Assembly: GCA_020848545.1 (NCBI GenBank)
Contig: JADLHZ010000085.1
Coordinates: 1-64,000, forward strand
Reading direction: 5' to 3'
DNA from: Deltaproteobacteria bacterium
GTDB taxonomy: Bacteria; Myxococcota; JADLHZ01
Length of the DNA stretch: 64,000 nt
This document shows, piece after piece, positions 1 through 64,000 of the stretch (position 1 is the first letter of the stretch; each line of letters opens with the position of its first letter). A program made the translations under genes and the position numbers. Under the pieces are notes generated by a model. That model was not told the DNA's origin. It searched no databases and worked only from the letters and a program-made list of their open reading frames with translations.

Positions 1-120
1 ATGCAAGCAAAACGCCCACAGCATCGAACATCCGCCAAATTTTCAGCTCATCACCACCCCAACCCGGCGACGGCGACGGCGACGTCAACGCCTACGAGCA
101 ATCTTCATGCGGTCGAAGGA
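1..120. other. Left-edge intergenic stretch, no gene seen
   Basis: No convincing coding or RNA gene is visible. The stretch holds a low-complexity GGCGAC tract (about 66-88) followed by GTCAACG. The same tract recurs near 59772-59798. It lies downstream of the minus-strand gene ending at 121. Confidence 0.5.
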
Positions 121-1041
121 CTAGTACCGCGGCACGCTCGAATCGATCTCCTGCGACCAAGCGTCGATGCCGCCGGCCACGTTGTGCACGTTCTTGTACC
201 CCTGCGCCAAGAACTGCTCCGCCGCGCGCTGGCTGCGGCCGCCGTGGTGGCAGTGAAAATACAGCGGCGTGTCCTTCGCCATGCGCCCGATGTCCTGCAG
301 CGCTTGCTCGTCGAGGAGGCGCGCTTGCTTGATGTGCGCCACCTTGTGCTCGTCCGGGCCGCGGACGTCGAAGAGCTGGATCGGCCGGCCTTGATCGAGC
401 AGCGCCTTCAGGTCCTTCACGGCGATCTGCTTCACCCGCGGCGGCGCGTTGGGGTTCTCGATCTTGAAGCCGGCGCCCTGCGGACCCTGCACGAAGTCGA
501 TCTTCAACCCGTTCGTCCGCTTCGCCGTCGGCTTGTCTATATATAGGACGACGCCATTCGCCGAGATCTCGAGCTCGTGCGGCTCACGCGGCCCCACGTC
601 GAGCGCGGAGTCGAAGCGATCGTTGACGTTCAGGTGCAAGGGCTCGCCGCCCGCGTCCTTTTGCGCGCTGAGCAACGCCGCCTTCGCCGCGTCGGTGATC
701 GTGATCGCCGGCAGCACGACCTCCTGCTCCTTCACGCCAAGCATCTTCGACAGCTCGCCCTTGGCGTAGAGGTCCTTGACGATGTCGCAGCCGCCGACGA
801 ACTCGCCCTTGACGTAGAGCTGCGGGATCGTCGGCCAGTCCGAGTACTCCTTGATGCCGTCGCGCACCGCCGGATCGGCGAGCACGTTCACCGACTCGTA
901 CGCCGGCAGATACTCGCCGAGGATGCGCACGACCTGCGCCGAGAAACCGCACTGCGGCGCCTGCGGGTTGCCCTTCATGAAGAGGACGACGTCGTTCTTT
1001 TTCACCAAGTCATCGAAGTACTGCTTGAGCGCTGCATCCAT
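121..1041 (-). CDS. Monothiol glutaredoxin / A-type-like / rhodanese fusion protein
   Basis: This 306-residue protein has three domains. Residues 1-103 are a Grx4-type monothiol glutaredoxin with the CGFS site at 31-34, a family that binds and transfers 2Fe-2S clusters with glutathione. Residues about 110-200 resemble an IscA/HesB A-type carrier, but the conserved cysteines are missing: the tail that normally carries CGC reads GFKIENPNAPP. Residues about 205-306 are a rhodanese domain with active-site loop CHHGGRS (Cys264). The ATG has an AGGAGT ribosome site 7 bases upstream. I infer a cytoplasmic role in iron-sulfur or sulfane-sulfur handling. The order Grx, A-type, rhodanese is directly readable; whether the middle domain does anything is unknown. 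Confidence 0.92.
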   Translation of the reverse strand: MDAALKQYFDDLVKKNDVVLFMKGNPQAPQCGFSAQVVRILGEYLPAYESVNVLADPAVRDGIKEYSDWPTIPQLYVKGEFVGGCDIVKDLYAKGELSKMLGVKEQEVVLPAITITDAAKAALLSAQKDAGGEPLHLNVNDRFDSALDVGPREPHELEISANGVVLYIDKPTAKRTNGLKIDFVQGPQGAGFKIENPNAPPRVKQIAVKDLKALLDQGRPIQLFDVRGPDEHKVAHIKQARLLDEQALQDIGRMAKDTPLYFHCHHGGRSQRAAEQFLAQGYKNVHNVAGGIDAWSQEIDSSVPRY

Positions 1042-1064
1042 GCGTGACTCCTAGTGCGGGCCGC

Positions 1065-2864
1065 TTACTTACTGAGAACGCCAAAGGCAACGAGCATCGC
1101 CACCAAAATGCCCATGAGGCTCTCGCCTGCAATGAACCCCGAGCTGACCGGGATCACCGTCCGTTCGGCGAACGCCGGCTTGCGACGCCGCACGAGCTCG
1201 GCCACGAGCGCCCCGGCGAAGAACGAGATCGCGTTGTAGCCTGGCATGACCATGGCGAGGCCTACCCCTGACGGCGACGGGACGAAGCGCTTGATCTTCG
1301 GGGTGGCGTAACGTTCGGCGAGGGCCAGCACGATCCCTAGGATGACGCCGATCACCGCGGCGATGCGCGCGCTCTGGCTGAGACCTGAGAGCCCACCCAC
1401 CATGACCTTCGACACGCCCGCCCAAACTTGGATGCTCGGCGCCGGAAATTGGTCGGTGCCGAGCACGCTCGCGTCGGGGACGAGCAAGTTGAACGCCGGC
1501 ACCACCGCCGCGGCGCCGGCGAGGACTCCGAACAACTGCGCGAAGAGCTGCTGGCGTGGCTTCGCCCCGAGCAAGTAGCCGCTCTTCAAGTCGGTCAGCA
1601 GATCGGCCGCGTGCAGGCCGACGCCGCCGGTGACGTTGCCGCTCATCACGTTCGCCGTCATGTTCCCGGGCAGCATGGCGCCGTACATCACCTGCGTCAG
1701 CGGTCCGAGCGCCTTCGTCGGCGTCACGTCGGTCTCCCCAGTGACGCGCGCGGCGACGATGCCCATCAAGACGCCGAGCGGGATCGCGATGACCCCGGCC
1801 CACAACGGCACGCCGAAGAGAAAGTGCATCATCGCGATGACGAAGGGCGCGAGCAGCGTGACACCGGCGACGAACCACCACTGCGGCGCTTCGATCGCGT
1901 CCAACGCATCGCCCTCGGTCTTCTGACCGCGCACGAGCGCAAAGATCGCCGAGAACGAGCGTGCAATGTTGCGCCACTCGAACGCGAAGGCGAGCAAGCC
2001 GCTCGCGACCAAGATCGCCGCGCCCGGCCACAACGTCCACGTCACGATCGCGCGATACGACACGGTCGCGATCATGCCGTTCGTGAACAGCCACGGCGCG
2101 ATGACGCCGTAGGTGACGAGGCCCCCGAGCAACATCGACCAGCCGGTGCGAAAGCTGATGAGCCCGCCGCCGCCGAAAAGGATCAAGCTGCCTTCGAGCG
2201 AGAGCGTCCACTTCTCGAGGGCGTGCCCGGCGATCGTCAACGGCAGCGAGAACGCGTGCGGCAGCGCGAACGGGATCTTTGCGTCGCGCAGCCAGGCGAC
2301 GAGCACGCCGACGATCGCGGCGCCGCCGAGCAGCTTCGCCTTGTCTCCCTTGTCGGCGCTGCTTCCTTCCGAATGCAGAGACTTCAGCGTCTCCGCCGTC
2401 GCGATGCCGGTCGGAAACGCGAGCTGCTCCACGTTGATCAACTGGCGCTTGATCGGGATCGCCACGAACACGCCCATCGCCGCGATCAGCGCGAACCAGG
2501 CGAACATCGGCACTGGATCCGGCCGATAGCCCGTGAGGATCAAGAGCGCCGGGATCGCCGACATGTTGCCACCGCCGGTCATGTAGCCCGCTGCCGACGC
2601 GACGCTGCCCATCGCGTTGTTTTCGAGCTGCCCGAGCTCGCTGCGAGCCAAGCGCGCGAGCTTCATCACACGAAAGAACGCGTAGGCGAGGATGCACGCG
2701 GTGATCGTGACGCCCATGCTCCAGCCGGTCTTCAGGAACACGTAGAGGTTCGAGAGGCACATGACGGCGCCGATGATCATGCCGCTCAAAACGGCGCGCA
2801 CCGTGAGCTGCCGCTCGTGCGGGCGGTACACCTCTTTGAGCCACCGTTCTTCCTGCTCCGTCAT
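1065..2864 (-). CDS. OPT family oligopeptide transporter
   Basis: This 599-residue protein is hydrophobic almost throughout, with many membrane segments, and matches the bacterial OPT (oligopeptide transporter) family in length and pattern. The first membrane segment follows a short charged N-terminus (MTEQEERWLKEVYRPHERQL). Glycine-rich loops typical of the family occur, such as SAAGYMTGGGNMSAIPALL near residue 90 and NVMSGNVTGGVGLHAADL in the C-terminal half. Members import small peptides or metal chelates with protons; the substrate cannot be read here. It ends 23 bases upstream of the glutaredoxin-fusion start on the same strand, so the two may be co-transcribed. It starts divergently from the helicase at 2917. 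Confidence 0.9.
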   Translation of the reverse strand: MTEQEERWLKEVYRPHERQLTVRAVLSGMIIGAVMCLSNLYVFLKTGWSMGVTITACILAYAFFRVMKLARLARSELGQLENNAMGSVASAAGYMTGGGNMSAIPALLILTGYRPDPVPMFAWFALIAAMGVFVAIPIKRQLINVEQLAFPTGIATAETLKSLHSEGSSADKGDKAKLLGGAAIVGVLVAWLRDAKIPFALPHAFSLPLTIAGHALEKWTLSLEGSLILFGGGGLISFRTGWSMLLGGLVTYGVIAPWLFTNGMIATVSYRAIVTWTLWPGAAILVASGLLAFAFEWRNIARSFSAIFALVRGQKTEGDALDAIEAPQWWFVAGVTLLAPFVIAMMHFLFGVPLWAGVIAIPLGVLMGIVAARVTGETDVTPTKALGPLTQVMYGAMLPGNMTANVMSGNVTGGVGLHAADLLTDLKSGYLLGAKPRQQLFAQLFGVLAGAAAVVPAFNLLVPDASVLGTDQFPAPSIQVWAGVSKVMVGGLSGLSQSARIAAVIGVILGIVLALAERYATPKIKRFVPSPSGVGLAMVMPGYNAISFFAGALVAELVRRRKPAFAERTVIPVSSGFIAGESLMGILVAMLVAFGVLSK

Positions 2865-2916
2865 ATGGCGAAAGCGCGTAGATCATCCTGGTTCAGTTTG
2901 CTAACGCCGGGCCCGC

Positions 2917-5900
2917 ATGCAGCCGCAGATGGAAGCCATCACGACCACCGACGACCCGAACGTCCGGGCGTTGCACGACCTGCGCGTGACGATGGTCTCG
3001 GGCCTCGTCGACGAGGTGGAGCTGCACGCGCTCGGCTTCGGCTGGAGCGACGCCCCCACGCTCGGCGAGATCCTCGCGTGGCCTCGCGGTGAGAAGTCGC
3101 TGGCGCAGGCCGTCAAGAAGAAGCTCGCGCAGCGCTGCCGCGAATACTGGAACGAGCAGATCGCGCGCCTCTCAGAAGCGCACGCCGGCGACGAAGGGTT
3201 TCTCTCGCGCCTCGAGGAGCCGGCGAACCTCACGCTGCGCACGCTGTACGCTCGGCTGCGGGCGCTGCGCGAAGACCTCAAGGCGACCGTCGGCCCGCAC
3301 GCCGAAGCGCTGCCGAACGTGCAGTTCTCCTTCGATCGCAGCGTGCCGTGCTTCGAAGCGCGGCTGTGGGTGAGCGATCCTTTATATATGTCGCGCGGCA
3401 GCGGCCACGCCGTCATCGACGTCGGCGACATGCACGATCATCCTTTGGTCGCCCGCTGCGCGTGCCGGCGCTTCGGCGATCATCGCGAGGGCTGCGTGCA
3501 CGCGCTGCTCCTCGTCGACGCGTTGCTCATCTGGACGCAGGACCCCAAGCGCGCCGAACGCGATGCCGGCGTGGTGCAAACGCTCGCGACGAAGCCGTGG
3601 CAGCGCTTGATCGCGGCGATCGACGACGGCCTGCTCGCGAGCGATCCCGAGACCGAAGCGCCGCTCATCGGTTGGCGCATCATGGGTGACGCCGGCGCGT
3701 ACGGGCTCGTGCCGATCACACAGAAGACCCTGCGCAAAGGCGGTCTCTCCGCCGGCACCAAGGTCTCGCTCGAGCGCGTGGTCGGCGATGCGGCGCTCGA
3801 CGCGTTGGAGAACGACAAAGCCGCCGCGCGCGCGTTGCTCAGCGGGCAGTCGGTGCGAACGAGCGGACAAGCGTTGTACGCGGCGCTGGAGCAGCTCATC
3901 GGCCACCCGCGCGTCTATCGCGACCAGAGCACGCGCCCCATCGCAGTAAAGAAGGGCACGCTCGGCTTCGCCGTCGATCACGCGGGCGAAGGCTACGCGC
4001 TGCATCCGACGATCGACGGCGCCGCCGTGCCGCGGACCACGCTCGCGCGCGCGTTGGAGGACACCGAACGGAGCGCGCTCGGAATGGTGATCGCCGACGA
4101 TCGTTTGGCCGTCTGCGCGCTCGTCGCGTTGAGCCCGCGCACGCGGCCGCTGCTCGAAGCCTGCGCCGCCCGCGAGTACACGCTGCCAAAGGACGCGCTG
4201 CCGGAGCTGATGCAGCGTCTGCCGCAGCTGGAGCGGGTGATCGACGTGCAGCTCCCGGACGGCCTGCGCGGCGACGAAGTGCTCGCCGATCCGCGCCTGT
4301 TGCTCCGCCTGCGCGCCGAGGCCCAGGGCGCCACCGTGCTTTGCCTCGTCGATCCGCTCGGCGACGGCGCGGTGCACGAGCCCGGCGGCGGGCCGCGCGA
4401 AGTGACGGCGATGAAGAACGGCCGCCGCGTGTATGCGCGCCGCGATCTCGCCGCCGAGAAGACGCACGCCGACGCGATCATCGAGCGCTTGCCGCTCGGC
4501 GAGCCGGTGGCGCCGTACAAGTGGCTGCTCCGCGATGACGAGCGCACGCTCGACCTCTTGCAGGCGCTGAAGGATCTCGGCGAGCCCGTCAGCGCCGAGT
4601 GGACGCAGGAGTCGCCGCGCTCGCTCGCCGTCACCGACGATGCCACCGCGAAGACGCTGCGCGTGCGGGTGAGCGAAGGCCGCGATTGGTTCGAGCTCGA
4701 CGGCGAGATCGATCTCGGCGGCGATCGGCTGAAGCTCGGCACGCTGCTCGAAGCGATGCGCCGCGGCCACCGCTACGTGCGCCTCGACGCGCGCCGGTGG
4801 ATGCGCGTGGAGAAAGCGCTGCGCGAACGGCTGGAGCGCCTGAGCGCGCTCGCCCACGAGACGCGCCACGGCTTGGAGATCGCCGCCCACGCCGCGCCGG
4901 TGCTCGAAGCGCTCGAGGCCGACGGCGCCGACTTCGCCGCCGACCAGGCGTGGAAGAGCGTGGTCGCGCGCATGCAAACGGCGGCGCGCACAGATTTTTC
5001 GCCGCCGCGCACGTTCCAGGCCGAGCTGCGCCCGTATCAGCAAGAAGGCTTCGCGTGGATGTGCCGGCTCGCCGCATGGGGCGTGGGCGGCGTGCTCGCG
5101 GACGACATGGGCCTCGGCAAGACGATTCAAGCGTTGGCGCTGCTCGTCGATCGGTCGGCGCTCGGGCCGGCGCTCGTCGTTGCGCCGACGTCCGTGTGCT
5201 TCAACTGGCTGCGCGAGGCAGAACGCTTCGCACCGACGTTGACGATGAAGCGCTACGAAGGCGGCGAGGCCAAAGCGGACCCCGGCGACGTGATCGTGAC
5301 GAGCTACACCTTGCTCGCGCAGCACACGGAGCGCTTCAACGATCTGCGCTTCGCGACTTTGATCCTCGACGAAGCGCAGGCCGTGAAGAACGCCGACACG
5401 GCGAGAGCCAAAGCCGCACGCGCGATCGCCGCCGACTGCCGCGTCGCCTTGAGCGGCACACCGATCGAAAATCATCTCGGCGAGCTCTGGAGCTTGATGC
5501 GGATCGTCTCACCGGGGCTGCTCGGCAGCGCCGATCAATTCCGCACGCGCTTCCTCTGGCCCATCGAGAAGGATCACAACGTCGCCCGCCGGCGCATGCT
5601 CGCCGAGATGCTGCGGCCGTTCATCCTGCGCCGCACGAAGGCCGAGGTGCTCCAAGAGCTGCCGCCGCGCACGGACATCCGCGTCACCGTCTCGCTGAGC
5701 GACGACGAACGCCGCTTGTACGAAGACGGTCGCATCGCCGCCGTGCATGCGCTCGCGCAAACGAGCCACGACGAAAAGCGCGACGCTCGCTTCATCGCCC
5801 TCGCGGCGATCACACGCCTGCGCCTGCTCGCGTGCCACCCTCGCCTCTTCGACAAAGCGTCGGCGCTGAAGTCGTCGAAGACCGAAGCGCTGCTCCTCCT

Positions 5901-6393
5901 GGTGAAAGAGCTGAAGGACAACGGCCACCGCGCGCTCGTGTTCTCGCAGTTCACGAGCCACTTGGCGCTCGTCCGCGATGCGCTGCGCGAGGCCGGCTAT
6001 GTATCGTTTTTGCTACAAGGCGACACGCCCGTGGCCGAGCGCGAGCGCATCGTCGATCGCTTTCAGCGCGGCGAAGGCGATCTCTTCCTCATCTCGCTGA
6101 AGGCCGGCGGCTTCGGCTTGAACCTCACCGGCGCCGACTACGTGATCCACCTGGATCCGTGGTGGAACCCAGCCGTCGAAGAGCAAGCGATCGGCCGCGC
6201 GCATCGCATCGGCCAGACCCGGCCGGTCACCGTGTACCGCTTGATCAGCGAGCGCACGATCGAAGATCAAATCCTGAAGCTGCACGACGAGAAGCGCGAT
6301 CTCGTCCGCGGCGTGCTCGACGACAACGACGTCGCCGCGCGGCTCTCGACCGACGACCTACGCGCATTGATCCAAAGGCAGGAGCTCACTTGA
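2917..6393 (+). CDS. SWIM zinc-finger SNF2-family helicase/ATPase
   Basis: This is a 1158-residue SF2 ATPase of the bacterial SNF2/RapA-like type. A SWIM zinc finger with CxC...CxH spacing lies at residues 181-195 (C181, C183, C193, H195). After a long variable middle region the helicase core follows: Walker A DDMGLGKT at 729-736, motif II DEAQ at 818-821, motif III SGTPIENHLGELWSL, and motifs V-VI LKAGGFGLNL and GRAHRIGQ near the C-terminus. Such proteins move on double-stranded DNA or remodel nucleoprotein and are usually linked to repair or transcription recycling. An alternative ATG lies at 2929. The stop codon overlaps the TTG start of the next gene, so translation is probably coupled. 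Confidence 0.93.
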   Translation: MQPQMEAITTTDDPNVRALHDLRVTMVSGLVDEVELHALGFGWSDAPTLGEILAWPRGEKSLAQAVKKKLAQRCREYWNEQIARLSEAHAGDEGFLSRLEEPANLTLRTLYARLRALREDLKATVGPHAEALPNVQFSFDRSVPCFEARLWVSDPLYMSRGSGHAVIDVGDMHDHPLVARCACRRFGDHREGCVHALLLVDALLIWTQDPKRAERDAGVVQTLATKPWQRLIAAIDDGLLASDPETEAPLIGWRIMGDAGAYGLVPITQKTLRKGGLSAGTKVSLERVVGDAALDALENDKAAARALLSGQSVRTSGQALYAALEQLIGHPRVYRDQSTRPIAVKKGTLGFAVDHAGEGYALHPTIDGAAVPRTTLARALEDTERSALGMVIADDRLAVCALVALSPRTRPLLEACAAREYTLPKDALPELMQRLPQLERVIDVQLPDGLRGDEVLADPRLLLRLRAEAQGATVLCLVDPLGDGAVHEPGGGPREVTAMKNGRRVYARRDLAAEKTHADAIIERLPLGEPVAPYKWLLRDDERTLDLLQALKDLGEPVSAEWTQESPRSLAVTDDATAKTLRVRVSEGRDWFELDGEIDLGGDRLKLGTLLEAMRRGHRYVRLDARRWMRVEKALRERLERLSALAHETRHGLEIAAHAAPVLEALEADGADFAADQAWKSVVARMQTAARTDFSPPRTFQAELRPYQQEGFAWMCRLAAWGVGGVLADDMGLGKTIQALALLVDRSALGPALVVAPTSVCFNWLREAERFAPTLTMKRYEGGEAKADPGDVIVTSYTLLAQHTERFNDLRFATLILDEAQAVKNADTARAKAARAIAADCRVALSGTPIENHLGELWSLMRIVSPGLLGSADQFRTRFLWPIEKDHNVARRRMLAEMLRPFILRRTKAEVLQELPPRTDIRVTVSLSDDERRLYEDGRIAAVHALAQTSHDEKRDARFIALAAITRLRLLACHPRLFDKASALKSSKTEALLLLVKELKDNGHRALVFSQFTSHLALVRDALREAGYVSFLLQGDTPVAERERIVDRFQRGEGDLFLISLKAGGFGLNLTGADYVIHLDPWWNPAVEEQAIGRAHRIGQTRPVTVYRLISERTIEDQILKLHDEKRDLVRGVLDDNDVAARLSTDDLRALIQRQELT

Positions 6394-6893
6394 ACATCTT
6401 CTTCTTCGCCGCCGAGACCGACATGAAGCTGTTGCTTCGCCTGTGCGAAGAGCAGAAGCTCGGCGTCATCCCGACCACGTACAAGATCGGCAAGGAGCCG
6501 GTGATCGAGAGCGCCGTACACTACGAGCCAGGCGAGGCCGCCTTCGCCCTCCTGCCGCGCGAGTACACGCTCGACGACGTCATCTACAACCCGGGCTCGA
6601 AGGGGAAGGCCGGCATTGCGACGATCGATCTCGAGACCGCGCCCGTCATCATCTGCGAGCCGCCGGTCTTGTGGGGCACGAAGCTCGACGTCGGCGAGTT
6701 CTCGGTCGCTGACGAGATGACCGACCGCCGCTTCACCTTGGTCGAGCGGCGCTACGACTTTCTGAGCCGCACGATCCGGCGCTGGGCGAAGACCGACAAG
6801 AACCAAGGCCACGTCGGGCCCGAGACCGAGCGCTTGGTGAAGCAGAAGAAGCTGCAGCTCGGGCTCGGCAAGCGCTCGGTCGAGCTCTGGTGA
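6390..6893 (+). CDS. Hypothetical protein coupled to the SNF2 helicase
   Basis: I do not recognise this 167-residue protein. It begins MNIFFFAAETDMKLLLRLCE and has a mixed alpha/beta composition with no signal peptide or membrane segment. Its charged C-terminal part (RTIRRWAKTDKNQGHVG, then KQKKLQLGLGKRSVELW) could contact nucleic acid, but that is only a guess. The chosen start is TTG at 6390, which overlaps the helicase stop as TTGA and has GGAG upstream. The first in-frame ATG is at 6423. Tight coupling suggests a shared function with the helicase. Confidence 0.7.
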   Translation: MNIFFFAAETDMKLLLRLCEEQKLGVIPTTYKIGKEPVIESAVHYEPGEAAFALLPREYTLDDVIYNPGSKGKAGIATIDLETAPVIICEPPVLWGTKLDVGEFSVADEMTDRRFTLVERRYDFLSRTIRRWAKTDKNQGHVGPETERLVKQKKLQLGLGKRSVELW

Positions 6894-6944
6894 GCGGTCA
6901 CCGCCCTACTTTGGGTTTGTGCGCGAGCTTTCCCGCGCGCCGGC

Positions 6945-8108
6945 TCACCACTCCCTGAGCTTCTCGAGCATCAGCGCGGCCGCCGGCGTGAACGCGTCGC
7001 TGTCCGGATCGTAGTCGTAGAGCACCGTCCACACGTTCACTTCGAGCAACACCGGCGCGCCTTCGCAGAGCGCGACGTCGAAGCCGAGCGACAACGCCTC
7101 GGGCGCGAGCGTCTCGTGCGCCTTCAGCGCGAGCGCTTGGCCCTCGTCCCACCACGGCACGCGCAGGCCGACGAACGATCGGCCGGTGTCTGGGTGCACG
7201 CCTTCGCGCACTGGCTCGCCTTTGCGATAGACGCCGAAGGTCTTCCGGGTGACGCCGGCTTGGATCTCGCCGGTCTTCATGTCGACGCGCGACCAAATGC
7301 CGCCTTGCTGCGTGTTGTCGACCGGACTTCCGGCGCGACCGATGCGCACCGCGGTGCGGATGACGAAGGGCTTCTTCGTCACGGGGTCGAGCATCGTCAT
7401 CACGCGAAACGACGAGAGCGGCGCGGTCTCGGGATACGCGGCGAGCAACGCGCGGTGGTTCTTCAAGCGCACCTGGATCACGAACTTCTCCCAAGGTTCG
7501 TCGATCTCGGCGAGCTCTTTGCCGTCGATCACGGTGACGCCGTAGCCGAGATCGCTCGTCGCTTCTTTGACGACGACCTCGCCGCCGCGCGCGATCGCCT
7601 CCTCACGCGTGAGCGTCTCCGGGATCGGCAAGCCGGCGGCGCGGCACGCCCGCACGAACTCGCGCTTGTCGTCGAGGCCAAAGAACGCCGCCGGCTGGCG
7701 CACGAACCAGAACGCGTAGAACATGCCGATCGTGTAGTCGGGCCGACTCCACTCGACCTCGTGGCCGCGGTAGCTCGCGTGCGGATGCTGCAGCGACAGC
7801 TCCGGCCGGCTCATCGTCATGCGCCAGTAGGGAAGAAAGCCGCGGCCGCGGAGCAGCGCGCGCCAAATCGCGACGAAGGGCCACAGGCAAAGGAACACGA
7901 GGTAGAACGCGCGCAGCGGCAGCACGCGGCGCAGCAAGCGGCTCGTCGCGCCGGCGTGCAGATCTTCGAAGGTGCGGCCGTCGGCACGAACGACCCGGCG
8001 CCACAGTGAAAATGGCACCGTCAGCGCCCAGATCGGCAGCTCATCGGCCGTGCGCGGCAGACGGCCGAGGAGCGCGAAGCGGAAGATCCGCCGCCAGTAA
8101 CGGAGCAT
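6945..8108 (-). CDS. Sugar-transfer-associated ATP-grasp family protein
   Basis: This 387-residue protein has a basic N-terminal region, a hydrophobic segment around residues 65-85, then an ATP-grasp-like fold. Visible elements include VVVKEATSDLGYGV (lysine strand and glycine loop), FVIQVRLKNH, SSFRVMTML, and the C-terminal metal-site strand CEGAPVLLEVNVWTVLYDYD. The layout matches the family named sugar-transfer-associated ATP-grasp, often seen near polysaccharide loci; its reaction is not established. No sugar genes adjoin it here. It is convergent with 6390-6893, with a 51-base gap. Confidence 0.75.
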   Translation of the reverse strand: MLRYWRRIFRFALLGRLPRTADELPIWALTVPFSLWRRVVRADGRTFEDLHAGATSRLLRRVLPLRAFYLVFLCLWPFVAIWRALLRGRGFLPYWRMTMSRPELSLQHPHASYRGHEVEWSRPDYTIGMFYAFWFVRQPAAFFGLDDKREFVRACRAAGLPIPETLTREEAIARGGEVVVKEATSDLGYGVTVIDGKELAEIDEPWEKFVIQVRLKNHRALLAAYPETAPLSSFRVMTMLDPVTKKPFVIRTAVRIGRAGSPVDNTQQGGIWSRVDMKTGEIQAGVTRKTFGVYRKGEPVREGVHPDTGRSFVGLRVPWWDEGQALALKAHETLAPEALSLGFDVALCEGAPVLLEVNVWTVLYDYDPDSDAFTPAAALMLEKLREW

Positions 8109-8176
8109 CGCCGCGAGCGCTTAGCATGTGCGCAGAACCCCTTGCCAACACCGTTCAACTTCGCCACGCTCGGCGC

Positions 8177-8677
8177 ATGGACATCCCGTTCGTCTCCGAT
8201 CTCATCAATTCCGGCACGAAGAACCTCATCCGCGCGCAGTGGGACACGATCGCCAAGATGCCCGGCGGCAAGCTCGTGTTCAGCAAGCTCGTCGGCGTCG
8301 CGGCCGCCTACACCGGTACGATCAACGCGCGCGTCGAAGAGCTGCGTGAGGGTTATTCGCGCGTGACGATGGCGGATCGGCCGGCGGTGCGAAACCATTT
8401 GAAGAGCGTGCACGCCGTCGCCTTGGTGAACCTCGCCGAGCTCACCGGCAACGTCGCCCTCGCCTACTCTTTGCCTGGCGACGCGCGCTTCATCGTCGCC
8501 GGTCTCTCGATCGAGTACATCAAGAAGGCGCGCGGCCGCATCACCGCCATCTCCGAGTGCCCGGTGCCGCGCTCGAACGCGCGCGAAGAGTTTGCGGTGC
8601 CTGTCGTCATGCAGAACGCGCAAGGCGAAGTCGTCGCCAAGGCCACGCTCAGAACGCTCGTCGGTCCGAAGAAGTAA
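8177..8677 (+). CDS. Hotdog-fold thioesterase-like protein (DUF4442 type)
   Basis: This 166-residue protein looks like a single hotdog domain of the DUF4442/PaaI-like group. The segment RNHLKSVHAVALVNLAELTGNVAL fits the central hotdog helix with its catalytic-face acidic residue. The strands IEYIKKARGRITAISECPV and VVMQNAQGEVVAKATLRTLV follow. Members usually hydrolyse acyl-CoA thioesters; the substrate is unknown. The ATG at 8177 is chosen because homology-like sequence begins there; an in-frame ATG at 8126 would add 17 residues. Neither start has a strong ribosome site. It is convergent with the serine acetyltransferase, with only 2 bases between stops. Confidence 0.75.
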   Translation: MDIPFVSDLINSGTKNLIRAQWDTIAKMPGGKLVFSKLVGVAAAYTGTINARVEELREGYSRVTMADRPAVRNHLKSVHAVALVNLAELTGNVALAYSLPGDARFIVAGLSIEYIKKARGRITAISECPVPRSNAREEFAVPVVMQNAQGEVVAKATLRTLVGPKK

Positions 8678-8679
8678 GC

Positions 8680-9582
<903 letters not shown>

Positions 9583-9676
9583 GACGACGAGACATAATCA
9601 TTGTGCGCGGCGAAAGGCCAGCGATGCGCGGCATATCAGTTGAGTTGCGCGGCTTCCGGCGCTACACGCGAAGGCG

Positions 9677-11710
9677 GTGCGCGAACGGCAGTTCTCACTT
9701 CGGCTCAAATTGACGCTCAGCTTCGGCGCCATGCTCGCGGCGCTGGCGATCTTCGTCTCATGGTTCTTCCCGGCACGCATGGCCGAGATGGCGGCGCGGC
9801 TCGAACGCACGCGCGCGACGAGCGTCGCCTCCGCGCTGGAAAAAGCGGCCGCGAGCGCGCTCGGCTTCAACGACGAGCTCGCGGTCAACGAGCTGCTCCT
9901 CGGCGTGTCGAAAGATCCCGACGCCCGCTTCGCGCAAGTGCTCCGGGTCGACGGCACGACGCTCGCGGCGTGGAACGTCGACAAGACGCGCAAGCTGCCG
10001 CCGCTGAAGGGCGAGATGCAGCAGTGGATCGACGGAGACACGCTCGTCGTGGCGACGCCGATCAACTCCGTGCTCGGCAGCCGCGGCCACTTGATCTTGG
10101 GCATGTCGCGGCAGGCGTTGCGCGATGAGCTGCGCGCGATCCGCGAGACGGCGCTATGGGCTTCGTTGATCATCCTCGCCCTCGGCGCCGTGCTCAGCTG
10201 GGCGCTCGGCAGCTGGCTCGTGCGCCCGACGCTGGTGTTGACGGCGCTCACCGCCAAAGTCCTGCGCGACAACGATCTGCGCGTCGAGATCCCGACCTTG
10301 TCACGCGACGAGATCGGCGCGCTCGGCGGCGCGTTCAAAGAGCTGCTCGCGGCCCAACGTGGCACGCTCGCCAGCCTGCAATACTCGCTCGACGAGCACG
10401 AGCAGCTCGGCCTGACGCTCGGCCGCGTGGCGGCGCGGGTGCAGCAGAACACCGACACCATCGATCGACAGGTCACACTCTCGCTCTCGGTCAGCAGCAA
10501 GATGCTCAGCGAGATCGAAGACGTCGCCGGCGAGATCAGGAAGCTCACGAACGAGGTGACGAGCACCACCGATTCGGCGGCGCAGATGACGCGCCTGCTC
10601 GAAGGCGTGGCGCAGAAGCTGCACACCCTCGGCAACGACGTCCAGCGCTCGTCGAAGGAGCTCGACGACATGGTGATGACGATCGAGCAGACGGCGCGCG
10701 CGATCGGCGAAGTCGACGCGGCGCTGCGCGAGAGCACGATCGCGATGCACGACATGGAAGCGTCGCAGGACCGCGTGCGGGCAGCCGTCGGCGACGCCCA
10801 GCGCGCTTCGAACGCGGTCAACGTCCACGCCGAAGCCGGCGTCGCCTCGATCGAGAAGACCGTCGCGAGCCTCACCGACATCCATGGCACCGCCGGCGAC
10901 GCGGCCGCGGCGATCGCGGCGCTGAACGGTCGCGTCGAAGAGGTGGGCGAGTTCCTCTCGGTGATCGAAGACGTCGCCGACCGCACGAACTTGCTCTCCC
11001 TGAACGCGTCGATCATTGCCGCGCAAGCCGGCGAGCATGGGCGCGCGTTCAGCGTGGTCGCCGATGAGATCAACGACCTCGCCACGCGCAGCCGCGAGTA
11101 CACCCAGCAGATCGCGGCGACGATCGGCGCGATCAGGAACGAGAGCAAGCGTGCAGCAGAAGCGACGGCGCGCAGCCAGACCCGCGTCGAGCTCGGCGTA
11201 GAGCGCGGCCAGGAGGCGGCGGAAGTATTCGCGCGCATCCGCAGCGGCACGAACGACGCGCTCGCGGCGAGCGGCCGCATCGGCAAAGAGTCCGAGGAGC
11301 AGCTCGGTCAAGCGCGCACCTTGAAGCGGCTGCTCGATCAGCTGAGCAACACCTTCGAGGCGCTGCGCACCGCCGGGCAGCAGCAGTCGAGCGGCGCCGG
11401 CATCATCGCCAACGGCGCCAAGCAAATGCTCGCGCTGACCTCGCAAGCGCTCGCCGCGGCAGAGGGCCAGAACGAGGCGATCCGCACGATCGAGCGCGGC
11501 GTCGCCAAGGTCAGCGAGGTCACGGGCACGCTCAAGACCGCGCAAGACGCGCAGCGCGAGCAAGGCAAGAACGTGCGCAGCGCCATCGACGCGATCTCGT
11601 CTGCGGCAGCGAGCCAGCGCGAAGCGATCCGCTCCCTCGAGCAGAGCATGAACGCGCTCGCCGCGCAGACCGCGACGCTGCGCGAAGGCATGCAACGCTT
11701 CATGTATTGA
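9677..11710 (+). CDS. Methyl-accepting chemotaxis protein-like sensor
   Basis: This 677-residue protein has an N-terminal membrane segment (about 14-30), a periplasmic domain of roughly 130 residues, a second membrane segment (about 155-180), a HAMP region (about 180-235) and a long coiled-coil signalling domain. The chemoreceptor hairpin is clear around residues 425-460, with DVADRTNLLSLNASIIAAQA and EHGRAFSVVADEINDLA. No C-terminal CheR pentapeptide is evident. The start is GTG with weak upstream signals. It ends 1 base before the convergent TonB-dependent receptor. I infer it is the transducer of a sensory module with the next two genes. Confidence 0.9.
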   Translation: MRERQFSLRLKLTLSFGAMLAALAIFVSWFFPARMAEMAARLERTRATSVASALEKAAASALGFNDELAVNELLLGVSKDPDARFAQVLRVDGTTLAAWNVDKTRKLPPLKGEMQQWIDGDTLVVATPINSVLGSRGHLILGMSRQALRDELRAIRETALWASLIILALGAVLSWALGSWLVRPTLVLTALTAKVLRDNDLRVEIPTLSRDEIGALGGAFKELLAAQRGTLASLQYSLDEHEQLGLTLGRVAARVQQNTDTIDRQVTLSLSVSSKMLSEIEDVAGEIRKLTNEVTSTTDSAAQMTRLLEGVAQKLHTLGNDVQRSSKELDDMVMTIEQTARAIGEVDAALRESTIAMHDMEASQDRVRAAVGDAQRASNAVNVHAEAGVASIEKTVASLTDIHGTAGDAAAAIAALNGRVEEVGEFLSVIEDVADRTNLLSLNASIIAAQAGEHGRAFSVVADEINDLATRSREYTQQIAATIGAIRNESKRAAEATARSQTRVELGVERGQEAAEVFARIRSGTNDALAASGRIGKESEEQLGQARTLKRLLDQLSNTFEALRTAGQQQSSGAGIIANGAKQMLALTSQALAAAEGQNEAIRTIERGVAKVSEVTGTLKTAQDAQREQGKNVRSAIDAISSAAASQREAIRSLEQSMNALAAQTATLREGMQRFMY

Positions 11711-11711
11711 G

Positions 11712-13733
11712 TCAGCGTGCGCCGGACGTGCTGAACGACAAGCGCACATAGAATTCGCGCGACTGCATCGGCAGCGGTCCATGCCCCCCGTTGTAAGGCT
11801 GCGGCACGACGTACTGCGTGCCGATGATGTTGTTGCAGCCAACGCCGAGGTGCAGGCCGCGCACGCCGAGGTCGTGATACCAGAGGCTCGCGTTCAGCAG
11901 CAGCTGCGGCGGCAGCACGCCGGGCACCGGGTTGCCGTCCTCGTCGCCGGAGAGCATGCCGCCGCGCTCGCTGAAGAACACGCCGGCGAGCCCGAGCACG
12001 AGGTGGTCCTTCCAGAGATTGAAGTTGCTGTTCAGCGTCACTTTGTGCGCCGGAAACGCCAGCAAGATGTCGCTGCGCCCGGCCACGCGATAGAGCTCGA
12101 CGTCGTTCTGCCCGCGCGAGGAATAAAACGAGTAGCTCACGCGGACGGCGCCCCAGAAATACCGCAAGCGATAGTCGACCTCGACGCCGGCGCTCCCCGT
12201 GTACGTCGAGTTGAAGTAGCTCTCGGCCTCGGTCACCGGCTCCACGTCGTAGATGATCGGCCGATCGATGCGGCCCCAGAACGCGTTCGCGGTGAGCTGC
12301 ATGTTCGGCGTGATCTTCACGCCAACCTCGGCCTCGAGCACGTTCACGCGCTCCGGCTTGATCGTCGGGTTGATGTTCAGGTTCTCGATCGCCGGCGCGC
12401 GAAACGCCTGGCTGAACAGCAGCTTGAAGTTGAAGCGATCGACGACCTTGGTCAGCGCGACGCGCGGCACGAACGAAGCGCCAAAGCGTGAGTGATACTC
12501 GAAGCGCGCACCGGCCGTGACGTTGACGATGAAGTTCGTGAACACGAGCTGCGCGAAGGCGGCGAAGTTGCCGTAGCTCACCTGCGGCTCACCCTCAAAG
12601 TCGGTCTGAAAGCCGTTGAGCGTCAGGCTGTTCAGGCGCGCGTGGTCGAAGCGACCTTCGGCGCCGAAGAGAAAGTCCAAAGGATCGATCGGCTTCCATC
12701 CGAGCGTGGCGCCGGCGACCAAGCGATAGGCGGTCTTGTCGAAGAAGACGTCGCTCGTCTCGTCCTCGACACGCCACGGCTGCTGCAGCTTGAAGTCGAT
12801 GCGCGGCGTGAGCGTGAGGCGCGGCGTCAGGTCGAATTCTCGGCGCACGCTGAGCACGAACGAACGAAAGCCTTCATCGTAGGCCGCCGGCAGCGCGTCG
12901 ATGGCGCCGTCGCGCGTGCCGATGTGGTAATCGTCGTAGATGATCCGGACGCGCAACTTCTTCCACTCCGCGCCGACATTGAGCAGCATCGAAGTGAGCC
13001 CGCTGTTTTGCGCCATCGGGTAGCTGACGCCGAAGTGGTCCGTGTAGACGCCGTCGCTGCGCGGACCGCCGCCGAAGAACGCGTGGGCCGACACGTTGTA
13101 GTCGTCTTCCTTCGAGCGCATGCCGTACGCGAGACCGCCGCCGAGGTTGCCGACCGAGCGCGAGTACATGGAGCCGGCCACGTTGCCAGCGACACCGGAG
13201 AGCGCCTCACCGTCGCGGGTGATCATGTTGATCACGGCGAGCTCGGCGTAGCCGCCATAGACCGCGGAGCCAGGGCCGCGGATGATCTCGACGCGCTCGA
13301 TCTCGTCGAGGGGATAGTGCGAGCCGAGCTCCGTCGTCGCGTAGAGGACTTCGTTCATCTCGACGCCGTCGAGCAGCAGCAGAATCTTGCCTTCGTGACC
13401 CCAGAGCCCGCGAAAGCCGAGGCCGACGACGCCTTCGACGTCGACGCCCACGCCGAAGCCCGGCACGAGCTGCAAGAGATCGAGCAAGTAGCGCGCGCCA
13501 GAGTGCGCGATCTCTTCGCGCGTGATCACCGTGAGCACGCCCGGCGTGTCGGTCACCTTCAGCGCCGTCTGCGTCGCCACTTCGACGGTCGGGTTCAAGA
13601 GGTCGTCGAGCGAGAGCTGCTCGATGTCGGTGATCGCGGGGGCCACGTCGCTCGCGGGTTGACTTGCGGGTTCCGTAACGGCGAGTCCCGCCATGAGCAC
13701 AATCAGAGGGAACATGCTGGCGATGTATCCCAT
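11712..13733 (-). CDS. TonB-dependent outer-membrane receptor
   Basis: This 673-residue protein has an N-terminal signal peptide (MFPLIVLMAGLAV), then a plug domain containing VLTVITREEIAHSGARYLLD, LLLLDGVEMNEVL and the hallmark IERVEIIRGPGSAVYGGYAE. A long beta-barrel rich in aromatic strands follows. It would sit in the outer membrane and import or sense a ligand using TonB energy; the ligand is unknown. An alternative ATG at 13715 gives a cleaner signal peptide. Its start faces the YfiR-like gene 43 bases away, so both may share regulation. No TonB, ExbB or ExbD gene is in the window. Confidence 0.92.
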   Translation of the reverse strand: MGYIASMFPLIVLMAGLAVTEPASQPASDVAPAITDIEQLSLDDLLNPTVEVATQTALKVTDTPGVLTVITREEIAHSGARYLLDLLQLVPGFGVGVDVEGVVGLGFRGLWGHEGKILLLLDGVEMNEVLYATTELGSHYPLDEIERVEIIRGPGSAVYGGYAELAVINMITRDGEALSGVAGNVAGSMYSRSVGNLGGGLAYGMRSKEDDYNVSAHAFFGGGPRSDGVYTDHFGVSYPMAQNSGLTSMLLNVGAEWKKLRVRIIYDDYHIGTRDGAIDALPAAYDEGFRSFVLSVRREFDLTPRLTLTPRIDFKLQQPWRVEDETSDVFFDKTAYRLVAGATLGWKPIDPLDFLFGAEGRFDHARLNSLTLNGFQTDFEGEPQVSYGNFAAFAQLVFTNFIVNVTAGARFEYHSRFGASFVPRVALTKVVDRFNFKLLFSQAFRAPAIENLNINPTIKPERVNVLEAEVGVKITPNMQLTANAFWGRIDRPIIYDVEPVTEAESYFNSTYTGSAGVEVDYRLRYFWGAVRVSYSFYSSRGQNDVELYRVAGRSDILLAFPAHKVTLNSNFNLWKDHLVLGLAGVFFSERGGMLSGDEDGNPVPGVLPPQLLLNASLWYHDLGVRGLHLGVGCNNIIGTQYVVPQPYNGGHGPLPMQSREFYVRLSFSTSGAR

Positions 13734-13776
13734 GAGTTGATAGGCGCACAGTTAATCTCTCGGAGTCGTTTCAGCC

Positions 13777-14310
13777 GTGCATGTTGGAATCCTCATCGCA
13801 ACGCTCCTCACGCACGCCGGTGCGGTGCCGCCGGAGCGCATGGCGCAGTTGCTCGCGCGCAGCGTCGGCTACGACAAGAACCTGAAGGCCCGAGCCGGCG
13901 ACAAGCTCGTCATCGCGATCGTCCACAACCCGACGGACGCCGCCGCGGCCGAGCACGCGACGCAAATGCAAAAGGCGTTCGCCAGCCTGAGCGGCGTGCG
14001 CGTGCAAGGGATCCCGATCGAGGTCGTCGCGTTCGCGTTCGCGAAGACCTTCGCCGCCGACTTGAAGGACAAGCAGGTCGACATCGTCTACGCCTGCCCG
14101 GGCTTCGCCGATCTCGCCGGCATCACGAGCGCCAGCCAGAAGCTGAAGCTGCTGAGCGTGGGATCCGCCGCCGACGTCGAACGCGGGGTCTCGCTCGGCG
14201 CCGGCATGGACGGCGACAAGGTGGTGCTCGTCGTCAACCGCGCTTCAGCGAAGGCGGAGGGCGTCGACTTCGCCGATCAGCTGCTGTCGATCGCCAAGGC
14301 GATCAAGTAG
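13777..14310 (+). CDS. YfiR/DUF4154-like periplasmic protein
   Basis: This 177-residue exported protein starts at GTG with GGAG about 11 bases upstream. After a short N-terminal hydrophobic segment it follows the YfiR/HmsC (DUF4154) pattern: LLARSVGYDKNLKARAGDKLVIAIV, then VVAFAFAKTFAADLKDKQVDIVY and a strand-helix finish with VLVVNRASAKAEGVDF. YfiR proteins sit in the periplasm and repress an inner-membrane partner, classically a diguanylate cyclase. No GGDEF protein is present here; the nearest membrane sensor is the chemoreceptor-like protein at 9677. The family call is by pattern. Confidence 0.72.
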   Translation: MHVGILIATLLTHAGAVPPERMAQLLARSVGYDKNLKARAGDKLVIAIVHNPTDAAAAEHATQMQKAFASLSGVRVQGIPIEVVAFAFAKTFAADLKDKQVDIVYACPGFADLAGITSASQKLKLLSVGSAADVERGVSLGAGMDGDKVVLVVNRASAKAEGVDFADQLLSIAKAIK

Positions 14311-14328
14311 TCGCTCGAGAAGTTGCGC

Positions 14329-15843
14329 TCACAATCCCCTGACGTCCGAGGCCGCCAAGATCTCGTAGTGCAGGAGCACCGTCTTGCGTTCGAGCGGCCC
14401 GAGCTGCACGTCGAAGCGCACGATGCCTTCCGTGTCCGGCGCCGGCACCGGCCCGCTCGAGGTCGTGTCGATCTTGATCTCGACCTGCTCGAGCTCGCTC
14501 ACCGGCACGCGCTCCTCCAACGCGAAGCGCGCCGGCTGATCGTCGAGGTTCGAGACGTAGGCGACAATCTCGCGGCGGATCGTCTGCTTGCCGGTGATCT
14601 TCGCGGTCTCGCGCCGCTCGCCGGAGCCGCGCACGATGCGCAGGCCGTCGTCGCCGCCGAAGCTCAGGTGAAACTTCTCGCCGGGCGCGACGAACGCGAT
14701 CTGCGTGAAGCCGACATTCCCGGACTCACGCAAGAGCTCGACCGGTCCGGCGAGCAAGGGGTGCTTCGCCACGTTGGCTTGCTCGGTGCGTATGAACACC
14801 AGCGGAGACAGCTCGGGTCGCGCGAGCTTCTCCGCCTTGGCGTCCGTCTCGAAGTGAAAGAGCGGCACCCGCTGCATGCGCCCGTTCGAGCGGATCGTCA
14901 CCGGGCGCTCGGCGTCCATCAGCCGCGCCTCGCCGCCGTCGTCGACGCCAGGAACGTCGGCGTCGGCTTGCGCCATGCCAGCACCGGTCGACTGGATCGC
15001 TTGCTCGTGAAACGTGGCCATCACTTGCTTCGTCGCGCGCGGCTGTGCGTGCAGCACGTCGTCCTGCATCACCGGCGGCTCCGCGCGCTGCGTCGATCGC
15101 GCGGTCGAGAAGCGCGCCTCGACGTTCTCCCACTCTTCGCCGGTCGCCTGCCACACCGCGGCGCCGCACTCGAAGCGCACCTTGTCGCCGCGCCAGATCG
15201 CGCGATGGATCGGCCGCCACAGCGCGCTCGGCACCATGTACGCGAGCGTGACGACATGCTCCTTGGCCTCGACGGCGTTCACCGAGACGCGCACTTCGCA
15301 CTCGAGGCCTGCGTTCGGGTTCTTCACGAGCTCGAAGCGGCGGCGCAGCGTCTCGTACTTCGCCGCGATCTGCACGCGCTCGGCTTCCAGGGCGCGCGCC
15401 TCGGCGTCGGCCGCGCGAACGTCGGCGAGGACGTCGGCGATGGCAGAGGTCTGCGCACGATCGAGCCCCGGCAAGAAGGGCAGCTCTCGCTGCAGCGCCT
15501 CGAACGAGAGCTGCGTCGCCTGCTGCAGACGGCCCATGTGCGCGTGCAAGCGTTGGCGGGCGGCTTCGCAGGCGACGTGGGCCTTTTGCAGCCGCTCGCT
15601 CTCTTCGAGCAACGCGCGCGCTTGCTCGGGCGCCTCCGCGTTGCCGATGCGCCAACGCCGGGACGCCCGTGTGTCATCGACGCGCAAGCTGTCCGAGCGC
15701 GCGACGAGGCTGCGATCGTCGAGCGCCGGCGCCAAGCCGTCGAGCACGAGCTCGTGCGCGCCGGCAGCAAGGGTGACCCGAAGCTCGCGCTCGACCTGCG
15801 CGCGATCCTCGAAGAAAGTGACGCGGATGACTCGGCTCTGCAT
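14329..15843 (-). CDS. DUF4139-family protein (first of a tandem pair)
   Basis: This 504-residue protein belongs by pattern to the DUF4140/DUF4139 family (mucoidy inhibitor A-like). Residues 1-60 hold the DUF4140-type strand-rich start RVTFFEDRAQVERELRVTL, followed by a coiled-coil stretch (about 75-175) and the C-terminal DUF4139 region with YMVPSALWRPIHRAIW and REIVAYVSNLDDQPARF. It has no signal peptide. The ATG at 15843 has AGGAG 7 bases upstream; a GTG immediately before it is less likely. It starts 9 bases after the stop of the larger paralogue, so they form an operon. Function in this family is not established. Confidence 0.82.
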   Translation of the reverse strand: MQSRVIRVTFFEDRAQVERELRVTLAAGAHELVLDGLAPALDDRSLVARSDSLRVDDTRASRRWRIGNAEAPEQARALLEESERLQKAHVACEAARQRLHAHMGRLQQATQLSFEALQRELPFLPGLDRAQTSAIADVLADVRAADAEARALEAERVQIAAKYETLRRRFELVKNPNAGLECEVRVSVNAVEAKEHVVTLAYMVPSALWRPIHRAIWRGDKVRFECGAAVWQATGEEWENVEARFSTARSTQRAEPPVMQDDVLHAQPRATKQVMATFHEQAIQSTGAGMAQADADVPGVDDGGEARLMDAERPVTIRSNGRMQRVPLFHFETDAKAEKLARPELSPLVFIRTEQANVAKHPLLAGPVELLRESGNVGFTQIAFVAPGEKFHLSFGGDDGLRIVRGSGERRETAKITGKQTIRREIVAYVSNLDDQPARFALEERVPVSELEQVEIKIDTTSSGPVPAPDTEGIVRFDVQLGPLERKTVLLHYEILAASDVRGL

Positions 15844-15852
15844 CACACTCTC

Positions 15853-18090
15853 CTAGTAGGGCTCGCGCCGGTTGCCGCCCGCGAGCTCGGCCTTGCCGTC
15901 GATCTTGACGCGGTAGGCGAAGCTCAAGGTCTTCTTGTCGCCGGCGTCGAGCGAGAACAGCCAGCGGTGGCCACCGCGGATGATCAGCGTCTCCGGCTGC
16001 GCGAAGTCTTCCCACGCCGGCGCGACATCTTTCGTCTCGATAGCGATCTCTTTCTCGCCCGGGTCGAGCACCGGCACGCGCTCACGCACGTCGACGTCGA
16101 TGCGGGTCTTCAGCCGCGACGCGACCTCGATCTCGATCGCATGATCGAGGCCGCGGCTCCCGCGCAAGAAGCCCTCGCTCTCCTCGTCGAAGCGCACGCG
16201 CCGCGCCACCTTCACGGCCGGCTCGACGCCGAGGCCGATCGTCAGCTCGCCGCCGCTCGGCACCGTACGAACGGCGGTGCCGACCAAGAACTCGTCGTCG
16301 AGATAGACCTCGGCGTCGCCGGCGAGCAGCGGCACCGCCAGCGGGTTCTTCATCGTCGCGATGCGGACGACGTCCGTGCTCTCGCGTGGCACCACGACGT
16401 AAACGTTCTTGATGTCGGCGCGGCGCTTCAAGAGGGCCACGTTGTGGACTTGGCCGTCGGACGGCACGTCAACGACCCCGTCCGAGTCGTAGCGATAGTC
16501 GAACGAGCCGGCGCTCTGCTCGACCGGGATTCCGAGGGAGCGGCGCTCGGCGGCGGCCGCCGTTTGCAGCGCGAGGTCGATCGTCTGCGCCACACGTCCG
16601 GCAAGCGCGGCGTCGAGACCGGCGCGATCTTCGGCGGTGAGCGGCCGCAGCTTGCCGCGATCGCTGCCGCGAAAGCCGACGATCTTGAGCTCGGCGTAGC
16701 GTAATTCCTTGAGCGCGAGCACGACCGCCGCCTCGGCCGGCGCGTCCGCTGGCACTTCGCCGCTCTCTTCCGCAGCGGGCATCGCGAGCATGTCGTCCAT
16801 CGAGGCCGCCGGGCCGCCGGTGAGCGTCGACATCGACTTCTCCATCTCGCGCGCGCGTCCTTTCGGCGCGGGAGCAGGGCGGGCCATCGGCGCCGCGCCC
16901 ACAGACGGCGCTGGCATCGGCGGGCGCGGCGGGCTCTGCGGAGGCATCGCGGCGCCGGGCGGGCGCACCGATCCAGCGCGCGTCATCGTCGCTTCAGGGA
17001 TACCGCCGCCGCCGGGTGCACCGCCGAACATCATCGCTTGCATCGCCGGTGGCGGCGGCGGCGCAGCGGGCGGCGGCGCCGGCTGAACCACCGGCGGCGC
17101 GACGGCCTGCGAGTAGAGCGGCTGCAGCGCCTGGCCCGTCGTCGCCGGCGCTACCGGATCTCGCCCCACCGCCGCGTCGAGCGCATGGAACAAGCGATCG
17201 GTGTCTGCCGGAGGCGCGCGCCACGCTGCCTTCGCCGTGAACGGAAGTTGCCGGCCGATGCGCAGCGACTTGAGCTCGGGCACGTCCTGCGCGCGAAGCA
17301 ACTGCGCCGTCGACAAGGACAGCTTCACCCGCGGCCAGTACTCGCCGGTGCTCTGCGCGATCATCGCGCGCAGCGCCACCTCGGCGCTCTTGCCGTCGCG
17401 CGCGACGCGGACCACGTACGTCGGCGCCCAGCGCGCGCCCGGAACGCGGTATTCCAGAGTCACGCGCGTGCCGGCGGCGATCACACCGTGCGCAGAGAAG
17501 AGCACCCGCTTGCTCACGCGGGCGGCCCGGTTATCGCTCTCGGCCCGCGCGGCGCGGATCGCACGCTCCAGGCGCGCCCGCTCTTCATCGGCCAGCTTGA
17601 TGCGCCGCTCGAGCTCTTGCACCTCGGCGTGCCGGCGCTCGCTCTCTTGCCGCTGCCACGCGAGGGTCTCGCGCCACGCCGTGGTCGCCGCCGGCGGCGG
17701 TCGTTCTCGGCCCTCGGGATACGCGAGCGTCGGATGCAGCTGCGAGAACAGCGCGAGCTCCTGCGCCACGCGATCGCGCTCGGAGCGCAAGCCATCGACG
17801 ACGCGCACCGCTTCGAGCAACTTCTCGCTGTCGCTGTCCACGATCGATTCTCCCGCGGGCGGCAGCACGAGCTCGACGCGAACGTCCGTCGGCAGGATCG
17901 ATCCCGTGCCGCTCTCGAGGCGCACGCGCACGCTGCCATCGTCGAGGACGGGCGGCAGGCCGCAGAGCGAGAGCACGCCGTCGGTCAAAGGCGCTGCCAA
18001 CGCGGCGATGCGTGTGATCACGGCGCCGCTGCGAAAGACCATGACGTGCGTGATGGCGCTCGGAAGATCGGTCGGCGGGGCGTCGCTCAT
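15853..18090 (-). CDS. DUF4139-family protein with proline-rich insert (second of pair)
   Basis: This 745-residue paralogue begins MSDAPPTDLPSAITHVMVFR. Order: DUF4140-type N-terminus, a coiled coil (about 105-195), the DUF4139 first half (LEYRVPGARWAPTYVVRVAR), a long proline/glycine/methionine-rich insert roughly at residues 320-420, then the DUF4139 second half with IKNVYVVVPRESTDVVRIA and VLDPGEKEIAIETKDVAP. The insert separates the two halves and looks disordered. No export signal is evident. Sequence upstream of 18090 in the same frame is not protein-like, so this start is preferred. It faces the beta-barrel-like gene at 18137 across 46 bases. Confidence 0.85.
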   Translation of the reverse strand: MSDAPPTDLPSAITHVMVFRSGAVITRIAALAAPLTDGVLSLCGLPPVLDDGSVRVRLESGTGSILPTDVRVELVLPPAGESIVDSDSEKLLEAVRVVDGLRSERDRVAQELALFSQLHPTLAYPEGRERPPPAATTAWRETLAWQRQESERRHAEVQELERRIKLADEERARLERAIRAARAESDNRAARVSKRVLFSAHGVIAAGTRVTLEYRVPGARWAPTYVVRVARDGKSAEVALRAMIAQSTGEYWPRVKLSLSTAQLLRAQDVPELKSLRIGRQLPFTAKAAWRAPPADTDRLFHALDAAVGRDPVAPATTGQALQPLYSQAVAPPVVQPAPPPAAPPPPPAMQAMMFGGAPGGGGIPEATMTRAGSVRPPGAAMPPQSPPRPPMPAPSVGAAPMARPAPAPKGRAREMEKSMSTLTGGPAASMDDMLAMPAAEESGEVPADAPAEAAVVLALKELRYAELKIVGFRGSDRGKLRPLTAEDRAGLDAALAGRVAQTIDLALQTAAAAERRSLGIPVEQSAGSFDYRYDSDGVVDVPSDGQVHNVALLKRRADIKNVYVVVPRESTDVVRIATMKNPLAVPLLAGDAEVYLDDEFLVGTAVRTVPSGGELTIGLGVEPAVKVARRVRFDEESEGFLRGSRGLDHAIEIEVASRLKTRIDVDVRERVPVLDPGEKEIAIETKDVAPAWEDFAQPETLIIRGGHRWLFSLDAGDKKTLSFAYRVKIDGKAELAGGNRREPY

Positions 18091-18136
18091 GAGGAAGCAA
18101 AAGTGCCGCGCCTCGGCTCGCGCGCAATAATTCCTG

Positions 18137-18901
18137 ATGCTAGAACGACGCAGCATGTTGTGTCGCACGGCGGCCGCGTTCCTCCTCATCGTCACGATCG
18201 CGCCGGCGATCGCGGGGGCGTGCGGCGTGCCCGGCGCCGGCGGTCCGGCGGGCGTGACGTTGTGCAACCTCAAGGACCGTAAGCAGCTCGCCGCCAAGCC
18301 GGATCGCGTCGGGCTGCGCCTGTCCACCGGCTTTGCCCACTCGGACACCGGCATCATCTTCCCGGGCGGCGACACCATCGCGATCGAACGCAGCGCCGCG
18401 AGCGCCTCACTCGAGTACCGCGTGCGCGACGATCTCGTGTTGACGGCGACCGGCGGCGCCGTCGTGCGTGGATCGATCAGCGGCGGCGTCAGCGCGCGCG
18501 TGTTGCCGGGCCCGCTCGTGGCGTTGTCCTTGTCCTGGCGCATCCTCGGCGCGAAGCCGACCGAGCCGCTCGTCCTCTTCGGCACCACGCTGTCGTTCGT
18601 GCACCACCAAACCGAGGTGCTCTTCGGAGCGCGCGAGCCCTACACGGCGTTCGATCTCCGCGTCGGCCTCATCGTCGGAAAGACCTTCTGGGACGTGTTC
18701 ACGCCCTACGCGGCGTTCCGCTTATTCGGCGGCCCGGTGTTTTATCGCCTCGGAGGCCAAGCGCTGATGGGCGGCGACTTGTATCACTTCCAAGTCGGCG
18801 CCGGCTTCTCGATCGCGATCGCGCGGCGCCTCGATCTCTTCTTCGAAGGCGTGCCGCTCGGCGAGCGTGCGCTGAACGCAGGCGTGGGGGTCAGCCTGTG
18901 A
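18137..18901 (+). CDS. Predicted outer-membrane beta-barrel protein
   Basis: This 254-residue protein has a signal peptide (CRTAAAFLLIVTIAPAIAGA) and then alternating hydrophobic and polar strands with many aromatic ends, as in small outer-membrane barrels. The last strands read SIAIARRLDLFFEGVPLGE and LNAGVGVSL. No specific family is recognised. An in-frame ATG at 18155 is an alternative start and sits right at the signal peptide. Its stop overlaps the GTG of the serine hydrolase downstream (GTGA), so the two are translationally coupled. Confidence 0.68.
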   Translation: MLERRSMLCRTAAAFLLIVTIAPAIAGACGVPGAGGPAGVTLCNLKDRKQLAAKPDRVGLRLSTGFAHSDTGIIFPGGDTIAIERSAASASLEYRVRDDLVLTATGGAVVRGSISGGVSARVLPGPLVALSLSWRILGAKPTEPLVLFGTTLSFVHHQTEVLFGAREPYTAFDLRVGLIVGKTFWDVFTPYAAFRLFGGPVFYRLGGQALMGGDLYHFQVGAGFSIAIARRLDLFFEGVPLGERALNAGVGVSL

Positions 18902-19953
18902 GCGCTGCCGACGCTCGCGCGGCGTTTCGTGTTGCGATCGATCGGGGCCTCGCGCCCGGCGGGCAGCTCTCGATCTGGCGTGACGGTGCGCCCGTGCTCG
19001 AAGACGCGTCTGGACTCGTTGCCGCAGGCGAAGGCGCCACGTCGCTCGACGTCGTCTACGACTTGGCGTCGCTCACGAAGATCCTAGCGACGACCTATCT
19101 CGCCGCGCGCGCGCTGCAGTACGGCCTATGCGCGCTCGAAGATGCGATCGTTCGCTTCGTCCCGCACGCGCCAGAGAACGTGACGGTGCGCCAACTGCTC
19201 GAGCACGCCGCCGGCTACGCCGCGCACTTGCCGCTCCACGCCCGCGTCCCGAACGACATGTCGCCGCAGGAAGCGCACGCGCTCATCGTCAGAGAAGCCG
19301 CGCGCGCGCCGCTCGTCTGCCCGCCGGACACCAAGATCATCTACAGCGACCTTGGCTTCATCGTGCTCGGCGCTGCGTTGGAGCGCATGTTCGCCGAGCC
19401 GATCTCGGCGCTCGTGACCCGGCAGGCGCACGGCGTGTTCTTTCGCGACGTGCGCGCCGCATCGCTGCCGCACGACGCGCTCGAGTACGCGCCGACCGCG
19501 CACTTGCCGCTCGCGGACAACGAAGCACCGGTGGCCGTGCCACGCGGCGTCGTCCACGATCCGAACGCGCGCGCCATGGGCGGCGCCGCCGGTCACGCGG
19601 GGCTCTTCGGAACAGCGACGGCGGTCTCGCGCCTGATGCAGCGTTGGCTCGCGGCTTCCCGCGGCGACGACGACGCGTGGCTCCGCCGAGAGACGGTCGC
19701 CACGATGTGGGCGCCTTCACGCGTGCCGGGTCGCGCGCGCGGCTTCGACAAGCCGTCGCCGAGTGGATCGCACACGGGCGACGTCTGGCCGGCGGACACC
19801 ATCGGTCACTTGGGGTTCACCGGCACGAGCGCCTGGCTGTCTCCCTCGCTTGGGTTGAGCGTGGTGCTCGTGACGAATCGAGGTTGTACGTTGGCGGAGC
19901 TGAAGGCGTTCCGCAGGGAGATTTACGCGGCAGCGCTAGTCGATCTTGCGTAG
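18898..19953 (+). CDS. Beta-lactamase-fold serine hydrolase
   Basis: This 351-residue protein is a class C/esterase-type serine hydrolase. The nucleophile motif SxxK appears as SLTK at 58-61, the second motif as Y149-S150-D151, and a third-motif candidate as HLGFTGT beginning near residue 304. The family includes D-aminopeptidases, esterases and peptidoglycan enzymes; true beta-lactamase activity is not implied. No signal peptide is seen, so it may act in the cytoplasm. It starts at GTG overlapping the previous stop, and its 3' end overlaps the convergent methyltransferase gene by 18 bases. Confidence 0.85.
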   Translation: MSAADARAAFRVAIDRGLAPGGQLSIWRDGAPVLEDASGLVAAGEGATSLDVVYDLASLTKILATTYLAARALQYGLCALEDAIVRFVPHAPENVTVRQLLEHAAGYAAHLPLHARVPNDMSPQEAHALIVREAARAPLVCPPDTKIIYSDLGFIVLGAALERMFAEPISALVTRQAHGVFFRDVRAASLPHDALEYAPTAHLPLADNEAPVAVPRGVVHDPNARAMGGAAGHAGLFGTATAVSRLMQRWLAASRGDDDAWLRRETVATMWAPSRVPGRARGFDKPSPSGSHTGDVWPADTIGHLGFTGTSAWLSPSLGLSVVLVTNRGCTLAELKAFRREIYAAALVDLA

Positions 19954-20787
19954 CTTCATCTGCACATCGCTCGACCAGTGGTTCGCGAACGCGCGCACGC
20001 AGGTCGACAGGTAGCGATCGTAGTCGTCGTACACCTTGTCGCCCCACTTCGCGCGGATCGCCGCCTCGTGCTTCTGCATGCGCGCGAGCCACTCGCCCGT
20101 CGTCTTGCCGTAGCTCGTCCGTTGGGTGCGCAGCTCCTCGATCTCCCAGTGCGGATTGACGGCAGCGACGAGCTCCTCCAAGCGCGGGTTCAAGCCGCCC
20201 GGGAAGATGACGTCGGCGGTGAACTGCAGATCGGCGAGATCTTTGCGCGCGCGCGGCACCCGATTGCGCAGGATCGCCTGGAAGCCGAAGCACGCGCCGG
20301 GCTTCACCCACTGCGCGACCTTCGAGAAGTACGTGCGATAAATGTCGATCGCTTTGCCTTCGCGCGCCTGCGCCGGCGAGCACAGATGATCGATCATCTC
20401 GATCGACTGCAGCGCATCGTACGGTTCGTCGGGCATGAAGTCTTTGTAGTCGCAGATGAGCGCTTTGACGCCCGGCAGCTTGCGCCGGTTGATCTCGTCG
20501 TGCTGCGCCGTCGAGAGCGTGATGCCGTGCGCTTTTTTCGTCCCGCGCATCACATGGTACTCGAGGTTCGCGCCCCAGCCGCAGCCGATGTCGAGCACGC
20601 TCTTTTCGGCGTTCATCTCGGCGAAGTCGTAGAGGATCTTGCACTTCTGAAGCTGCGCCTCCTCGAGCGTCTCCTTGCCGCTCAAGTAGCTCGCGCTCGT
20701 GTAGTGCATCATCTCGTCGAGCCAGAGGCGGAAGAACTCGTTCGAGATGTCGTAGCCGACTTCGATTTGCGCTTTGGTGGATGTCAT
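19936..20787 (-). CDS. Cyclopropane-fatty-acid-synthase-like methyltransferase
   Basis: This 283-residue SAM-dependent enzyme matches the CFA synthase/mycolic acid methyltransferase group. It has the YDISNEFFRLWLDEMMHYTSA start, the SAM-binding VLDIGCGWGANL and the active-site-like ALQSIEMIDHL. It is shorter than E. coli CFA synthase because the N-terminal domain is lacking. Members transfer a methyl group to unsaturated acyl chains or related substrates. The C-terminal part ends RAFANHWSSDVQMKLRKID. It is divergent from the Rrf2-sigma factor operon. Confidence 0.87.
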   Translation of the reverse strand: MTSTKAQIEVGYDISNEFFRLWLDEMMHYTSASYLSGKETLEEAQLQKCKILYDFAEMNAEKSVLDIGCGWGANLEYHVMRGTKKAHGITLSTAQHDEINRRKLPGVKALICDYKDFMPDEPYDALQSIEMIDHLCSPAQAREGKAIDIYRTYFSKVAQWVKPGACFGFQAILRNRVPRARKDLADLQFTADVIFPGGLNPRLEELVAAVNPHWEIEELRTQRTSYGKTTGEWLARMQKHEAAIRAKWGDKVYDDYDRYLSTCVRAFANHWSSDVQMKLRKID

Positions 20788-20946
20788 CGGGCGTAGGGCT
20801 TTTCAGACTTTTATCTCTCCGCCAACTGGGCGCGGCGGTCGGATTTCTGACCCTTGGGACGCTCCGTCGTTCGCTGGGGGCGTTGACAAAGTGCACGGGG
20901 GAGAACAAAATAGACCTAGTTCTGGTCCTGATTAAGGAGAACTCCG
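20788..20946 (+). promoter_or_regulatory. Intergenic promoter region of the Rrf2-sigma operon
   Basis: A TTGACA hexamer at 20883-20888 is followed 17 bases later by CAAAAT at 20906-20911, a plausible sigma-70 promoter for the plus-strand operon. Just downstream, GACC and GGTC form a short dyad within 20913-20927, a candidate autoregulatory operator for the Rrf2 protein. AAGGAG (20934-20939) is the ribosome site for the GTG at 20947. The operator idea is inference. Confidence 0.5.
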
Positions 20947-21369
20947 GTGCTCAGGCTCGGCCGAATGACAGACTACGCCATCGCGCTGCTCGGCTACTTC
21001 GCCGAAAAGCGCGACGTCGGCCCGTGTAATACGCGGGAGCTCGCCGACGACGCCGGGCTGCCGGTCACGACCACCGCAAAGATTCTCAAGCAATTATCGG
21101 ATCATGGCCTCCTCATGTCGCAGCGCGGCATGCGCGGCGGCTACGTCCTCGCCCGGCCGGCGACTGAAATTACGGTGTGCGAGGTCATTTCTGCGCTAGA
21201 AGGCCCCATCGAAATGACCCAAGGCAGCATCGAATGTGACGATGAAACGAAATGCCCCATCGGCCGAAATTTCGACCTGATCACGTCGGTTGTGAACGAC
21301 GCGCTCGCCAAGTTGACCCTCGCTCAATTGCTCGCCGTCAATCGTCCCGAGAAGGAGAGAAAGCCATGA
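20947..21369 (+). CDS. Rrf2-family transcriptional regulator (SUF-type)
   Basis: This 140-residue regulator has an N-terminal winged helix (residues 1-70) with TRELADDAGLPVTTTAKILK as the recognition region and the family wing RGMRGGYVLARP. Cysteines lie at 27, 78, 97 and 103; C97-x5-C103 fits the Fe-S-binding loop of Rrf2 proteins, but the third cysteine of the IscR pattern is absent. Such proteins sense Fe-S status, nitric oxide or oxidative stress. The start is GTG with AAGGAG 7 bases upstream. The stop overlaps the sigma factor ATG (ATGA). No suf or isc genes are nearby, so it may control only this operon. Confidence 0.88.
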   Translation: MLRLGRMTDYAIALLGYFAEKRDVGPCNTRELADDAGLPVTTTAKILKQLSDHGLLMSQRGMRGGYVLARPATEITVCEVISALEGPIEMTQGSIECDDETKCPIGRNFDLITSVVNDALAKLTLAQLLAVNRPEKERKP

Positions 21370-22247
21370 GTACCGCCATCGCCATCCTGCCGTCGCAGGG
21401 CATCGCGCTTCGCAACAACGATATCGATAAGTACGTGGCGGAGATCCGCAAGTACCCGCTGCTCAGCCGTGACGAAGAGCTGAAGCTCGCGTTGAAGTTT
21501 CGAGATGAAGGCGACGTTCAGGCCGCGCATCAGCTCGTCGTCGCGAACCTGCGCTTCGTGGTGAAGATCGCGCACGAGTTTCGTGGCTACTCGCTGAAGA
21601 TCTTGGACCTCGTCCAAGAAGGCAACATCGGGCTGATGATGGCGGTGAAGAAGTTCGATCCGGACCGCGGCTATCGCCTCATCTCGTACGCCGTGTGGTG
21701 GATCCGCGCGTACATGCGCAGCTTCGTGATGCGCACCTTCTCGAGCGTCAAGCTCGGCAGCACGCACGCCTCGCGCAAGCTCTTCTTCAAGCTGCGCTCG
21801 ACGAAGTCGCAGATGGAGAAGGACGGCGAAGCGGCGCCGTCGACCCAAGAGCTCGCGGCCGCGCTCGGCGTCGACGAGAGCGACGTGCTCGACATGGAGA
21901 TGCGGATGAGCGCGCGCGACTACTCGCTCGACGCCCAACCCGCCGACGGCCGCCCAGCGTTTCTCGATCGCCTGCAAAGCGACGAGGCCGATCAGGAAGA
22001 GCGCCTCGGCGACGAAGAGGTGAAGCTCGAAAACTCGAAGACGGTCCAGACCGCGCTGATGAAGCTGTCGGAAAAAGAGCGTTACATCGTCGAGCAGCGC
22101 TTCTTGCTCGAGGAGCCGCGCACGCTGTCCGACATCGGCGACGAGTTCGGCGTCTCGCGCGAGCGTGTGCGCCAGCTCGAGGCGCGGGCGATGACCAAGC
22201 TCAAGGCGGCGTTGAACCCGGCGAAGAAAGAAGCCGAGATCGCCTAA
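21366..22247 (+). CDS. rpoH: RNA polymerase sigma factor, RpoH-like
   Basis: This 293-residue group 3 sigma-70 factor has region 1.2 (YVAEIRKYPLLSRDEELKLA), region 2 with VANLRFVVKIAHEFRGY and the core-binding LDLVQEGNIGLMMAVKKFD, and region 2.4 with YRLISYAVWWIRAYMR. An RpoH-box-like RKLFFKLR lies at about 137-144. Region 4 carries TLSDIGDEFGVSRERVRQLE. These features point to the heat-shock sigma family. It overlaps the Rrf2 regulator by ATGA with GGAG upstream, so both are made together. A hairpin with a T-tract follows at 22256-22330. The gene symbol is assigned by pattern. Confidence 0.88.
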   Translation: MSTAIAILPSQGIALRNNDIDKYVAEIRKYPLLSRDEELKLALKFRDEGDVQAAHQLVVANLRFVVKIAHEFRGYSLKILDLVQEGNIGLMMAVKKFDPDRGYRLISYAVWWIRAYMRSFVMRTFSSVKLGSTHASRKLFFKLRSTKSQMEKDGEAAPSTQELAAALGVDESDVLDMEMRMSARDYSLDAQPADGRPAFLDRLQSDEADQEERLGDEEVKLENSKTVQTALMKLSEKERYIVEQRFLLEEPRTLSDIGDEFGVSRERVRQLEARAMTKLKAALNPAKKEAEIA

Positions 22248-22255
22248 CAGTATCG

Positions 22256-22330
22256 AGAAAAATCGCGAGACGGGTTCGTAGGCGAGGCGCGACCGAGCAA
22301 CGAAGCAGACGGGCCCGTATCGCGATTTTT
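22256..22330. terminator. Palindromic bidirectional terminator-like element (short form)
   Basis: AAAAATCGCGA (22258-22268) and TCGCGATTTTT (22320-22330) form a perfect 11-bp inverted repeat, extended inward by ACGGG paired with CCCGT. The A and T runs suit termination in both directions between the convergent rpoH and thioredoxin genes. The core GGCGCGACCGAGCAACGAAG is shared with the longer element at 49671-49794. Confidence 0.75.
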
Positions 22331-22728
22331 CAGTCGTCTCGCTCGAAGTCTTCCTTGCTCGGTTCGTTCGCCTCTTGCTCGGCGATCTTCTTCTTCACTT
22401 CATTCATGTCGAGCTTCTTCACTTGCTCGATGATCTCGTCGAGCGCCTCACGCGGCAGCGCGCCCGAATGCGACAAGACGATGATGCCGTCGCGAAACAC
22501 CATCAACGTCGGGATCGCGCGGATCTGAAACGACTGCGCCAGCGATTCTTCGGCCTCGGTGTCGATCTTGCCGAAGACGATGTCTTTGTGCGCCTCGGAC
22601 GCCGCTTCGAACACCGGGGCGAACGCACGGCACGGGCCGCACCACGCCGCCCAGAAGTCGAGGAGGACGATGCCCTCTTTGTCGACGTAGGAATCGAGGT
22701 TCTTGTCGTTGAGCGTCACGGTGGCCAT
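22330..22728 (-). CDS. Thioredoxin
   Basis: This 132-residue protein is a classic thioredoxin fold with the redox site WCGPC at 29-33, the cis-proline strand QIRAIPTLMVFRDG and a C-terminal helix. A charged extension of about 25 residues (KKKIAEQEANEPSKEDFERDD) follows the usual end. It should reduce cytoplasmic disulfides. The ATG at 22728 has AGGGAG upstream; an upstream in-frame ATG lacks such support. Its neighbour on the other side of the terminator is rpoH. Confidence 0.93.
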   Translation of the reverse strand: MATVTLNDKNLDSYVDKEGIVLLDFWAAWCGPCRAFAPVFEAASEAHKDIVFGKIDTEAEESLAQSFQIRAIPTLMVFRDGIIVLSHSGALPREALDEIIEQVKKLDMNEVKKKIAEQEANEPSKEDFERDD

Positions 22729-22803
22729 GGCGGACTCCCTCGGCGCATGCACACCATGTTTCGATTGCTCGTGGCAACGGCCCGGCTACACTACGGGTTG
22801 CCG

Positions 22804-23190
22804 ATGACAGAAGACGCAGACGACTTCGTGATCGATCTCCCGGACGTGGCGGCGATCCCTGATACGGCGCCGGCGCCGCGCTACGCGGTGAGCCTGCGCG
22901 TGATCTGGGACAACGGTGATCGGGTGGCGAGCGGCCCAGCGATGAACCTCTCGCAGACCGGCATCTTCATCCGCACGAAGGATCCGCCGCCGGTCGGCAA
23001 GGAAGTGCGCCTGATGCCGATGATCAACGGCGAGAACGCGAACCTCGTGATCAACGGGCGCGTCGTGCGTGTGTCGGAAAAGCCGGCGCCCGGGATGGGC
23101 GTGCAGTTCACGCCGAAGAACCGCCACGAGCGCAAAGAGGTCGAAGCGTTCGTCGAGATGTACGCGATGAAGTCACCGCAGGCGCGCTGA
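22804..23190 (+). CDS. PilZ-domain protein
   Basis: This 128-residue protein is a single PilZ domain. It has a basic motif PRYAVSLRV at about 25-33, the second motif as NLSQTGIFI, and a C-terminal strand GMGVQFTPKNRHERKEVE. PilZ domains bind cyclic di-GMP when RxxxR and D/NxSxxG are intact; here the arginines are spaced R-x5-R, so binding is uncertain. Small stand-alone PilZ proteins of this style are frequent in myxobacteria and often affect motility. It diverges from thioredoxin and abuts the convergent methyltransferase at 23193. Confidence 0.83.
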   Translation: MTEDADDFVIDLPDVAAIPDTAPAPRYAVSLRVIWDNGDRVASGPAMNLSQTGIFIRTKDPPPVGKEVRLMPMINGENANLVINGRVVRVSEKPAPGMGVQFTPKNRHERKEVEAFVEMYAMKSPQAR

Positions 23191-23192
23191 CT

Positions 23193-23987
23193 TCAAGCTC
23201 GTCGCGCGACGACATAAGCGTTCCAGCTCGGCTCGTTCTCGACCACCTTGCGCGGCCGGAAGTTTCCGTTCGGGTAGCCCTTCTTGTCGACGTCTTCCCA
23301 GAACACGTCGACGTGGGAGAAGCCCGCCTCCATGAGCGCCTCGCGCGCTTCGTTCAGGTGCCACAAGCGCCAGTCGTAGCTGAACGCCTTGTTGATGCGC
23401 GAGCCGTCGTTGAACTCGAAGTGGATGTGCGCCTGAAAATCGCCGTCGATCGGGTTGTAGCTCGCCTGCTCCCACACGTACTTGAAGCGCCGATATCCAC
23501 GGGGCTCGAGGTTCGTTTGCTGCGAGGTCGAGCCGCCGAAGATGTCGAGCATGAGCACCCCGCCCGGGAGCAACGCCGCGCGCGCCGAGCGAAAGTACGC
23601 GACGAGGTCGCGCCGCGCTTTGAACACCCACCAGCTGTAGTTGTAGGCGCAGATCGCGTCGAAGCGCTCGCCGCTCCTCTGGCGCACGTCCGCTTCCACG
23701 AGCCGCACGCGCCGCTGGGCCGCGACGGGCAACGCTTTGACGCGCCGGCGTTGCGCCCACGCGAGCACCTTCGGATCCAAGTCGACCGCGGTGGCCGTCC
23801 GATCGCGACGGCTCTTCACCCACGTGGTCGCGAGGAGCGCCGTGCCGCAAAAGTCTTCGCGAAGCTTCAAAGGCGTCTTCTTGTTGTAGCGGCGGTAGGC
23901 GGCGGAGATGAAGTCGACCTCTTCCTCGGGTGACTGCACGCTGTGCTCGTAAAGCTCGTGAATATCTGCGTTCTTCGAGGTCAACAT
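23193..23987 (-). CDS. Class I SAM-dependent methyltransferase
   Basis: This 264-residue protein begins MLTSKNADIHELYEHSVQSP. The SAM-binding start appears as REDFCGTALLATTWVK, followed by the acidic strand TATAVDLDPKVLAWAQRR and the motif FDAICAYNYSWWVFK. A mixed-strand C-terminal half contains VLMLDIFGGST. The acceptor is unknown. Longer in-frame upstream sequence does not look like protein, so the ATG at 23987 is used. It diverges from a second methyltransferase at 24070. Confidence 0.8.
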   Translation of the reverse strand: MLTSKNADIHELYEHSVQSPEEEVDFISAAYRRYNKKTPLKLREDFCGTALLATTWVKSRRDRTATAVDLDPKVLAWAQRRRVKALPVAAQRRVRLVEADVRQRSGERFDAICAYNYSWWVFKARRDLVAYFRSARAALLPGGVLMLDIFGGSTSQQTNLEPRGYRRFKYVWEQASYNPIDGDFQAHIHFEFNDGSRINKAFSYDWRLWHLNEAREALMEAGFSHVDVFWEDVDKKGYPNGNFRPRKVVENEPSWNAYVVARRA

Positions 23988-24069
23988 CTCGCATCTTCGT
24001 GGAGAAAACGGCGCCGAGTTGCAAGTCCCGGCTTGCGCATTTTTCGCGTGTGATGCATCGGCGCAGCGC

Positions 24070-24966
24070 ATGAGTACGCAAGGCACACGGATGCAGGCCG
24101 GCCACGCGAGCGCGACGTCGAGCCTCGTGGCGATGGCGCGTGCGATCTTCGACAAGGCGCCGCGCACGTACTCAGCCACCCACGATCCGATCGCGATGAA
24201 GCTGATCCCGCGGCGCATGGCGCAGTGGACGACGGCGCTGCAGAAAGCGTGGAACGTGCCAGCGCTCGGCTACCCCGCGCTGAAGCTCATCAGCCTCGGG
24301 CTCTTCGAGCAGGTGGCGCTGCGCACCGCGGCCATCGACTCGGTCGCGATCATGGCGGCCCAGAGCGGCATCAAGCAGCTCGTGATCCTCGGCGCCGGGC
24401 TCGACGCGCGCGCGTATCGCCTGAAGGGCATCGAACAAACGACGGTGTACGAGCTCGATCACCCGGCGACGCAGCAGTACAAGAAGCGAAAGACCCAAGA
24501 CGTCGCGCCGCTCGTGCGCGAGCACCACTTCGTCGCGATCGACTTCGCGCACGATCGCCTGCTCGCGCGCTTGGAAGACGCTGGCTTCGTCAGCGGCGAG
24601 CGCACGCTGTGGCTCATGGAAGGCGTGTCGATGTATTTGCCGCGCCCGGCGATGGAAGACACCGTCGCGCAAGTGCAAGCGGCGTCGGCGCCGGGGAGCC
24701 GCTTCGCGATCACTTACTTTCCGCCGCTCGCCGGCGTCTTCGGCATCGCGCCGGTGCGCATCACGCTGCGCCGGATCATGGAGCGTATGAAGGAGCCCTT
24801 CTTGGGCATCATCGCGACGAGCGATCTGCACCGCTTGCTCGCCGCGCACGACTTCAGCATCGCCACCGATGAGTATCCGCCGGACTGGGCGCGCCGCTAC
24901 ACGCCCGCGGTGAATCCGAAGACGGTGCTCGGCTTGGAACGCCTCGTCGTTGCGGAGAAACAATGA
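24070..24966 (+). CDS. LCM-type SAM-dependent methyltransferase
   Basis: This 298-residue protein matches the leucine-carboxyl-methyltransferase-like bacterial family. The SAM site QLVILGAGLDARAYRL, the acidic YELDHPATQQYKK and LWLMEGVSMYLPRPAMED are clear. Many bacterial members act on small molecules or polyketides rather than protein carboxyl groups. An alternative ATG lies at 24091. The stop overlaps the ATG of pdxH (ATGA), implying co-translation, although no functional link is known. Confidence 0.86.
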   Translation: MSTQGTRMQAGHASATSSLVAMARAIFDKAPRTYSATHDPIAMKLIPRRMAQWTTALQKAWNVPALGYPALKLISLGLFEQVALRTAAIDSVAIMAAQSGIKQLVILGAGLDARAYRLKGIEQTTVYELDHPATQQYKKRKTQDVAPLVREHHFVAIDFAHDRLLARLEDAGFVSGERTLWLMEGVSMYLPRPAMEDTVAQVQAASAPGSRFAITYFPPLAGVFGIAPVRITLRRIMERMKEPFLGIIATSDLHRLLAAHDFSIATDEYPPDWARRYTPAVNPKTVLGLERLVVAEKQ

Positions 24967-25595
24967 GCCTCGCATCGCTACGCACGATCTATCAACACGC
25001 GCCGCTGCTCGAAGCCGACGCCGCGACCGATCCGCTCGCGCAGTTCAACGCGTGGATGCAGGACGCGATCGCCGCCGAGCTGCCCGAGCCGAACGCGATG
25101 ACCTTGGCCACCGTCGACGGCGACGCACCGCAAACGCGGGTTGTGCTCCTGCGCGGCGCCGATCACGAGGGCTTCGTCTTCTACACGAACTACACGAGCG
25201 AGAAGGCGCGCCAAATCGCCAAGAACCCGCGCGTCGCGCTCTCGTTCTTCTGGCCGCAGCTCTTGCGGCAAGTGCGCATCGCCGGCGCCGCCACCCGCGT
25301 GCCGGAAGGCATGTCCGACGCATACTTCGCGTCACGACCGCGCGGGCATCAGCTCGGCGCTTGGGTGAGCGATCAGAGCCGCGTCATCGCTTCGCGCAGC
25401 GTCATCGAAGATCGCACGCGCGAGGTCGAGGCGGAGTTCGCCGGGACCGACGTACCGCGGCCGCCGCACTGGGGTGGCTTTCGCGTCGTGCCGAACACGT
25501 ATGAGTTTTGGCAGGGGCAAGAGAACCGCCTGCACGATCGCTTGCGCTACCGGCTCGTCGACGCTGCGTGGGTGCGCGAGCGGCTTGCTCCCTAA
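24963..25595 (+). CDS. pdxH: Pyridoxamine 5'-phosphate oxidase
   Basis: This 210-residue enzyme matches PdxH across its length: an N-terminal helix, PNAMTLATVDGDAPQTRVVLL, the FMN-binding GFVFYTNYTSEKARQIAKNP, and the C-terminal RPPHWGGFRVVPNTYEFWQG and LHDRLRY motifs that contact substrate and FMN. It oxidises pyridoxine or pyridoxamine phosphate to pyridoxal phosphate. It overlaps the previous gene by ATGA. No other vitamin B6 genes are in the window. Confidence 0.95.
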   Translation: MSLASLRTIYQHAPLLEADAATDPLAQFNAWMQDAIAAELPEPNAMTLATVDGDAPQTRVVLLRGADHEGFVFYTNYTSEKARQIAKNPRVALSFFWPQLLRQVRIAGAATRVPEGMSDAYFASRPRGHQLGAWVSDQSRVIASRSVIEDRTREVEAEFAGTDVPRPPHWGGFRVVPNTYEFWQGQENRLHDRLRYRLVDAAWVRERLAP

Positions 25596-25651
25596 CGCGC
25601 GCGACGAGGCGGCACAGCGCGCGCCGCGACGAAAAGTGCATGGGGAGAAGT

Positions 25652-26686
25652 ATGCGCTATGGTTGCCGCATGCGTTGGACGAAGTACTTTTCGGTTTTGC
25701 TCGTCGCCTGCGCCGGCTCGAACGCCGCGATCGTCGAGAAGGAGCTCGAAGCACGCCCGAAGCTGCGGCCACAGTGGCTCGACCAAGGGCTCAAGAAGAA
25801 CGACGGCTTCGTCTGGGTCGCCGGGCAATCGAAAGCGACGGCGAGCGAGCAAGAAGCCCGCGACGGCGCCCTCGCCGCAGCGACGATGGAGTTCGTCAAG
25901 TTCGCCGGCGTCGAGGTCGAGGCCTTCGATCGCTCGGTCGAGACCTACTCGCAGGTCGGCGACAAGACGCTGCAAACGATGGACGCCGAGCAACGCGCCA
26001 CGGTGCGCGCCAAGGCCTTCGTGAAGAACGCGGCGCCGGACCAATGGTACGTGCGCAAGATGGCGAAGATGCGCGGCGAGAAGCAGGAGGGCGAGCATTA
26101 TTTGGCCGCCGTGCTCCTGAAGGTGCCGGACAGCGAGCTCGAGCGGATCCAAAAGGAGAAGACGACGAAGCTCTCGGTCGATCTCGCGCTCTATCGTCAA
26201 GGCCGCGACAAGCTCGAGGTCGTCAGCGACGGTGACGTCTTGAAGTCGGGCGAGTCGTACGCTCTCTTCGTGCAGCCGAGCGACGGTTGTTTTCTCTACG
26301 TGTACCAAACCGACGCCGCCGGCGCGACCTTCCGCCTGTTCCCGAACCCGGAGTTCAAGACCGAGGCAAACCCGATCGCGGGCGGCAAGGACCTGTGGGT
26401 GCCGAACGCCGAGCACCTGCTGACGCTCGACGAGACGACAGGCAAGGAGCGGATTCACGTCTTCGCAGCGCTGGAGAAGATCCCCGAGCTCGAGAACGCG
26501 GTGAAGCTCGAGGACAAACAGCTCAGCTCGGTGATCAAGACGATGGGCGTCGCCGGGCTCAGCGACAAGCGCTCGCCGCACAAGGCCGAGCCGCCGAAGG
26601 GCGCCACCGCGGTGGCCGACGTGAAGAAGAAGCTCCTCAGCCACGGCGCCGCGTTCGTGTACGAGACGTGGTTTTATCACCGGTGA
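25652..26686 (+). CDS. Predicted DUF4384-type lipoprotein
   Basis: This 344-residue protein has a short lipoprotein signal with lipobox LVAC (mature Cys in VLLVACAGSNAA). An N-terminal LPP20-like region follows (WVAGQSKATASEQEARDGAL). The C-terminal half carries a DUF4384-like domain: SGESYALFVQPSDGCFLYVYQ, then FRLFPNPEF and ERIHVFAALEKIPEL. GGGGAGAAG precedes the ATG at 25652; ATGs at 25640 and 25670 are also in frame. It is probably anchored in the outer membrane. Its role is unknown. Confidence 0.8.
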   Translation: MRYGCRMRWTKYFSVLLVACAGSNAAIVEKELEARPKLRPQWLDQGLKKNDGFVWVAGQSKATASEQEARDGALAAATMEFVKFAGVEVEAFDRSVETYSQVGDKTLQTMDAEQRATVRAKAFVKNAAPDQWYVRKMAKMRGEKQEGEHYLAAVLLKVPDSELERIQKEKTTKLSVDLALYRQGRDKLEVVSDGDVLKSGESYALFVQPSDGCFLYVYQTDAAGATFRLFPNPEFKTEANPIAGGKDLWVPNAEHLLTLDETTGKERIHVFAALEKIPELENAVKLEDKQLSSVIKTMGVAGLSDKRSPHKAEPPKGATAVADVKKKLLSHGAAFVYETWFYHR

Positions 26687-26709
26687 CGGCGGCGGCACCG
26701 GTCTGTCGG

Positions 26710-26823
26710 CTACGGCGCGACGAAGTAGATGAAGACGAGAAAGCCAACCAAGCAGGCCATACCGAGCGCGAGGGTCTTGGTGGCGTTGAAGCTCTCGTCT
26801 TCGTGGTCTTCGGTGTTGCTCAT
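26710..26823 (-). CDS. Small single-pass membrane protein (37 aa)
   Basis: A 37-residue open frame reads MSNTEDHEDESFNATKTLAL, then GMACLVGFLVFIYFVAP. The acidic soluble N-terminus and single membrane helix are protein-like. No clear ribosome site is visible upstream. The size and layout recall small accessory subunits of membrane complexes, but no such complex is nearby. It lies on the opposite strand to the lipoprotein ending at 26686. Confidence 0.55.
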   Translation of the reverse strand: MSNTEDHEDESFNATKTLALGMACLVGFLVFIYFVAP

Positions 26824-26924
26824 GGTGGCCGCTGCCTAGCGAGCGTGGCCGGAGGAGGTCAAGGATGCGCGGTCTGATCTTCCTATTGTACAACGTGGCA
26901 TCAAGCCGCTTGGACAGTCCGGCT

Positions 26925-30007
<3,083 letters not shown>

Positions 30008-30011
<4 letters not shown>

Positions 30012-31699
30012 TGGACGGTCCCGGCCACGTACCAGTGGCGCGCGCTGTGATCGAAGTAGACCCAGAGCACGTCACCGCGCTTCACCTCGGCGAAGTAATA
30101 GTCGCGCTGCACCTCGCTCTTCCACCAGCCGCCGGAGAAGATGTGCGGCCCGGTCAGCTTCGTCACCGCGCCGAGCTCGACGCCGGCGATGAGCCAGCCG
30201 TCGGTCGGATGCCGCTCGCGCCCCGGCAGCTGCATCGGCTGCGGGAAAAAGCGGCGAATGGTCCCTGGGACCTTTTTTGATCGATCTTCGATCGATGTCG
30301 GCGAGCGTGCACCTTCAAAAAAGGTCCCAGGGACCCGCGGCGCCGGCGTCGTCACCCGCTGCATCGGCTGCCAGCTAAAGCGCGCCTCCGGCAGGTGCCC
30401 ATCGCGCAAGACGGCCGCCATCACCGCGTTCGGCCCGAGCTCTGCGCGCAGCCGCGCAAACGCCCGCTCCGCCGCCGCGAGGTCGCGCTTCGGCGTCTCG
30501 GCGAAGAGCGCGAGCTGCGCCTGCGTCGCCGGCGCCGCGATGGCCCGCAACGCCAACGACTTCACGGCGCCCACGCTCTGCCCTTCACGCGGCGAGAACA
30601 GCGCCGAGAGCTTCAAGCGCACGAGCTCGAGCAAGATTGGGGCGTCGAGCGTGGGCTCGTGCCCGGCGACGGACTCGCGCACGACGTGGCCCTTCTGTTC
30701 GTTCGCGCGCCGCTCCAGCTGCAAGTGGAGCTCGAGCCGCACGAGCGCCTGTGATCGCTCGGCGAGCGTCGCCAGCAAGGGATGCAGCGCGCGCTTGACC
30801 AAGAAGAGCAAGCGCTCGCTGTCCTGCTCGGCTTCGTCGAGCGTCACTGTCTCGACGAGCGGCAGCTCCTCCTGCGTGTTCGCGAGCGGCGTCGTGCGTG
30901 TGCCTTTGGCGAACTGGACGAGCTCCAGCACCGCTGCGCCAAAGTGCTTCTTCAGCCCGGTCTCTGGGAGCGCCATCAACGCACCGACGTGATGCACGCC
31001 GAGCTTCGCCAGCATGTCGCGCGCGGCCGGCGCGAGCGGCAAGCGATCGAGGCGCACTTTCTCGGCGGCGTCGCGCTCCTCGGCCTCGCTCGCGAGCACG
31101 ATCGGATCCTTGTGCACCGCCGCGCGCGCGATGGCGTAGGAATGAAAGCGATCGAAGCCGACGACGATCGACGCGTAGAGGCCGAGCCCGCGCAGCTCGG
31201 CGTGCATCGCCCGCGCCCAGTATTCGAGCGAAGGATAAATGCGCCAGAGGCCCGAAGCGTCGATGAAGAACGAGCCGAGATCGAGCGCAGCCATCGCGCT
31301 GGAAGAAACGACATTATAGCGCGATTGGCTGCGCTCATTCAGCGCGACTCCGCAAGCTCCGTCGCGGTCCGGCGCGCGCGCGTCGAGCGTCACGTTGCCG
31401 GCGTCGATGTGCGGCGAGTAGTGGCGCAGCTTGCGGACGATGCGCTTGCGCCAATCGGCGATCATGTGCGGCGACACCGTGCCGGCACGCACCGATCCGT
31501 CGAGCGAGAGCGCCTGCGAGTAGCGCATGCCGGAGAGGATCTGCTGTGCGCGCGCGCGTTCGTTCGCCCACAGCACCGTGCCCTGTGGCTTGTCCTCGTC
31601 GACGACGACGATCGGCAGGCCGCGCCACTCGGGCCGGGTGACGAGCAGGAGCTGCAAAGGCAACGCGTGCAGCTCGACGCAGGCGATGCGGCGGATCAT
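30008..31699 (-). CDS. imuB: ImuB, catalytically dead Y-family polymerase-like protein
   Basis: This 563-residue protein starts MIRRIACVELHALPLQLLLV. The Y-family active-site acidic residues are lost (E at the usual first Asp; no SxDE in SSAMAALDLGSFFIDASGL), as expected for ImuB. A beta-clamp-binding motif QLALF lies at 395-399. The C-terminus has the ImuB-typical SEVQRDYYFAEVKRGDVLWV. Residues about 455-480 are encoded by a 76-bp inverted-repeat element (30260-30335) inserted in frame, giving RVPGTFFEG...KKVPGT. ImuB bridges the clamp, ImuA and DnaE2. Start and stop overlap imuA and dnaE2. Confidence 0.92.
30260..30335. repeat. In-frame GGTCCC inverted-repeat element inside imuB
   Basis: GGTCCCTGGGACCTTTTTT at 30260-30278 and its exact reverse complement at 30317-30335 form a perfect 19-bp inverted repeat. 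The interior contains the hairpin ATCGATC-TTC-GATCGAT near 30280-30296. Each arm is itself palindromic in GGTCCC/GGGACC. Eighteen bases of the arm recur at 54417-54434. Confidence 0.85.
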
Positions 31700-32367
31700 T
31701 TGACGCCCGCCACCGCAGCGAAGCTCCACTCGGCGACGCTGCCCGGGCCGCTGTGCTTGTCCTTCACCACCTCGCAGACGATCTCGGCGCCGCTCACCGC
31801 GAGCTTCTTGCGCGCGCAGTGCAGGCGTAACGACACGAGCGAGCCGAGCGACGGCGCCTCGCGCTTCTTCTCGCTCAGGCAGACGACGGCGGTGTGGTGC
31901 TTCTGCGCGAGGCCGAGCAAGCGGCTGAGCATCGCCGCCTGCAGCTCCGGCTCGCGTTGCCTCAGCCCGCAGAGCGAGAGGCCGGTGTCGATGACGACGA
32001 GCCCGAACGCTCCCGAGCGCAAGACGTGCTCGGCAGAGCGCAGCGCGCTCGCGATCGTGGGCATGACGATGAACGGCAGCGCGGAGAGATCGATGCCGAG
32101 CGCGGCGACGTCCGGAATGAACGGCACGCTCGGCCCGAGCTGCACCCACGCGGCGAGCTCTCCTGCGACCTGCGTCGCCTTCACCCACTGCATCGCCACG
32201 CTCAAGCACGCGTGACCGCCGGTGCCGGAGACTTCGACGAGACGACCGCTGAGCGCCGCGACCGACTCGAGCGACAACGCCGCGCCTTGCGGAGCCCGAC
32301 GCGAGAGCGCGGCCGCGCCGATGAACGAGAGCTGTGATTGGCGAAGGTGGCGGAGAGCGTCTTCCAT
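31696..32367 (-). CDS. imuA: ImuA, RecA-like mutasome protein
   Basis: This 223-residue protein is first in the imuA-imuB-dnaE2 operon. The RecA-like fold is suggested by LVEVSGTGGHACLSVAMQWV, where a Walker A would sit but lacks the Lys-Ser/Thr, then the strands GAFGLVVIDTGLSL and HTAVVCLSEKKREA, and ends in EIVCEVVKDKHSGPG. ImuA is a RecA-related partner required for mutasome activity. Its stop overlaps the imuB start (ATGA). Upstream lies a promoter whose spacer is a LexA-like box. Sequence similarity among ImuA proteins is low, so the call leans on context. Confidence 0.85.
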   Translation of the reverse strand: MEDALRHLRQSQLSFIGAAALSRRAPQGAALSLESVAALSGRLVEVSGTGGHACLSVAMQWVKATQVAGELAAWVQLGPSVPFIPDVAALGIDLSALPFIVMPTIASALRSAEHVLRSGAFGLVVIDTGLSLCGLRQREPELQAAMLSRLLGLAQKHHTAVVCLSEKKREAPSLGSLVSLRLHCARKKLAVSGAEIVCEVVKDKHSGPGSVAEWSFAAVAGVK

Positions 32368-32386
32368 GATTCACCGGGGGTGAATC
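32368..32386. promoter_or_regulatory. Perfect 8-bp inverted repeat abutting the imuA start
   Basis: GATTCACC (32368-32375) and GGTGAATC (32379-32386) are separated by GGG and lie directly against the imuA ATG. The predicted transcription start falls at about 32382, inside the right arm, so the full RNA hairpin would probably not form. It may be a DNA operator or chance. Confidence 0.45.
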
Positions 32387-32388
32387 AC

Positions 32389-32417
32389 AGTGTACTGAAA
32401 ATTTGTTCAGTATTCAA
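32389..32417 (-). promoter_or_regulatory. SOS promoter with LexA-like box as the spacer
   Basis: On the minus strand TTGAAT (32417-32412) and TACACT (32394-32389) are spaced 17 bp apart. The spacer, read on the plus strand, is CTGAAAATTTGTTCAGT (32395-32411), inside the 7-bp inverted repeat TACTGAA/TTCAGTA. It matches the M. xanthus LexA consensus CTRHAMRYBYGTTCAGS, as I recall it, at 16 of 17 positions. Bound LexA would block RNA polymerase directly. Confidence 0.8.
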
Positions 32418-32469
32418 TTGAAAGACGGCGAGTGGACGCGCTGATTTCGCCGTCGGGCGCGCTCGAGCG

Positions 32470-32682
32470 TTACTTGGCGATCCAGGCGAGCGCTTCTTCT
32501 TCCGCCGTCGTCACGATCGTATCGTAGATCTCGAGCTCGCTCTTCGTCAGCGCGCGCAACGCCATCTTCTCACGGTGCCGGCGCTCCCAATTACTGACGA
32601 CGAAAATCTTACGTCCCTTGCGCACGAAGGGCGACGACGGTTTCGAGGCGGCGGTCTTCGAAGGCTTGGTTCGTTGGTTCAT
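32470..32682 (-). CDS. Small hypothetical protein (70 aa)
   Basis: This 70-residue protein begins MNQRTKPSKTAASKPSSPFV, has a basic N-terminal half and an acidic helical C-terminus (KSELEIYDTIVTTAEEEALA). GGGAG sits just upstream of the ATG at 32682. No family is recognised. It lies between the SOS operon and an XRE regulator on the same strand, and could be regulated by that regulator; this is inference. Confidence 0.6.
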   Translation of the reverse strand: MNQRTKPSKTAASKPSSPFVRKGRKIFVVSNWERRHREKMALRALTKSELEIYDTIVTTAEEEALAWIAK

Positions 32683-32801
32683 ACGGAACTCCCAGCGCAA
32701 GCGACATGCCACGTAAAAACAGCCACAGACTCTTGTGTTTCTCGGGCGTTAAGCGCTGGACATTACATTCAAAAAAAGCCGGTGGCAATCTGCCCACACC
32801 T

Positions 32802-33149
32802 TCACACCGCAGGCGTGGTTGGCGGCTTCGGTGTTTCATTGTTGACGGGTGCCTCTGTTTCTTCCTGAAACAAATCCCGCAATGGAACACCGTACGCGCG
32901 CGCGGCGGCGACGAGGGTCGCGAGGGTCACGTTCGTCGCGCCACGCTCCATGCGCGCGAGTTGCACCGGGTGAACGCCGATGCGATCGGCCGCCGTCTCT
33001 TGGCTGATCGCGAGCGCGCGACGAATACGCTTCAACCGCGCCGCGAGCTTCATGCTCTCTTCGCGCAAAGCCGCGATCATCTCGGGGCGTTGCTTCACTT
33101 CCGACCGACCATGCGTATGACGCGAGACAGGCTTGGTTTTCGGCGGCAT
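32802..33149 (-). CDS. XRE-family HTH transcriptional regulator
   Basis: This 115-residue protein carries a Cro/C1-type helix-turn-helix: LKRIRRALAISQETAADRIG, then VHPVQLARMERGATNVTLAT. A basic N-terminal arm and a proline-rich C-terminal tail flank it. The start is uncertain: ATGs at 33149, 33164 and 33218 are all in frame; 33149 is preferred because GGGATC/GAAAG precedes it. The AT-rich region 33165-33265 separates it from the divergent DUF2339 gene. The target is unknown. Confidence 0.8.
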   Translation of the reverse strand: MPPKTKPVSRHTHGRSEVKQRPEMIAALREESMKLAARLKRIRRALAISQETAADRIGVHPVQLARMERGATNVTLATLVAAARAYGVPLRDLFQEETEAPVNNETPKPPTTPAV

Positions 33150-33265
33150 CTTTCGAGATCCCATCGTGTGGTGAACTTTAGAATTTCCTGAATATTCGTA
33201 GTTGCGAGCATTAAGCAACGCGTCCGGTTTTTTGCAATCACCGCTGCGCGTGTTAGCCGAAAAAA

Positions 33266-36214
33266 ATGGAATGGCTCGCGCTCGCGACAGCGCTGTGGGC
33301 GCTGTACTTGCTACGACGTCGGACGGGCACGAGCGGCGAGCTGAGAACGTTGATCGCGAAGCAAGCGGACGAGCTTGATTCGCTGCGCCGTCAGCTGCGC
33401 GCTCAACCTACCGTGGCCGCGAACGTGGCCGTGGCCGCGAACGTGGCCGTGGCCGCGGCCGTGGCCGAAAACGTCGCGCCGCGAACGCCGGTGACTCCGC
33501 CGCCAGTCACCGCACCGCCGCCGCCCATCGAAGCACCGATCGAACGCGAACAACCGGCCACGGCTACGCCCACGTCCACGGCCACGCAGAAACCGCCGCC
33601 GGCACCGAAGCCGAAGATCGATTGGGAACGCTGGCTCGGCGTCCGCGGCGCGGCGCTCGCGGGCGGCATCGTCTTCGCGCTCGCCGGAATCCTCTTCTTC
33701 AAGTACTCCATCGAGCACGGCCTGATCTCGCCGACGCTACGCGTGATCATCGGCGTCGCGACCGGCCTCGGCTTCATCGTCGCCTCCGAGACGATCCTTC
33801 GCCGCCGCTACGAATCGACCGCGAACTCCGTCGCCGGCGCCGGTGTGGTCATCCTCTACGCCGCGTTCTGGGCCGCGCGCGCGCTCTACGATCTCATCGG
33901 CATCGAGCTCGCGTTCGCGCTGATGATCCTCGTCACCGCCTCAGCATGCTTGATGGCCGTTCGCCACGGCTCGCTCGTCATCGCCATCCTCGGCATGTGC
34001 GGCGGCTTCGCGACGCCGCTCCTGCTCTCGACGGGCGCCGACCGCCCGATCGCGCTCTTCGGCTACGTGCTCCTCCTCGACACGGCGCTGCTCTTCGTCG
34101 CGCAGAAACGCCGTTGGCCGATCCTCGCCGCGCTCAGCCTCGCGCTCACGATCCTCTACCAAGCGATGTGGATCTTCGCGCGCATGGGGCCCGATCGCCT
34201 CGCGATCGGCATCGGCATCCTCGTGCTCTTCGCGCTGCTCTACGCCGTCTTCGGCCGCATGCAAGGCACCGACAAAGACGCTTCGCCGCGCATGCAGAAG
34301 CTCACGCGCCTGACGAACGCGAGCGCGGTGCTCGCGCCGTTTGCGTTCGTGTTCTACTTCGGCGGCTCGAGCGCGCTGAGCCCGCACTTCTATCCGCTCG
34401 CCGGCATGATGGCCGTGCTGCTCGCCGGCGCGTGCTACGTCGGGCCAAAGCAAGACGCGCACTTCGTCCCGCTCGGCGCAGCGTCGGCGTCCGTCGCGGT
34501 CAGCGCGCTCTGGCTCATGAACCACACGATGACGACGGCGCTCGCGTGGGAGTACGCCGGCATGAGCGTGTTGCTCGCGCTCGTACCGCACGTGTTCGTC
34601 GAGCGCGCGCGCGACGCGCACGGCGTGAAGAGCCCGTCGACCCCTGCGCTCACGACGGGCTTCGGGCTGCTCCTATTCACCGCGATCGCGCAAGTTGAGG
34701 CGCACGACGCCGCCATCTGGCCGTGGCTCGCGTGCGTCATCGCGTTGACGGCTTTGCTCGTTCGCCAAGGCGGCTTCAAAGGGCGCGCGATCGTGCAAGT
34801 CTTTGCCGCCGCCCTCTCGGCGATCGCGATCGCGTCGATCTTCTCCGAGCACGCGAACGACGCGCACGCGCCTCCTTGGCAGCTCGCGTTCGCGATCGAG
34901 GTGCTCGCGTTGATCGCGCTCTCGGTCACCGGTGTGCTCCGCCGCGATGTGAACGCGCGGCGCTTCGCCGACTTCGCGGTCGTCGCCGCGGCCGTCGTCT
35001 TCACCGCGAGCGCGATGGGCCGCCACGCGCTCGCCGCTGAGCCCTGGATCTACTTCGTCTTCACTTTCGCCATCGTCACGCTCGGCGCGTTCTCGGCGGC
35101 GCGCGCTCCGAGCGGCGGCGGGCTCTTCGCGCTCGTGATCACGCTCGGGCTCACGCACGCCGCCTGGATCTCGGCGCACGACGGCGCGGTGCAAACTGTC
35201 ACCGCCGTCGCGTACATCGGGCTCCTTGCGCCGGTCGTGCTGCTGACGTTCTGGCCCGTGATCATGCACCGCGCGTTCTCGAGCGACCGTTTCGCCTGGT
35301 ACGCCGGCGCGCTCATCGGCCCGCTGCAGTTCATCGCGCTCCGCCGTGCGCACGCCGTGCTCTTCGACGACGTGGCGATCGGGCTCCTGCCGATCGGCCT
35401 CGGCGCGCTCGCCCTCGGCGCGCTTGCCGGCTCGGCACGCACGCTCACAGGCGACGCCAGGAAGCGGGCGCTCGTGTGGTACGCCGCCGTCGCGCTCTCG
35501 TTTCTCAGCGTGGCGATCCCGCTCCAGCTCGACAAGCAGTGGATCACGATCGGCTGGGCGATCGAAGGCTTCGCGCTCGTGCTCTTGTGGCAGCGACTCG
35601 ATCACCCTGGGCTCAAGCACTTCGCGCTCACGCTGCTCTTCGCCGCCGCCATCCGGCTCGTCGTCAACCCAGCACTGCTCGACTACTACCCGCGCGGCGG
35701 CCTGCCGGTGCTCAATTGGCTCCTCTATACTTATTGGCTGCCGAGCGCGTGCCTGCTCGCCGCGAGCATCGTCTTGCGCCGCCACGAGCTCGCGCGGGTC
35801 GTCGCGTGGGAGAAGCCGCTCTACGCGAAGGGCTGGCCCATCGCCGCGATCGGCACCAGCTTCGCCGGCATCGTTGTCTTCTTCGTTTGGATCAACTTGG
35901 CGATCGCCGACGGCTTCGGCAGCGGCGAGCAGCTGACCATCGAGCTGTCGCGAGTGCCGGCGCGCGAGCTCACGCGCTCCATCTGCTGGGCGATCTACGC
36001 GCTCGTCTTGCTCTCGGTCGGCATGGCGCGGCGCGCGACCGGCCTGCGCTGGATCAGCCTCGGCATGTTGATCGTGACGATCGGAAAAGTGTTCCTCTAC
36101 GATCTCGGCGAGCTGCAGGATCTCTACCGCATCATGTCTCTGGTCGGCCTCGCCGTCTCGCTGACGCTGGTCTCGCTCGCGTATCAGCGCTTCGTGTTTC
36201 GGAGTCAGAAATGA
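33266..36214 (+). CDS. DUF2339 polytopic membrane protein
   Basis: This 982-residue protein starts with a hydrophobic helix, a short coiled coil (about 25-45), then a tandem VAANVA stretch and a proline-rich linker (about 50-115). The DUF2339 hallmark follows: DWERWLGVRGAALAGGIVFA and LRVIIGVATGLGFIVA, then more than twenty predicted membrane segments to the C-terminus. Function is not known; members usually sit beside a DUF3999 gene, as here. The stop overlaps that gene by ATGA. Confidence 0.9.
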   Translation: MEWLALATALWALYLLRRRTGTSGELRTLIAKQADELDSLRRQLRAQPTVAANVAVAANVAVAAAVAENVAPRTPVTPPPVTAPPPPIEAPIEREQPATATPTSTATQKPPPAPKPKIDWERWLGVRGAALAGGIVFALAGILFFKYSIEHGLISPTLRVIIGVATGLGFIVASETILRRRYESTANSVAGAGVVILYAAFWAARALYDLIGIELAFALMILVTASACLMAVRHGSLVIAILGMCGGFATPLLLSTGADRPIALFGYVLLLDTALLFVAQKRRWPILAALSLALTILYQAMWIFARMGPDRLAIGIGILVLFALLYAVFGRMQGTDKDASPRMQKLTRLTNASAVLAPFAFVFYFGGSSALSPHFYPLAGMMAVLLAGACYVGPKQDAHFVPLGAASASVAVSALWLMNHTMTTALAWEYAGMSVLLALVPHVFVERARDAHGVKSPSTPALTTGFGLLLFTAIAQVEAHDAAIWPWLACVIALTALLVRQGGFKGRAIVQVFAAALSAIAIASIFSEHANDAHAPPWQLAFAIEVLALIALSVTGVLRRDVNARRFADFAVVAAAVVFTASAMGRHALAAEPWIYFVFTFAIVTLGAFSAARAPSGGGLFALVITLGLTHAAWISAHDGAVQTVTAVAYIGLLAPVVLLTFWPVIMHRAFSSDRFAWYAGALIGPLQFIALRRAHAVLFDDVAIGLLPIGLGALALGALAGSARTLTGDARKRALVWYAAVALSFLSVAIPLQLDKQWITIGWAIEGFALVLLWQRLDHPGLKHFALTLLFAAAIRLVVNPALLDYYPRGGLPVLNWLLYTYWLPSACLLAASIVLRRHELARVVAWEKPLYAKGWPIAAIGTSFAGIVVFFVWINLAIADGFGSGEQLTIELSRVPARELTRSICWAIYALVLLSVGMARRATGLRWISLGMLIVTIGKVFLYDLGELQDLYRIMSLVGLAVSLTLVSLAYQRFVFRSQK
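33415..33471 (+). repeat. Short in-frame tandem repeat of GTGGCCGCGAAC units
   Basis: Units based on GTGGCC(GTGGCC)GCGAAC encode VAANVAVAANVAVAAAVAEN in the linker of the DUF2339 protein. The repeat number could vary between strains by slippage. Confidence 0.7.
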
Positions 36215-38190
36215 TCACGCTGCTCCTCCTCTCACTGCTTGCAGCGAAGCCCGACCTCGCCACGGTGTTTCCGCGCGAGGCAGATGTTCAGACCAACGCC
36301 GCGGGCCTCGTCCGCCTGCCGCTGCCGAGCGAAGTCTTGCGCGCGTGCCACGGCGATCTCGCCGACGTGCGGGTGTTCGATGGCGCCGGCAAAGAGATCC
36401 CCTACCTCATCGACTCGGGGGATCAGCTGCTCGAGAAGAAGGAGACTGTACGCCTCGAGATCAAGAAGGTGCAGCGCCACGAAACGCCGCACCAAGGCGC
36501 GCCGTCGCTCTACGAAGAGACCTTCGACGTCAGCGCGCCGCCCGACGGTGAGTGGGCGCTCGTCTTCGACACGAAGGCGTTGGAGATCGTGCGCAGCGCG
36601 AAGATCACGGCGATCGACAAAGACGGCGTCGCCCGCGAGCTCGCAGCGGCGGCGTCGCTCTTTCGCCTGCCGCACATGCAAGCCGAGCGGCTGCGCGTTC
36701 CGATCAGCATCACGCGCGCGAGCCGGCTCGTCGTGTCGATCGCCGGCGAGGGCAAGGGGTACATGGAGCCGTCGCTCTCCGTCGAGCGACGCACGATCGT
36801 CGGCGGCAACGATCTGCTCACCTTGCCGCTCGAACGCCTGAGCGAAGCACAGCAAGCGAGCGAGCACGGCACGCGCACCGCCGTCACCTTCGCGCGGCCG
36901 GCCGGGGTGCTCCCGCGCGCGATCGCGCTGTCGACGGCGACCGACCTCTTCGATCGCCGCGTGCGCGTCGTCGACGTGGGCCGCGGCGTGACCGAGACGA
37001 CGCTCGGCGCGGCGCGGCTCTTTCGCATCCACGGCTTCGTCGACGTGAGCGAGACCGAGCTGCGTTTGAGCGACGCTTGGGGCGATCGGCTGCGCATCGA
37101 GATCGAGAACGAAGCGAGCCCACCGCTCGAAGCGCTCACCGCGTCGGCCATCGTGCGCCAGCCCGTGCTCGTGTTCTTCGTGCCGGCATCCAAAGCGACG
37201 CTGCGCTTCGGAGGCGGCCGCGTCACTCGCCCGCGCTACGACGTCGGCCGCTTGCTCTCGGACATCAGCGAGTCGCTCGGCAAGAGGAGCAGCGAGGGCG
37301 CGACGCAGCTCTTCATCGGCAAGCTCGCCGCGCTCGGCCCGCTGCGCGACAACCCGCGCTTCAATCAGAAGCCCGCGCTCGCGTTCGCGATGCGCCCCGG
37401 CGCGCCAATCGATGTATCGACTTTCACACATCGCGCCATCTTGCCGCTCGTCCCTTCTGCCGACGGGCTCGCGAGCTTCACGCTGCCGGTGGAGCTCGCC
37501 GCCGTCGCGCGCCCTGACTTCGGTGACGTGCGCGTCGTCGACAAGAAGGCGCAGCAGTGGCCGTATCTGCGCGATCGCGAGCTGCAGCCGGAGACGCGGC
37601 CCTTGCTGGTGAGCAGCGAAGCCGAAGACAAAGCGTCGCGCTTGACGCTCAAAGACGCCTTCGCGCCGATGCTCGTCGATCAGATCGAGCTCGACGCTGA
37701 CGCGCCGTACTTCGAACGCGCCGCCACGCTCTACGCCGTCGGCAAGGAGAAGCGCGTCATCGCGAGCACGCGCCTCACGCGGAAGAACGGCGACGACGCC
37801 GCGATCGTGCTCGCGTTCTCGCCCGAGCGCGCCGCGGCGTTCGAGCTCGTCGTGCAAAACGGCGACGACGCCCCGCTCGTCTTCACCGCGGCACGCGCGC
37901 GGCACGTGCGGCCGCAGCTCTTCGTCACGGCGCCGGCCGGCGACTACGTGCTGCTCGCCGGCAACGCCGACGCGACGTCGCCGTCCTACGAGCTCGCCGC
38001 GATCGAAGACACCGTGCTCGCCGTCAGCGCCACCGCCGCGCTGCCGAACGTGGTCGAGAAGAACCCGGACTATCGCTTGGTCGCGAACCTGACGACCCAG
38101 GATCGCGCGCTGCACGCCGGGCTCTGGCTGATCATCGCGCTCGCCGTCATTGTGCTCGGCGCGCTGACGCTCAGACTCGCGAAGCCTTGA
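36211..38190 (+). CDS. DUF3999-type exported protein with C-terminal membrane anchor
   Basis: This 659-residue protein has a signal peptide (MITLLLLSLLAAKPDLATVF), a long beta-rich extracytoplasmic region with DLADVRVFDGAGKEIPYLID near residue 50, and a single C-terminal membrane helix (LWLIIALAVIVLGALTLRLA). This is the DUF3999 layout, and it directly follows its usual DUF2339 partner with an ATGA overlap. The two likely form an envelope complex of unknown role. Its 3' end overlaps the convergent LysR gene by 20 bases. Confidence 0.85.
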   Translation: MITLLLLSLLAAKPDLATVFPREADVQTNAAGLVRLPLPSEVLRACHGDLADVRVFDGAGKEIPYLIDSGDQLLEKKETVRLEIKKVQRHETPHQGAPSLYEETFDVSAPPDGEWALVFDTKALEIVRSAKITAIDKDGVARELAAAASLFRLPHMQAERLRVPISITRASRLVVSIAGEGKGYMEPSLSVERRTIVGGNDLLTLPLERLSEAQQASEHGTRTAVTFARPAGVLPRAIALSTATDLFDRRVRVVDVGRGVTETTLGAARLFRIHGFVDVSETELRLSDAWGDRLRIEIENEASPPLEALTASAIVRQPVLVFFVPASKATLRFGGGRVTRPRYDVGRLLSDISESLGKRSSEGATQLFIGKLAALGPLRDNPRFNQKPALAFAMRPGAPIDVSTFTHRAILPLVPSADGLASFTLPVELAAVARPDFGDVRVVDKKAQQWPYLRDRELQPETRPLLVSSEAEDKASRLTLKDAFAPMLVDQIELDADAPYFERAATLYAVGKEKRVIASTRLTRKNGDDAAIVLAFSPERAAAFELVVQNGDDAPLVFTAARARHVRPQLFVTAPAGDYVLLAGNADATSPSYELAAIEDTVLAVSATAALPNVVEKNPDYRLVANLTTQDRALHAGLWLIIALAVIVLGALTLRLAKP

Positions 38191-39106
38191 ACGTCTTGTT
38201 CAGCCGCGCGTTCGTCTCGGCGATGTTCACTTTGACCGCCGCGTGGATGCGCCCGGCGCGCCCGTCCGGTGATTCGTTGTCGCGCGTCGCCGCGTAGAGC
38301 GCCACCGACGGCACGTGGATCTGCGGGAGCCGACGCAGCGCGCCGGTCTTCCAATGGTCGTGCGCGATGACGTCGGGCAGCACGCTGATGCACTGCCCGC
38401 TCAGGCACACTTCGAGGTTCGTCCACAGCATCTCGATGCGGATGCCCACCTTGCGCGGCAGCTCGACCGGCCAGGTGTCCATCGGCAAGCCACGATCGCC
38501 GATCTTCGGCACCGCGAACTCGCACGCGAGGATCTGCTTCTTCGTCGGCTGGCGCGCGTTGAACAGAGGATGCGAACGACCACAGTAGACGGCGTTCGTC
38601 GCCTCGCCGATCTCCGAGATCGCGAGGCCGTCGCGCTGCACGGCGTCGTAGTAGAACGCGAGATCGAGCTGCCCGCGCGAAAGCCCTTCGTTGGCTTCGC
38701 TCGCGCGCAGCACGCTGATCACCGGGAGCAGCGACGGGTGTGCCTTCTTGAGATCGAGCAGCACGGGCAACACGTAGTGGTTGCTGAACACGCCGAGCGT
38801 CGAGAGGTACACCGGGCCGGCCATCGGATCGCCCGAGAGGTTGCCGAGGCCTTCGTCGATCGCCCGCTCGGCGCGCTTGACGCTCTCGAGCAGCATGACG
38901 CCGGCTTGGTTCAAGAGGATGTTGCGCCCGCTCCTGGTGAAGAGCGGTTGTCCCACACGATCTTCAATCAACGCGATCGTGCGCGAGAGCGCCGACGCCG
39001 TGACGTGCAAGCGGGTCGACGCCGTCGGCAAGTGTTGCGTCTCGGCCACCGCGCGAAACGCCGGAAGCCAGTTCCAAATCTGCGTCAGAAGCTCGTGACG
39101 ATCCAT
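38171..39106 (-). CDS. LysR-family transcriptional regulator
   Basis: This 311-residue regulator has an N-terminal winged HTH (FRAVAETQHLPTASTRLHVT, then ASALSRTIALIEDRVGQPLF) and a periplasmic-binding-protein-like effector domain with GPVYLSTLGVFSNHYVLPVL. It is transcribed away from the exported protease across an AT-rich 171-base gap. LysR proteins commonly regulate the divergent gene and themselves. The effector is unknown. Confidence 0.92.
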   Translation of the reverse strand: MDRHELLTQIWNWLPAFRAVAETQHLPTASTRLHVTASALSRTIALIEDRVGQPLFTRSGRNILLNQAGVMLLESVKRAERAIDEGLGNLSGDPMAGPVYLSTLGVFSNHYVLPVLLDLKKAHPSLLPVISVLRASEANEGLSRGQLDLAFYYDAVQRDGLAISEIGEATNAVYCGRSHPLFNARQPTKKQILACEFAVPKIGDRGLPMDTWPVELPRKVGIRIEMLWTNLEVCLSGQCISVLPDVIAHDHWKTGALRRLPQIHVPSVALYAATRDNESPDGRAGRIHAAVKVNIAETNARLNKTFKASRV

Positions 39107-39277
39107 CCGAGGCTCACTGCGATAGGCAGCTCAAGAACATCTCGAGCTGGCGCGTGATTAAACAGATCGTTGAGTTTTGATCAATATTTCATTCGAAACA
39201 TTGTCATCAATATTGTTTAGGTGGTTTCTTCGAACGCGGCTAACACGGTGACCCCTGAGCGTAACTCGAGGTGCCGG
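39107..39277. promoter_or_regulatory. AT-rich divergent control region, LysR/protease
   Basis: The stretch is clearly richer in A and T than its surroundings. ATCAATATT occurs twice in direct orientation (39180-39188 and 39206-39214). Between them CAATATTTCATTCGAAACATTG (39182-39203) is an imperfect dyad. This is a candidate LysR-type operator and divergent promoter region. Confidence 0.5.
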
Positions 39278-41611
39278 ATGCGTGGATCGCTTCTTTGTCT
39301 GCCGCTCTTCGCCCTGACCGTCTCTGCGACTGGCGTCGTCGCAAGCGCCGAAGCCGCAACGCCGTCCTACTATTACTCCCATGGCCGCCGCATCGACTTG
39401 CAACCCGCCACGCGCTTCTTGGCGGTAGAAGAACGCCTGAGCCTGCCGGCGCCGGACGCGCTGCGCATGCTCGAAGGTTTGCCGCTCTCGGCGCCGCGCG
39501 GTCTCGTGCGGCGCGTGGGCGATCGCGCGCTCTCGTTGGTGCAGCTCGACGCGTTGAGCCCGAGCGTCGATCTGCGATCGTTCATCGCAGCGCGTGGCGC
39601 GTATTTTCGTGCAGTGCCCACCTTTGCGGTCTTCGATCGCGACGGCGCCGAAGCGTCGGCGCTGATCCCGACGGAAGACGTGCTCCTACGCCCGAACGCC
39701 GGCGTGAACGAAAGTGAATGGCGCGCTTTGGTCTCGAGCGCCGGCCTCACCATCGCCGATCACTTGGGTGAGCACATCTGGCTCGCCCGCGCGGCCGATC
39801 ACGACGCGGCGATGAACGGCGCCAACGCGCTCTACGAGAGCGGCCGCTTCAAGTACGCGACGCCGAGCTTCCTCTACGAGCACAAGAAGCACTTCGCGCC
39901 GAACGACAAGAACTATCAGTACCAATGGCACTTCGATAACCTGCAGGCCGAAGCCGCGTGGAACATCACGAAGGGCAGCGACTCGATCACGATTGCGATC
40001 GTCGACTCCGGCGTGGACGACAAACATCCAGACCTCGCCGCGAAGCTGGTGAAGCCCTACGACGCCGCGCAGAACAAGCAAGGCACCGCGTTTCCGATCG
40101 ACGGCGAGCCGCACGGCACGTCGTGCGCCGGCGATGCTGCGGCGATCTCGAACAACACGATCGGCGTCGCGGGCGTATGCCACGGTTGCAAGGTGATGCC
40201 GATCCGCTTGCTGACCGCGAGCGGCTGGAGCGCGGCCGGCTCAGACGTGCGCGCGTTTCAGTGGGCGTGGCAAAACGGCGCCGACATCATCTCGAACAGC
40301 TGGGGCGCGTCACAGCCGGTCGCAGTCGACGATGCGCTCGCCGACGCCGTCGATGAGGCAGCGACGAAGGGCCGCGGCGGCAAAGGCTCGGTCGTGCTTT
40401 TCGCCTCGGGCAACGACTACCGCGAGAACTACAAAGAAGAGATGGCGTCGTTGCCGAGCGCGCTGTCGATCGGCGCGTCGGACGCGCAGGATCGCCGCTT
40501 CTCGTACTCGGACTACGGGCCGTATGTGACGGTGCTCGCGCCGTCGGCGAGCGTCACGACGGACATCTCGGGCGCGGACGGCTACTCGACGACGGACTAC
40601 ACCGGCAGCTTCGGCGGCACCTCGAGCGCGTGCCCGGTTGCAGCCGGCGTCGTCGGCCTCATGCTCTCGGCGAATCCCGCGCTCACGTCTCAGCAGATCC
40701 GCTGGATGGTCACGCAGGCCGTCGACAAAGTGCAGCCGACGATCGCGAAGTACAACGCGAGCGGCTTCTCCTATGAATACGCGTTCGGTCGCTTGAACGC
40801 ACTGAAGGCGGTGCAAATGGCGCAGAACGGCCAAGCGTGCGTCGCCGCCGCCGAGAATTGCACGAACGGAAAAGACGACGATTGCGACGGTCAAAGCGAC
40901 GCGGACGACATCGATTGTTATCCGAGCTGCACGAGCGATCAGGACTGCACCGGCGGGAAGATCTGCGACACGAGCGCGAAGAAGTGCAGGCCGCACCAAG
41001 CGACGGGCGTGAAAGTCGGCGCCACCTGCACGAGCGCCGAGACGTGCGGCGGCAGCGGCGACGCGATCTGCGGCACCGCAGCGCAAGGCTTCCCGAGCGG
41101 CTACTGCACGACGCGCTGCTCTGACACCTGCCCTGGTGCGTCCGCCTGCCACGGCTACGGCGTGCTCGGAAATTCGTACTGCTTCGCGAACTGCACGACG
41201 TCGACCGACTGCCGTTCGAGCTACGTCTGCTCGGCGATGGGCGACGCGAAGGCGACGACCGGCGGCTGCATCCCGGCGTGCAAGGGCGACGCGGACTGCG
41301 ACAAGGCCGGAAAGAAAGGTGCGAAGTGCGACACAGGCACGGGCTACTGCGCCGGCGACACAACGCCTGCCGAAGAGACGGAGCCGGTCACGCCGGACAA
41401 TGGCGACGCGGACACAGGGTGCGACGCAGGCGGTGATGACGATGCGGAGAAGCCGGCGAAAGAAGCACCGAAGCCGCCGCTCGTCATCGCGCCGAGCGGT
41501 GACACTGGCAACGTGCCGAATCCTCCACGCGGCGGTTGTAACGCCACGACGCCCGCCTCGCTCGCCTGGTTGGTGATGCTCGCGTTCGTTCTGCGCCGCC
41601 GCCGTCGCTGA
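39278..41611 (+). CDS. Exported subtilisin-family protease with MYXO-CTERM-like tail
   Basis: This 777-residue S8 protease has a signal peptide (LPLFALTVSATGVVASAEA), a propeptide-like region (about 25-200), and a catalytic domain with Asp243 (IAIVDSGVDDKHPDL), His279 (EPHGTSCAG) and Ser449 (GTSSACPVAAGV). A cysteine-rich region follows, including the metal-binding-like DDDCDGQSDADDIDC. The tail PRGGCNATTPASLAWLVMLA then RRRRR matches the MYXO-CTERM pattern: a Cys, a membrane helix and an arginine cluster. It should be processed to a surface or secreted enzyme. It is divergent from the LysR regulator. Confidence 0.93.
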   Translation: MRGSLLCLPLFALTVSATGVVASAEAATPSYYYSHGRRIDLQPATRFLAVEERLSLPAPDALRMLEGLPLSAPRGLVRRVGDRALSLVQLDALSPSVDLRSFIAARGAYFRAVPTFAVFDRDGAEASALIPTEDVLLRPNAGVNESEWRALVSSAGLTIADHLGEHIWLARAADHDAAMNGANALYESGRFKYATPSFLYEHKKHFAPNDKNYQYQWHFDNLQAEAAWNITKGSDSITIAIVDSGVDDKHPDLAAKLVKPYDAAQNKQGTAFPIDGEPHGTSCAGDAAAISNNTIGVAGVCHGCKVMPIRLLTASGWSAAGSDVRAFQWAWQNGADIISNSWGASQPVAVDDALADAVDEAATKGRGGKGSVVLFASGNDYRENYKEEMASLPSALSIGASDAQDRRFSYSDYGPYVTVLAPSASVTTDISGADGYSTTDYTGSFGGTSSACPVAAGVVGLMLSANPALTSQQIRWMVTQAVDKVQPTIAKYNASGFSYEYAFGRLNALKAVQMAQNGQACVAAAENCTNGKDDDCDGQSDADDIDCYPSCTSDQDCTGGKICDTSAKKCRPHQATGVKVGATCTSAETCGGSGDAICGTAAQGFPSGYCTTRCSDTCPGASACHGYGVLGNSYCFANCTTSTDCRSSYVCSAMGDAKATTGGCIPACKGDADCDKAGKKGAKCDTGTGYCAGDTTPAEETEPVTPDNGDADTGCDAGGDDDAEKPAKEAPKPPLVIAPSGDTGNVPNPPRGGCNATTPASLAWLVMLAFVLRRRRR

Positions 41612-41732
41612 GCGCTAGCAGGCGAGTGTGCGTGGCTGACGGCTGCGCGCGGCGTTCATCGCTCGCGATGCACCGGGGAGCAAGCAGCCGAAGTTCGCGC
41701 TCAGCCCCGAAATCGCGTTACACTGTGCAGCG

Positions 41733-43739
41733 ATGTCTCGTGCCTGTACGTGTGCGATCGCCGTGATCGCCGTGCTGCTGACGCGCCTCGCCCAGGCGGG
41801 CCCGGCGTCCCAGCCCGCAACCGACAATCGCGCGCGCGATCGTGAGCGGCAGGCGTTCAACGCGGCTGCGGCCGAGCTCGCACTGCCGCTCTTTTGGACC
41901 AGCGACGACAACGACAAGCTCGACCCCGACGAGCTCGCACACGTGCTCGGCGTCGACGCGACCGAGCGCACTGACTGGGTCACCGCTGACGGAGCGTATA
42001 CGGCGCTCGCCAAGCAGGCGTTCTCGCGGATCGCGCGCCACACGAAGGAGGGCCCCGATCTCGGCGCGACGCCCGAAGAGACCGCGCGCAGAAAGCTCGT
42101 GCTCGAAGAGCTGCGACAGGCGCAGCCCGCGCTCATCGCCACGGATCTACGCAACGCGAGCGCGGACGAGCGCGCGTTCGTCAAGCAGATGCTCGTCGTC
42201 GCACGCGAGGTCGACGCTTTGTACGGAAAGCAGATGGGCGCCACCGAGCTCGAGCCGCTGCTTCTGAAGGACGACACCCTGAGCCGCGCGCTCTTCCTGC
42301 GCAACCACGGGCCGTGGTGCGTGCAACCGGCCACCGAGAAGAACAAGGCGTGCAACGCGATCGCTTCGCTGCCAGCGCAAACCTCGGCGCTGTACCCGAC
42401 CGCGCTGCAGACCAAGAGCGGCTTTTGCGAAGGCCTGCTGAAGCATCAGTATGCGCGCGCGCTTTCACATCCCTTCTCGGTGGTGCGCGGCGAAGGCGAG
42501 ACGCTGAAGCCGGTGCCGTATCACATCGTCTTCGCGAACGAGATGGACGCCGTGTCGCTCGCGCTGAAGAAGGCCGCCGAGCTCATCAAAGACGAAGCAG
42601 AAGCGCCGCTGCGCGCGTATCTCTTGGCGGCGGCGCAGGCGTTTCGCGACAATCAATGGAGCGCCGCCGACGATCCTTGGGTGAAGACCGGCGGCGGCGC
42701 GTCGAAGTGGTACGTGCGCGTCGCGCCGGACGAAGCGTACGCCGATCCATGCTCGCGAAAGGCCGCGTTTCAGCTCAGCTTCGGGCGCATCAACGAGCGC
42801 CTCATCGAGTGGCAGAAGAAGCTCGAGCCGCTGCGCCAGACGATGGAAGAGGCGATGGCGAAGCTGGCCGGCCCGCCGTACAAAGCGCGGCAAGTCGTCT
42901 TCCGGCTGCCGGACTTCATCGAGCTCATCGCCAACGCCGGCGACGCGCGGCTGCCGTCCGGCGCGACCATGGGCCAGAGCCTGCCGATCTTCGGCAAGAT
43001 CGCGTCGGAAGGGCGCCGGCGCACGGTGGCGATGACGAATGTGTTCGCTGATCGCGACAGCGCGGCGATGCAGCGCGCGCAGGCCGAGAGCGTCTTGTGT
43101 GCGTCGGCGTTGAGCCCGGGATGGCTCGACGATCCGACGCCGAACCTGATGAACACGATCTTGCACGAAGCGTCCCACAACTTGGGGCCGACCGGCTTTT
43201 ACCAAGTGGACGGCAAAACCTCGCCGCAGATCTTCGGGCCGCAGCTTTCGTTGGTGTTGAGCGAGCTGCACGCGCAGACCGCCGCGCTCTACTTCGGCGA
43301 GTGGCTGCGCGGCGAAGGGCTCATCGCTACGAAGCTGCTAGAGCACGCGCAGCTGCGCGGCCTGCTCTTCGACTTCGACCACTTGGCGCGCGGCATGACC
43401 GGCGAGGACGGCAAGCCGAAGCCCTACAGTCAGCTCGCGGGCGTGCAAGTCGCTGCGTTTTTGAAGGACGGCGGCCTCGTGTGGCGCGCGGGAGAGAAAG
43501 CGGCCAACGGGCGCGACACGGGCTGCCTGGCGATCGACTCGACGAAGCTCGGCGCTTCAGTGACGGCGCTCGCGACCGCAGTGTCGGTGGTGAAGGCGCA
43601 GGGCGATCGCAAGCGCGCCGAAGCGATGATCGCGGACGCGATCTCGACGACCGCGCCGCACGCGCCGGTGTTCACGCAGATCACGCAGCGGTTTCGGCGG
43701 TTTCCGAAGCTGAGCTTCGTGTACTCGGTCCGCTTCTAG
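41733..43739 (+). CDS. Exported DPP III-like zinc metallopeptidase (putative)
   Basis: This 668-residue protein has a signal peptide (CAIAVIAVLLTRLAQAG). A gluzincin-like site appears as HEASH at 478-482 followed by the glutamate-bearing LSELHAQTAAL about 35 residues on, in the sequence LHEASHNLGPTGFYQV. The surroundings recall the M49 dipeptidyl-peptidase III family, although the M49 motif is normally HELLGH or HEXXGH. The rest is helical and acidic. It lies after the protease but has its own start. Assignment to M49 is by resemblance only. Confidence 0.62.
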   Translation: MSRACTCAIAVIAVLLTRLAQAGPASQPATDNRARDRERQAFNAAAAELALPLFWTSDDNDKLDPDELAHVLGVDATERTDWVTADGAYTALAKQAFSRIARHTKEGPDLGATPEETARRKLVLEELRQAQPALIATDLRNASADERAFVKQMLVVAREVDALYGKQMGATELEPLLLKDDTLSRALFLRNHGPWCVQPATEKNKACNAIASLPAQTSALYPTALQTKSGFCEGLLKHQYARALSHPFSVVRGEGETLKPVPYHIVFANEMDAVSLALKKAAELIKDEAEAPLRAYLLAAAQAFRDNQWSAADDPWVKTGGGASKWYVRVAPDEAYADPCSRKAAFQLSFGRINERLIEWQKKLEPLRQTMEEAMAKLAGPPYKARQVVFRLPDFIELIANAGDARLPSGATMGQSLPIFGKIASEGRRRTVAMTNVFADRDSAAMQRAQAESVLCASALSPGWLDDPTPNLMNTILHEASHNLGPTGFYQVDGKTSPQIFGPQLSLVLSELHAQTAALYFGEWLRGEGLIATKLLEHAQLRGLLFDFDHLARGMTGEDGKPKPYSQLAGVQVAAFLKDGGLVWRAGEKAANGRDTGCLAIDSTKLGASVTALATAVSVVKAQGDRKRAEAMIADAISTTAPHAPVFTQITQRFRRFPKLSFVYSVRF

Positions 43740-43752
43740 GACGCGACGGACT

Positions 43753-43790
43753 GCGACCGCTGGGAACCATTTGGATTTCCCGGCGGTCGC
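43753..43790. terminator. Strong stem-loop between convergent genes
   Basis: GCGACCGCTGGGAA (43753-43766) and TTCCCGGCGGTCGC (43777-43790) form a 14-bp stem with one G-U pair and a 10-base loop. It lies between the convergent DPP III-like and M48 genes. No long T-tract follows, so it may block transcription from both sides or act with Rho. Confidence 0.7.
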
Positions 43791-43800
43791 TCTTCGTGCA

Positions 43801-44541
43801 CTATGCTGTCTTGCCGAGCCGCCGACTGCGTCGCGGCGTCGGCGGTGGCTTCTTCGATTCGTCGACGATGTTCTTGATGTCGGTCGCGCGCTGGTAGCCC
43901 GGGAACAAGCTCTTCGCCGCGTCTTTGCGCGTGCGCTGCGCTTCGTAAGCTTCGATGATCATCGCGACGCGCACGTCCGCCGGATAGTACGTCTCCGGCT
44001 GCTTCTCGAAGTTGCCGGTGCGCTTCAGGAACGTACACAGCCGCTGCGGATCGAGCTCGAGCGCGGCGAGGGAGCGACCGGCGACGCGATCCGCCTTCGC
44101 TTCTTCGTCGCGAGCGAAGGCGAGGAGCTGCTCGCGCGACAGGCCGTGGCCTTGGCGCAGCTTCTTCCACGTCTTTGGCCGATGTCCTATCTCGTGCGCG
44201 AGGACGCCGGCGAGCAGCGCCTGATCGCTGAGCGAGATCAGCCGCTCGCCGATGTAGATCTTGCCGTGCGGATCGATGCACGCGTTCATGCCCTCGGCGA
44301 GCACGATCTCGTACTCTTCGTCCTTGTCGCCGACGAAGGAGGCGATGCGCATCTTCTGCCGGTTGAGCCAGCGGATCTGCTCGGCGAGCTGGGGAAAGTG
44401 CGCGGCGTCGAGCACCTTCGGACGGACGCTGCCAAAGAGCATCGTCTCGATCGCGGAGCCTTCTTGCGCGCGCGCCGTCTGCTTGGCGCTCGCCCGTTGG
44501 GGGACGCTGTGAAAGCTCGGGCCGCTCGTGCTGATGCGCAT
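43801..44541 (-). CDS. M48-family metallopeptidase
   Basis: This 246-residue protein has the zinc-site HEIGH at 116-120 and the third ligand in FARDEEAKADRVAG, both as in M48 peptidases. There is no signal peptide or clear membrane segment, so it may be cytoplasmic or peripheral. The C-terminal tail is very basic (KKPPPTPRRSRRLGKTA). It follows the Fe3+-type ABC operon by 51 bases on the same strand and could be read through from it. Confidence 0.85.
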   Translation of the reverse strand: MRISTSGPSFHSVPQRASAKQTARAQEGSAIETMLFGSVRPKVLDAAHFPQLAEQIRWLNRQKMRIASFVGDKDEEYEIVLAEGMNACIDPHGKIYIGERLISLSDQALLAGVLAHEIGHRPKTWKKLRQGHGLSREQLLAFARDEEAKADRVAGRSLAALELDPQRLCTFLKRTGNFEKQPETYYPADVRVAMIIEAYEAQRTRKDAAKSLFPGYQRATDIKNIVDESKKPPPTPRRSRRLGKTA

Positions 44542-44592
44542 CTATCGGTAAATGTCGCGTGATCTGGCGCTTTCGTCCATGGAATTCGTGGG

Positions 44593-45525
44593 TCAGAAGT
44601 CCCAGATCACGCTGCTCGACAGACGCACCCGGTCGCCGACCTTGGGCGCGGATTCGCAACGAACACGGGCTCTGCCGCCGCTTTCGAGCGCGACCGTGAC
44701 GTTCCAGAACGCCCCTGCATACGCAATGCCTTCTATGGTCGCCGGCCACGGACCGTTGGGATCCACGCGCAAGGCGTGGCGCGGCACGATCGCGTTGCCC
44801 ACCGCGACGCCTTCAGCGACGAACTCGGCGATGAAGCGATCGCGGGGACGATGGAAGAGCTCATCCGGCGCGCCGTGTTGCACGACGCGGCCGTCCTTCA
44901 ACACGACGAGCTCGGTAGCGAGGCCAAGCGCCTCTTCGCGATCGTGCGTGACGTGCACGAAGGTGAGGCCGCGCTCTTTGTTGATCGCCCTGAACTGATC
45001 GCAGAGATCGGCGCGCAGGTGCGGATCCAAGTTGGCCAGCGGTTCGTCGAGCAGCAACGCCTTCGGCTCCATGACCAGCGCGCGGGCGAGGGCGACGCGC
45101 TGCTGTTGGCCGCCCGATAGCGTCGCCGGCATGCGATCGCCGAACCCTTCGAGGCCGACGCGATCGAGCGCGCCGTCGGCCTTCGCGAGGGCGTTGCGAT
45201 CGCGCCTGAGCACGAGCGGGTACGCCACGTTGTCGCGCACGTTGCGATGCGGCCACACGGCGTAGCTCTGAAACACCATGCCGAGCTCGCGCGCTTCCGG
45301 CGGAACGTTCGTGCGATCGCCCGCGAGCACGCGCCCGGCGAGCGTGATGCTGCCGCCGTCGATCTCCGTGAGACCGGCGATCGCGCGGAGCAGCGTGCTC
45401 TTGCCGGAGCCGGACGGGCCGAGCAACGCCACGTACGCGCCGCTCGAAAACGCGAGCGTGATGTCCGAGAGCACGGTCTGTGCGCCGTAGCGTTTGCTCA
45501 GGCCGTCGATGCGCAGCTCAGCCAT
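44593..45525 (-). CDS. ABC transporter ATP-binding protein, Fe3+-type
   Basis: This 310-residue ATPase has Walker A GPSGSGKST, Q-loop VFQSYAVWPHRNVRDN, signature LSGGQQQRVALARAL and Walker B ALLLDEPLANLD. A C-terminal TOBE-like region follows, as in FbpC/PotA-type importers. The ATG at 45525 overlaps the permease stop by 8 bases. It powers import through the permease at 45518. The substrate is probably ferric iron or another oxyanion-bound metal, but this rests on the binding-protein class only. Confidence 0.93.
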   Translation of the reverse strand: MAELRIDGLSKRYGAQTVLSDITLAFSSGAYVALLGPSGSGKSTLLRAIAGLTEIDGGSITLAGRVLAGDRTNVPPEARELGMVFQSYAVWPHRNVRDNVAYPLVLRRDRNALAKADGALDRVGLEGFGDRMPATLSGGQQQRVALARALVMEPKALLLDEPLANLDPHLRADLCDQFRAINKERGLTFVHVTHDREEALGLATELVVLKDGRVVQHGAPDELFHRPRDRFIAEFVAEGVAVGNAIVPRHALRVDPNGPWPATIEGIAYAGAFWNVTVALESGGRARVRCESAPKVGDRVRLSSSVIWDF

Positions 45526-47107
45526 GGTCCACCATCGCACGGCGCCCGACCCATGTATGCAATCCCATACACATAGCACTCAGCAGCACCGCGAGCGCCG
45601 CCGCCTGCGCTGGGTCGGTGTAGGTCGCGAGCTCGAAGAGCGTGGTGCCGAGCGTCTGGGTCTCGGGGCCGAAGAGGAGCACGCTCATCGTCAGCTCGGG
45701 GAGCAGCGTCATCCACAGGAGCGCGTAGACCGAGACGAGCGCGGGCCGGCTGAGGGCGAGCGTCACGTGCAGCGCCGCCGTTCGCGGCGAAGCGCCGGAC
45801 AAGCGCGCCGCTTCGACGAGCGTGGGCGACACGCGCGCGAACGCCGCCCTCGCCGTCTCGATGCCGACGGCGAGGTACTTCGTCACGTAAGCGATCGCGA
45901 TGAGGACGAGCGTGTTCGAGAGAGCGAACGCAAGCGTCACGCGATCGAAGAGGACGACCCGCACGTTCGAAGCGGCGAAGAACACGAGCCCGAGGGCGAC
46001 GAGCGTCCCAGGCAATGCGTAGAGCACGGTGAGCGACTGGCGCGCGGCCACGGCGGCACGCCCTTCACGCGCCAGCGCCCAGGTGGCGGCGACGAGCACG
46101 ATCGCGGCAGCAGAGATCGTCGCGAGGGCGATCGATCGCAGAAAAGGCGCCGCCGTCGCCGCCAGCGCGGTGAACGCCGCCAGCGAGCGCGCAGAGCTGA
46201 GCGGCCGCGACGGATCGGCAGCGGTGGCGCGCGCGACGAGCGCGACGAGCGGCACGAGCACGCTGAGGACACCGAAGATCCACGCGATCACGACAGCCGC
46301 GCGCGTCGCGGGCGTGAGCGGCATCCGTACGGCGATCCCAGGGCGCCCACTGTCGCCGCTCGTCTTGCCGCGCAACCGCGCCGCCAGGAAGAACGTGCCG
46401 AGCGAGAAGAGCACGAGCGGCACCGCCAGCAACGTGGCGCGCGCCGTCGCCGCTTCGCCGGAGAGGCTCACGATCTGCACCATGTCGGTCGTCAGCGTGG
46501 CGAACGGCTTCTCGGCGAGCGAGCCGAGGAAGTACGGCACGCCGAAGGTCGCCGCGGTCATAGACGCGATCACGGTGACGCCGGCGAGCCACTCGCCGCG
46601 GATCAACGGCCACGTGGCCTGCACGAACGCGCGCAAGGGCCCGGCGCCGCTGACCCGCGCGGCTTCTTCGAGCGCGACGTCGCATCGTTCGATGGCGCGG
46701 CAGAGCGGCTCGAGCAGCCATGGCAGATACGCGCCGGCGGTGACGAGCACGATGCCGACGGGGCCGGTGATCGCGAAGGGCAGCGCGCCGGCGAAGAGGC
46801 CTCCTTTGTCCGACCAGGCGTCGAGCTGGCCCATCGCGAGCAGCACCGCCGGGAGCGCCGCCGGAAAGGTGAGCAACGCTTGCAGCGCGCCGCGACCGGC
46901 GAAGCGCGCGCGGGTCAGCACGAACGCGAAGATCGGCGCGAGCACGCCGGTGATCGCGGCGACCGAGAGCGCGTAGATCAGAGTGTTGCGCGTGCCGATC
47001 CACAGCGCGGCGTAGTCCATGAGCCCGAACGCGCGCGCGTCGAAGCCGACGATCGCGAGCCAGAGGAGCGGCGCTGTCAGCGTGGCGGCGAGCGCGAGGC
47101 GGATCAT
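45518..47107 (-). CDS. ABC transporter permease, Fe3+-type (fused dimer)
   Basis: This 529-residue protein carries two permease halves of about six membrane segments each, as in FbpB. Coupling loops can be seen around residue 155 (LEEAARVSGAGPLRAFVQAT) and near the C-terminus (LVEAARLSGASPRTAALHVT). It should sit in the inner membrane and pair with the ATPase. The chosen ATG at 47107 overlaps the binding-protein stop (ATGA). An earlier in-frame ATG would add seven residues. Confidence 0.92.
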   Translation of the reverse strand: MIRLALAATLTAPLLWLAIVGFDARAFGLMDYAALWIGTRNTLIYALSVAAITGVLAPIFAFVLTRARFAGRGALQALLTFPAALPAVLLAMGQLDAWSDKGGLFAGALPFAITGPVGIVLVTAGAYLPWLLEPLCRAIERCDVALEEAARVSGAGPLRAFVQATWPLIRGEWLAGVTVIASMTAATFGVPYFLGSLAEKPFATLTTDMVQIVSLSGEAATARATLLAVPLVLFSLGTFFLAARLRGKTSGDSGRPGIAVRMPLTPATRAAVVIAWIFGVLSVLVPLVALVARATAADPSRPLSSARSLAAFTALAATAAPFLRSIALATISAAAIVLVAATWALAREGRAAVAARQSLTVLYALPGTLVALGLVFFAASNVRVVLFDRVTLAFALSNTLVLIAIAYVTKYLAVGIETARAAFARVSPTLVEAARLSGASPRTAALHVTLALSRPALVSVYALLWMTLLPELTMSVLLFGPETQTLGTTLFELATYTDPAQAAALAVLLSAMCMGLHTWVGRRAMVDHG

Positions 47108-48102
47108 TCGCGAAACGCCTTTGCCCACTCGGCGCGCACCGCGTCGGCGTGATCGGCGAGCGCGGGCCAGTCGATCGGGGCGGATTCGAGCGCCGCGAGC
47201 GGCGGTGCTCCGTCGGGCGCTGGCAGCTCTGCGAAGGGCGAGTGCAGGTGGTTGGCGATGAAGATGCGCTGCGCCGCTTCGCTCAACAGGAAATCGTAGA
47301 CGCGCTTCGCGGCGGCGCTTTGCTTCGTCCCCTTGACGATGGCCAGGTGCCCCGGCACGACGACGGCGCCGTCACTCGGCACGACGAAGTGCAAGCGCGC
47401 GTTCTTCGCCATCAGCGCGTTCTCGACGAGCGCGACGCCGGCGCTCGCTTCGCCGCGCAGGATGCGATCGACGACCGCGGTGCCGCCGCCCGAGCTCGTC
47501 GCGCGGTTCTTGCGCAACGCTTGGGCGATCGTGTTCGGCGCGCGCTGGTCGAGCACGAGCAGCGTCGAGAACATCGTCCCCGAGCCGAGCGGGTCCGGGA
47601 GCGTCACTTTGCCTGTGAGGCGAGGCTCCAAGAGATCGGCGAACGCTCGCGGCGGCGGTGCAGGATCCAAATAGACGAGGCCCATGGCGCTCAGCCGGCA
47701 TGCGACAAAGGCGCCATCGGCGTCGACGTAGCGACGGTCGAGCTTCAGCGATCGGAGCGATGCGTAGGGCACCAGGGCGCCCGCGCGCTTGAGGCGTACA
47801 TAATAGACGGGGTCGGAAGACATCAGCAGGTCCGCACCCGGGTTGCCGGCGAGGATTTCGGCGTCGAGGCGCGCCGCGAGCTTTTCGCTGCCCGCTTGAA
47901 ACCAGCGGATACGGGTGTCTGACACCGCCGTCTTCGCCAGCGCATCCAGCGCAGCCACGACAGGCGGATACGCGCTCGTGTAGACCATGACGTCGCCGCT
48001 GGACTCGCCGCCGGCGTCGCCCGCGCTCGTCGCCGCGCCCCACTCGACCCGGCACGCCGCGAGCGCCACGAGCCAAACGAGGTGTATCGAGCGCTGCCGC
48101 AC
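47104..48102 (-). CDS. ABC transporter solute-binding lipoprotein, Fe3+-type
   Basis: This 332-residue protein starts at GTG (48102) and has a lipobox at VALAACRVEW. The mature part follows the FbpA/class-F binding-protein fold: GDVMVYTSAYPPVVAALDAL, RIRWFQAGSEKLAARLDAEI, ADLLMSSDPVYYVRLKRAGA. Upstream in-frame sequence is made of GGGACC repeats, not protein. It delivers substrate to the permease and ATPase in the order binding protein, permease, ATPase. No Fur box is obvious. Confidence 0.9.
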   Translation of the reverse strand: MRQRSIHLVWLVALAACRVEWGAATSAGDAGGESSGDVMVYTSAYPPVVAALDALAKTAVSDTRIRWFQAGSEKLAARLDAEILAGNPGADLLMSSDPVYYVRLKRAGALVPYASLRSLKLDRRYVDADGAFVACRLSAMGLVYLDPAPPPRAFADLLEPRLTGKVTLPDPLGSGTMFSTLLVLDQRAPNTIAQALRKNRATSSGGGTAVVDRILRGEASAGVALVENALMAKNARLHFVVPSDGAVVVPGHLAIVKGTKQSAAAKRVYDFLLSEAAQRIFIANHLHSPFAELPAPDGAPPLAALESAPIDWPALADHADAVRAEWAKAFRE

Positions 48103-48303
48103 GGCGGTGACTCTCGCCGCTCCGCCGTCCCCGGTCCAGAGCCGAAAAACGCTCCCCGGTCCCGCTCCCCGGTCCCTTTTTCGATTTCGCTCCCCGGTCC
48201 CTTTTCGATTTCGCTCCCCGGTCCCTTTTCGACGCGGTGCGTCTGACACGCTGTGCTGCGGCCTGCTGTTTACGCCGGGGGGCCGGGCGGGTATGCCCGT
48301 GGG
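48103..48303. promoter_or_regulatory. Divergent intergenic region holding tandem GGTCCC repeats
   Basis: The 201-base gap separates the ABC operon from the CNNM/CBS gene. It contains the tandem GCTCCCCGGTCCC repeat (48151-48225) and presumably both promoters. No other gene is visible. Confidence 0.6.
48151..48225. repeat. Four copies of GCTCCCCGGTCCC, partly tandem
   Basis: Copies lie at 48151-48163, 48164-48176, 48189-48201 and 48213-48225. The last three have TTTT(T)CGATTTC spacers with periods of 24-25 bp. A partial copy, GTCCCCGGTCC, lies at 48127-48137. The GGTCCC core is shared with the repeats at 30260-30335 and 54283-54434. Confidence 0.85.
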
Positions 48304-49662
48304 ATGGATCCCGCGAGCTCGTTCTCGCTCATCGCCGCCATCGTGCTCGTCTTGTTCAACGCGTTCTTCGTCGCGGCCGAGTTCGCGATCATCCGCGTGC
48401 GGCCAACGCGCTTGGAACAACTTGCCGCTGCCGGCGACTCGCGCGCAGCCACCGCGATTCGAGTCACCCGCCGGCTCGATTCATACATTTCCGCGGCCCA
48501 GCTCGGCATCACGCTCGCGTCGCTCGGCGTAGGCTGGCTCGGCGAGCCTGCGTTCGCGCACCTGATCCTCGGCTGGCTGGCGCCGCTCGGCATCACCGAG
48601 AGCACCGCCCACACGATTTCCATCGTCGTCGCGTTCATCCTGATCACGATGATGCACGTCATCATTGGCGAGACGGCGCCGAAGACGCTCGCGATCAACT
48701 CCACCGTGCCGGTCACGCTGTGGCTCGCCAAGCCCCTGCACTGGTTCTACCTCGTGACGTGGCCGGTGAACTGGGTGATGAACACCCTCGGCAACGGCTT
48801 CGTGCGCCTCTTCGGCATGCGCCCCGCAGGCGAGAACGAGACGCACCACACCGCCGAAGAATTGCGCCTGATCATCAGCCGCTCACCCGGCATCTTGGAT
48901 CCGCAGATCCGCCAAATGATGGTCCGCGTGCTCGACTATCGCCGCCGTAAAGCGCGCCACGTCATGACCATCGCCTCCGAGATCAGCGCGCTGCGCTCGA
49001 ACCAAACGATCGAAGAGGCCACGAAGGTGGCGCTCGAGTCACGCTACACGCGCTACCCGGTGCTCGACACGATCACCCCACGCGTCCTCGGCTTCATCCA
49101 CATGCAGGATCTCTTCAGCGTCTACGCCGGCGTCAGGAAGGCCACACGCCTCGTCGAGCTGATGCGCGAGCCGCTCTTCGCGCTCGACGACACGCCGATC
49201 GACAAGCTCCGCCTCGAGATGCAGTCGCGCCAGCTCCACCTCGCGATCATCACGAACGCAGAAGGCCTCTTCGTCGGCATCGTCACGCTCGAAGATTTGC
49301 TCGAAGAGATCGTCGGCGAGATCCGCGACGAGAGCGACGAAGAGGTGGCGCCGATCAGCCGAAAGTCCGCCGACGTGTTCGAAGTGGGCGGCCGCGTCTT
49401 GCTCGAAGATCTCGAGCGCGAGACGAGCATCGCGCTGAAGCCGGCCGTCCCCGACGCCGAGACCGTGCAAGCCTACGTGCAAAAGCGCCTCGGCAGCGTA
49501 TTGAAGGCCGGCGACCGCGTCGAGTGCGAAGGTTATCTCGTCATCGTGATCGAAGCGCTGCCCCGCCGCGTCGGCCGCGTGCGCATCATCCGCCGCGAGC
49601 AAGAGCCGTTGCAGCCGGACGATGGGAGCGCGCAGACGCCGCCCGACGTGCGGACGAACTGA
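48304..49662 (+). CDS. CNNM/DUF21 and CBS-domain membrane protein (HlyC/CorC-type)
   Basis: This 452-residue protein starts with a DUF21/CNNM membrane domain of three or four helices (IVLVLFNAFFVAAEFAIIRV, SYISAAQLGITLASLGVGWL, MMHVIIGETAPKTLAINSTV). A pair of CBS domains follows (about 210-345, ending LEDLLEEIVGEIRDESDEE). It ends in a CorC_HlyC domain (FEVGGRVLLEDLERETSIAL). Members are linked to magnesium or cobalt efflux; hemolysis is a historic label. It is divergent from the ABC operon and convergent with pckG. Confidence 0.92.
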   Translation: MDPASSFSLIAAIVLVLFNAFFVAAEFAIIRVRPTRLEQLAAAGDSRAATAIRVTRRLDSYISAAQLGITLASLGVGWLGEPAFAHLILGWLAPLGITESTAHTISIVVAFILITMMHVIIGETAPKTLAINSTVPVTLWLAKPLHWFYLVTWPVNWVMNTLGNGFVRLFGMRPAGENETHHTAEELRLIISRSPGILDPQIRQMMVRVLDYRRRKARHVMTIASEISALRSNQTIEEATKVALESRYTRYPVLDTITPRVLGFIHMQDLFSVYAGVRKATRLVELMREPLFALDDTPIDKLRLEMQSRQLHLAIITNAEGLFVGIVTLEDLLEEIVGEIRDESDEEVAPISRKSADVFEVGGRVLLEDLERETSIALKPAVPDAETVQAYVQKRLGSVLKAGDRVECEGYLVIVIEALPRRVGRVRIIRREQEPLQPDDGSAQTPPDVRTN

Positions 49663-49670
49663 ACCCTCTT

Positions 49671-49794
49671 CATTAGAGTCGAGAGTGGTCCAAATACGAG
49701 GCGCGACGGAGCGAGCAGCGCAGGCGTAGCGCAGCTACGTCGAGCAGCGGAGCGACCGAGCAACGAAGTAGTTGGGCCGCTATCGGCTCTAATG
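49671..49794. terminator. Palindromic element between convergent genes (long form)
   Basis: CATTAGAGTCGAGAGTGGTCC (49671-49691) pairs with GGGCCGCTATCGGCTCTAATG (49774-49794) over 21 bp with four mismatches, three of them G-U type. Inside is a nested hairpin, CGTAG-CGCAG-CTACG (about 49725-49739), and the core CGACCGAGCAACGAAG, shared with the element at 22256-22330. It overlaps the pckG stop codon and suits termination of both flanking genes. Confidence 0.75.
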
Positions 49795-51567
49795 ATCGAC
49801 GTTGTAGTCGGGTGCGGAGGTCACGCGCGCGCGCAGCCCCGCGTGCTCGTCGCGAATGCCGGCCGGGAGACGCGCGCCGAACTTCGCGAAGAACTCCTCT
49901 TGGCTGCCGATCGCCTCGCCCCACTCGGGTAGGTCGACGCGCAGGAGCTGCTCGAGCGCTTGATCGCTGAGATCGATCCCGCTGCGGTCGATCGCGTTCT
50001 TCGTCGGCACGTAGCCGATCGCCGTCTCGACCGCTTCGCCATGACCGGCCACGCGCTCGAGCACCCACTTCACGACGCGCAGGTTCTCGCCGAAGCCCGG
50101 CCACAAGAACTTGCCGTTTTCGCCGGTGCGGAACCAATTGACGCGAAAGATCTTCGGCGGGTGCTTCAGCTTGCCGCCGACGTCGAGCCAGTTCTGCCAG
50201 TAGTCGGCCGTGTTGTAGCCCACGAAGGGCAGCATCGCCATCGGATCGCGGCGGAGCACGCCGACCTTACCGGTGGCCGCGGCCGTCGTCTCGGACGACA
50301 AGGTCGCCGCCAAGAACGTGCCGTGCTGCCACGAGCGCGATTGATAAACCAAGGGCACGACGCGTGCGCGGCGGGCGCCAAAGAGCATCGCCTCGATCGG
50401 CACGCCGTTCGGGTTCTCCCAGTCAGGCGCGATCGTCTCGCACTGCGCGGCGGGCGTGGTGAAGCGCGAGTTCGGATGCGCCGCTTTCTCCGTCGACTCC
50501 GGGGTCCACGGGCGGCCTTGCCAATCGAGCGCCTTTGCCGGCGGCGGATCGTCGTGGCCTTCCCACCACGGCGTGCCGTCTTCGCGCAGCGCCACGTTCG
50601 TGAAGATCGTGTTCTTCTGAATCATGCGGAACGCGGCCGGGTTCGTCTTCGTTCCCGTGCCCGGCACGACGCCGAAGAAGCCTGCCTCCGGATTCACGGC
50701 ATACAAACGGCCGTCGGCGCCCGGGCGCAGCCACGCGATGTCGTCGCCGTAAGTGAACGCCTTCCATCCCGGCATCGACTTCGGCGGATCGAGCATCGCC
50801 AAGTTCGTCTTGCCGCACGCGCTCGGAAACGCGCCGGTGATGTAGTGCATCTTGCCCTGCGGATCCTGCAGCCCGAGGATCAGCATGTGCTCGGCGAGCC
50901 AGCCCTCTTTCTTGCCCAAGTACGACGCGATGCGCAGCGCCATGCACTTCTTGCCGAGCAATGCGTTACCGCCGTAGCCCGAGCCGACGGACCAGACTTC
51001 GTTGTCTTGCGGAAAGTGGCAGATGAAGCGGCGCTCGGGCGACAGGTCGCCGATCGAGTGCAGGCACTTCGTGAACTCGCCGCCCTTCCCCAAGGTGTCC
51101 ATGGCCACCTTCCCCATGCGCGTCATGATCCGCATGTTGAGGACGACGTACTTACTGTCGGTGATCTCGACGCCGACCTTCGAGAACGACGAGCCGACGG
51201 GACCCATCAAGAACGGCACGACGTACATCGTGCGGCCCTTCATCGCGCCGTCATAGAGCTTCGAGAGCTTTGCGCGCGCTTCAGCGGGTGCCATCCAGTT
51301 GTTCGTCGGGCCGGTCTCTTCTTGCGTCGGCGTGCAGGTGAACGTGAGGTGCTCGGTGCGGGCGACGTCGTGCGCGGCGCTGCGATGCAAGTAGCAGCCC
51401 GGCAGCTTCTCTTGGTTCAGCGCGATGAGCTCGCCCGTCGCCAAGCATTCCTTTGTCAGGCGATCGCGCTCGGCCTCGCTGCCGTCGCACCAAACGACGC
51501 GATCGGGCTTGGTCAAGGCGGCCACTTCGTCGACCCACTTCTTCAAACCGGCGTGCTGCTGTTCCAT
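49789..51567 (-). CDS. pckG: Phosphoenolpyruvate carboxykinase (GTP)
   Basis: This 592-residue enzyme matches the GTP-dependent PEPCK family. The kinase-1a/P-loop is GAFPSACGKTNLAML with its lysine at about residue 253. WKAFTYGDDIAWLRPGADGR and PWWEGHDDPPPAKALDWQGR are also typical. It converts oxaloacetate and GTP to phosphoenolpyruvate, controlling gluconeogenesis. It is divergent from the inositol monophosphatase and convergent with the CNNM/CBS gene. Confidence 0.97.
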   Translation of the reverse strand: MEQQHAGLKKWVDEVAALTKPDRVVWCDGSEAERDRLTKECLATGELIALNQEKLPGCYLHRSAAHDVARTEHLTFTCTPTQEETGPTNNWMAPAEARAKLSKLYDGAMKGRTMYVVPFLMGPVGSSFSKVGVEITDSKYVVLNMRIMTRMGKVAMDTLGKGGEFTKCLHSIGDLSPERRFICHFPQDNEVWSVGSGYGGNALLGKKCMALRIASYLGKKEGWLAEHMLILGLQDPQGKMHYITGAFPSACGKTNLAMLDPPKSMPGWKAFTYGDDIAWLRPGADGRLYAVNPEAGFFGVVPGTGTKTNPAAFRMIQKNTIFTNVALREDGTPWWEGHDDPPPAKALDWQGRPWTPESTEKAAHPNSRFTTPAAQCETIAPDWENPNGVPIEAMLFGARRARVVPLVYQSRSWQHGTFLAATLSSETTAAATGKVGVLRRDPMAMLPFVGYNTADYWQNWLDVGGKLKHPPKIFRVNWFRTGENGKFLWPGFGENLRVVKWVLERVAGHGEAVETAIGYVPTKNAIDRSGIDLSDQALEQLLRVDLPEWGEAIGSQEEFFAKFGARLPAGIRDEHAGLRARVTSAPDYNVDH

Positions 51568-51631
51568 GGCAAGACCTCTGCAATCCCGCCTAGCGAATCA
51601 GCGGGCGGCATGCAATGTGAGGGACCGAAGC

Positions 51632-52432
51632 ATGAGCGGCACGCGAGAAAAAGCGAAGGAAAGCGCGATCGCCGCGGCCCGCGCCGGGGGCGAAGAATTG
51701 CGCACCCGCTTCGCGCAGCCCCGTACGATCAAGCAAAAGGCGAACTTCACCGACCTCGTCACGGACGCCGACACCGCCGCCGAAGCGAAGGTGCTCGAGG
51801 TGATCCAAGCGGCGCACCCGTTCGACGCGATCTTGGCCGAGGAGTCCGGCGCGCACCGAAGCGAAGGCCCCGGCCGCTGGCTCATCGATCCGCTCGACGG
51901 CACCACGAACTACGCGCATCAGGTGCCGCACTTCGCGGTCAGCATCGGCTATGAAGAGCGCGGCGAGCTCGTGCTCGGCGTGGTCTACGATCCCATGCGC
52001 GACGAGCTCTTCGTCGGCGAGAAGGGCAAAGGCGCCACGTTGAACGACGCGCCCATCCACGTGAGCCAAACGCAGAGCCTAAACGCCGCCATGCTCGCGA
52101 CCGGCTTTCCGTACTGGCTGCAGGAGCGCCCGCAGCCGCTGCTCGACCTGTTCTCTGCCTTCATCAAAGAGGTGCAGACCCTCCGGCGCTTCGGCAGCGC
52201 CGCCCTCGATCTCGCGTGGGTGGCCGCCGGCCGCTACGACGGCTTCTTCGAGCTCGGCCTGAAGTCATGGGACGTCGCCGCCGGCAGCGTCCTCGTCGAG
52301 GCCGCGGGAGGTAGAGTGTCTGGCACCGACGGCCTTCCGCTCGTCGTCGACGCTGGCCATATCCTTGCCGCCAATGGGCTTTTGCACGCGCGGCTGCTGC
52401 AGGTCGCGCGCGGGGTGACAGCCGTCCCATAA
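51632..52432 (+). CDS. Inositol monophosphatase family protein
   Basis: This 266-residue phosphatase has the family metal motifs: ILAEESGAH (motif 1), WLIDPLDGTTNYAHQVPHFA (motif 2) and LKSWDVAAGSVLVEAAGGRV (C-terminal motif). It could hydrolyse inositol phosphate, AMP-like or fructose bisphosphate substrates; the sequence does not decide. GAGGGA precedes the ATG. It starts divergently from pckG, which is compatible with a shared carbon-control region. Confidence 0.92.
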   Translation: MSGTREKAKESAIAAARAGGEELRTRFAQPRTIKQKANFTDLVTDADTAAEAKVLEVIQAAHPFDAILAEESGAHRSEGPGRWLIDPLDGTTNYAHQVPHFAVSIGYEERGELVLGVVYDPMRDELFVGEKGKGATLNDAPIHVSQTQSLNAAMLATGFPYWLQERPQPLLDLFSAFIKEVQTLRRFGSAALDLAWVAAGRYDGFFELGLKSWDVAAGSVLVEAAGGRVSGTDGLPLVVDAGHILAANGLLHARLLQVARGVTAVP

Positions 52433-52488
52433 ATGACGCGTCAAAGCGCGGACCGCCTCCGATAACGCCCTCGGTGGAGGATATGACC

Positions 52489-53787
52489 ATGGCGCGATCC
52501 CTCATTTGCGCGGGCTTCTTCGTGCTCGCGACGGCGTGCGGCGGCCCGGCGCGGACGACCGGCGACGAGTACCGCCCGCGTTCGCAGACCCAAGCCACGG
52601 ATGGCACCGGCGCGACCGGTCCGACCAATCAGACGACGACGACGACCACGAGCCACACGGAGACGACGCCAATTTCGTCGACGCCGCCGCCGGATCCCGA
52701 GCATGAACGCACGATCGTCGAAGATCCGATGGTGCCAACTCCGCCACCGCCTCCGGGGCGTGCGTTCGGTGGCGGCATCGGCAGCAACTGCGGCGGCGCT
52801 GACACCTGCGTTGGTGCGGCGACCATGTGCTTGAGCGACGCGTATCCGAGCGGCATGTGCTCCTCGCCCTGTTCGCGCTTTTGCACCGACACCGCCACCT
52901 CGAAGACCTTCTGCATCAACGATCGCGCAGGCGACGGCGGCATCTGCGTCGCCAAGTGCACGACGACCGCCGACTGCCGCCCGGGCTACAAGTGCGACAC
53001 GCGTTCGCGCTTCAACGAGTCGACGTTCCAAAAGAAGGTCTGCGTGCCCGAGACCGAGCCGTCGCGCGATTGCGTGTCCGAGCTCGTCAACGTGCTGCCG
53101 AACGCCGCCGAGCTGCCGGCGATCGTCGACGGCTACACCACCTGTAACGCGAGCAAGCCCGGCTGCGTCGTCACCCAGCCGATGTCGATCCCGACGACGA
53201 TCAAGGGCGTGAAGTTCGAGAAGAACACCGACCCGAACGCGACGATGATGACCGTGAGCTGCAAGATGGCGCACGCCCTCGTCCGCTTCGCCGACTACGC
53301 GAAGTCGCAAAAAGTGAAGAAGGTGAAGTGGAGCAAGGCGTACATGTGCGAAGGCACCGCTGACGGCACCGCGGTCGGCGCGCACGGCCTCGGCGAAGCG
53401 CTCGACATCGTCAGCGTCACGAAGAGCGTGAACGGCACCGATACGACCTACGAAGCGTCGGACTATACGACCGCGCTCGTGATCACCGACTTCTGGATGG
53501 TCGACTTCTTGAAGTCATTGCAGAAGAACCACGTCTTCTCGAACATCTATACGAAGGAGTGCCACGCGTTCACGAGCGACGCGGCGTACCTCTACGACGA
53601 TCACTTCCACGTCGATCTGACGAACAGCGGCGCCCCGATCCGTGACTGGTTCACCGGCGGCCACTGGTACTTGGACCGTAAGGACCTGCGCCTCGTGCAG
53701 AACGGCACCACCTACTCTGATCAAGAGTTCGACGTGTCGCCCGGCGCCTGCAACATCCTGACATCGCAATTGTGCGAAGGTCCGTAG
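52489..53787 (+). CDS. Lipoprotein with extensin-like/M15-like C-terminal domain
   Basis: This 432-residue protein has a lipobox at FFVLATACGG. A Thr/Pro-rich disordered stretch follows (about 20-90), then a cysteine-rich region (about 95-190). The C-terminal domain has AHGLGEALDIVSV and YLYDDHFHVDLTNS. These histidines and aspartates match extensin-like C-terminal and DD-peptidase-like folds, which bind zinc and act on peptidoglycan. The start at 52489 is chosen because GGTGGAGG lies 8 bases upstream; ATG 52483 is alternative. Activity is inferred. Confidence 0.78.
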   Translation: MARSLICAGFFVLATACGGPARTTGDEYRPRSQTQATDGTGATGPTNQTTTTTTSHTETTPISSTPPPDPEHERTIVEDPMVPTPPPPPGRAFGGGIGSNCGGADTCVGAATMCLSDAYPSGMCSSPCSRFCTDTATSKTFCINDRAGDGGICVAKCTTTADCRPGYKCDTRSRFNESTFQKKVCVPETEPSRDCVSELVNVLPNAAELPAIVDGYTTCNASKPGCVVTQPMSIPTTIKGVKFEKNTDPNATMMTVSCKMAHALVRFADYAKSQKVKKVKWSKAYMCEGTADGTAVGAHGLGEALDIVSVTKSVNGTDTTYEASDYTTALVITDFWMVDFLKSLQKNHVFSNIYTKECHAFTSDAAYLYDDHFHVDLTNSGAPIRDWFTGGHWYLDRKDLRLVQNGTTYSDQEFDVSPGACNILTSQLCEGP

Positions 53788-53800
53788 TAGGGGGCGGGCA

Positions 53801-54283
53801 GTGTCGCCCCCGAAGCCCATCGAAAAAGAACGCGTCCTCGTCGCCGAAAACCGAAAGGCGCGCCAACGCTACACCGTCGAAGAGCGCTTCGAGGCTGGCA
53901 TCGTGCTCATCGGCAGCGAAGTGAAGTCGCTCCGCGACGGCAAGTGTCAGCTCGTCGACGCGTACGGCTTCGTGCGGCGCAATGAGCTCTGGCTGGCGAA
54001 TGCGCACATCGGCGCGTACTCGCACGGCGGCTACGCGAACCACGAGCCCACGCGCGAGCGAAAGCTGCTCCTGCACAAGGCCGAGATCGAGAAGCTGAAG
54101 ACGAAGCTCGAACGCCGCGGCTACACGCTCGTGCCGCTGTCTTTGTACTTCAAGAACGGCCGCGCCAAGGTCGAGCTCGGCCTCTGCGTCGGCAAAGAGG
54201 GCGCCGATCGCCGCGCCGAGATCAAGGAGCGCGACAGCAAGCGCGAGATCGACAAGGTAATGAAGTCAGCGAAGCGTCGTTAG
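53801..54283 (+). CDS. smpB: SsrA-binding protein
   Basis: This 160-residue protein matches SmpB fully: AENRKARQRYTVEERFEAGI, LIGSEVKSLRDGKCQLVDAY, LHKAEIEKLKTKLERRGYTL and the basic C-terminal tail IKERDSKREIDKVMKSAKRR. It binds tmRNA and brings it to stalled ribosomes. The start is GTG with GGGGCGGG upstream. The ssrA gene is not beside it: only 149 bases separate it from the next gene. Confidence 0.97.
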   Translation: MSPPKPIEKERVLVAENRKARQRYTVEERFEAGIVLIGSEVKSLRDGKCQLVDAYGFVRRNELWLANAHIGAYSHGGYANHEPTRERKLLLHKAEIEKLKTKLERRGYTLVPLSLYFKNGRAKVELGLCVGKEGADRRAEIKERDSKREIDKVMKSAKRR

Positions 54284-54434
54284 GACCTGGGACCATTTCA
54301 ACCGTCACAGCAACCAAGCCCGAAAACGATTCAGTATCGAGCCACGCACCCAACACCGCGCTCCACAGGCGCGAAATGGTCCCTGGTCCCAGTGTACAAA
54401 AGTTGGACAGAAAATAGGTCCCTGGGACCTTTTT
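54283..54434. repeat. Inverted-repeat-bounded element plus GGTCCCTGGGACC palindrome
   Basis: GGACCTGGGACCATTTC (54283-54299) is mirrored by GAAATGGTCCCTGGTCCC (54373-54390), bounding about 108 bp with no gene inside. A separate AGGTCCCTGGGACCTTTTT palindrome with T-tail follows at 54416-54434 and overlaps the methyltransferase stop. The repeats are shared in core with 30260-30335. No transposase is present. Confidence 0.8.
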
Positions 54435-55071
54435 ACTCGAACGTCGCCAAATAGAGGCGCTCTTTGATCGCCGGGATCAGCTCGCGCTCGATCGTCAGCG
54501 GGATGCCGAGACGTTGGAACACCGCCGGGTAGTCGTGGTTCGTGTACGAGTAACCGTCGTCGCCGCGGCTGTTCTCGATGAACAGGTAGTGCCGCTTCGT
54601 GACGCGCGCGATCTCGTTGATGAAGCCGTCGATCTTGTCGTGCGGTAAATACAGGCACACGCCGTAGGTGATCGCGAGATCGAACTCTTTGTCTTTGTAC
54701 GGCAGCTTGTAGGGCTCGGACTCTTTCAAGAAGACGCGCGTGTTCGGCCCGAGAAAGGTGCGCGCTTCGTCGAGCTGCGTCGGCGAGATGTCGCAGCCTT
54801 CGACGTGCAGCAGAGGGAAGCGATCCTCGAACGCCTTGACGTAGAGGCCGTAACCGCAACCGATGTCGAGCACGCTCTTTGGCGCGAGCTTCTCGACGTA
54901 GTCCGAGAGCAGGCGCACGTTCATGTCGTCGCCGGCCTTCAGATTGCGCTCGAAGCGGCGGTGGTAGCGCTTCTTGTAGATGAGCCCGAAGTTCGTCCAG
55001 TGCTGCTTCGGATCGTATTCCTTAGGCCGAAACGCGCGCGGGAAGAGGCTGAGAATGAAGCGCTTCAGCAC
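54433..55071 (-). CDS. Class I SAM-dependent methyltransferase
   Basis: This 212-residue protein starts at GTG (55071) with AGGGCG upstream. SAM motif I is SVLDIGCGYGLYVKAFEDR, followed by LLHVEGCDISPTQLDEAR, FDLAITYGVCLYLPHDKI and HYLFIENSRGDDGYS. The substrate is unknown. It is last in the six-gene minus-strand run beginning at radA, 25 bases after the cytochrome gene. Confidence 0.83.
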   Translation of the reverse strand: MLKRFILSLFPRAFRPKEYDPKQHWTNFGLIYKKRYHRRFERNLKAGDDMNVRLLSDYVEKLAPKSVLDIGCGYGLYVKAFEDRFPLLHVEGCDISPTQLDEARTFLGPNTRVFLKESEPYKLPYKDKEFDLAITYGVCLYLPHDKIDGFINEIARVTKRHYLFIENSRGDDGYSYTNHDYPAVFQRLGIPLTIERELIPAIKERLYLATFE

Positions 55072-55096
55072 GTCACGCCCTGGTCGCGCTGCGCGC

Positions 55097-55477
55097 TCAC
55101 GGATTGGCGCCGCAGATCGACCATTGCACGAAGGTCTCGATCTGCGCGTCGGTGAGCGGCTTGCCCGCGACCGCCGGCGGCATCGACTTGTTCTGCACCT
55201 TCTCGGCGGCCGCTTTGTGCACCGCGACCATCTGCTCGTAGGTGTCGTAGTTCGCCTCGTCGGGCGCAGCACCGCGCGCGGTGGCTCCTACCCTCTTGCG
55301 CGAGTGGCAGAACTGGCACTTGGCGGCGCCTTCGGACTCGGCGTTCAGCTGCACCATCGTCGGGAAGACGTCGGCGGCGTAGCTCGGCGGCGCTTTTGGA
55401 TTCTTGCACGTCGGCCCGCACGCTTCGAAGACGAACGCCGCGGCGACGATGACCAGCAAGAGAGCACGGTGCAACAT
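55097..55477 (-). CDS. Small c-type cytochrome-like lipoprotein
   Basis: This 126-residue exported protein has an N-terminal hydrophobic segment with a possible lipid-modified Cys20 (VFEAC, a poor lipobox). It has a single haem-binding CQFCH at 54-58 and a likely axial methionine at 99 in QNKSMPPAVAGKPLTDAQIE. The C-terminal FVQWSICGANP resembles cytochromes found in metal-binding or oxidase-associated proteins of this group. It likely carries electrons in the periplasm. Confidence 0.8.
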   Translation of the reverse strand: MLHRALLLVIVAAAFVFEACGPTCKNPKAPPSYAADVFPTMVQLNAESEGAAKCQFCHSRKRVGATARGAAPDEANYDTYEQMVAVHKAAAEKVQNKSMPPAVAGKPLTDAQIETFVQWSICGANP

Positions 55478-55526
55478 CAGAACCTCCGGCCAGCCTTCTA
55501 GCGTCGCCCGGCGAGCGGGGCAAGCA

Positions 55527-56600
55527 TCATGCGAAGCTGGCGAGCCGCACGGGCAGGCGCTTTTGGCCCCACTTTCCCGGCGGGCCTGCGAAGACGCCCG
55601 CGCAGACCGTCCCGCACTTCTTACACGCGCCGGCGGCGTCGAGCGCGTAGCCGCCGATGCGGTACCAGTCGCGCTCGATCACCTTCGCCTGACAGCCGTG
55701 GCAGTAGGTGCTGCCGCCGGCGTCGTCGTGAACGTTGCCGGTGTAGACGTAGCGCAGGCCGTAGCTCTGCGCGATCGTACGCGCCCGCGTGAGCGTCTCC
55801 GGCGGCGTCGCCGCGATGTCGCGCATCCGATAGTCCGGATGAAACGCGGTGAAGTGCAGCGGCACGTCCGGGCCCAGGTGCTCGGCGATCCACGCGCTCT
55901 CTTCGTGCAGCTCTTTGTCGCTGTCGTTTTGCCCCGGAATCAGCAGCGTGGTGATCTCGAACCACACCTTCGTCTCGTGCTTCAGGTACTTCAGCGTCTC
56001 GAGCACGGGCTCCAAGTGCGCGCCCGTCTGCTTCCAGTAGAACTCCTCGGTGAACGCTTTCAGATCGACGTTCGCCGCGTCCATGTGCCGGTAGAACTCG
56101 GCGCGCGGCGCAGGGCAAATGTAGCCGGCGGTCACGGCGACCGTCTTGATGCCGCGCTCGTGGCACGCCTGCGCCACGTCGACGGCGTACTCCATGAAGA
56201 TCACCGGATCGTTGTAGGTGAACGCCACGCTTTTACACTCGAGCTTCTCGGCCGCGCGCGCGATGGTCTCGGGCGATGCTTCGTCGGCGAGCGTATCGAC
56301 CTCACGCGACTTCGAGATGTCCCAGTTCTGACAGAACTTGCACGCGAGGTTGCACCCGGCGGTGCCGAACGAGAGGATCGGCGTGCCGGGCAAGAAATGA
56401 TTCAGCGGCTTCTTCTCGATCGGATCGACGCAAAAGCCGCTCGAGCGATTGTAGGTGGTGAGCACCATCTGCTCGCCTTCGCGCGCGCGGACGAAGCACA
56501 TGCCGCGCTGGCCGTCTTGCAAGCGGCAAAAGCGCGGGCACACCTGGCACTCGATGCGGCCATCGGCGAGCTTTTCGAAGTAGCGACCGGGCACGTTCAC
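55527..56600 (-). CDS. amrS: AmmeMemoRadiSam radical SAM enzyme
   Basis: This 357-residue radical SAM protein has the Fe-S motif GTAGCNLACKFCQNWD (CxxxCxxC). It also has cysteine clusters at the N-terminus (ECQVCPRFCRLQDGQRGMC) and C-terminus (YCHGCQAKVIERDW, CKKCGTVCAG), and GFRIHDD-like TGNVHDDAGGSTY. This fits the AmrS family. It starts at GTG overlapping the MEMO gene stop (GTGA). The substrate of this system is not established. The usual third partner, AMMECR1, is absent from the window. Confidence 0.92.
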   Translation of the reverse strand: MNVPGRYFEKLADGRIECQVCPRFCRLQDGQRGMCFVRAREGEQMVLTTYNRSSGFCVDPIEKKPLNHFLPGTPILSFGTAGCNLACKFCQNWDISKSREVDTLADEASPETIARAAEKLECKSVAFTYNDPVIFMEYAVDVAQACHERGIKTVAVTAGYICPAPRAEFYRHMDAANVDLKAFTEEFYWKQTGAHLEPVLETLKYLKHETKVWFEITTLLIPGQNDSDKELHEESAWIAEHLGPDVPLHFTAFHPDYRMRDIAATPPETLTRARTIAQSYGLRYVYTGNVHDDAGGSTYCHGCQAKVIERDWYRIGGYALDAAGACKKCGTVCAGVFAGPPGKWGQKRLPVRLASFA

Positions 56601-57373
56601 GCCGGCTCCTCGGCGAAGACGAAGCCGGCGTAACCGACGACGCGGCGCTTGTCGCCGGCCGTGTCCCCGCTGTTGCGAAGATCGACGAGCGCCGGCGTGA
56701 GCCTTTTGGCTTTGGCCGCGAGGAGGAGCGCGTTCAACGGCGTCGCGCCGCACGCTTGATCGTGCGTCAGGTGCGCGTCGAGCGCGAGCACCTGGTCGGC
56801 CGTGCCGCGATCGCTCGCCCGCGCGTCGTCGTAGGAGAGGTAGTGCGAGAGATCGCTGCTGATGACGATCAGCGTCTCGTCGCCGCCCCAGTTGTCGGCG
56901 AGCAGCTTCGCGACGGCTTGTGGATCTGCTTCGCCGACGAGCAGCGGAACCACCTCGACCTCGGGCCCGAACAGGTGTTGCAAGAACGGCAGCTCGACCT
57001 CGAGGCTATGTTCGTCCGCGTGCGCGACGGGATGCGCGATCGCACCCGCGATCGCAGGGGTCCGCACGTCACCGAGCGGCGTGCGCATCGCTTGTACGCC
57101 CGGCGTCGCAACACCGCGAAAATACACGCGGTGCGCCGGTCCGAGCAGCAGGACGCGCCGTATGGTCGCCTTTTGATCGGCGAGCCGCGCGAACACGCTG
57201 CCGGCGATCGGCCCGGAGTAGGCGTAACCGGCGTGCGGCGCGACGATCGCTTTGACTTTGCCGCTTGGTCCGCGCCGTGCGTCGCCCACGTACTGTTCGA
57301 TCGCGCGCGTGAGGACTGCCGGATCGTTCGGGTAGAACAACCCTGCGACGGCTGCCGGTCTCACGTTTTGCAT
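56597..57373 (-). CDS. amrB: AmmeMemoRadiSam system protein B (MEMO1 family)
   Basis: This 258-residue protein matches the MEMO1 family: AVAGLFYPNDPAVLTRAIEQ, the histidine-bearing AIVAPHAGYAYSGPIAGSVF, VAHADEHSLEVELPFLQHLF and LIVISSDLSHYLSYDDA. MEMO1 relates to non-haem dioxygenases and may bind iron or copper. It begins 9 bases after the phosphoesterase with AGGAG upstream and overlaps amrS, so the two are made together. Confidence 0.92.
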   Translation of the reverse strand: MQNVRPAAVAGLFYPNDPAVLTRAIEQYVGDARRGPSGKVKAIVAPHAGYAYSGPIAGSVFARLADQKATIRRVLLLGPAHRVYFRGVATPGVQAMRTPLGDVRTPAIAGAIAHPVAHADEHSLEVELPFLQHLFGPEVEVVPLLVGEADPQAVAKLLADNWGGDETLIVISSDLSHYLSYDDARASDRGTADQVLALDAHLTHDQACGATPLNALLLAAKAKRLTPALVDLRNSGDTAGDKRRVVGYAGFVFAEEPA

Positions 57374-57382
57374 GTTGCGCTC

Positions 57383-58411
57383 CTACTGGCTGGGCTTCGA
57401 CGCGGCGGCAGAGAGCTCGTAGCCCACGGGATCGATCGCACGCGCGCGCGTTCGCAGCTCCTCGATGGTAGACACGTCGTTCGCCAGCGGCAAGAGCTGA
57501 AAGAAGAGCGTGTTCTTCAGGCCGAGGCCCTGGTTGAGCGCAGTTTTCCCTGGGTTCGTGCGCGCGTCGCGGAAGAACTTCTGCACGTCCATGCCCGCCT
57601 CGAGCTTCGGCAAGACGCCCTTGTAGCGCAGGTCGACGTGCACCAAGTACTTGCCGAGGTTGCCTGCCGCGAGGCTCTGCACGTCGCCGTAAGCGCGGGT
57701 GCCGAACTGCAGTCTTCCCTCGTGGCCATTCAGCACGATCGACACGCCCTGCACCTTCGTGGCGATCTTCTCTTCGGTCTGGCCGTCGGTGTGCGCCACG
57801 ACCACGATGAGATCGGCGTAGCTCTTGTACATGGCGAGCAAGCGCTCGATCGCTTCGATCGGATCTTGCAGCGTGTACTTCTCGTCGGCGAGCGGCTTCG
57901 GGAAGGTGCTCTTCGCGTAGACCGCGAGCACGAGCACGCGCTGCTCTCCGAGCTTCGCCAAAAGATACGGCTTGAACATGCTCGGCTTGTCGACCGGCGG
58001 CATGACGTTAGACGCGACCCACGCCGCCTTGGCGCGCAGACCGAGCTCACGCAGCACGGGTCCGCCGCGGAGAAAGTCGCGCTCGCCGGCCATCATCAGA
58101 TCCGGCCGCATGCGATCGAGCGCATCGGCGAGGAGCTCCGCGCGCGACATCGCGTCAGCGGCCTTCGCCTGCTCCGGCGACTCGAAGAAGTTGTCGCCGC
58201 CGTCGAGCACGAGCACCGCTCTGTTCTTCTTGCGCAGATCTGCGATGGCACCAGCTTGCCGATCGACGCCACCGAGCGGCGCCGAATCGCAGTGGCACGG
58301 CGCGACGGCGGCGTGGCGGTTCGACATGTAGACGATCGTCAGCTCGCGCATGGGCTCTGTGGGCTTCGACGCCGGAGCCGCGGCGGCAACGAAGAGCGCC
58401 AGCGCGATCAT
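57383..58411 (-). CDS. Exported UshA/5'-nucleotidase-like phosphoesterase
   Basis: This 342-residue protein has an N-terminal hydrophobic segment (MIALALFVAAAAPAS), then a calcineurin-like fold. The first metal motif is altered: MSNRHAAVAPCHC stands where TNDxHG is usual, followed by LGGVDRQAGAIADLR. DGGDNFFES, VVAHTDGQ and VLNGHEGRLQ match later motifs. A PCxC variant of this family is known in cytochrome-rich bacteria. It overlaps radA (ATGA). Phosphatase activity is uncertain. Confidence 0.75.
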   Translation of the reverse strand: MIALALFVAAAAPASKPTEPMRELTIVYMSNRHAAVAPCHCDSAPLGGVDRQAGAIADLRKKNRAVLVLDGGDNFFESPEQAKAADAMSRAELLADALDRMRPDLMMAGERDFLRGGPVLRELGLRAKAAWVASNVMPPVDKPSMFKPYLLAKLGEQRVLVLAVYAKSTFPKPLADEKYTLQDPIEAIERLLAMYKSYADLIVVVAHTDGQTEEKIATKVQGVSIVLNGHEGRLQFGTRAYGDVQSLAAGNLGKYLVHVDLRYKGVLPKLEAGMDVQKFFRDARTNPGKTALNQGLGLKNTLFFQLLPLANDVSTIEELRTRARAIDPVGYELSAAASKPSQ

Positions 58412-59757
58412 TCGAGCCCCGCCGCCATCAGCGCTTGCTTCAAGGTGCCGACCGGCACGACGCCCTTGCTGTCCAGGCGCGCCGCGTTCCCTTCCGGCAC
58501 GAGCACGCGCGTGAAGCCCAAGCGCCGCGCTTCTTCTACGCGCTGCTCGACGCGCGCCACGCGACGGATTTCGCCCGTGAGGCCCACTTCGCCGATCGCG
58601 CAGACCTTGGCGTCTACCGCCCGCCGCCGCACGCTCGACGCCACCGCCAACGCGATCGCCACGTCGCTCGACGGCTCGGTCAAGCGCAGCCCGCCCGCCG
58701 CGTTGACGAAGACGTCCTGGCCGAGCACGTCCATGCCAGCGCAGCGCTCGAGCACCGCGAGCAACAGGGCGACGCGGTTCGGATCGACGCCGAGCGCCGT
58801 CCGCCGTGGCATGCCGAAGGGCGTCGGCACGCACAGCGCCTGCACCTCCGCGAGGATCGGCCGCGTGCCGTTCAGCTGCGCGGTGATCACGCTGCCCGGC
58901 TGCTGCGCGGATCTTTCCGAGAGAAAGCGCTCGGACGGGTTCGTCACCGGAATGAGCCCGCTCTCGGCCATCTCGAAGATGCCGACTTCGCTCACGGCGC
59001 CGAAGCGGTTCTTGTGCGCGCGCAGGATGCGCAGGCCGTCCCCGGCTTCGCTGTCGAAGTACAAGACGACGTCGACCAAGTGCTCGACGACCTTCGGCCC
59101 CGCGAGCGCGCCGTCTTTGTTGACGTGACCGACCAAGAACAACGCGAGGCCGTCGCTCTTCGCGATGCGCGCGAGGCGGTGGCCCACTTCGCGCACTTGG
59201 CTGACCGATCCCGGCGCGCTCTCGAGCGCGTCGTCGGCGAGCGTTTGCAACGAGTCGATGACGGCGACCTTTGGCTTCTGCGTATGCAATGCGTCGAGCG
59301 CTTCTTGCAGCGTGTTCGAGCAGAGGATGCGCAGGCGATCGCTCGCAACGCCTAGTCTACGGGCGCGGCCGGCCACCTGCTCGACGCTCTCTTCTCCGCT
59401 CACGTAGAGCGTGGGGCCCGAGATGTTCGCGAGCGCTTGCAGGAGCAGCGTCGATTTGCCCATGCCGGGCTCACCGCCGAGGAGCACGACCGAGCCTTCG
59501 ACGAGGCCGCCGCCGAGCACGCGATCGAGCTCCGAGATCTTCGTCGACGTACGGTGATCCTTGTGCTCGGCCTGCGCGGGGGCATCCGAGAGGAGCACGG
59601 TCTCGACTGCGCGCGCTTTGCTTTCGGCAGCGCCGCTCTTCGTTGCGCGCTCTTCGACGAGCGTGTTCCAGGCTTCGCAGCCCGGGCAACGGCCGAGCCA
59701 ACGCGCGCTGGTCGTGCCGCACGATTGGCAGACGAAGACGACTTTCGCCTTGGACAT
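58408..59757 (-). CDS. radA: DNA repair protein RadA
   Basis: This 449-residue protein has the RadA zinc finger CQSCGTTSARWLGRCPGC, Walker A GGEPGMGKST, the RadA-specific KNRFG motif in LRAHKNRFGAVSEVGIFE, and a C-terminal Lon-like domain. It helps branch migration in homologous recombination. It is first of the six-gene run. The base stretch just before the ATG is CCCCCCCC on the coding strand, so no Shine-Dalgarno is visible. Confidence 0.96.
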   Translation of the reverse strand: MSKAKVVFVCQSCGTTSARWLGRCPGCEAWNTLVEERATKSGAAESKARAVETVLLSDAPAQAEHKDHRTSTKISELDRVLGGGLVEGSVVLLGGEPGMGKSTLLLQALANISGPTLYVSGEESVEQVAGRARRLGVASDRLRILCSNTLQEALDALHTQKPKVAVIDSLQTLADDALESAPGSVSQVREVGHRLARIAKSDGLALFLVGHVNKDGALAGPKVVEHLVDVVLYFDSEAGDGLRILRAHKNRFGAVSEVGIFEMAESGLIPVTNPSERFLSERSAQQPGSVITAQLNGTRPILAEVQALCVPTPFGMPRRTALGVDPNRVALLLAVLERCAGMDVLGQDVFVNAAGGLRLTEPSSDVAIALAVASSVRRRAVDAKVCAIGEVGLTGEIRRVARVEQRVEEARRLGFTRVLVPEGNAARLDSKGVVPVGTLKQALMAAGLE

Positions 59758-59872
59758 GGGGGGGGACTTTCGGCGACGGCGACGGCGAGGTCAACGGCGA
59801 CTGTCACGAGAGGACGTATAGGGTTGGCAGATTTGAAGATTGGGAGCACACTTTCGGATCGAGAGGTGTGTC
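59758..59872. other. Intergenic stretch with GGCGAC tract, no gene seen
   Basis: The 115-base gap between radA and the divergent lipoprotein holds a G8 run immediately before radA and a GGCGACGGCGACGGCGAGG tract with GTCAACG (59772-59798). Similar sequence is at 66-95. It must contain both divergent promoters, but I cannot place them with confidence. Confidence 0.5.
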
Positions 59873-60211
59873 ATGTGCAAGGTCGCCTGTGTTTTCGGCT
59901 TGATCTTCGTGGCGTGCGCTGGCTCGCAGCAGAACGAACCCGTGGCGCTCGCGCCGAAGAACGATGTCGCCGCTCCGAACGCGCTGCCGCTCGCGTCCTA
60001 CGCCGAGCAGCAGCAGCAAAAAGAGCGCGACGAGAAGAAGACCGCCGAGTACGCGGCGAAGCTGAAGGCCGATAGCGAGCCGAAGGCCGTGCGCGTCATC
60101 CGCGAGTTTTTGTCGTCGAATCCGAGCGACCAGCGCTACGGCATCCCGACGTACGCGCGCTTTCAACGGCCGTGGTCGCCGACGATGGGCTCACCGAACG
60201 TCGCGCCGTAG
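59873..60211 (+). CDS. Small lipoprotein
   Basis: This 112-residue protein has a short signal with lipobox FVACAGSQQN, then a charged, Gln/Lys/Glu-rich helix (SYAEQQQQKERDEKKTAEYA) and a proline-rich C-terminus. GAGAGG precedes the ATG. No family is recognised. It is convergent with the PPP-type phosphatase; their stops are 2 bases apart. Confidence 0.7.
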   Translation: MCKVACVFGLIFVACAGSQQNEPVALAPKNDVAAPNALPLASYAEQQQQKERDEKKTAEYAAKLKADSEPKAVRVIREFLSSNPSDQRYGIPTYARFQRPWSPTMGSPNVAP

Positions 60212-60213
60212 CG

Positions 60214-60927
60214 CTATAAGTCGGTGCCCTTCGGCTTCGTATACACGCGCTTTGCCCGCACGCTAACGAGGCGGCGCTCAGGTAAGAGGTAAGCCGTGAG
60301 CTGCCGCCCGTAGCAGCAGCCGCTGTCGAGCCCGATCGCGAACGGATGGTGCTGCAGCCCGCGGATCGCATCGTGACCGAAGACGATCTCTTCGGGCCCG
60401 TGCCAAGCGGTCGCCCACGCCACCCCGTCATTCATGCGCGGCGACGCCGTGCCGTCGGCCTTCAAGCTACGCATCGTCACGAGGTCGCGCTTGTGCTGCT
60501 CTTCGAGCGGCACGTTCGGCACGATGCCGGCGTGAACGACGAGCACGTTGTGCGCCGGCACCCGCAGCCAAAACGGGAGCGCGTCCAAGTACGCCCAGTC
60601 TTCGTCGACGAGCGTGTTGACGACCTGCTCGTGCTGCGGCTTCAACGGCGGCAGCGGCGCGTTTTCCCGCTGCGCCTTCCGATAGTCGAGCACACGCTGA
60701 TCGTGGTTGCCCCGCACGCCGAGGGCCGCGAGCTCGCGGGCATACGCGACGGCACCGTGCGAGTCCGGGCCTTTGGCAACGAGATCACCCACGAAGACGA
60801 CGCGATCGCTCGCGGCGTAACCAACGACCCGCATCAGCGCCTGCAGCTCGTCGACGCAGCCATGGACGTCGCCGACGAAGATGACGCGGTCGGCCTTTGT
60901 CACTCGGGAAAGCGCGGTATCGGCCAC
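60214..60927 (-). CDS. PPP-type metallophosphoesterase
   Basis: This 237-residue phosphatase carries the metal motifs VGDVHGCVDEL, FVGDLVAKGPDS and RGNHDQRV, with VVHAGIVPN and GLDSGCCYGRQLTAYLLPE toward the end. These fit bacterial serine/threonine phosphatases or symmetrical dinucleoside tetraphosphatases. The substrate is open. It is divergent from methionine aminopeptidase. Confidence 0.88.
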   Translation of the reverse strand: MADTALSRVTKADRVIFVGDVHGCVDELQALMRVVGYAASDRVVFVGDLVAKGPDSHGAVAYARELAALGVRGNHDQRVLDYRKAQRENAPLPPLKPQHEQVVNTLVDEDWAYLDALPFWLRVPAHNVLVVHAGIVPNVPLEEQHKRDLVTMRSLKADGTASPRMNDGVAWATAWHGPEEIVFGHDAIRGLQHHPFAIGLDSGCCYGRQLTAYLLPERRLVSVRAKRVYTKPKGTDL

Positions 60928-60982
60928 CCGGCGACCATACCACGCTTGCGACTCGGAGCAGTTCCACTTAACCTTTCAACTG

Positions 60983-61972
60983 ATGAAGACGAACTCCGCG
61001 CCGGTCATGCCGGGGGTGAACGATCCGTGCTGGTGCGGCAGCGGCCAGAAGTACAAGCGCTGCCACAAGGCGCGCGACGAGCAGCAAAAGCAGCCGGCGC
61101 AGAACCAAGCGCAGCCGATCACGCCCGGTCGCGTGAGCCCGATGCGCACGGTGCCCGAGCACATCCCGCGCCCGGAGTACGCCGTCAGCGGCCGGCCCAC
61201 CTCACGCCCACTGCCGCCGCCCATGAATCAGGAGCAGCTCGCGCGGATGAAGAAGTCGTGCGCCGCCGCCGCGCTCGTGCTCGAGAGCATGGGCAAGCTC
61301 GTGCGCCCGGGCATCACGACCGACGAGATCGATGCCGCCACGCACGCGGCGTACATCGCGTTCGGCGGCTTTCCGAGCACGCTGAACTACCACGGCTTTC
61401 CGAAGTCGTTGTGCACGAGCGTGAACGAGGTCGTGTGCCATGGCATCCCGGACGATCGCGCGTTGCAAGACGGCGACATCGTCAACCTCGATGTGACGAT
61501 TTTCCTACATGGCATGCACGGCGACACCAACGCGACCTTCGAGTGCGGCAAGGTGGACGAGCTATCGAAGAAGCTGATTCGCGTGACGAAGGAGTGCTTG
61601 GACCTCGGCATCGCGGCGGTGAAGCCCGGCCGGCGCTTTCGCGACGTCGGCCGCGCGATCGCCGAGCACGCGCACCGCTACGGCTTCGGCGTCGTGCGCA
61701 AGTACGCGGGCCACGGCATCGGCGAGATCTTCCACGCGCCGATCTACGTACCGCACTGGGACGATCCCGATGCGAGCCACGTCATCGAGCCCGGGATGAT
61801 CTTCACGATCGAGCCGATGCTGAACCTCGGGACGGACGACGTGCGCGAGTGGGATGACGGCTGGACCGTCGTCACCGCCGACGGCAAGCGCAGCGCACAG
61901 TTCGAGCACACGGTGCACGTGACAGAGAGCGGCGCCGAGGTGCTGACGGTGCCGGATCGCTCGAAGCTATAG
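60983..61972 (+). CDS. map: Methionine aminopeptidase with N-terminal SEC-C motif
   Basis: This 329-residue type I aminopeptidase has an N-terminal SEC-C zinc motif, DPCWCGSGQKYKRCH, at 14-28, a proline-rich linker, then the catalytic domain. The metal ligands are in VNLDVTIFLHGMHGDTN (two Asp), GHGIGEIFH (His), FTIEPM (Glu) and FEHTV (Glu). It removes the initiator methionine. SEC-C in this position is known in some MetAPs and may bind the ribosome or other partner. The stop overlaps the convergent hydroxylase gene by 6 bases. Confidence 0.94.
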   Translation: MKTNSAPVMPGVNDPCWCGSGQKYKRCHKARDEQQKQPAQNQAQPITPGRVSPMRTVPEHIPRPEYAVSGRPTSRPLPPPMNQEQLARMKKSCAAAALVLESMGKLVRPGITTDEIDAATHAAYIAFGGFPSTLNYHGFPKSLCTSVNEVVCHGIPDDRALQDGDIVNLDVTIFLHGMHGDTNATFECGKVDELSKKLIRVTKECLDLGIAAVKPGRRFRDVGRAIAEHAHRYGFGVVRKYAGHGIGEIFHAPIYVPHWDDPDASHVIEPGMIFTIEPMLNLGTDDVREWDDGWTVVTADGKRSAQFEHTVHVTESGAEVLTVPDRSKL

Positions 61973-62626
61973 GCGATACGTCCCGAAGATCTTGTCGCCG
62001 ATCGGGATCGTGATGTTGTAGTTGTACTTCCCCATCAGCGCGAGATCGTGATGGCTCTGGTGCAAGCGCTTCAGCCGCTGCATGCCCGGCAAGCGCGCCG
62101 CCCAGTGATCGACCGGCAGGTGATAGATCGTGTGCAGGCACTCGTAGGCCATGTAGTAGCCGACGGTGACCGCGACGAAGAGCTTCGCCACGTTGAGGCC
62201 GAAGAGAAAGTACACCGCCGTCGCGAGCGGCGCGTCGATGACGCCGAGGAAGATGAAGAGCAGCGCCGCCGGAAACAGCACCATGTGGAAATCGCGCGCG
62301 CTCTCGGCGACCATCGCGTCGTGCGTATAGAAGTGGTGGTGCGAGAGCGTGTGGCGCTCGTAGGCGACGCGGAGGCCCGGACGCGGCCGATGCATCACGA
62401 AGCGGTGAAAGAGGTACTCGACGATGTTCGCGGTGAGAAACGCCGCGGGAATCGTGAGCCATTCCACCGGGCGCACATCGCTCAAGGTGAGCAAGCAACC
62501 GAGCACGACGGCGCCGGTCACCGACAACGTGGTCGATAAATGCAGGCGGCCGCTGTAACGGGGCCCGATCTTCTCGCGGCGATACCGTTCTCGAAACTGC
62601 GCGACCGCGGCGGGGGGCTGGCTCAT
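61967..62626 (-). CDS. Sterol desaturase / fatty acid hydroxylase superfamily protein
   Basis: This 219-residue membrane protein has four or so hydrophobic helices and the histidine boxes HRFVMH, HTLSHHH, HTIYH and HQSHH typical of di-iron membrane hydroxylases. It should act on a lipid in the inner membrane. The ATG at 62626 is preferred; upstream sequence is not protein-like. It is divergent from mreB. Confidence 0.88.
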   Translation of the reverse strand: MSQPPAAVAQFRERYRREKIGPRYSGRLHLSTTLSVTGAVVLGCLLTLSDVRPVEWLTIPAAFLTANIVEYLFHRFVMHRPRPGLRVAYERHTLSHHHFYTHDAMVAESARDFHMVLFPAALLFIFLGVIDAPLATAVYFLFGLNVAKLFVAVTVGYYMAYECLHTIYHLPVDHWAARLPGMQRLKRLHQSHHDLALMGKYNYNITIPIGDKIFGTYRL

Positions 62627-62696
62627 CGCTATCACCGTAAAATCGTGCCCAGATTGCGTTTTTTTCCGCAAACCCTTTTTCCGATCCGACTCTTGA

Positions 62697-63746
<1,050 letters not shown>

Positions 63747-63753
63747 ACGCCCT

Positions 63754-64000
63754 ATGTTCGACCTACTCTGGCGCTACCGTAAACAGCTCTTCGTCGCCTT
63801 GCTGTTCGGCCTCGCCGTGTACGTCGTCGCGCTGCGCGACAAGGACGAAGACGAGTACAACGCGTTCGATCACCTGCTCGTCAAAGTGACGGCCCCGATT
63901 CAAGCCGGGCTCACCTGGCTCGGCGACGCCATCGCCGACGGCTGGCACCACTACGTGGAGAACCGCCGCGCCGCCGAGCAGAACGACGCGCTCCGAAACG
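63754..64000 (+). CDS. mreC: Rod shape-determining protein MreC (5' part; runs off window)
   Basis: The 82 visible codons begin MFDLLWRYRKQLFVALLFGL, a short cytoplasmic start plus a membrane helix. DHLLVKVTAPIQAGLTWLGD and a coiled-coil start (HHYVENRRAAEQNDALRN) follow, as expected for MreC before its periplasmic domain. Position right after mreB supports the call. The gene is truncated by the window edge, not broken. Confidence 0.9.
   Translation, partial: MFDLLWRYRKQLFVALLFGLAVYVVALRDKDEDEYNAFDHLLVKVTAPIQAGLTWLGDAIADGWHHYVENRRAAEQNDALRN

Follow-up and report, generated by a model that had tools for sequence, protein, structure and literature searches.

A chemoreceptor-type transducer, a TonB-dependent outer-membrane receptor (TBDR) and a periplasmic YfiR/DUF4154-like protein are encoded side by side in a 64,000-nucleotide stretch of contig JADLHZ010000085.1 (Deltaproteobacteria bacterium, Myxococcota; hereafter the window), and this cluster is a real, conserved signalling module. 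On balance, the three genes probably form a trans-envelope chemosensory input, in which a ligand at the TBDR would be reported through the YfiR-like protein to the transducer (MCP). All three genes, described as packed together in an earlier sequence-only reading of this DNA, were confirmed by Pfam, and the locus is laid out as follows:

9677-11710, plus strand: chemoreceptor-type transducer of 677 residues, with a transmembrane segment, periplasmic CHASE8, a second transmembrane segment, HAMP and a long MCP signalling hairpin (Pfam, NCBIfam, AlphaFold model)
9815-10045, plus strand: CHASE8 periplasmic sensor domain, MCP residues 47-123, proposed docking site for the YfiR-like protein (PF17152, 30.2 bits, cut-off 27; fold match)
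10208-10351, plus strand: HAMP, MCP residues 178-225 (PF00672, 24.6 bits, just under the cut-off of 25)
10820-11305, plus strand: core of the MCP signalling domain, residues 382-543 (PF00015 MCPsignal, 103.6 bits, cut-off 34.6)
11027-11050, plus strand: hairpin tip AGEHGRAF, MCP residues 451-458 (tip location and arm lengths)
11712-13733, minus strand: TBDR of 673 residues, plug and barrel (Pfam Plug 59.6 bits, cut-off 23.9; barrel 87.1 bits, cut-off 27)
13734-13776, no strand: divergent intergenic stretch of 43 bases between the TBDR and YfiR-like genes (gene coordinates)
13777-14310, plus strand: YfiR/DUF4154-like periplasmic protein of 177 residues (PF13689 DUF4154, 29.6 bits, cut-off 24.9)

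The MCP and TBDR genes are convergent, with their ends 1 base apart, and the TBDR and YfiR-like genes diverge across the 43-base gap, where no match to a sigma-70-type consensus was found. A single operon of the three genes is ruled out in the window, since their strands differ. The N-terminus of the YfiR-like protein is hydrophobic and resembles a short signal peptide. Neither che genes nor a gene for a YfiB-type OmpA/Pal lipoprotein was detected by Pfam among the flanking genes scanned (8683-9582 and 14332-18898). The lack of a GGDEF protein, also remarked upon in the sequence-only reading, holds: the transducer carries MCPsignal instead, and the window's open frames of at least 100 codons are free of GGDEF-like motifs.

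Sequence profiles and modelling show that the MCP has a YfiN-type input module (CHASE8 and HAMP), which is joined to a chemoreceptor hairpin. Beyond the Pfam calls, the NCBIfam model for histidine kinases near YfiR-like proteins (NF053592) covers MCP residues 19-225 at 63.4 bits, and the DgcN/YfiN model covers residues 21-227 at 37.8 bits, both below their full-protein cut-offs (194 and 325, respectively). The AlphaFold model of residues 1-247 (pLDDT 90.9) depicts a membrane-flanked PAS-type sensor that matches the extracytoplasmic PAS-type sensors WalK (4ywz_B; Z 14.9, rmsd 2.2, 124 aligned) and CitA (1p0z_A; Z 13.1, rmsd 3.0, 115 aligned). No periplasmic structure of YfiN appeared in the Foldseek/VIA rows for this model. 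CHASE8 itself is part of a broad PAS-like fold. In YfiN it is the domain on which repression by YfiR acts. Its presence on the MCP, overlooked in the sequence-only reading, is the strongest point of the analysis.

At its tip the MCP hairpin reads IIAAQAGE, as compared to the usual IEAARAGE. The possibility that this marks a dead receptor was dropped, since IIAAQAGE is common to three other MCPs of the genome. One match to the strict consensus for methylation sites was identified (TAGQQQSSGA at residue 565, approximately 107 residues past the tip). The tip was identifiable in 13 out of 20 MCPs of the CHASE8 type; the C-terminal arm is 219 residues long in the window and in L112, L119, L165 and L185, and 128-140 residues long in the other eight. 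'CHASE8-like' designates, for L139, L148, L165, L169, L185, L201 and L238, a match to our own N-terminal profile together with position, and Pfam calls no CHASE8 there. L116 and the second MCP of L252, where the profile matches in the HAMP part only, were left out. This profile is not specific for CHASE8, since it also matches two other MCPs of the same genome, L123 (sCache_4 in Pfam) and L126 (no sensor domain called by Pfam), neither of which lies at the YfiR locus.

In its predicted structure, the small protein is shown to have the YfiR, or single-domain solute-binding, fold, as expected from the sequence-only reading for the product of 13777-14310. The AlphaFold2 model, generated from a 28-row alignment (A3), has a mean pLDDT of 91.5 and matches YfiR (4zhu_B; Z 15.1, rmsd 2.6, 140 aligned in VIA-align), RmSBP of Rhodothermus marinus (6k1x; Z 15.6, rmsd 2.6, 141 aligned), the two-domain binding protein 3lkv (Z 16.3, rmsd 4.6, 158 aligned) and 3lft_A with L-Trp (Z 15.9, rmsd 3.7, 158 aligned). 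YfiR, RmSBP and two-domain binding proteins of the TrpX type thus form one top group, and the next rows have Z values of about 11. In sequence searches of the PDB, the A3 profile retrieves P. aeruginosa YfiR with an E-value of 2.5e-17. An N-terminal motif present in most YfiR-like rows, approximately NFxKxxxWP, is missing from the window's protein. The MCP-linked YfiR subset (alignment A5) yielded no RmSBP match in the PDB at E-values up to 1, so that the link between this subset and RmSBP is by fold only.

In order to place the module in its phylum, 179 genomes, including the window's own, were searched. CHASE8 gave 63 matches in 46 genomes and DUF4154 gave 83 matches in 52; both were present in 42 genomes, CHASE8 only in 4, DUF4154 only in 10 and neither in 123 (Fisher p 1e-26, a value which is indicative only, the genomes being related). 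CHASE8 lies within 10 kb of a DUF4154 match in 44 of 63 cases. Reading and in-frame labelling covered 99 of the 101 neighbourhoods planned, with two matches on one contig (G152 C4) merged and one (G043 C460) left out; one neighbourhood (G005 C25) was read in part, and many contigs end inside a neighbourhood, so that genes may be missed.

A TBDR was found within 5 kb of 53 of the 82 other DUF4154 genes, as compared to a chance expectation of 1.7-4.0 derived from the plug-domain counts per genome. A CHASE8-like receptor was present within the same distance in 45 cases, and both a TBDR and a receptor in 34; the three genes frequently abut on one strand. The receptor's output was a histidine kinase near 32 DUF4154 genes, an MCP near 11 and other or unclear near 2, and no receptor was found for 37. 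TBDR, YfiR and CHASE8-type receptor are a recurrent set whose output varies, most often a histidine kinase but also an MCP or GGDEF, and the conservation in relatives that the sequence-only reading had proposed to look for is borne out. As an internal control, CHASE8 loci that lack a YfiR-like gene have a TBDR in only 1 of 16 cases (L089), which indicates that the TBDR goes with YfiR. Seven of the eleven MCP-type loci have a TBDR within 5 kb (G002, G101, G106, G111, G116, G145 and G177), and these genomes span four families besides the window's; the remaining four (G115, G152, G173 and G178) have none within that distance, so that the TBDR is not obligatory.

In a tree of 87 N-terminal domains, built by a quick method that leaves deep branches weak, the 20 MCP rows require 6 changes of output as drawn, and at least 2 by well-supported branches. 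The window belongs to a cluster of 12 rows, all with MCP output (support 80), and to a subgroup of six nested in that cluster (support 92). Judging from these sequences, MCP output has likely changed in more than one event.

Chemotaxis gene runs of four relatives are the strongest indication that chemosensory output can be served by a YfiR-type protein. In G002 (L176), TBDR, YfiR, MCP, CheW, CheA, CheB and CheR follow on one strand with a few other genes interspersed, and Pfam confirms all seven. G007 (L258) has MCP, CheA, CheB, CheR and YfiR, in this order, on one strand among small genes, all five confirmed, and G005 (L117) has MCP, CheA, CheB and YfiR on one strand, the last three confirmed. 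These three are genera of one family. In G145 (L177) the row, likewise on one strand, reads YfiR, TBDR, CheW, MCP and CheA; Pfam confirms the MCP, CheA and, exactly at its cut-off, YfiR, while CheW was called by our own profile and a CheB by inspection. A TBDR is seen in the G002 and G145 runs, and none in the stretches read of G005 and G007. The MCPs of all four runs have a hairpin type other than the window's; Pfam calls no CHASE8 in those of G002, G007 and G145, and in that of G005 CHASE8 scores below cut-off. Since the window's MCP carries the YfiN input module of CHASE8 and HAMP, and YfiR genes lie within chemotaxis runs in four relatives, the suggestion of the sequence-only reading that an MCP stands where a diguanylate cyclase normally does is strongly supported.

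Counterparts were also identified in named relatives. A Deltaproteobacteria MAG (L185, VGSZ01000002.1) carries MCP, YfiR and TBDR as consecutive genes of one strand; its TBDR belongs to the window's subfamily, and its MCP, with the same 219-residue arm, has an N-terminus that in alignment A4 resembles the window's more than any other does (27%). L201 (JAGLOF010000056.1) has YfiR, MCP and two TBDRs, and a Desulfobacteraceae MAG (L238) has MCP and TBDR. The window's TBDR is approximately 40% identical to TBDRs adjoining YfiR genes in other genomes. A five-row profile of this subfamily, whose rows are 39-40% identical to the window, was run over the genome contigs and returned 80 loci, with a YfiR-like gene nearby in 6 of the 10 best (L178-L187) and in 27 of the 80 overall. 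FecA-type TonB-dependent transducers carry an N-terminal signalling (STN) domain, whereas in the window's TBDR Pfam finds nothing besides Plug and barrel at E-values up to 1.

In the reading that we favour, the TBDR would bring its ligand into the periplasm, and docking of the YfiR-like protein would respond to the imported ligand. The YfiR-like protein would dock on CHASE8 of the MCP dimer and thereby control the dimer's signalling state, in the manner of YfiR on YfiN. Uptake at the TBDR would in this way alter CheA activity via HAMP and the hairpin; the cognate CheA and CheW would be supplied from elsewhere in the genome. The hand-over of ligand from the TBDR through YfiR to the MCP is what we infer from this arrangement.

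Alternatively, the YfiR-like protein and the MCP could be a sensory pair in which YfiR responds either to a solute that it binds in the periplasm or to the condition of the envelope or its redox state, the TBDR being a co-located, non-signalling importer of a related nutrient. The four MCP-type loci with no TBDR within 5 kb and the missing signalling domain of the window's TBDR are in line with this, as is P. aeruginosa YfiR, which, according to PMC3375315, senses the periplasmic redox state with no TBDR at all. However, a TBDR lies near 53 of 82 YfiR genes where 2-4 are expected by chance, with kinase and MCP outputs alike, and TBDR, YfiR and receptor genes often abut on one strand; we thus regard this explanation as unlikely, if worth bearing in mind. 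It is quite improbable, in our view, that the TBDR signals by its own conformation or by TonB-driven movement of its plug, with no imported ligand, and that release or capture of YfiR takes place at the outer membrane, in the manner of its capture by YfiB in Pseudomonas. YfiR of the known system does shuttle, with a receptor in the inner membrane at one end and a partner in the outer membrane at the other (PMC3375315), and the window has a TBDR in YfiB's place, with no OmpA-type gene among the flanking genes scanned; but the YfiR-like fold is a solute-binding domain, which favours a soluble ligand, and the TBDR has no periplasmic signalling extension. That a transporter and a chemoreceptor merely flank a YfiR-like gene by chance, as their different strands and lack of a common operon might suggest, is disfavoured to the point of being barely credible by CHASE8 on the MCP, by the fact that the set recurs in named genomes as well as in other families and by the inclusion of YfiR in chemotaxis gene runs.

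The trans-envelope relay that we prefer would draw on chemotaxis proteins encoded elsewhere in the genome, whose assembly of 7.99 Mb comprises 163 contigs and has a completeness score of 100%. At E-values up to 0.001, DUF4154 and Pfam CHASE8 each match once in this genome, both in this module; the MCP is the only CHASE8 protein of the genome by the Pfam definition, and our laxer profile adds L123 and L126. There are seven MCP genes (eight matches, two within the window's gene) and eight CheW-domain matches, which fall in three clusters. In two of the che clusters the MCP arms measure 135 (contig C12) and 154 residues (C85), and no MCP match lies in the third, CheA-CheW-CheW-CheR-CheB on C32 (CheR and CheB called by reading). 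On the premise that hairpin arm length governs the choice of array partners, C32 could by elimination be the cluster for the long-armed MCPs, the window's among them; from lengths it would be our best guess for a CheA/CheW partner.

Comparison with YfiBNR (TpbB-YfiR) of Pseudomonas aeruginosa and DgcN of E. coli reveals the same elements on the input side: a YfiR-fold periplasmic protein, an inner-membrane receptor with CHASE8 and HAMP, and presumed repression by docking. The window differs in having an MCP hairpin for GGDEF, an adjoining TBDR, no YfiB among the flanking genes, and a YfiR-like protein with one cysteine that lacks the common N-terminal motif. The same three-part logic is found in the NCBIfam set NF053591 (TOL_0243 YfiR-like), NF053590 (TOL_0244 TonB receptor) and NF053592 (histidine kinase near YfiR-like), whose output is a histidine kinase rather than the window's MCP; the window's proteins score 19.8, 68.1 and 63.4 bits, respectively, and reach none of the cut-offs (125, 645 and 194). 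Maltose-binding protein with Tar is a binding-protein-dependent chemoreceptor system. It likewise has a periplasmic binding-protein fold reporting to an MCP, for which the window's modelled protein offers a compatible fold only, and it differs from the window, which has a single-domain binding protein, a CHASE8 receptor and a TonB receptor in place of an ABC transporter.

RmSBP of Rhodothermus marinus (PDB 5z6v, 6k1x) has the same fold as the window's YfiR-like protein at 18% identity. Genes for single-domain binding proteins often lie near an MCP gene, and their function, partner and ligand are left open there (Nam 2023, PMC10805632); 'TonB' and 'DUF4154' are absent from its text. OmpS of Alcanivorax dieselolei and TOL_0244 of Thalassolituus oleivorans are TonB receptors, as in the window, and OmpS is reported, in PMC6304351, to link alkane detection to chemotaxis. 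There OmpS is described as the trigger for expression of the chemotaxis response, and YfiR is not mentioned in that text; a role of OmpS in alkane detection is likewise described in PMC5174103. MCP replacement of GGDEF is already known, MCP domains in place of YfiN's GGDEF having been published (Malone 2012, PMC3375315), in a text from which 'TonB' is absent. What we did not find reported is the TBDR, YfiR and chemoreceptor set, in which the TBDR is likely the input: the literature searched, in which subscription journals were mostly outside coverage, held no report of this combination, and no paper on DUF4154 with TonB or with chemotaxis.

We suggest, tentatively and as a possibility rather than an expectation, that a TonB receptor, a YfiR-family single-domain binding protein and a CHASE8 chemoreceptor constitute a general surface-to-CheA relay in Myxococcota and other diderms, with RmSBP-type proteins and OmpS-type receptors in the same class. 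Chemoreceptors are usually thought to read the contents of the periplasm or cytoplasm. If the proposed relay is true, sensing of TBDR traffic via a YfiR-type adaptor would allow cells to track nutrients whose size or rarity keeps them from entering by diffusion, and the YfiR family would acquire a concrete role beyond c-di-GMP signalling. It would also provide a partner for the unassigned single-domain binding proteins reported near MCP genes, and would suggest a pathway, open to experimental test, behind the connection with alkane chemotaxis reported for a TonB receptor.

In relatives, a YfiR gene is found together with MCP, CheA and CheB genes in chemotaxis runs from three genera that belong to the same family:
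L176 (locus in genome G002), 4165-14494, chemotaxis run with YfiR
L117 (locus in genome G005), 4486-15452, chemotaxis run with YfiR
L258 (locus in genome G007), 8071-16774, chemotaxis run with YfiR

By eye, one or two PilZ-like proteins also appear in these three runs; their presence would be a hint that c-di-GMP feeds into the same chemotaxis pathway. Within the window's own genome, CheA, two CheW, CheR and CheB are consecutive on contig C32 (locus L259, 5895-14178; CheR and CheB by reading), and no MCP match was found on this contig.

Flanking genes in the window are:
8683-9582, minus strand, hexapeptide-repeat transferase (Pfam Hexapep)
14332-15846, minus strand, DUF4140 + DUF4139 gene, first of a tandem pair (Pfam)
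15856-18108, minus strand, DUF4140 + DUF4139 gene, second of the pair (Pfam)

The transferase, presumably a serine acetyltransferase, is encoded upstream of the MCP gene in divergent orientation, and the tandem pair adjoins the YfiR-like gene.

The predicted model of the window's YfiR-like protein has the same fold as the Rhodothermus marinus single-domain binding protein (PDB 5z6v, 6k1x, 8wgl). Genes for single-domain binding proteins, whose function is described as unknown, are reported near MCP genes in PMC10805632. The Rhodothermus marinus protein may pair with an MCP in the manner of YfiR.

Follow-up and report, generated by a model that had tools for sequence, protein, structure and literature searches.

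A REP-like inverted repeat pair lies in frame within imuB of a Myxococcota genome

The imuB gene of a deltaproteobacterium of the Myxococcota contains, within its open reading frame, an inverted pair of a short repeat that is dispersed over the genome and absent from ImuB homologues, and the linker that holds it carries repeats of unrelated kinds in other lineages. We regard it as highly probable that a REP-like inverted pair was inserted into imuB and is tolerated there as passive selfish DNA in a disordered linker. In-frame repeats in genes, including repair genes and dnaE2, have already been published; what appears to be new is an untagged REP-like family, the exact ImuB joint and the repeated use of that joint by unrelated repeats. 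The case would illustrate cleanly, in a group other than Rickettsia and Pseudomonadota, how repeat DNA becomes protein sequence. With different repeats in one linker, the mutasome could also serve as a natural test of mere tolerance in flexible joints against altered mutation frequency, a question raised in 2013 (PMC3733652).

The inverted repeat in imuB

All positions refer to the window, the whole stretch of 64,000 nucleotides that was analysed. On its reverse strand, imuB (30011-31699, 563 residues) forms an operon with an imuA-like gene upstream (31699-32367, with an NCBIfam ImuA match below cut-off) and with dnaE2, encoding an error-prone DNA polymerase, directly downstream (26928-30011); neighbouring genes abut or share a few bases. 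The product has the Y-family core of ImuB (IMS domain, Pfam E = 4.7e-8, with a model that matches Y-family polymerases), followed by the clamp-binding-like motif QLALF at residues 395-399 (30503-30517, reverse strand), a RecA-NT-like region, a linker and ImuB-C. These features, in the domain order described in PMC11791113, and the position between imuA and dnaE2 identify the gene as imuB. The mapping of mycobacterial ImuB likewise places the linker between RecA-NT and ImuB-C (PMC11791113).

The inverted repeat consists of two arms of 21 nt (30260-30280 and 30315-30335) that are 100% complementary and enclose a spacer of 34 nt (30281-30314). Arm 1, on the forward strand, is composed of the core GGTCCCTGGGACC and a T6-run and reads as KKVPGT on the imuB strand, and arm 2, on the reverse strand, reads there as VPGTFF. 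Positions 30260-30337 correspond to codons 455-480 of imuB, and these encode RVPGTFFEGARSPTSIEDRSKKVPGT. The inverted repeat is not a chance pattern: allowing up to two mismatches, the core matches the window 8 times where 0.85 matches are expected, a count that none of the shuffled sequences reached. An earlier note on this DNA had placed a perfect 19-bp inverted repeat at 30260-30335, between the clamp-binding motif and the C-terminus. The repeat is present and perfect with arms of 21 nt rather than 19, and its site is indeed the linker, more precisely the segment joining RecA-NT to ImuB-C. An AlphaFold2 model built from 44 sequences has a mean pLDDT of 82, with values below 50 at residues 104-135, 457-481 and 522-526, and the repeat-encoded stretch is thus predicted to be disordered.

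For comparison we assembled 85 ImuB sequences, most of them 37-46% identical to the query; among contigs, a search for relatives with the ImuB protein alone returned 0 and a search with a six-sequence alignment returned 80. Neither RVPGTFF nor KKVPGT occurs in any of the 85 homologues, in which the domains flanking the linker are conserved. The stretch from the P445 column to R482-R483 measures 17-19 residues in 66 of the 85 and 36 in the query. The net gain would therefore be about 18 residues, against 26 encoded by the element, which suggests that some eight codons of the linker have been replaced or are enclosed by the arms. The earlier proposal of ∼26 residues added in frame thus holds for the frame, which is intact together with ImuB-C, and overstates the gain. 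The same note had argued that non-coding repeat DNA had been turned into protein sequence, and this is borne out by the mostly extragenic nature of the repeat family and by the absence of residues 455-480 from the alignment that it had suggested, translation being presumed from the open reading frame. It had also reasoned that repeat-free relatives with the same residues would mark the stretch as ancestral, and the 85 aligned homologues include no such relative. These homologues, at ∼46% identity or less, are the basis on which we infer an insertion into imuB, and in the tree the query ImuB falls in no well-supported group.

A REP-like family across the genome

The genome search for the arm, also suggested in that note, recovered a genome-wide, mostly extragenic repeat. 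The 13-bp core is found in 78 exact copies at 57 places of the 7.99-Mb genome (0 for a reversed control); 57 other genomes of the phylum contain 0-2 copies apiece. About half of the 57 places hold at least two copies, and many copies share a longer form, GTGTCCAnnnnnTGGACAnnnaataGGTCCCTGGGACCttttt. Genes were called with a self-trained script in 446 kb of selected loci, and strong genes were counted. In this DNA, which is 91-94% coding, 35 of the 78 cores have a stop codon within 12 nt and 8 are located deep in strong genes; these junction counts are not a genome-wide background because the loci were selected for carrying copies. The family therefore has many dispersed copies of a short palindrome, mostly extragenic and near gene 3′ ends, as REPs do. 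In the aligned flanks, read by eye, we saw GTGTCCA..TGGACA..AATA or A-runs and no GTAG or CGTC tag of the two large REP super-families. Copy number, mostly intergenic sites and the stop codon that one copy supplies to a transposase gene make this a REP-like family, one that lacks the GTAG/CGTC tag.

Within the window, an exact copy occupies an intergenic position beside a gene 3′ end (54417-54429, forward strand), with a longer GTGTACA..TGGACA hairpin in front of it. A degenerate partner of this copy, GGTCCCTGGTCCC, lies 39 nt off, between two genes (54378-54429 for the pair).

Four matches to Y1 transposases (PF01797) were found in the genome, the best of them at C18. The last codons and the TAG stop of this open reading frame (L023 1513-2202) lie inside a repeat copy, and its best NCBIfam match is the REP-associated tyrosine transposase (E = 3.6e-17), at 62.6 bits below the cut-off of 80. 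The gene probably encodes a divergent member of that group, its match being below the curated cut-off, and such a REP-associated tyrosine (HUH) transposase could plausibly have moved and spread the repeats. The C18 reading frame also adjoins a convergent gene.

Besides imuB, the best-supported in-frame copies are in four genes. A gene of the MBOAT family holds the pair KRSQGPFSSFLRFGEKGPWDLF; an ABC transporter gene has one copy (KRSLGPF) and a degenerate partner between its membrane and ATPase parts; and an NDH-2-like gene has the pair MVPGTFFHRAAPDASVAEERKKVPGT at its C-terminus, with the same inward arrangement and the same 63-nt spacing as in imuB. The fourth, a trpF-like gene (L034 1154-1765, contig C33), has a single copy, AAAEKVPGTFLLSD (KVPGTF), within the PRAI domain and not in an obvious linker. 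Two more in-frame calls, at C25 and C98, are doubtful; both lie close to where weakly scoring genes begin. Three reading frames are used among the genes (VPGTFF, KRSQGPF and KGPWDLF), and the core with its T/A-runs contains no stop codon in any of the six frames. Inverted pairs occur at about 15 of the 57 places, the starts of the two copies being 29 to 87 nt apart. A conserved spacer shared by the imuB and NDH-2 pairs was considered and rejected, as the two show no similarity; the family thus departs from a REPIN, a mobile inverted pair with a similar spacer.

The linker in other lineages and the origin of the insertion

Three unrelated kinds of repeat, that of the query included, are found in the linker between RecA-NT and ImuB-C. 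In seven homologues (L106, L107, L108, L110, L112, L122 and L123) the linker carries tandem TTGAACnnn units, read as N-x-L-N, and the genomes of these TTGAACG-type homologues hold 11 to 140 copies each of the pattern TTGAACGNNTTGAACG, against 0-1 for the control; the linker of L110 additionally contains the stretch CCTTCGACTGCGCTCAGGGCAGGCT. The linker of L113 carries an element with ends of 19 nt (CTAGTAGGCTGCTGAAAAA and TTTTTCAGCATCCTGCTAG, 89% complementary) and internal copies resembling GTTCGTCCTGAGCCCTTCGA, and its end sequence has 5 copies in the genome of L113 and 12 in that of L110. The seven TTGAACG genomes and L113 form a clade of 12 with L109, L114, L118 and L142, all of which have ordinary linkers, and within this clade the tree fits repeated gain and repeated loss alike. 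Across ImuB as a whole, 45 entries for insertions of 7 residues or more were recorded; 19 of them, contributed by 17 of 86 sequences, are in this linker, and a genome-repeat nature is established for some of these only. Judged from sequence, and by comparison within ImuB rather than against the linkers of other proteins, the linker is probably a site where repeat DNA settles recurrently, because unrelated repeats landed there in other bacteria. Two related ImuBs show a different kind of expansion, with linkers of 59 residues in which SRSAP-like repeats abound (L141 3782-3958 and L158 3827-4003).

In the explanation that we favour, an inverted pair of REP-like palindromes would have been inserted into imuB in this lineage. 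Such repeats would insert everywhere, most insertions into coding sequence would be lost, and those with an open frame in a disordered joint would survive. Two features would explain why the insertion in imuB was kept: the core with its T/A-run is free of stops in all six frames, and the site is a disordered linker, in which length may matter little; a protein with ∼18 extra net residues should still function as ImuB. Other, unrelated genome repeats would have hit the same permissive joint independently. Whether the pair arrived as a unit is less clear, and two separate short REP insertions around about eight ancestral linker codons, a variant compatible with the explanation above, are a tentative possibility to be taken seriously. 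The net gain of ∼54 nt is close to the length of two short elements, against 76 nt for the complete inverted repeat, and among other pairs the spacers are unrelated and differ in length. On the other hand, the arms match perfectly over 21 nt, the inward arrangement with its 63-nt spacing recurs in the NDH-2 gene, and alignment of the linker is unreliable at this divergence. That the stretch is ancestral ImuB sequence, palindromic by coincidence, can hardly be believed: the reading frame is continuous and in frame, as this would require, but the residues are missing from 85 homologues and the core has 78 genomic copies.

A role in RNA is unlikely, though it has more in its favour. The palindrome reads on the sense strand of imuB and dnaE2 as a terminator-like stem-loop, GGGTCCCTGGGACCT, followed by T5 (30322-30336, reverse strand; U5-6 in the RNA). 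The start of dnaE2 is about 250 nt downstream of the element, and the 21-bp hairpin could act as an attenuator of that gene, at the level of transcription or of translation. The long hairpin is strong (-56.3 kcal/mol, z = -6.8), and many members of the family lie directly after stop codons, as terminators do. However, taken by itself the local hairpin is weak (-8 kcal/mol, z = -0.5), terminator-like sites number 4 in the scan against 1.8 expected, translating ribosomes would normally disrupt the hairpin and the repeats in the linkers of other lineages are mostly of a different shape. Selection of the insertion for a changed ImuB function, for example in binding ImuA or DnaE2 or in mutation rate, is very improbable. 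Several kinds of repeat are inserted in the same ImuB linker, and the 2013 survey raises the possibility that REPs located in repair genes promote mutators (PMC3733652), but the stretch is predicted to be disordered, the flanking domains are conserved, most homologues do without the insertion and tolerance predicts the recurrence equally well. According to one proposal, ImuB is a Y-family polymerase fused with a once separate ImuB-C (PMC6511836); we give little more credence to the broader idea that the linker, possibly an ancient fusion seam, captures unrelated selfish repeats across lineages and thereby tunes mutasome assembly and the damage-induced mutation rate.

Passive tolerance of selfish DNA, the reading that we prefer, has parallels in known systems. 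In Rickettsia, palindromic elements (RPE) occur in frame in protein-coding genes (Ogata et al. 2000, as summarized in PMC10969869). As in that case, a palindromic genome repeat sits in frame in a gene, adds tens of residues and is apparently tolerated. Unlike the RPE, with about 150 bp and a conserved encoded peptide, the repeat described here has a 13-bp core and a 76-bp pair, belongs to a member of the Myxococcota and is in frame in a handful of genes, among which the frames vary. The 2013 survey describes intragenic REPs, many of them dimers coding for 20-30 residues; the genes concerned often act in replication and repair and include dnaE2, uvr and recBCD. It suggests a mutator effect and cautions that REPs may occupy flexible linkers (PMC3733652). 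Residue-coding dimers, an intergenic bias after stops, repeat-supplied stop codons and a repair-gene bias are shared with the present case. By contrast, the families of that survey carry GTAG or CGTC tags, which we did not see in the imuB family, and the survey gives a shared insertion site among repair genes only for recB, in two Xanthomonas species; its main text makes no mention of ImuB. With REPINs and RAYTs (PMC3116915, PMC8266576) our family shares the frequent arrangement of palindromes as inverted pairs and the presence of a Y1 transposase gene next to a copy, and differs from them in that spacers are not conserved among pairs and the transposase match is below the curated cut-off. Our literature search found nothing on RAYT and REP sequences in Myxococcota.

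A second stretch peculiar to this ImuB

A further 36 residues of the query ImuB (residues 101-136, 31292-31399) are also extra, with none or few in the homologues, and are predicted by AlphaFold2 to be disordered at 104-135. The stretch contains GACGGAGCTTGCGGAGTCGC, with TATAAT ∼26 nt after it. The same 20-mer is found at C89:51730, C140:10302 and C153:28248 (one mismatch), each time with a stop codon a few bases before it and another gene downstream. The stretch in imuB may be a further small repeat or a promoter-like site.
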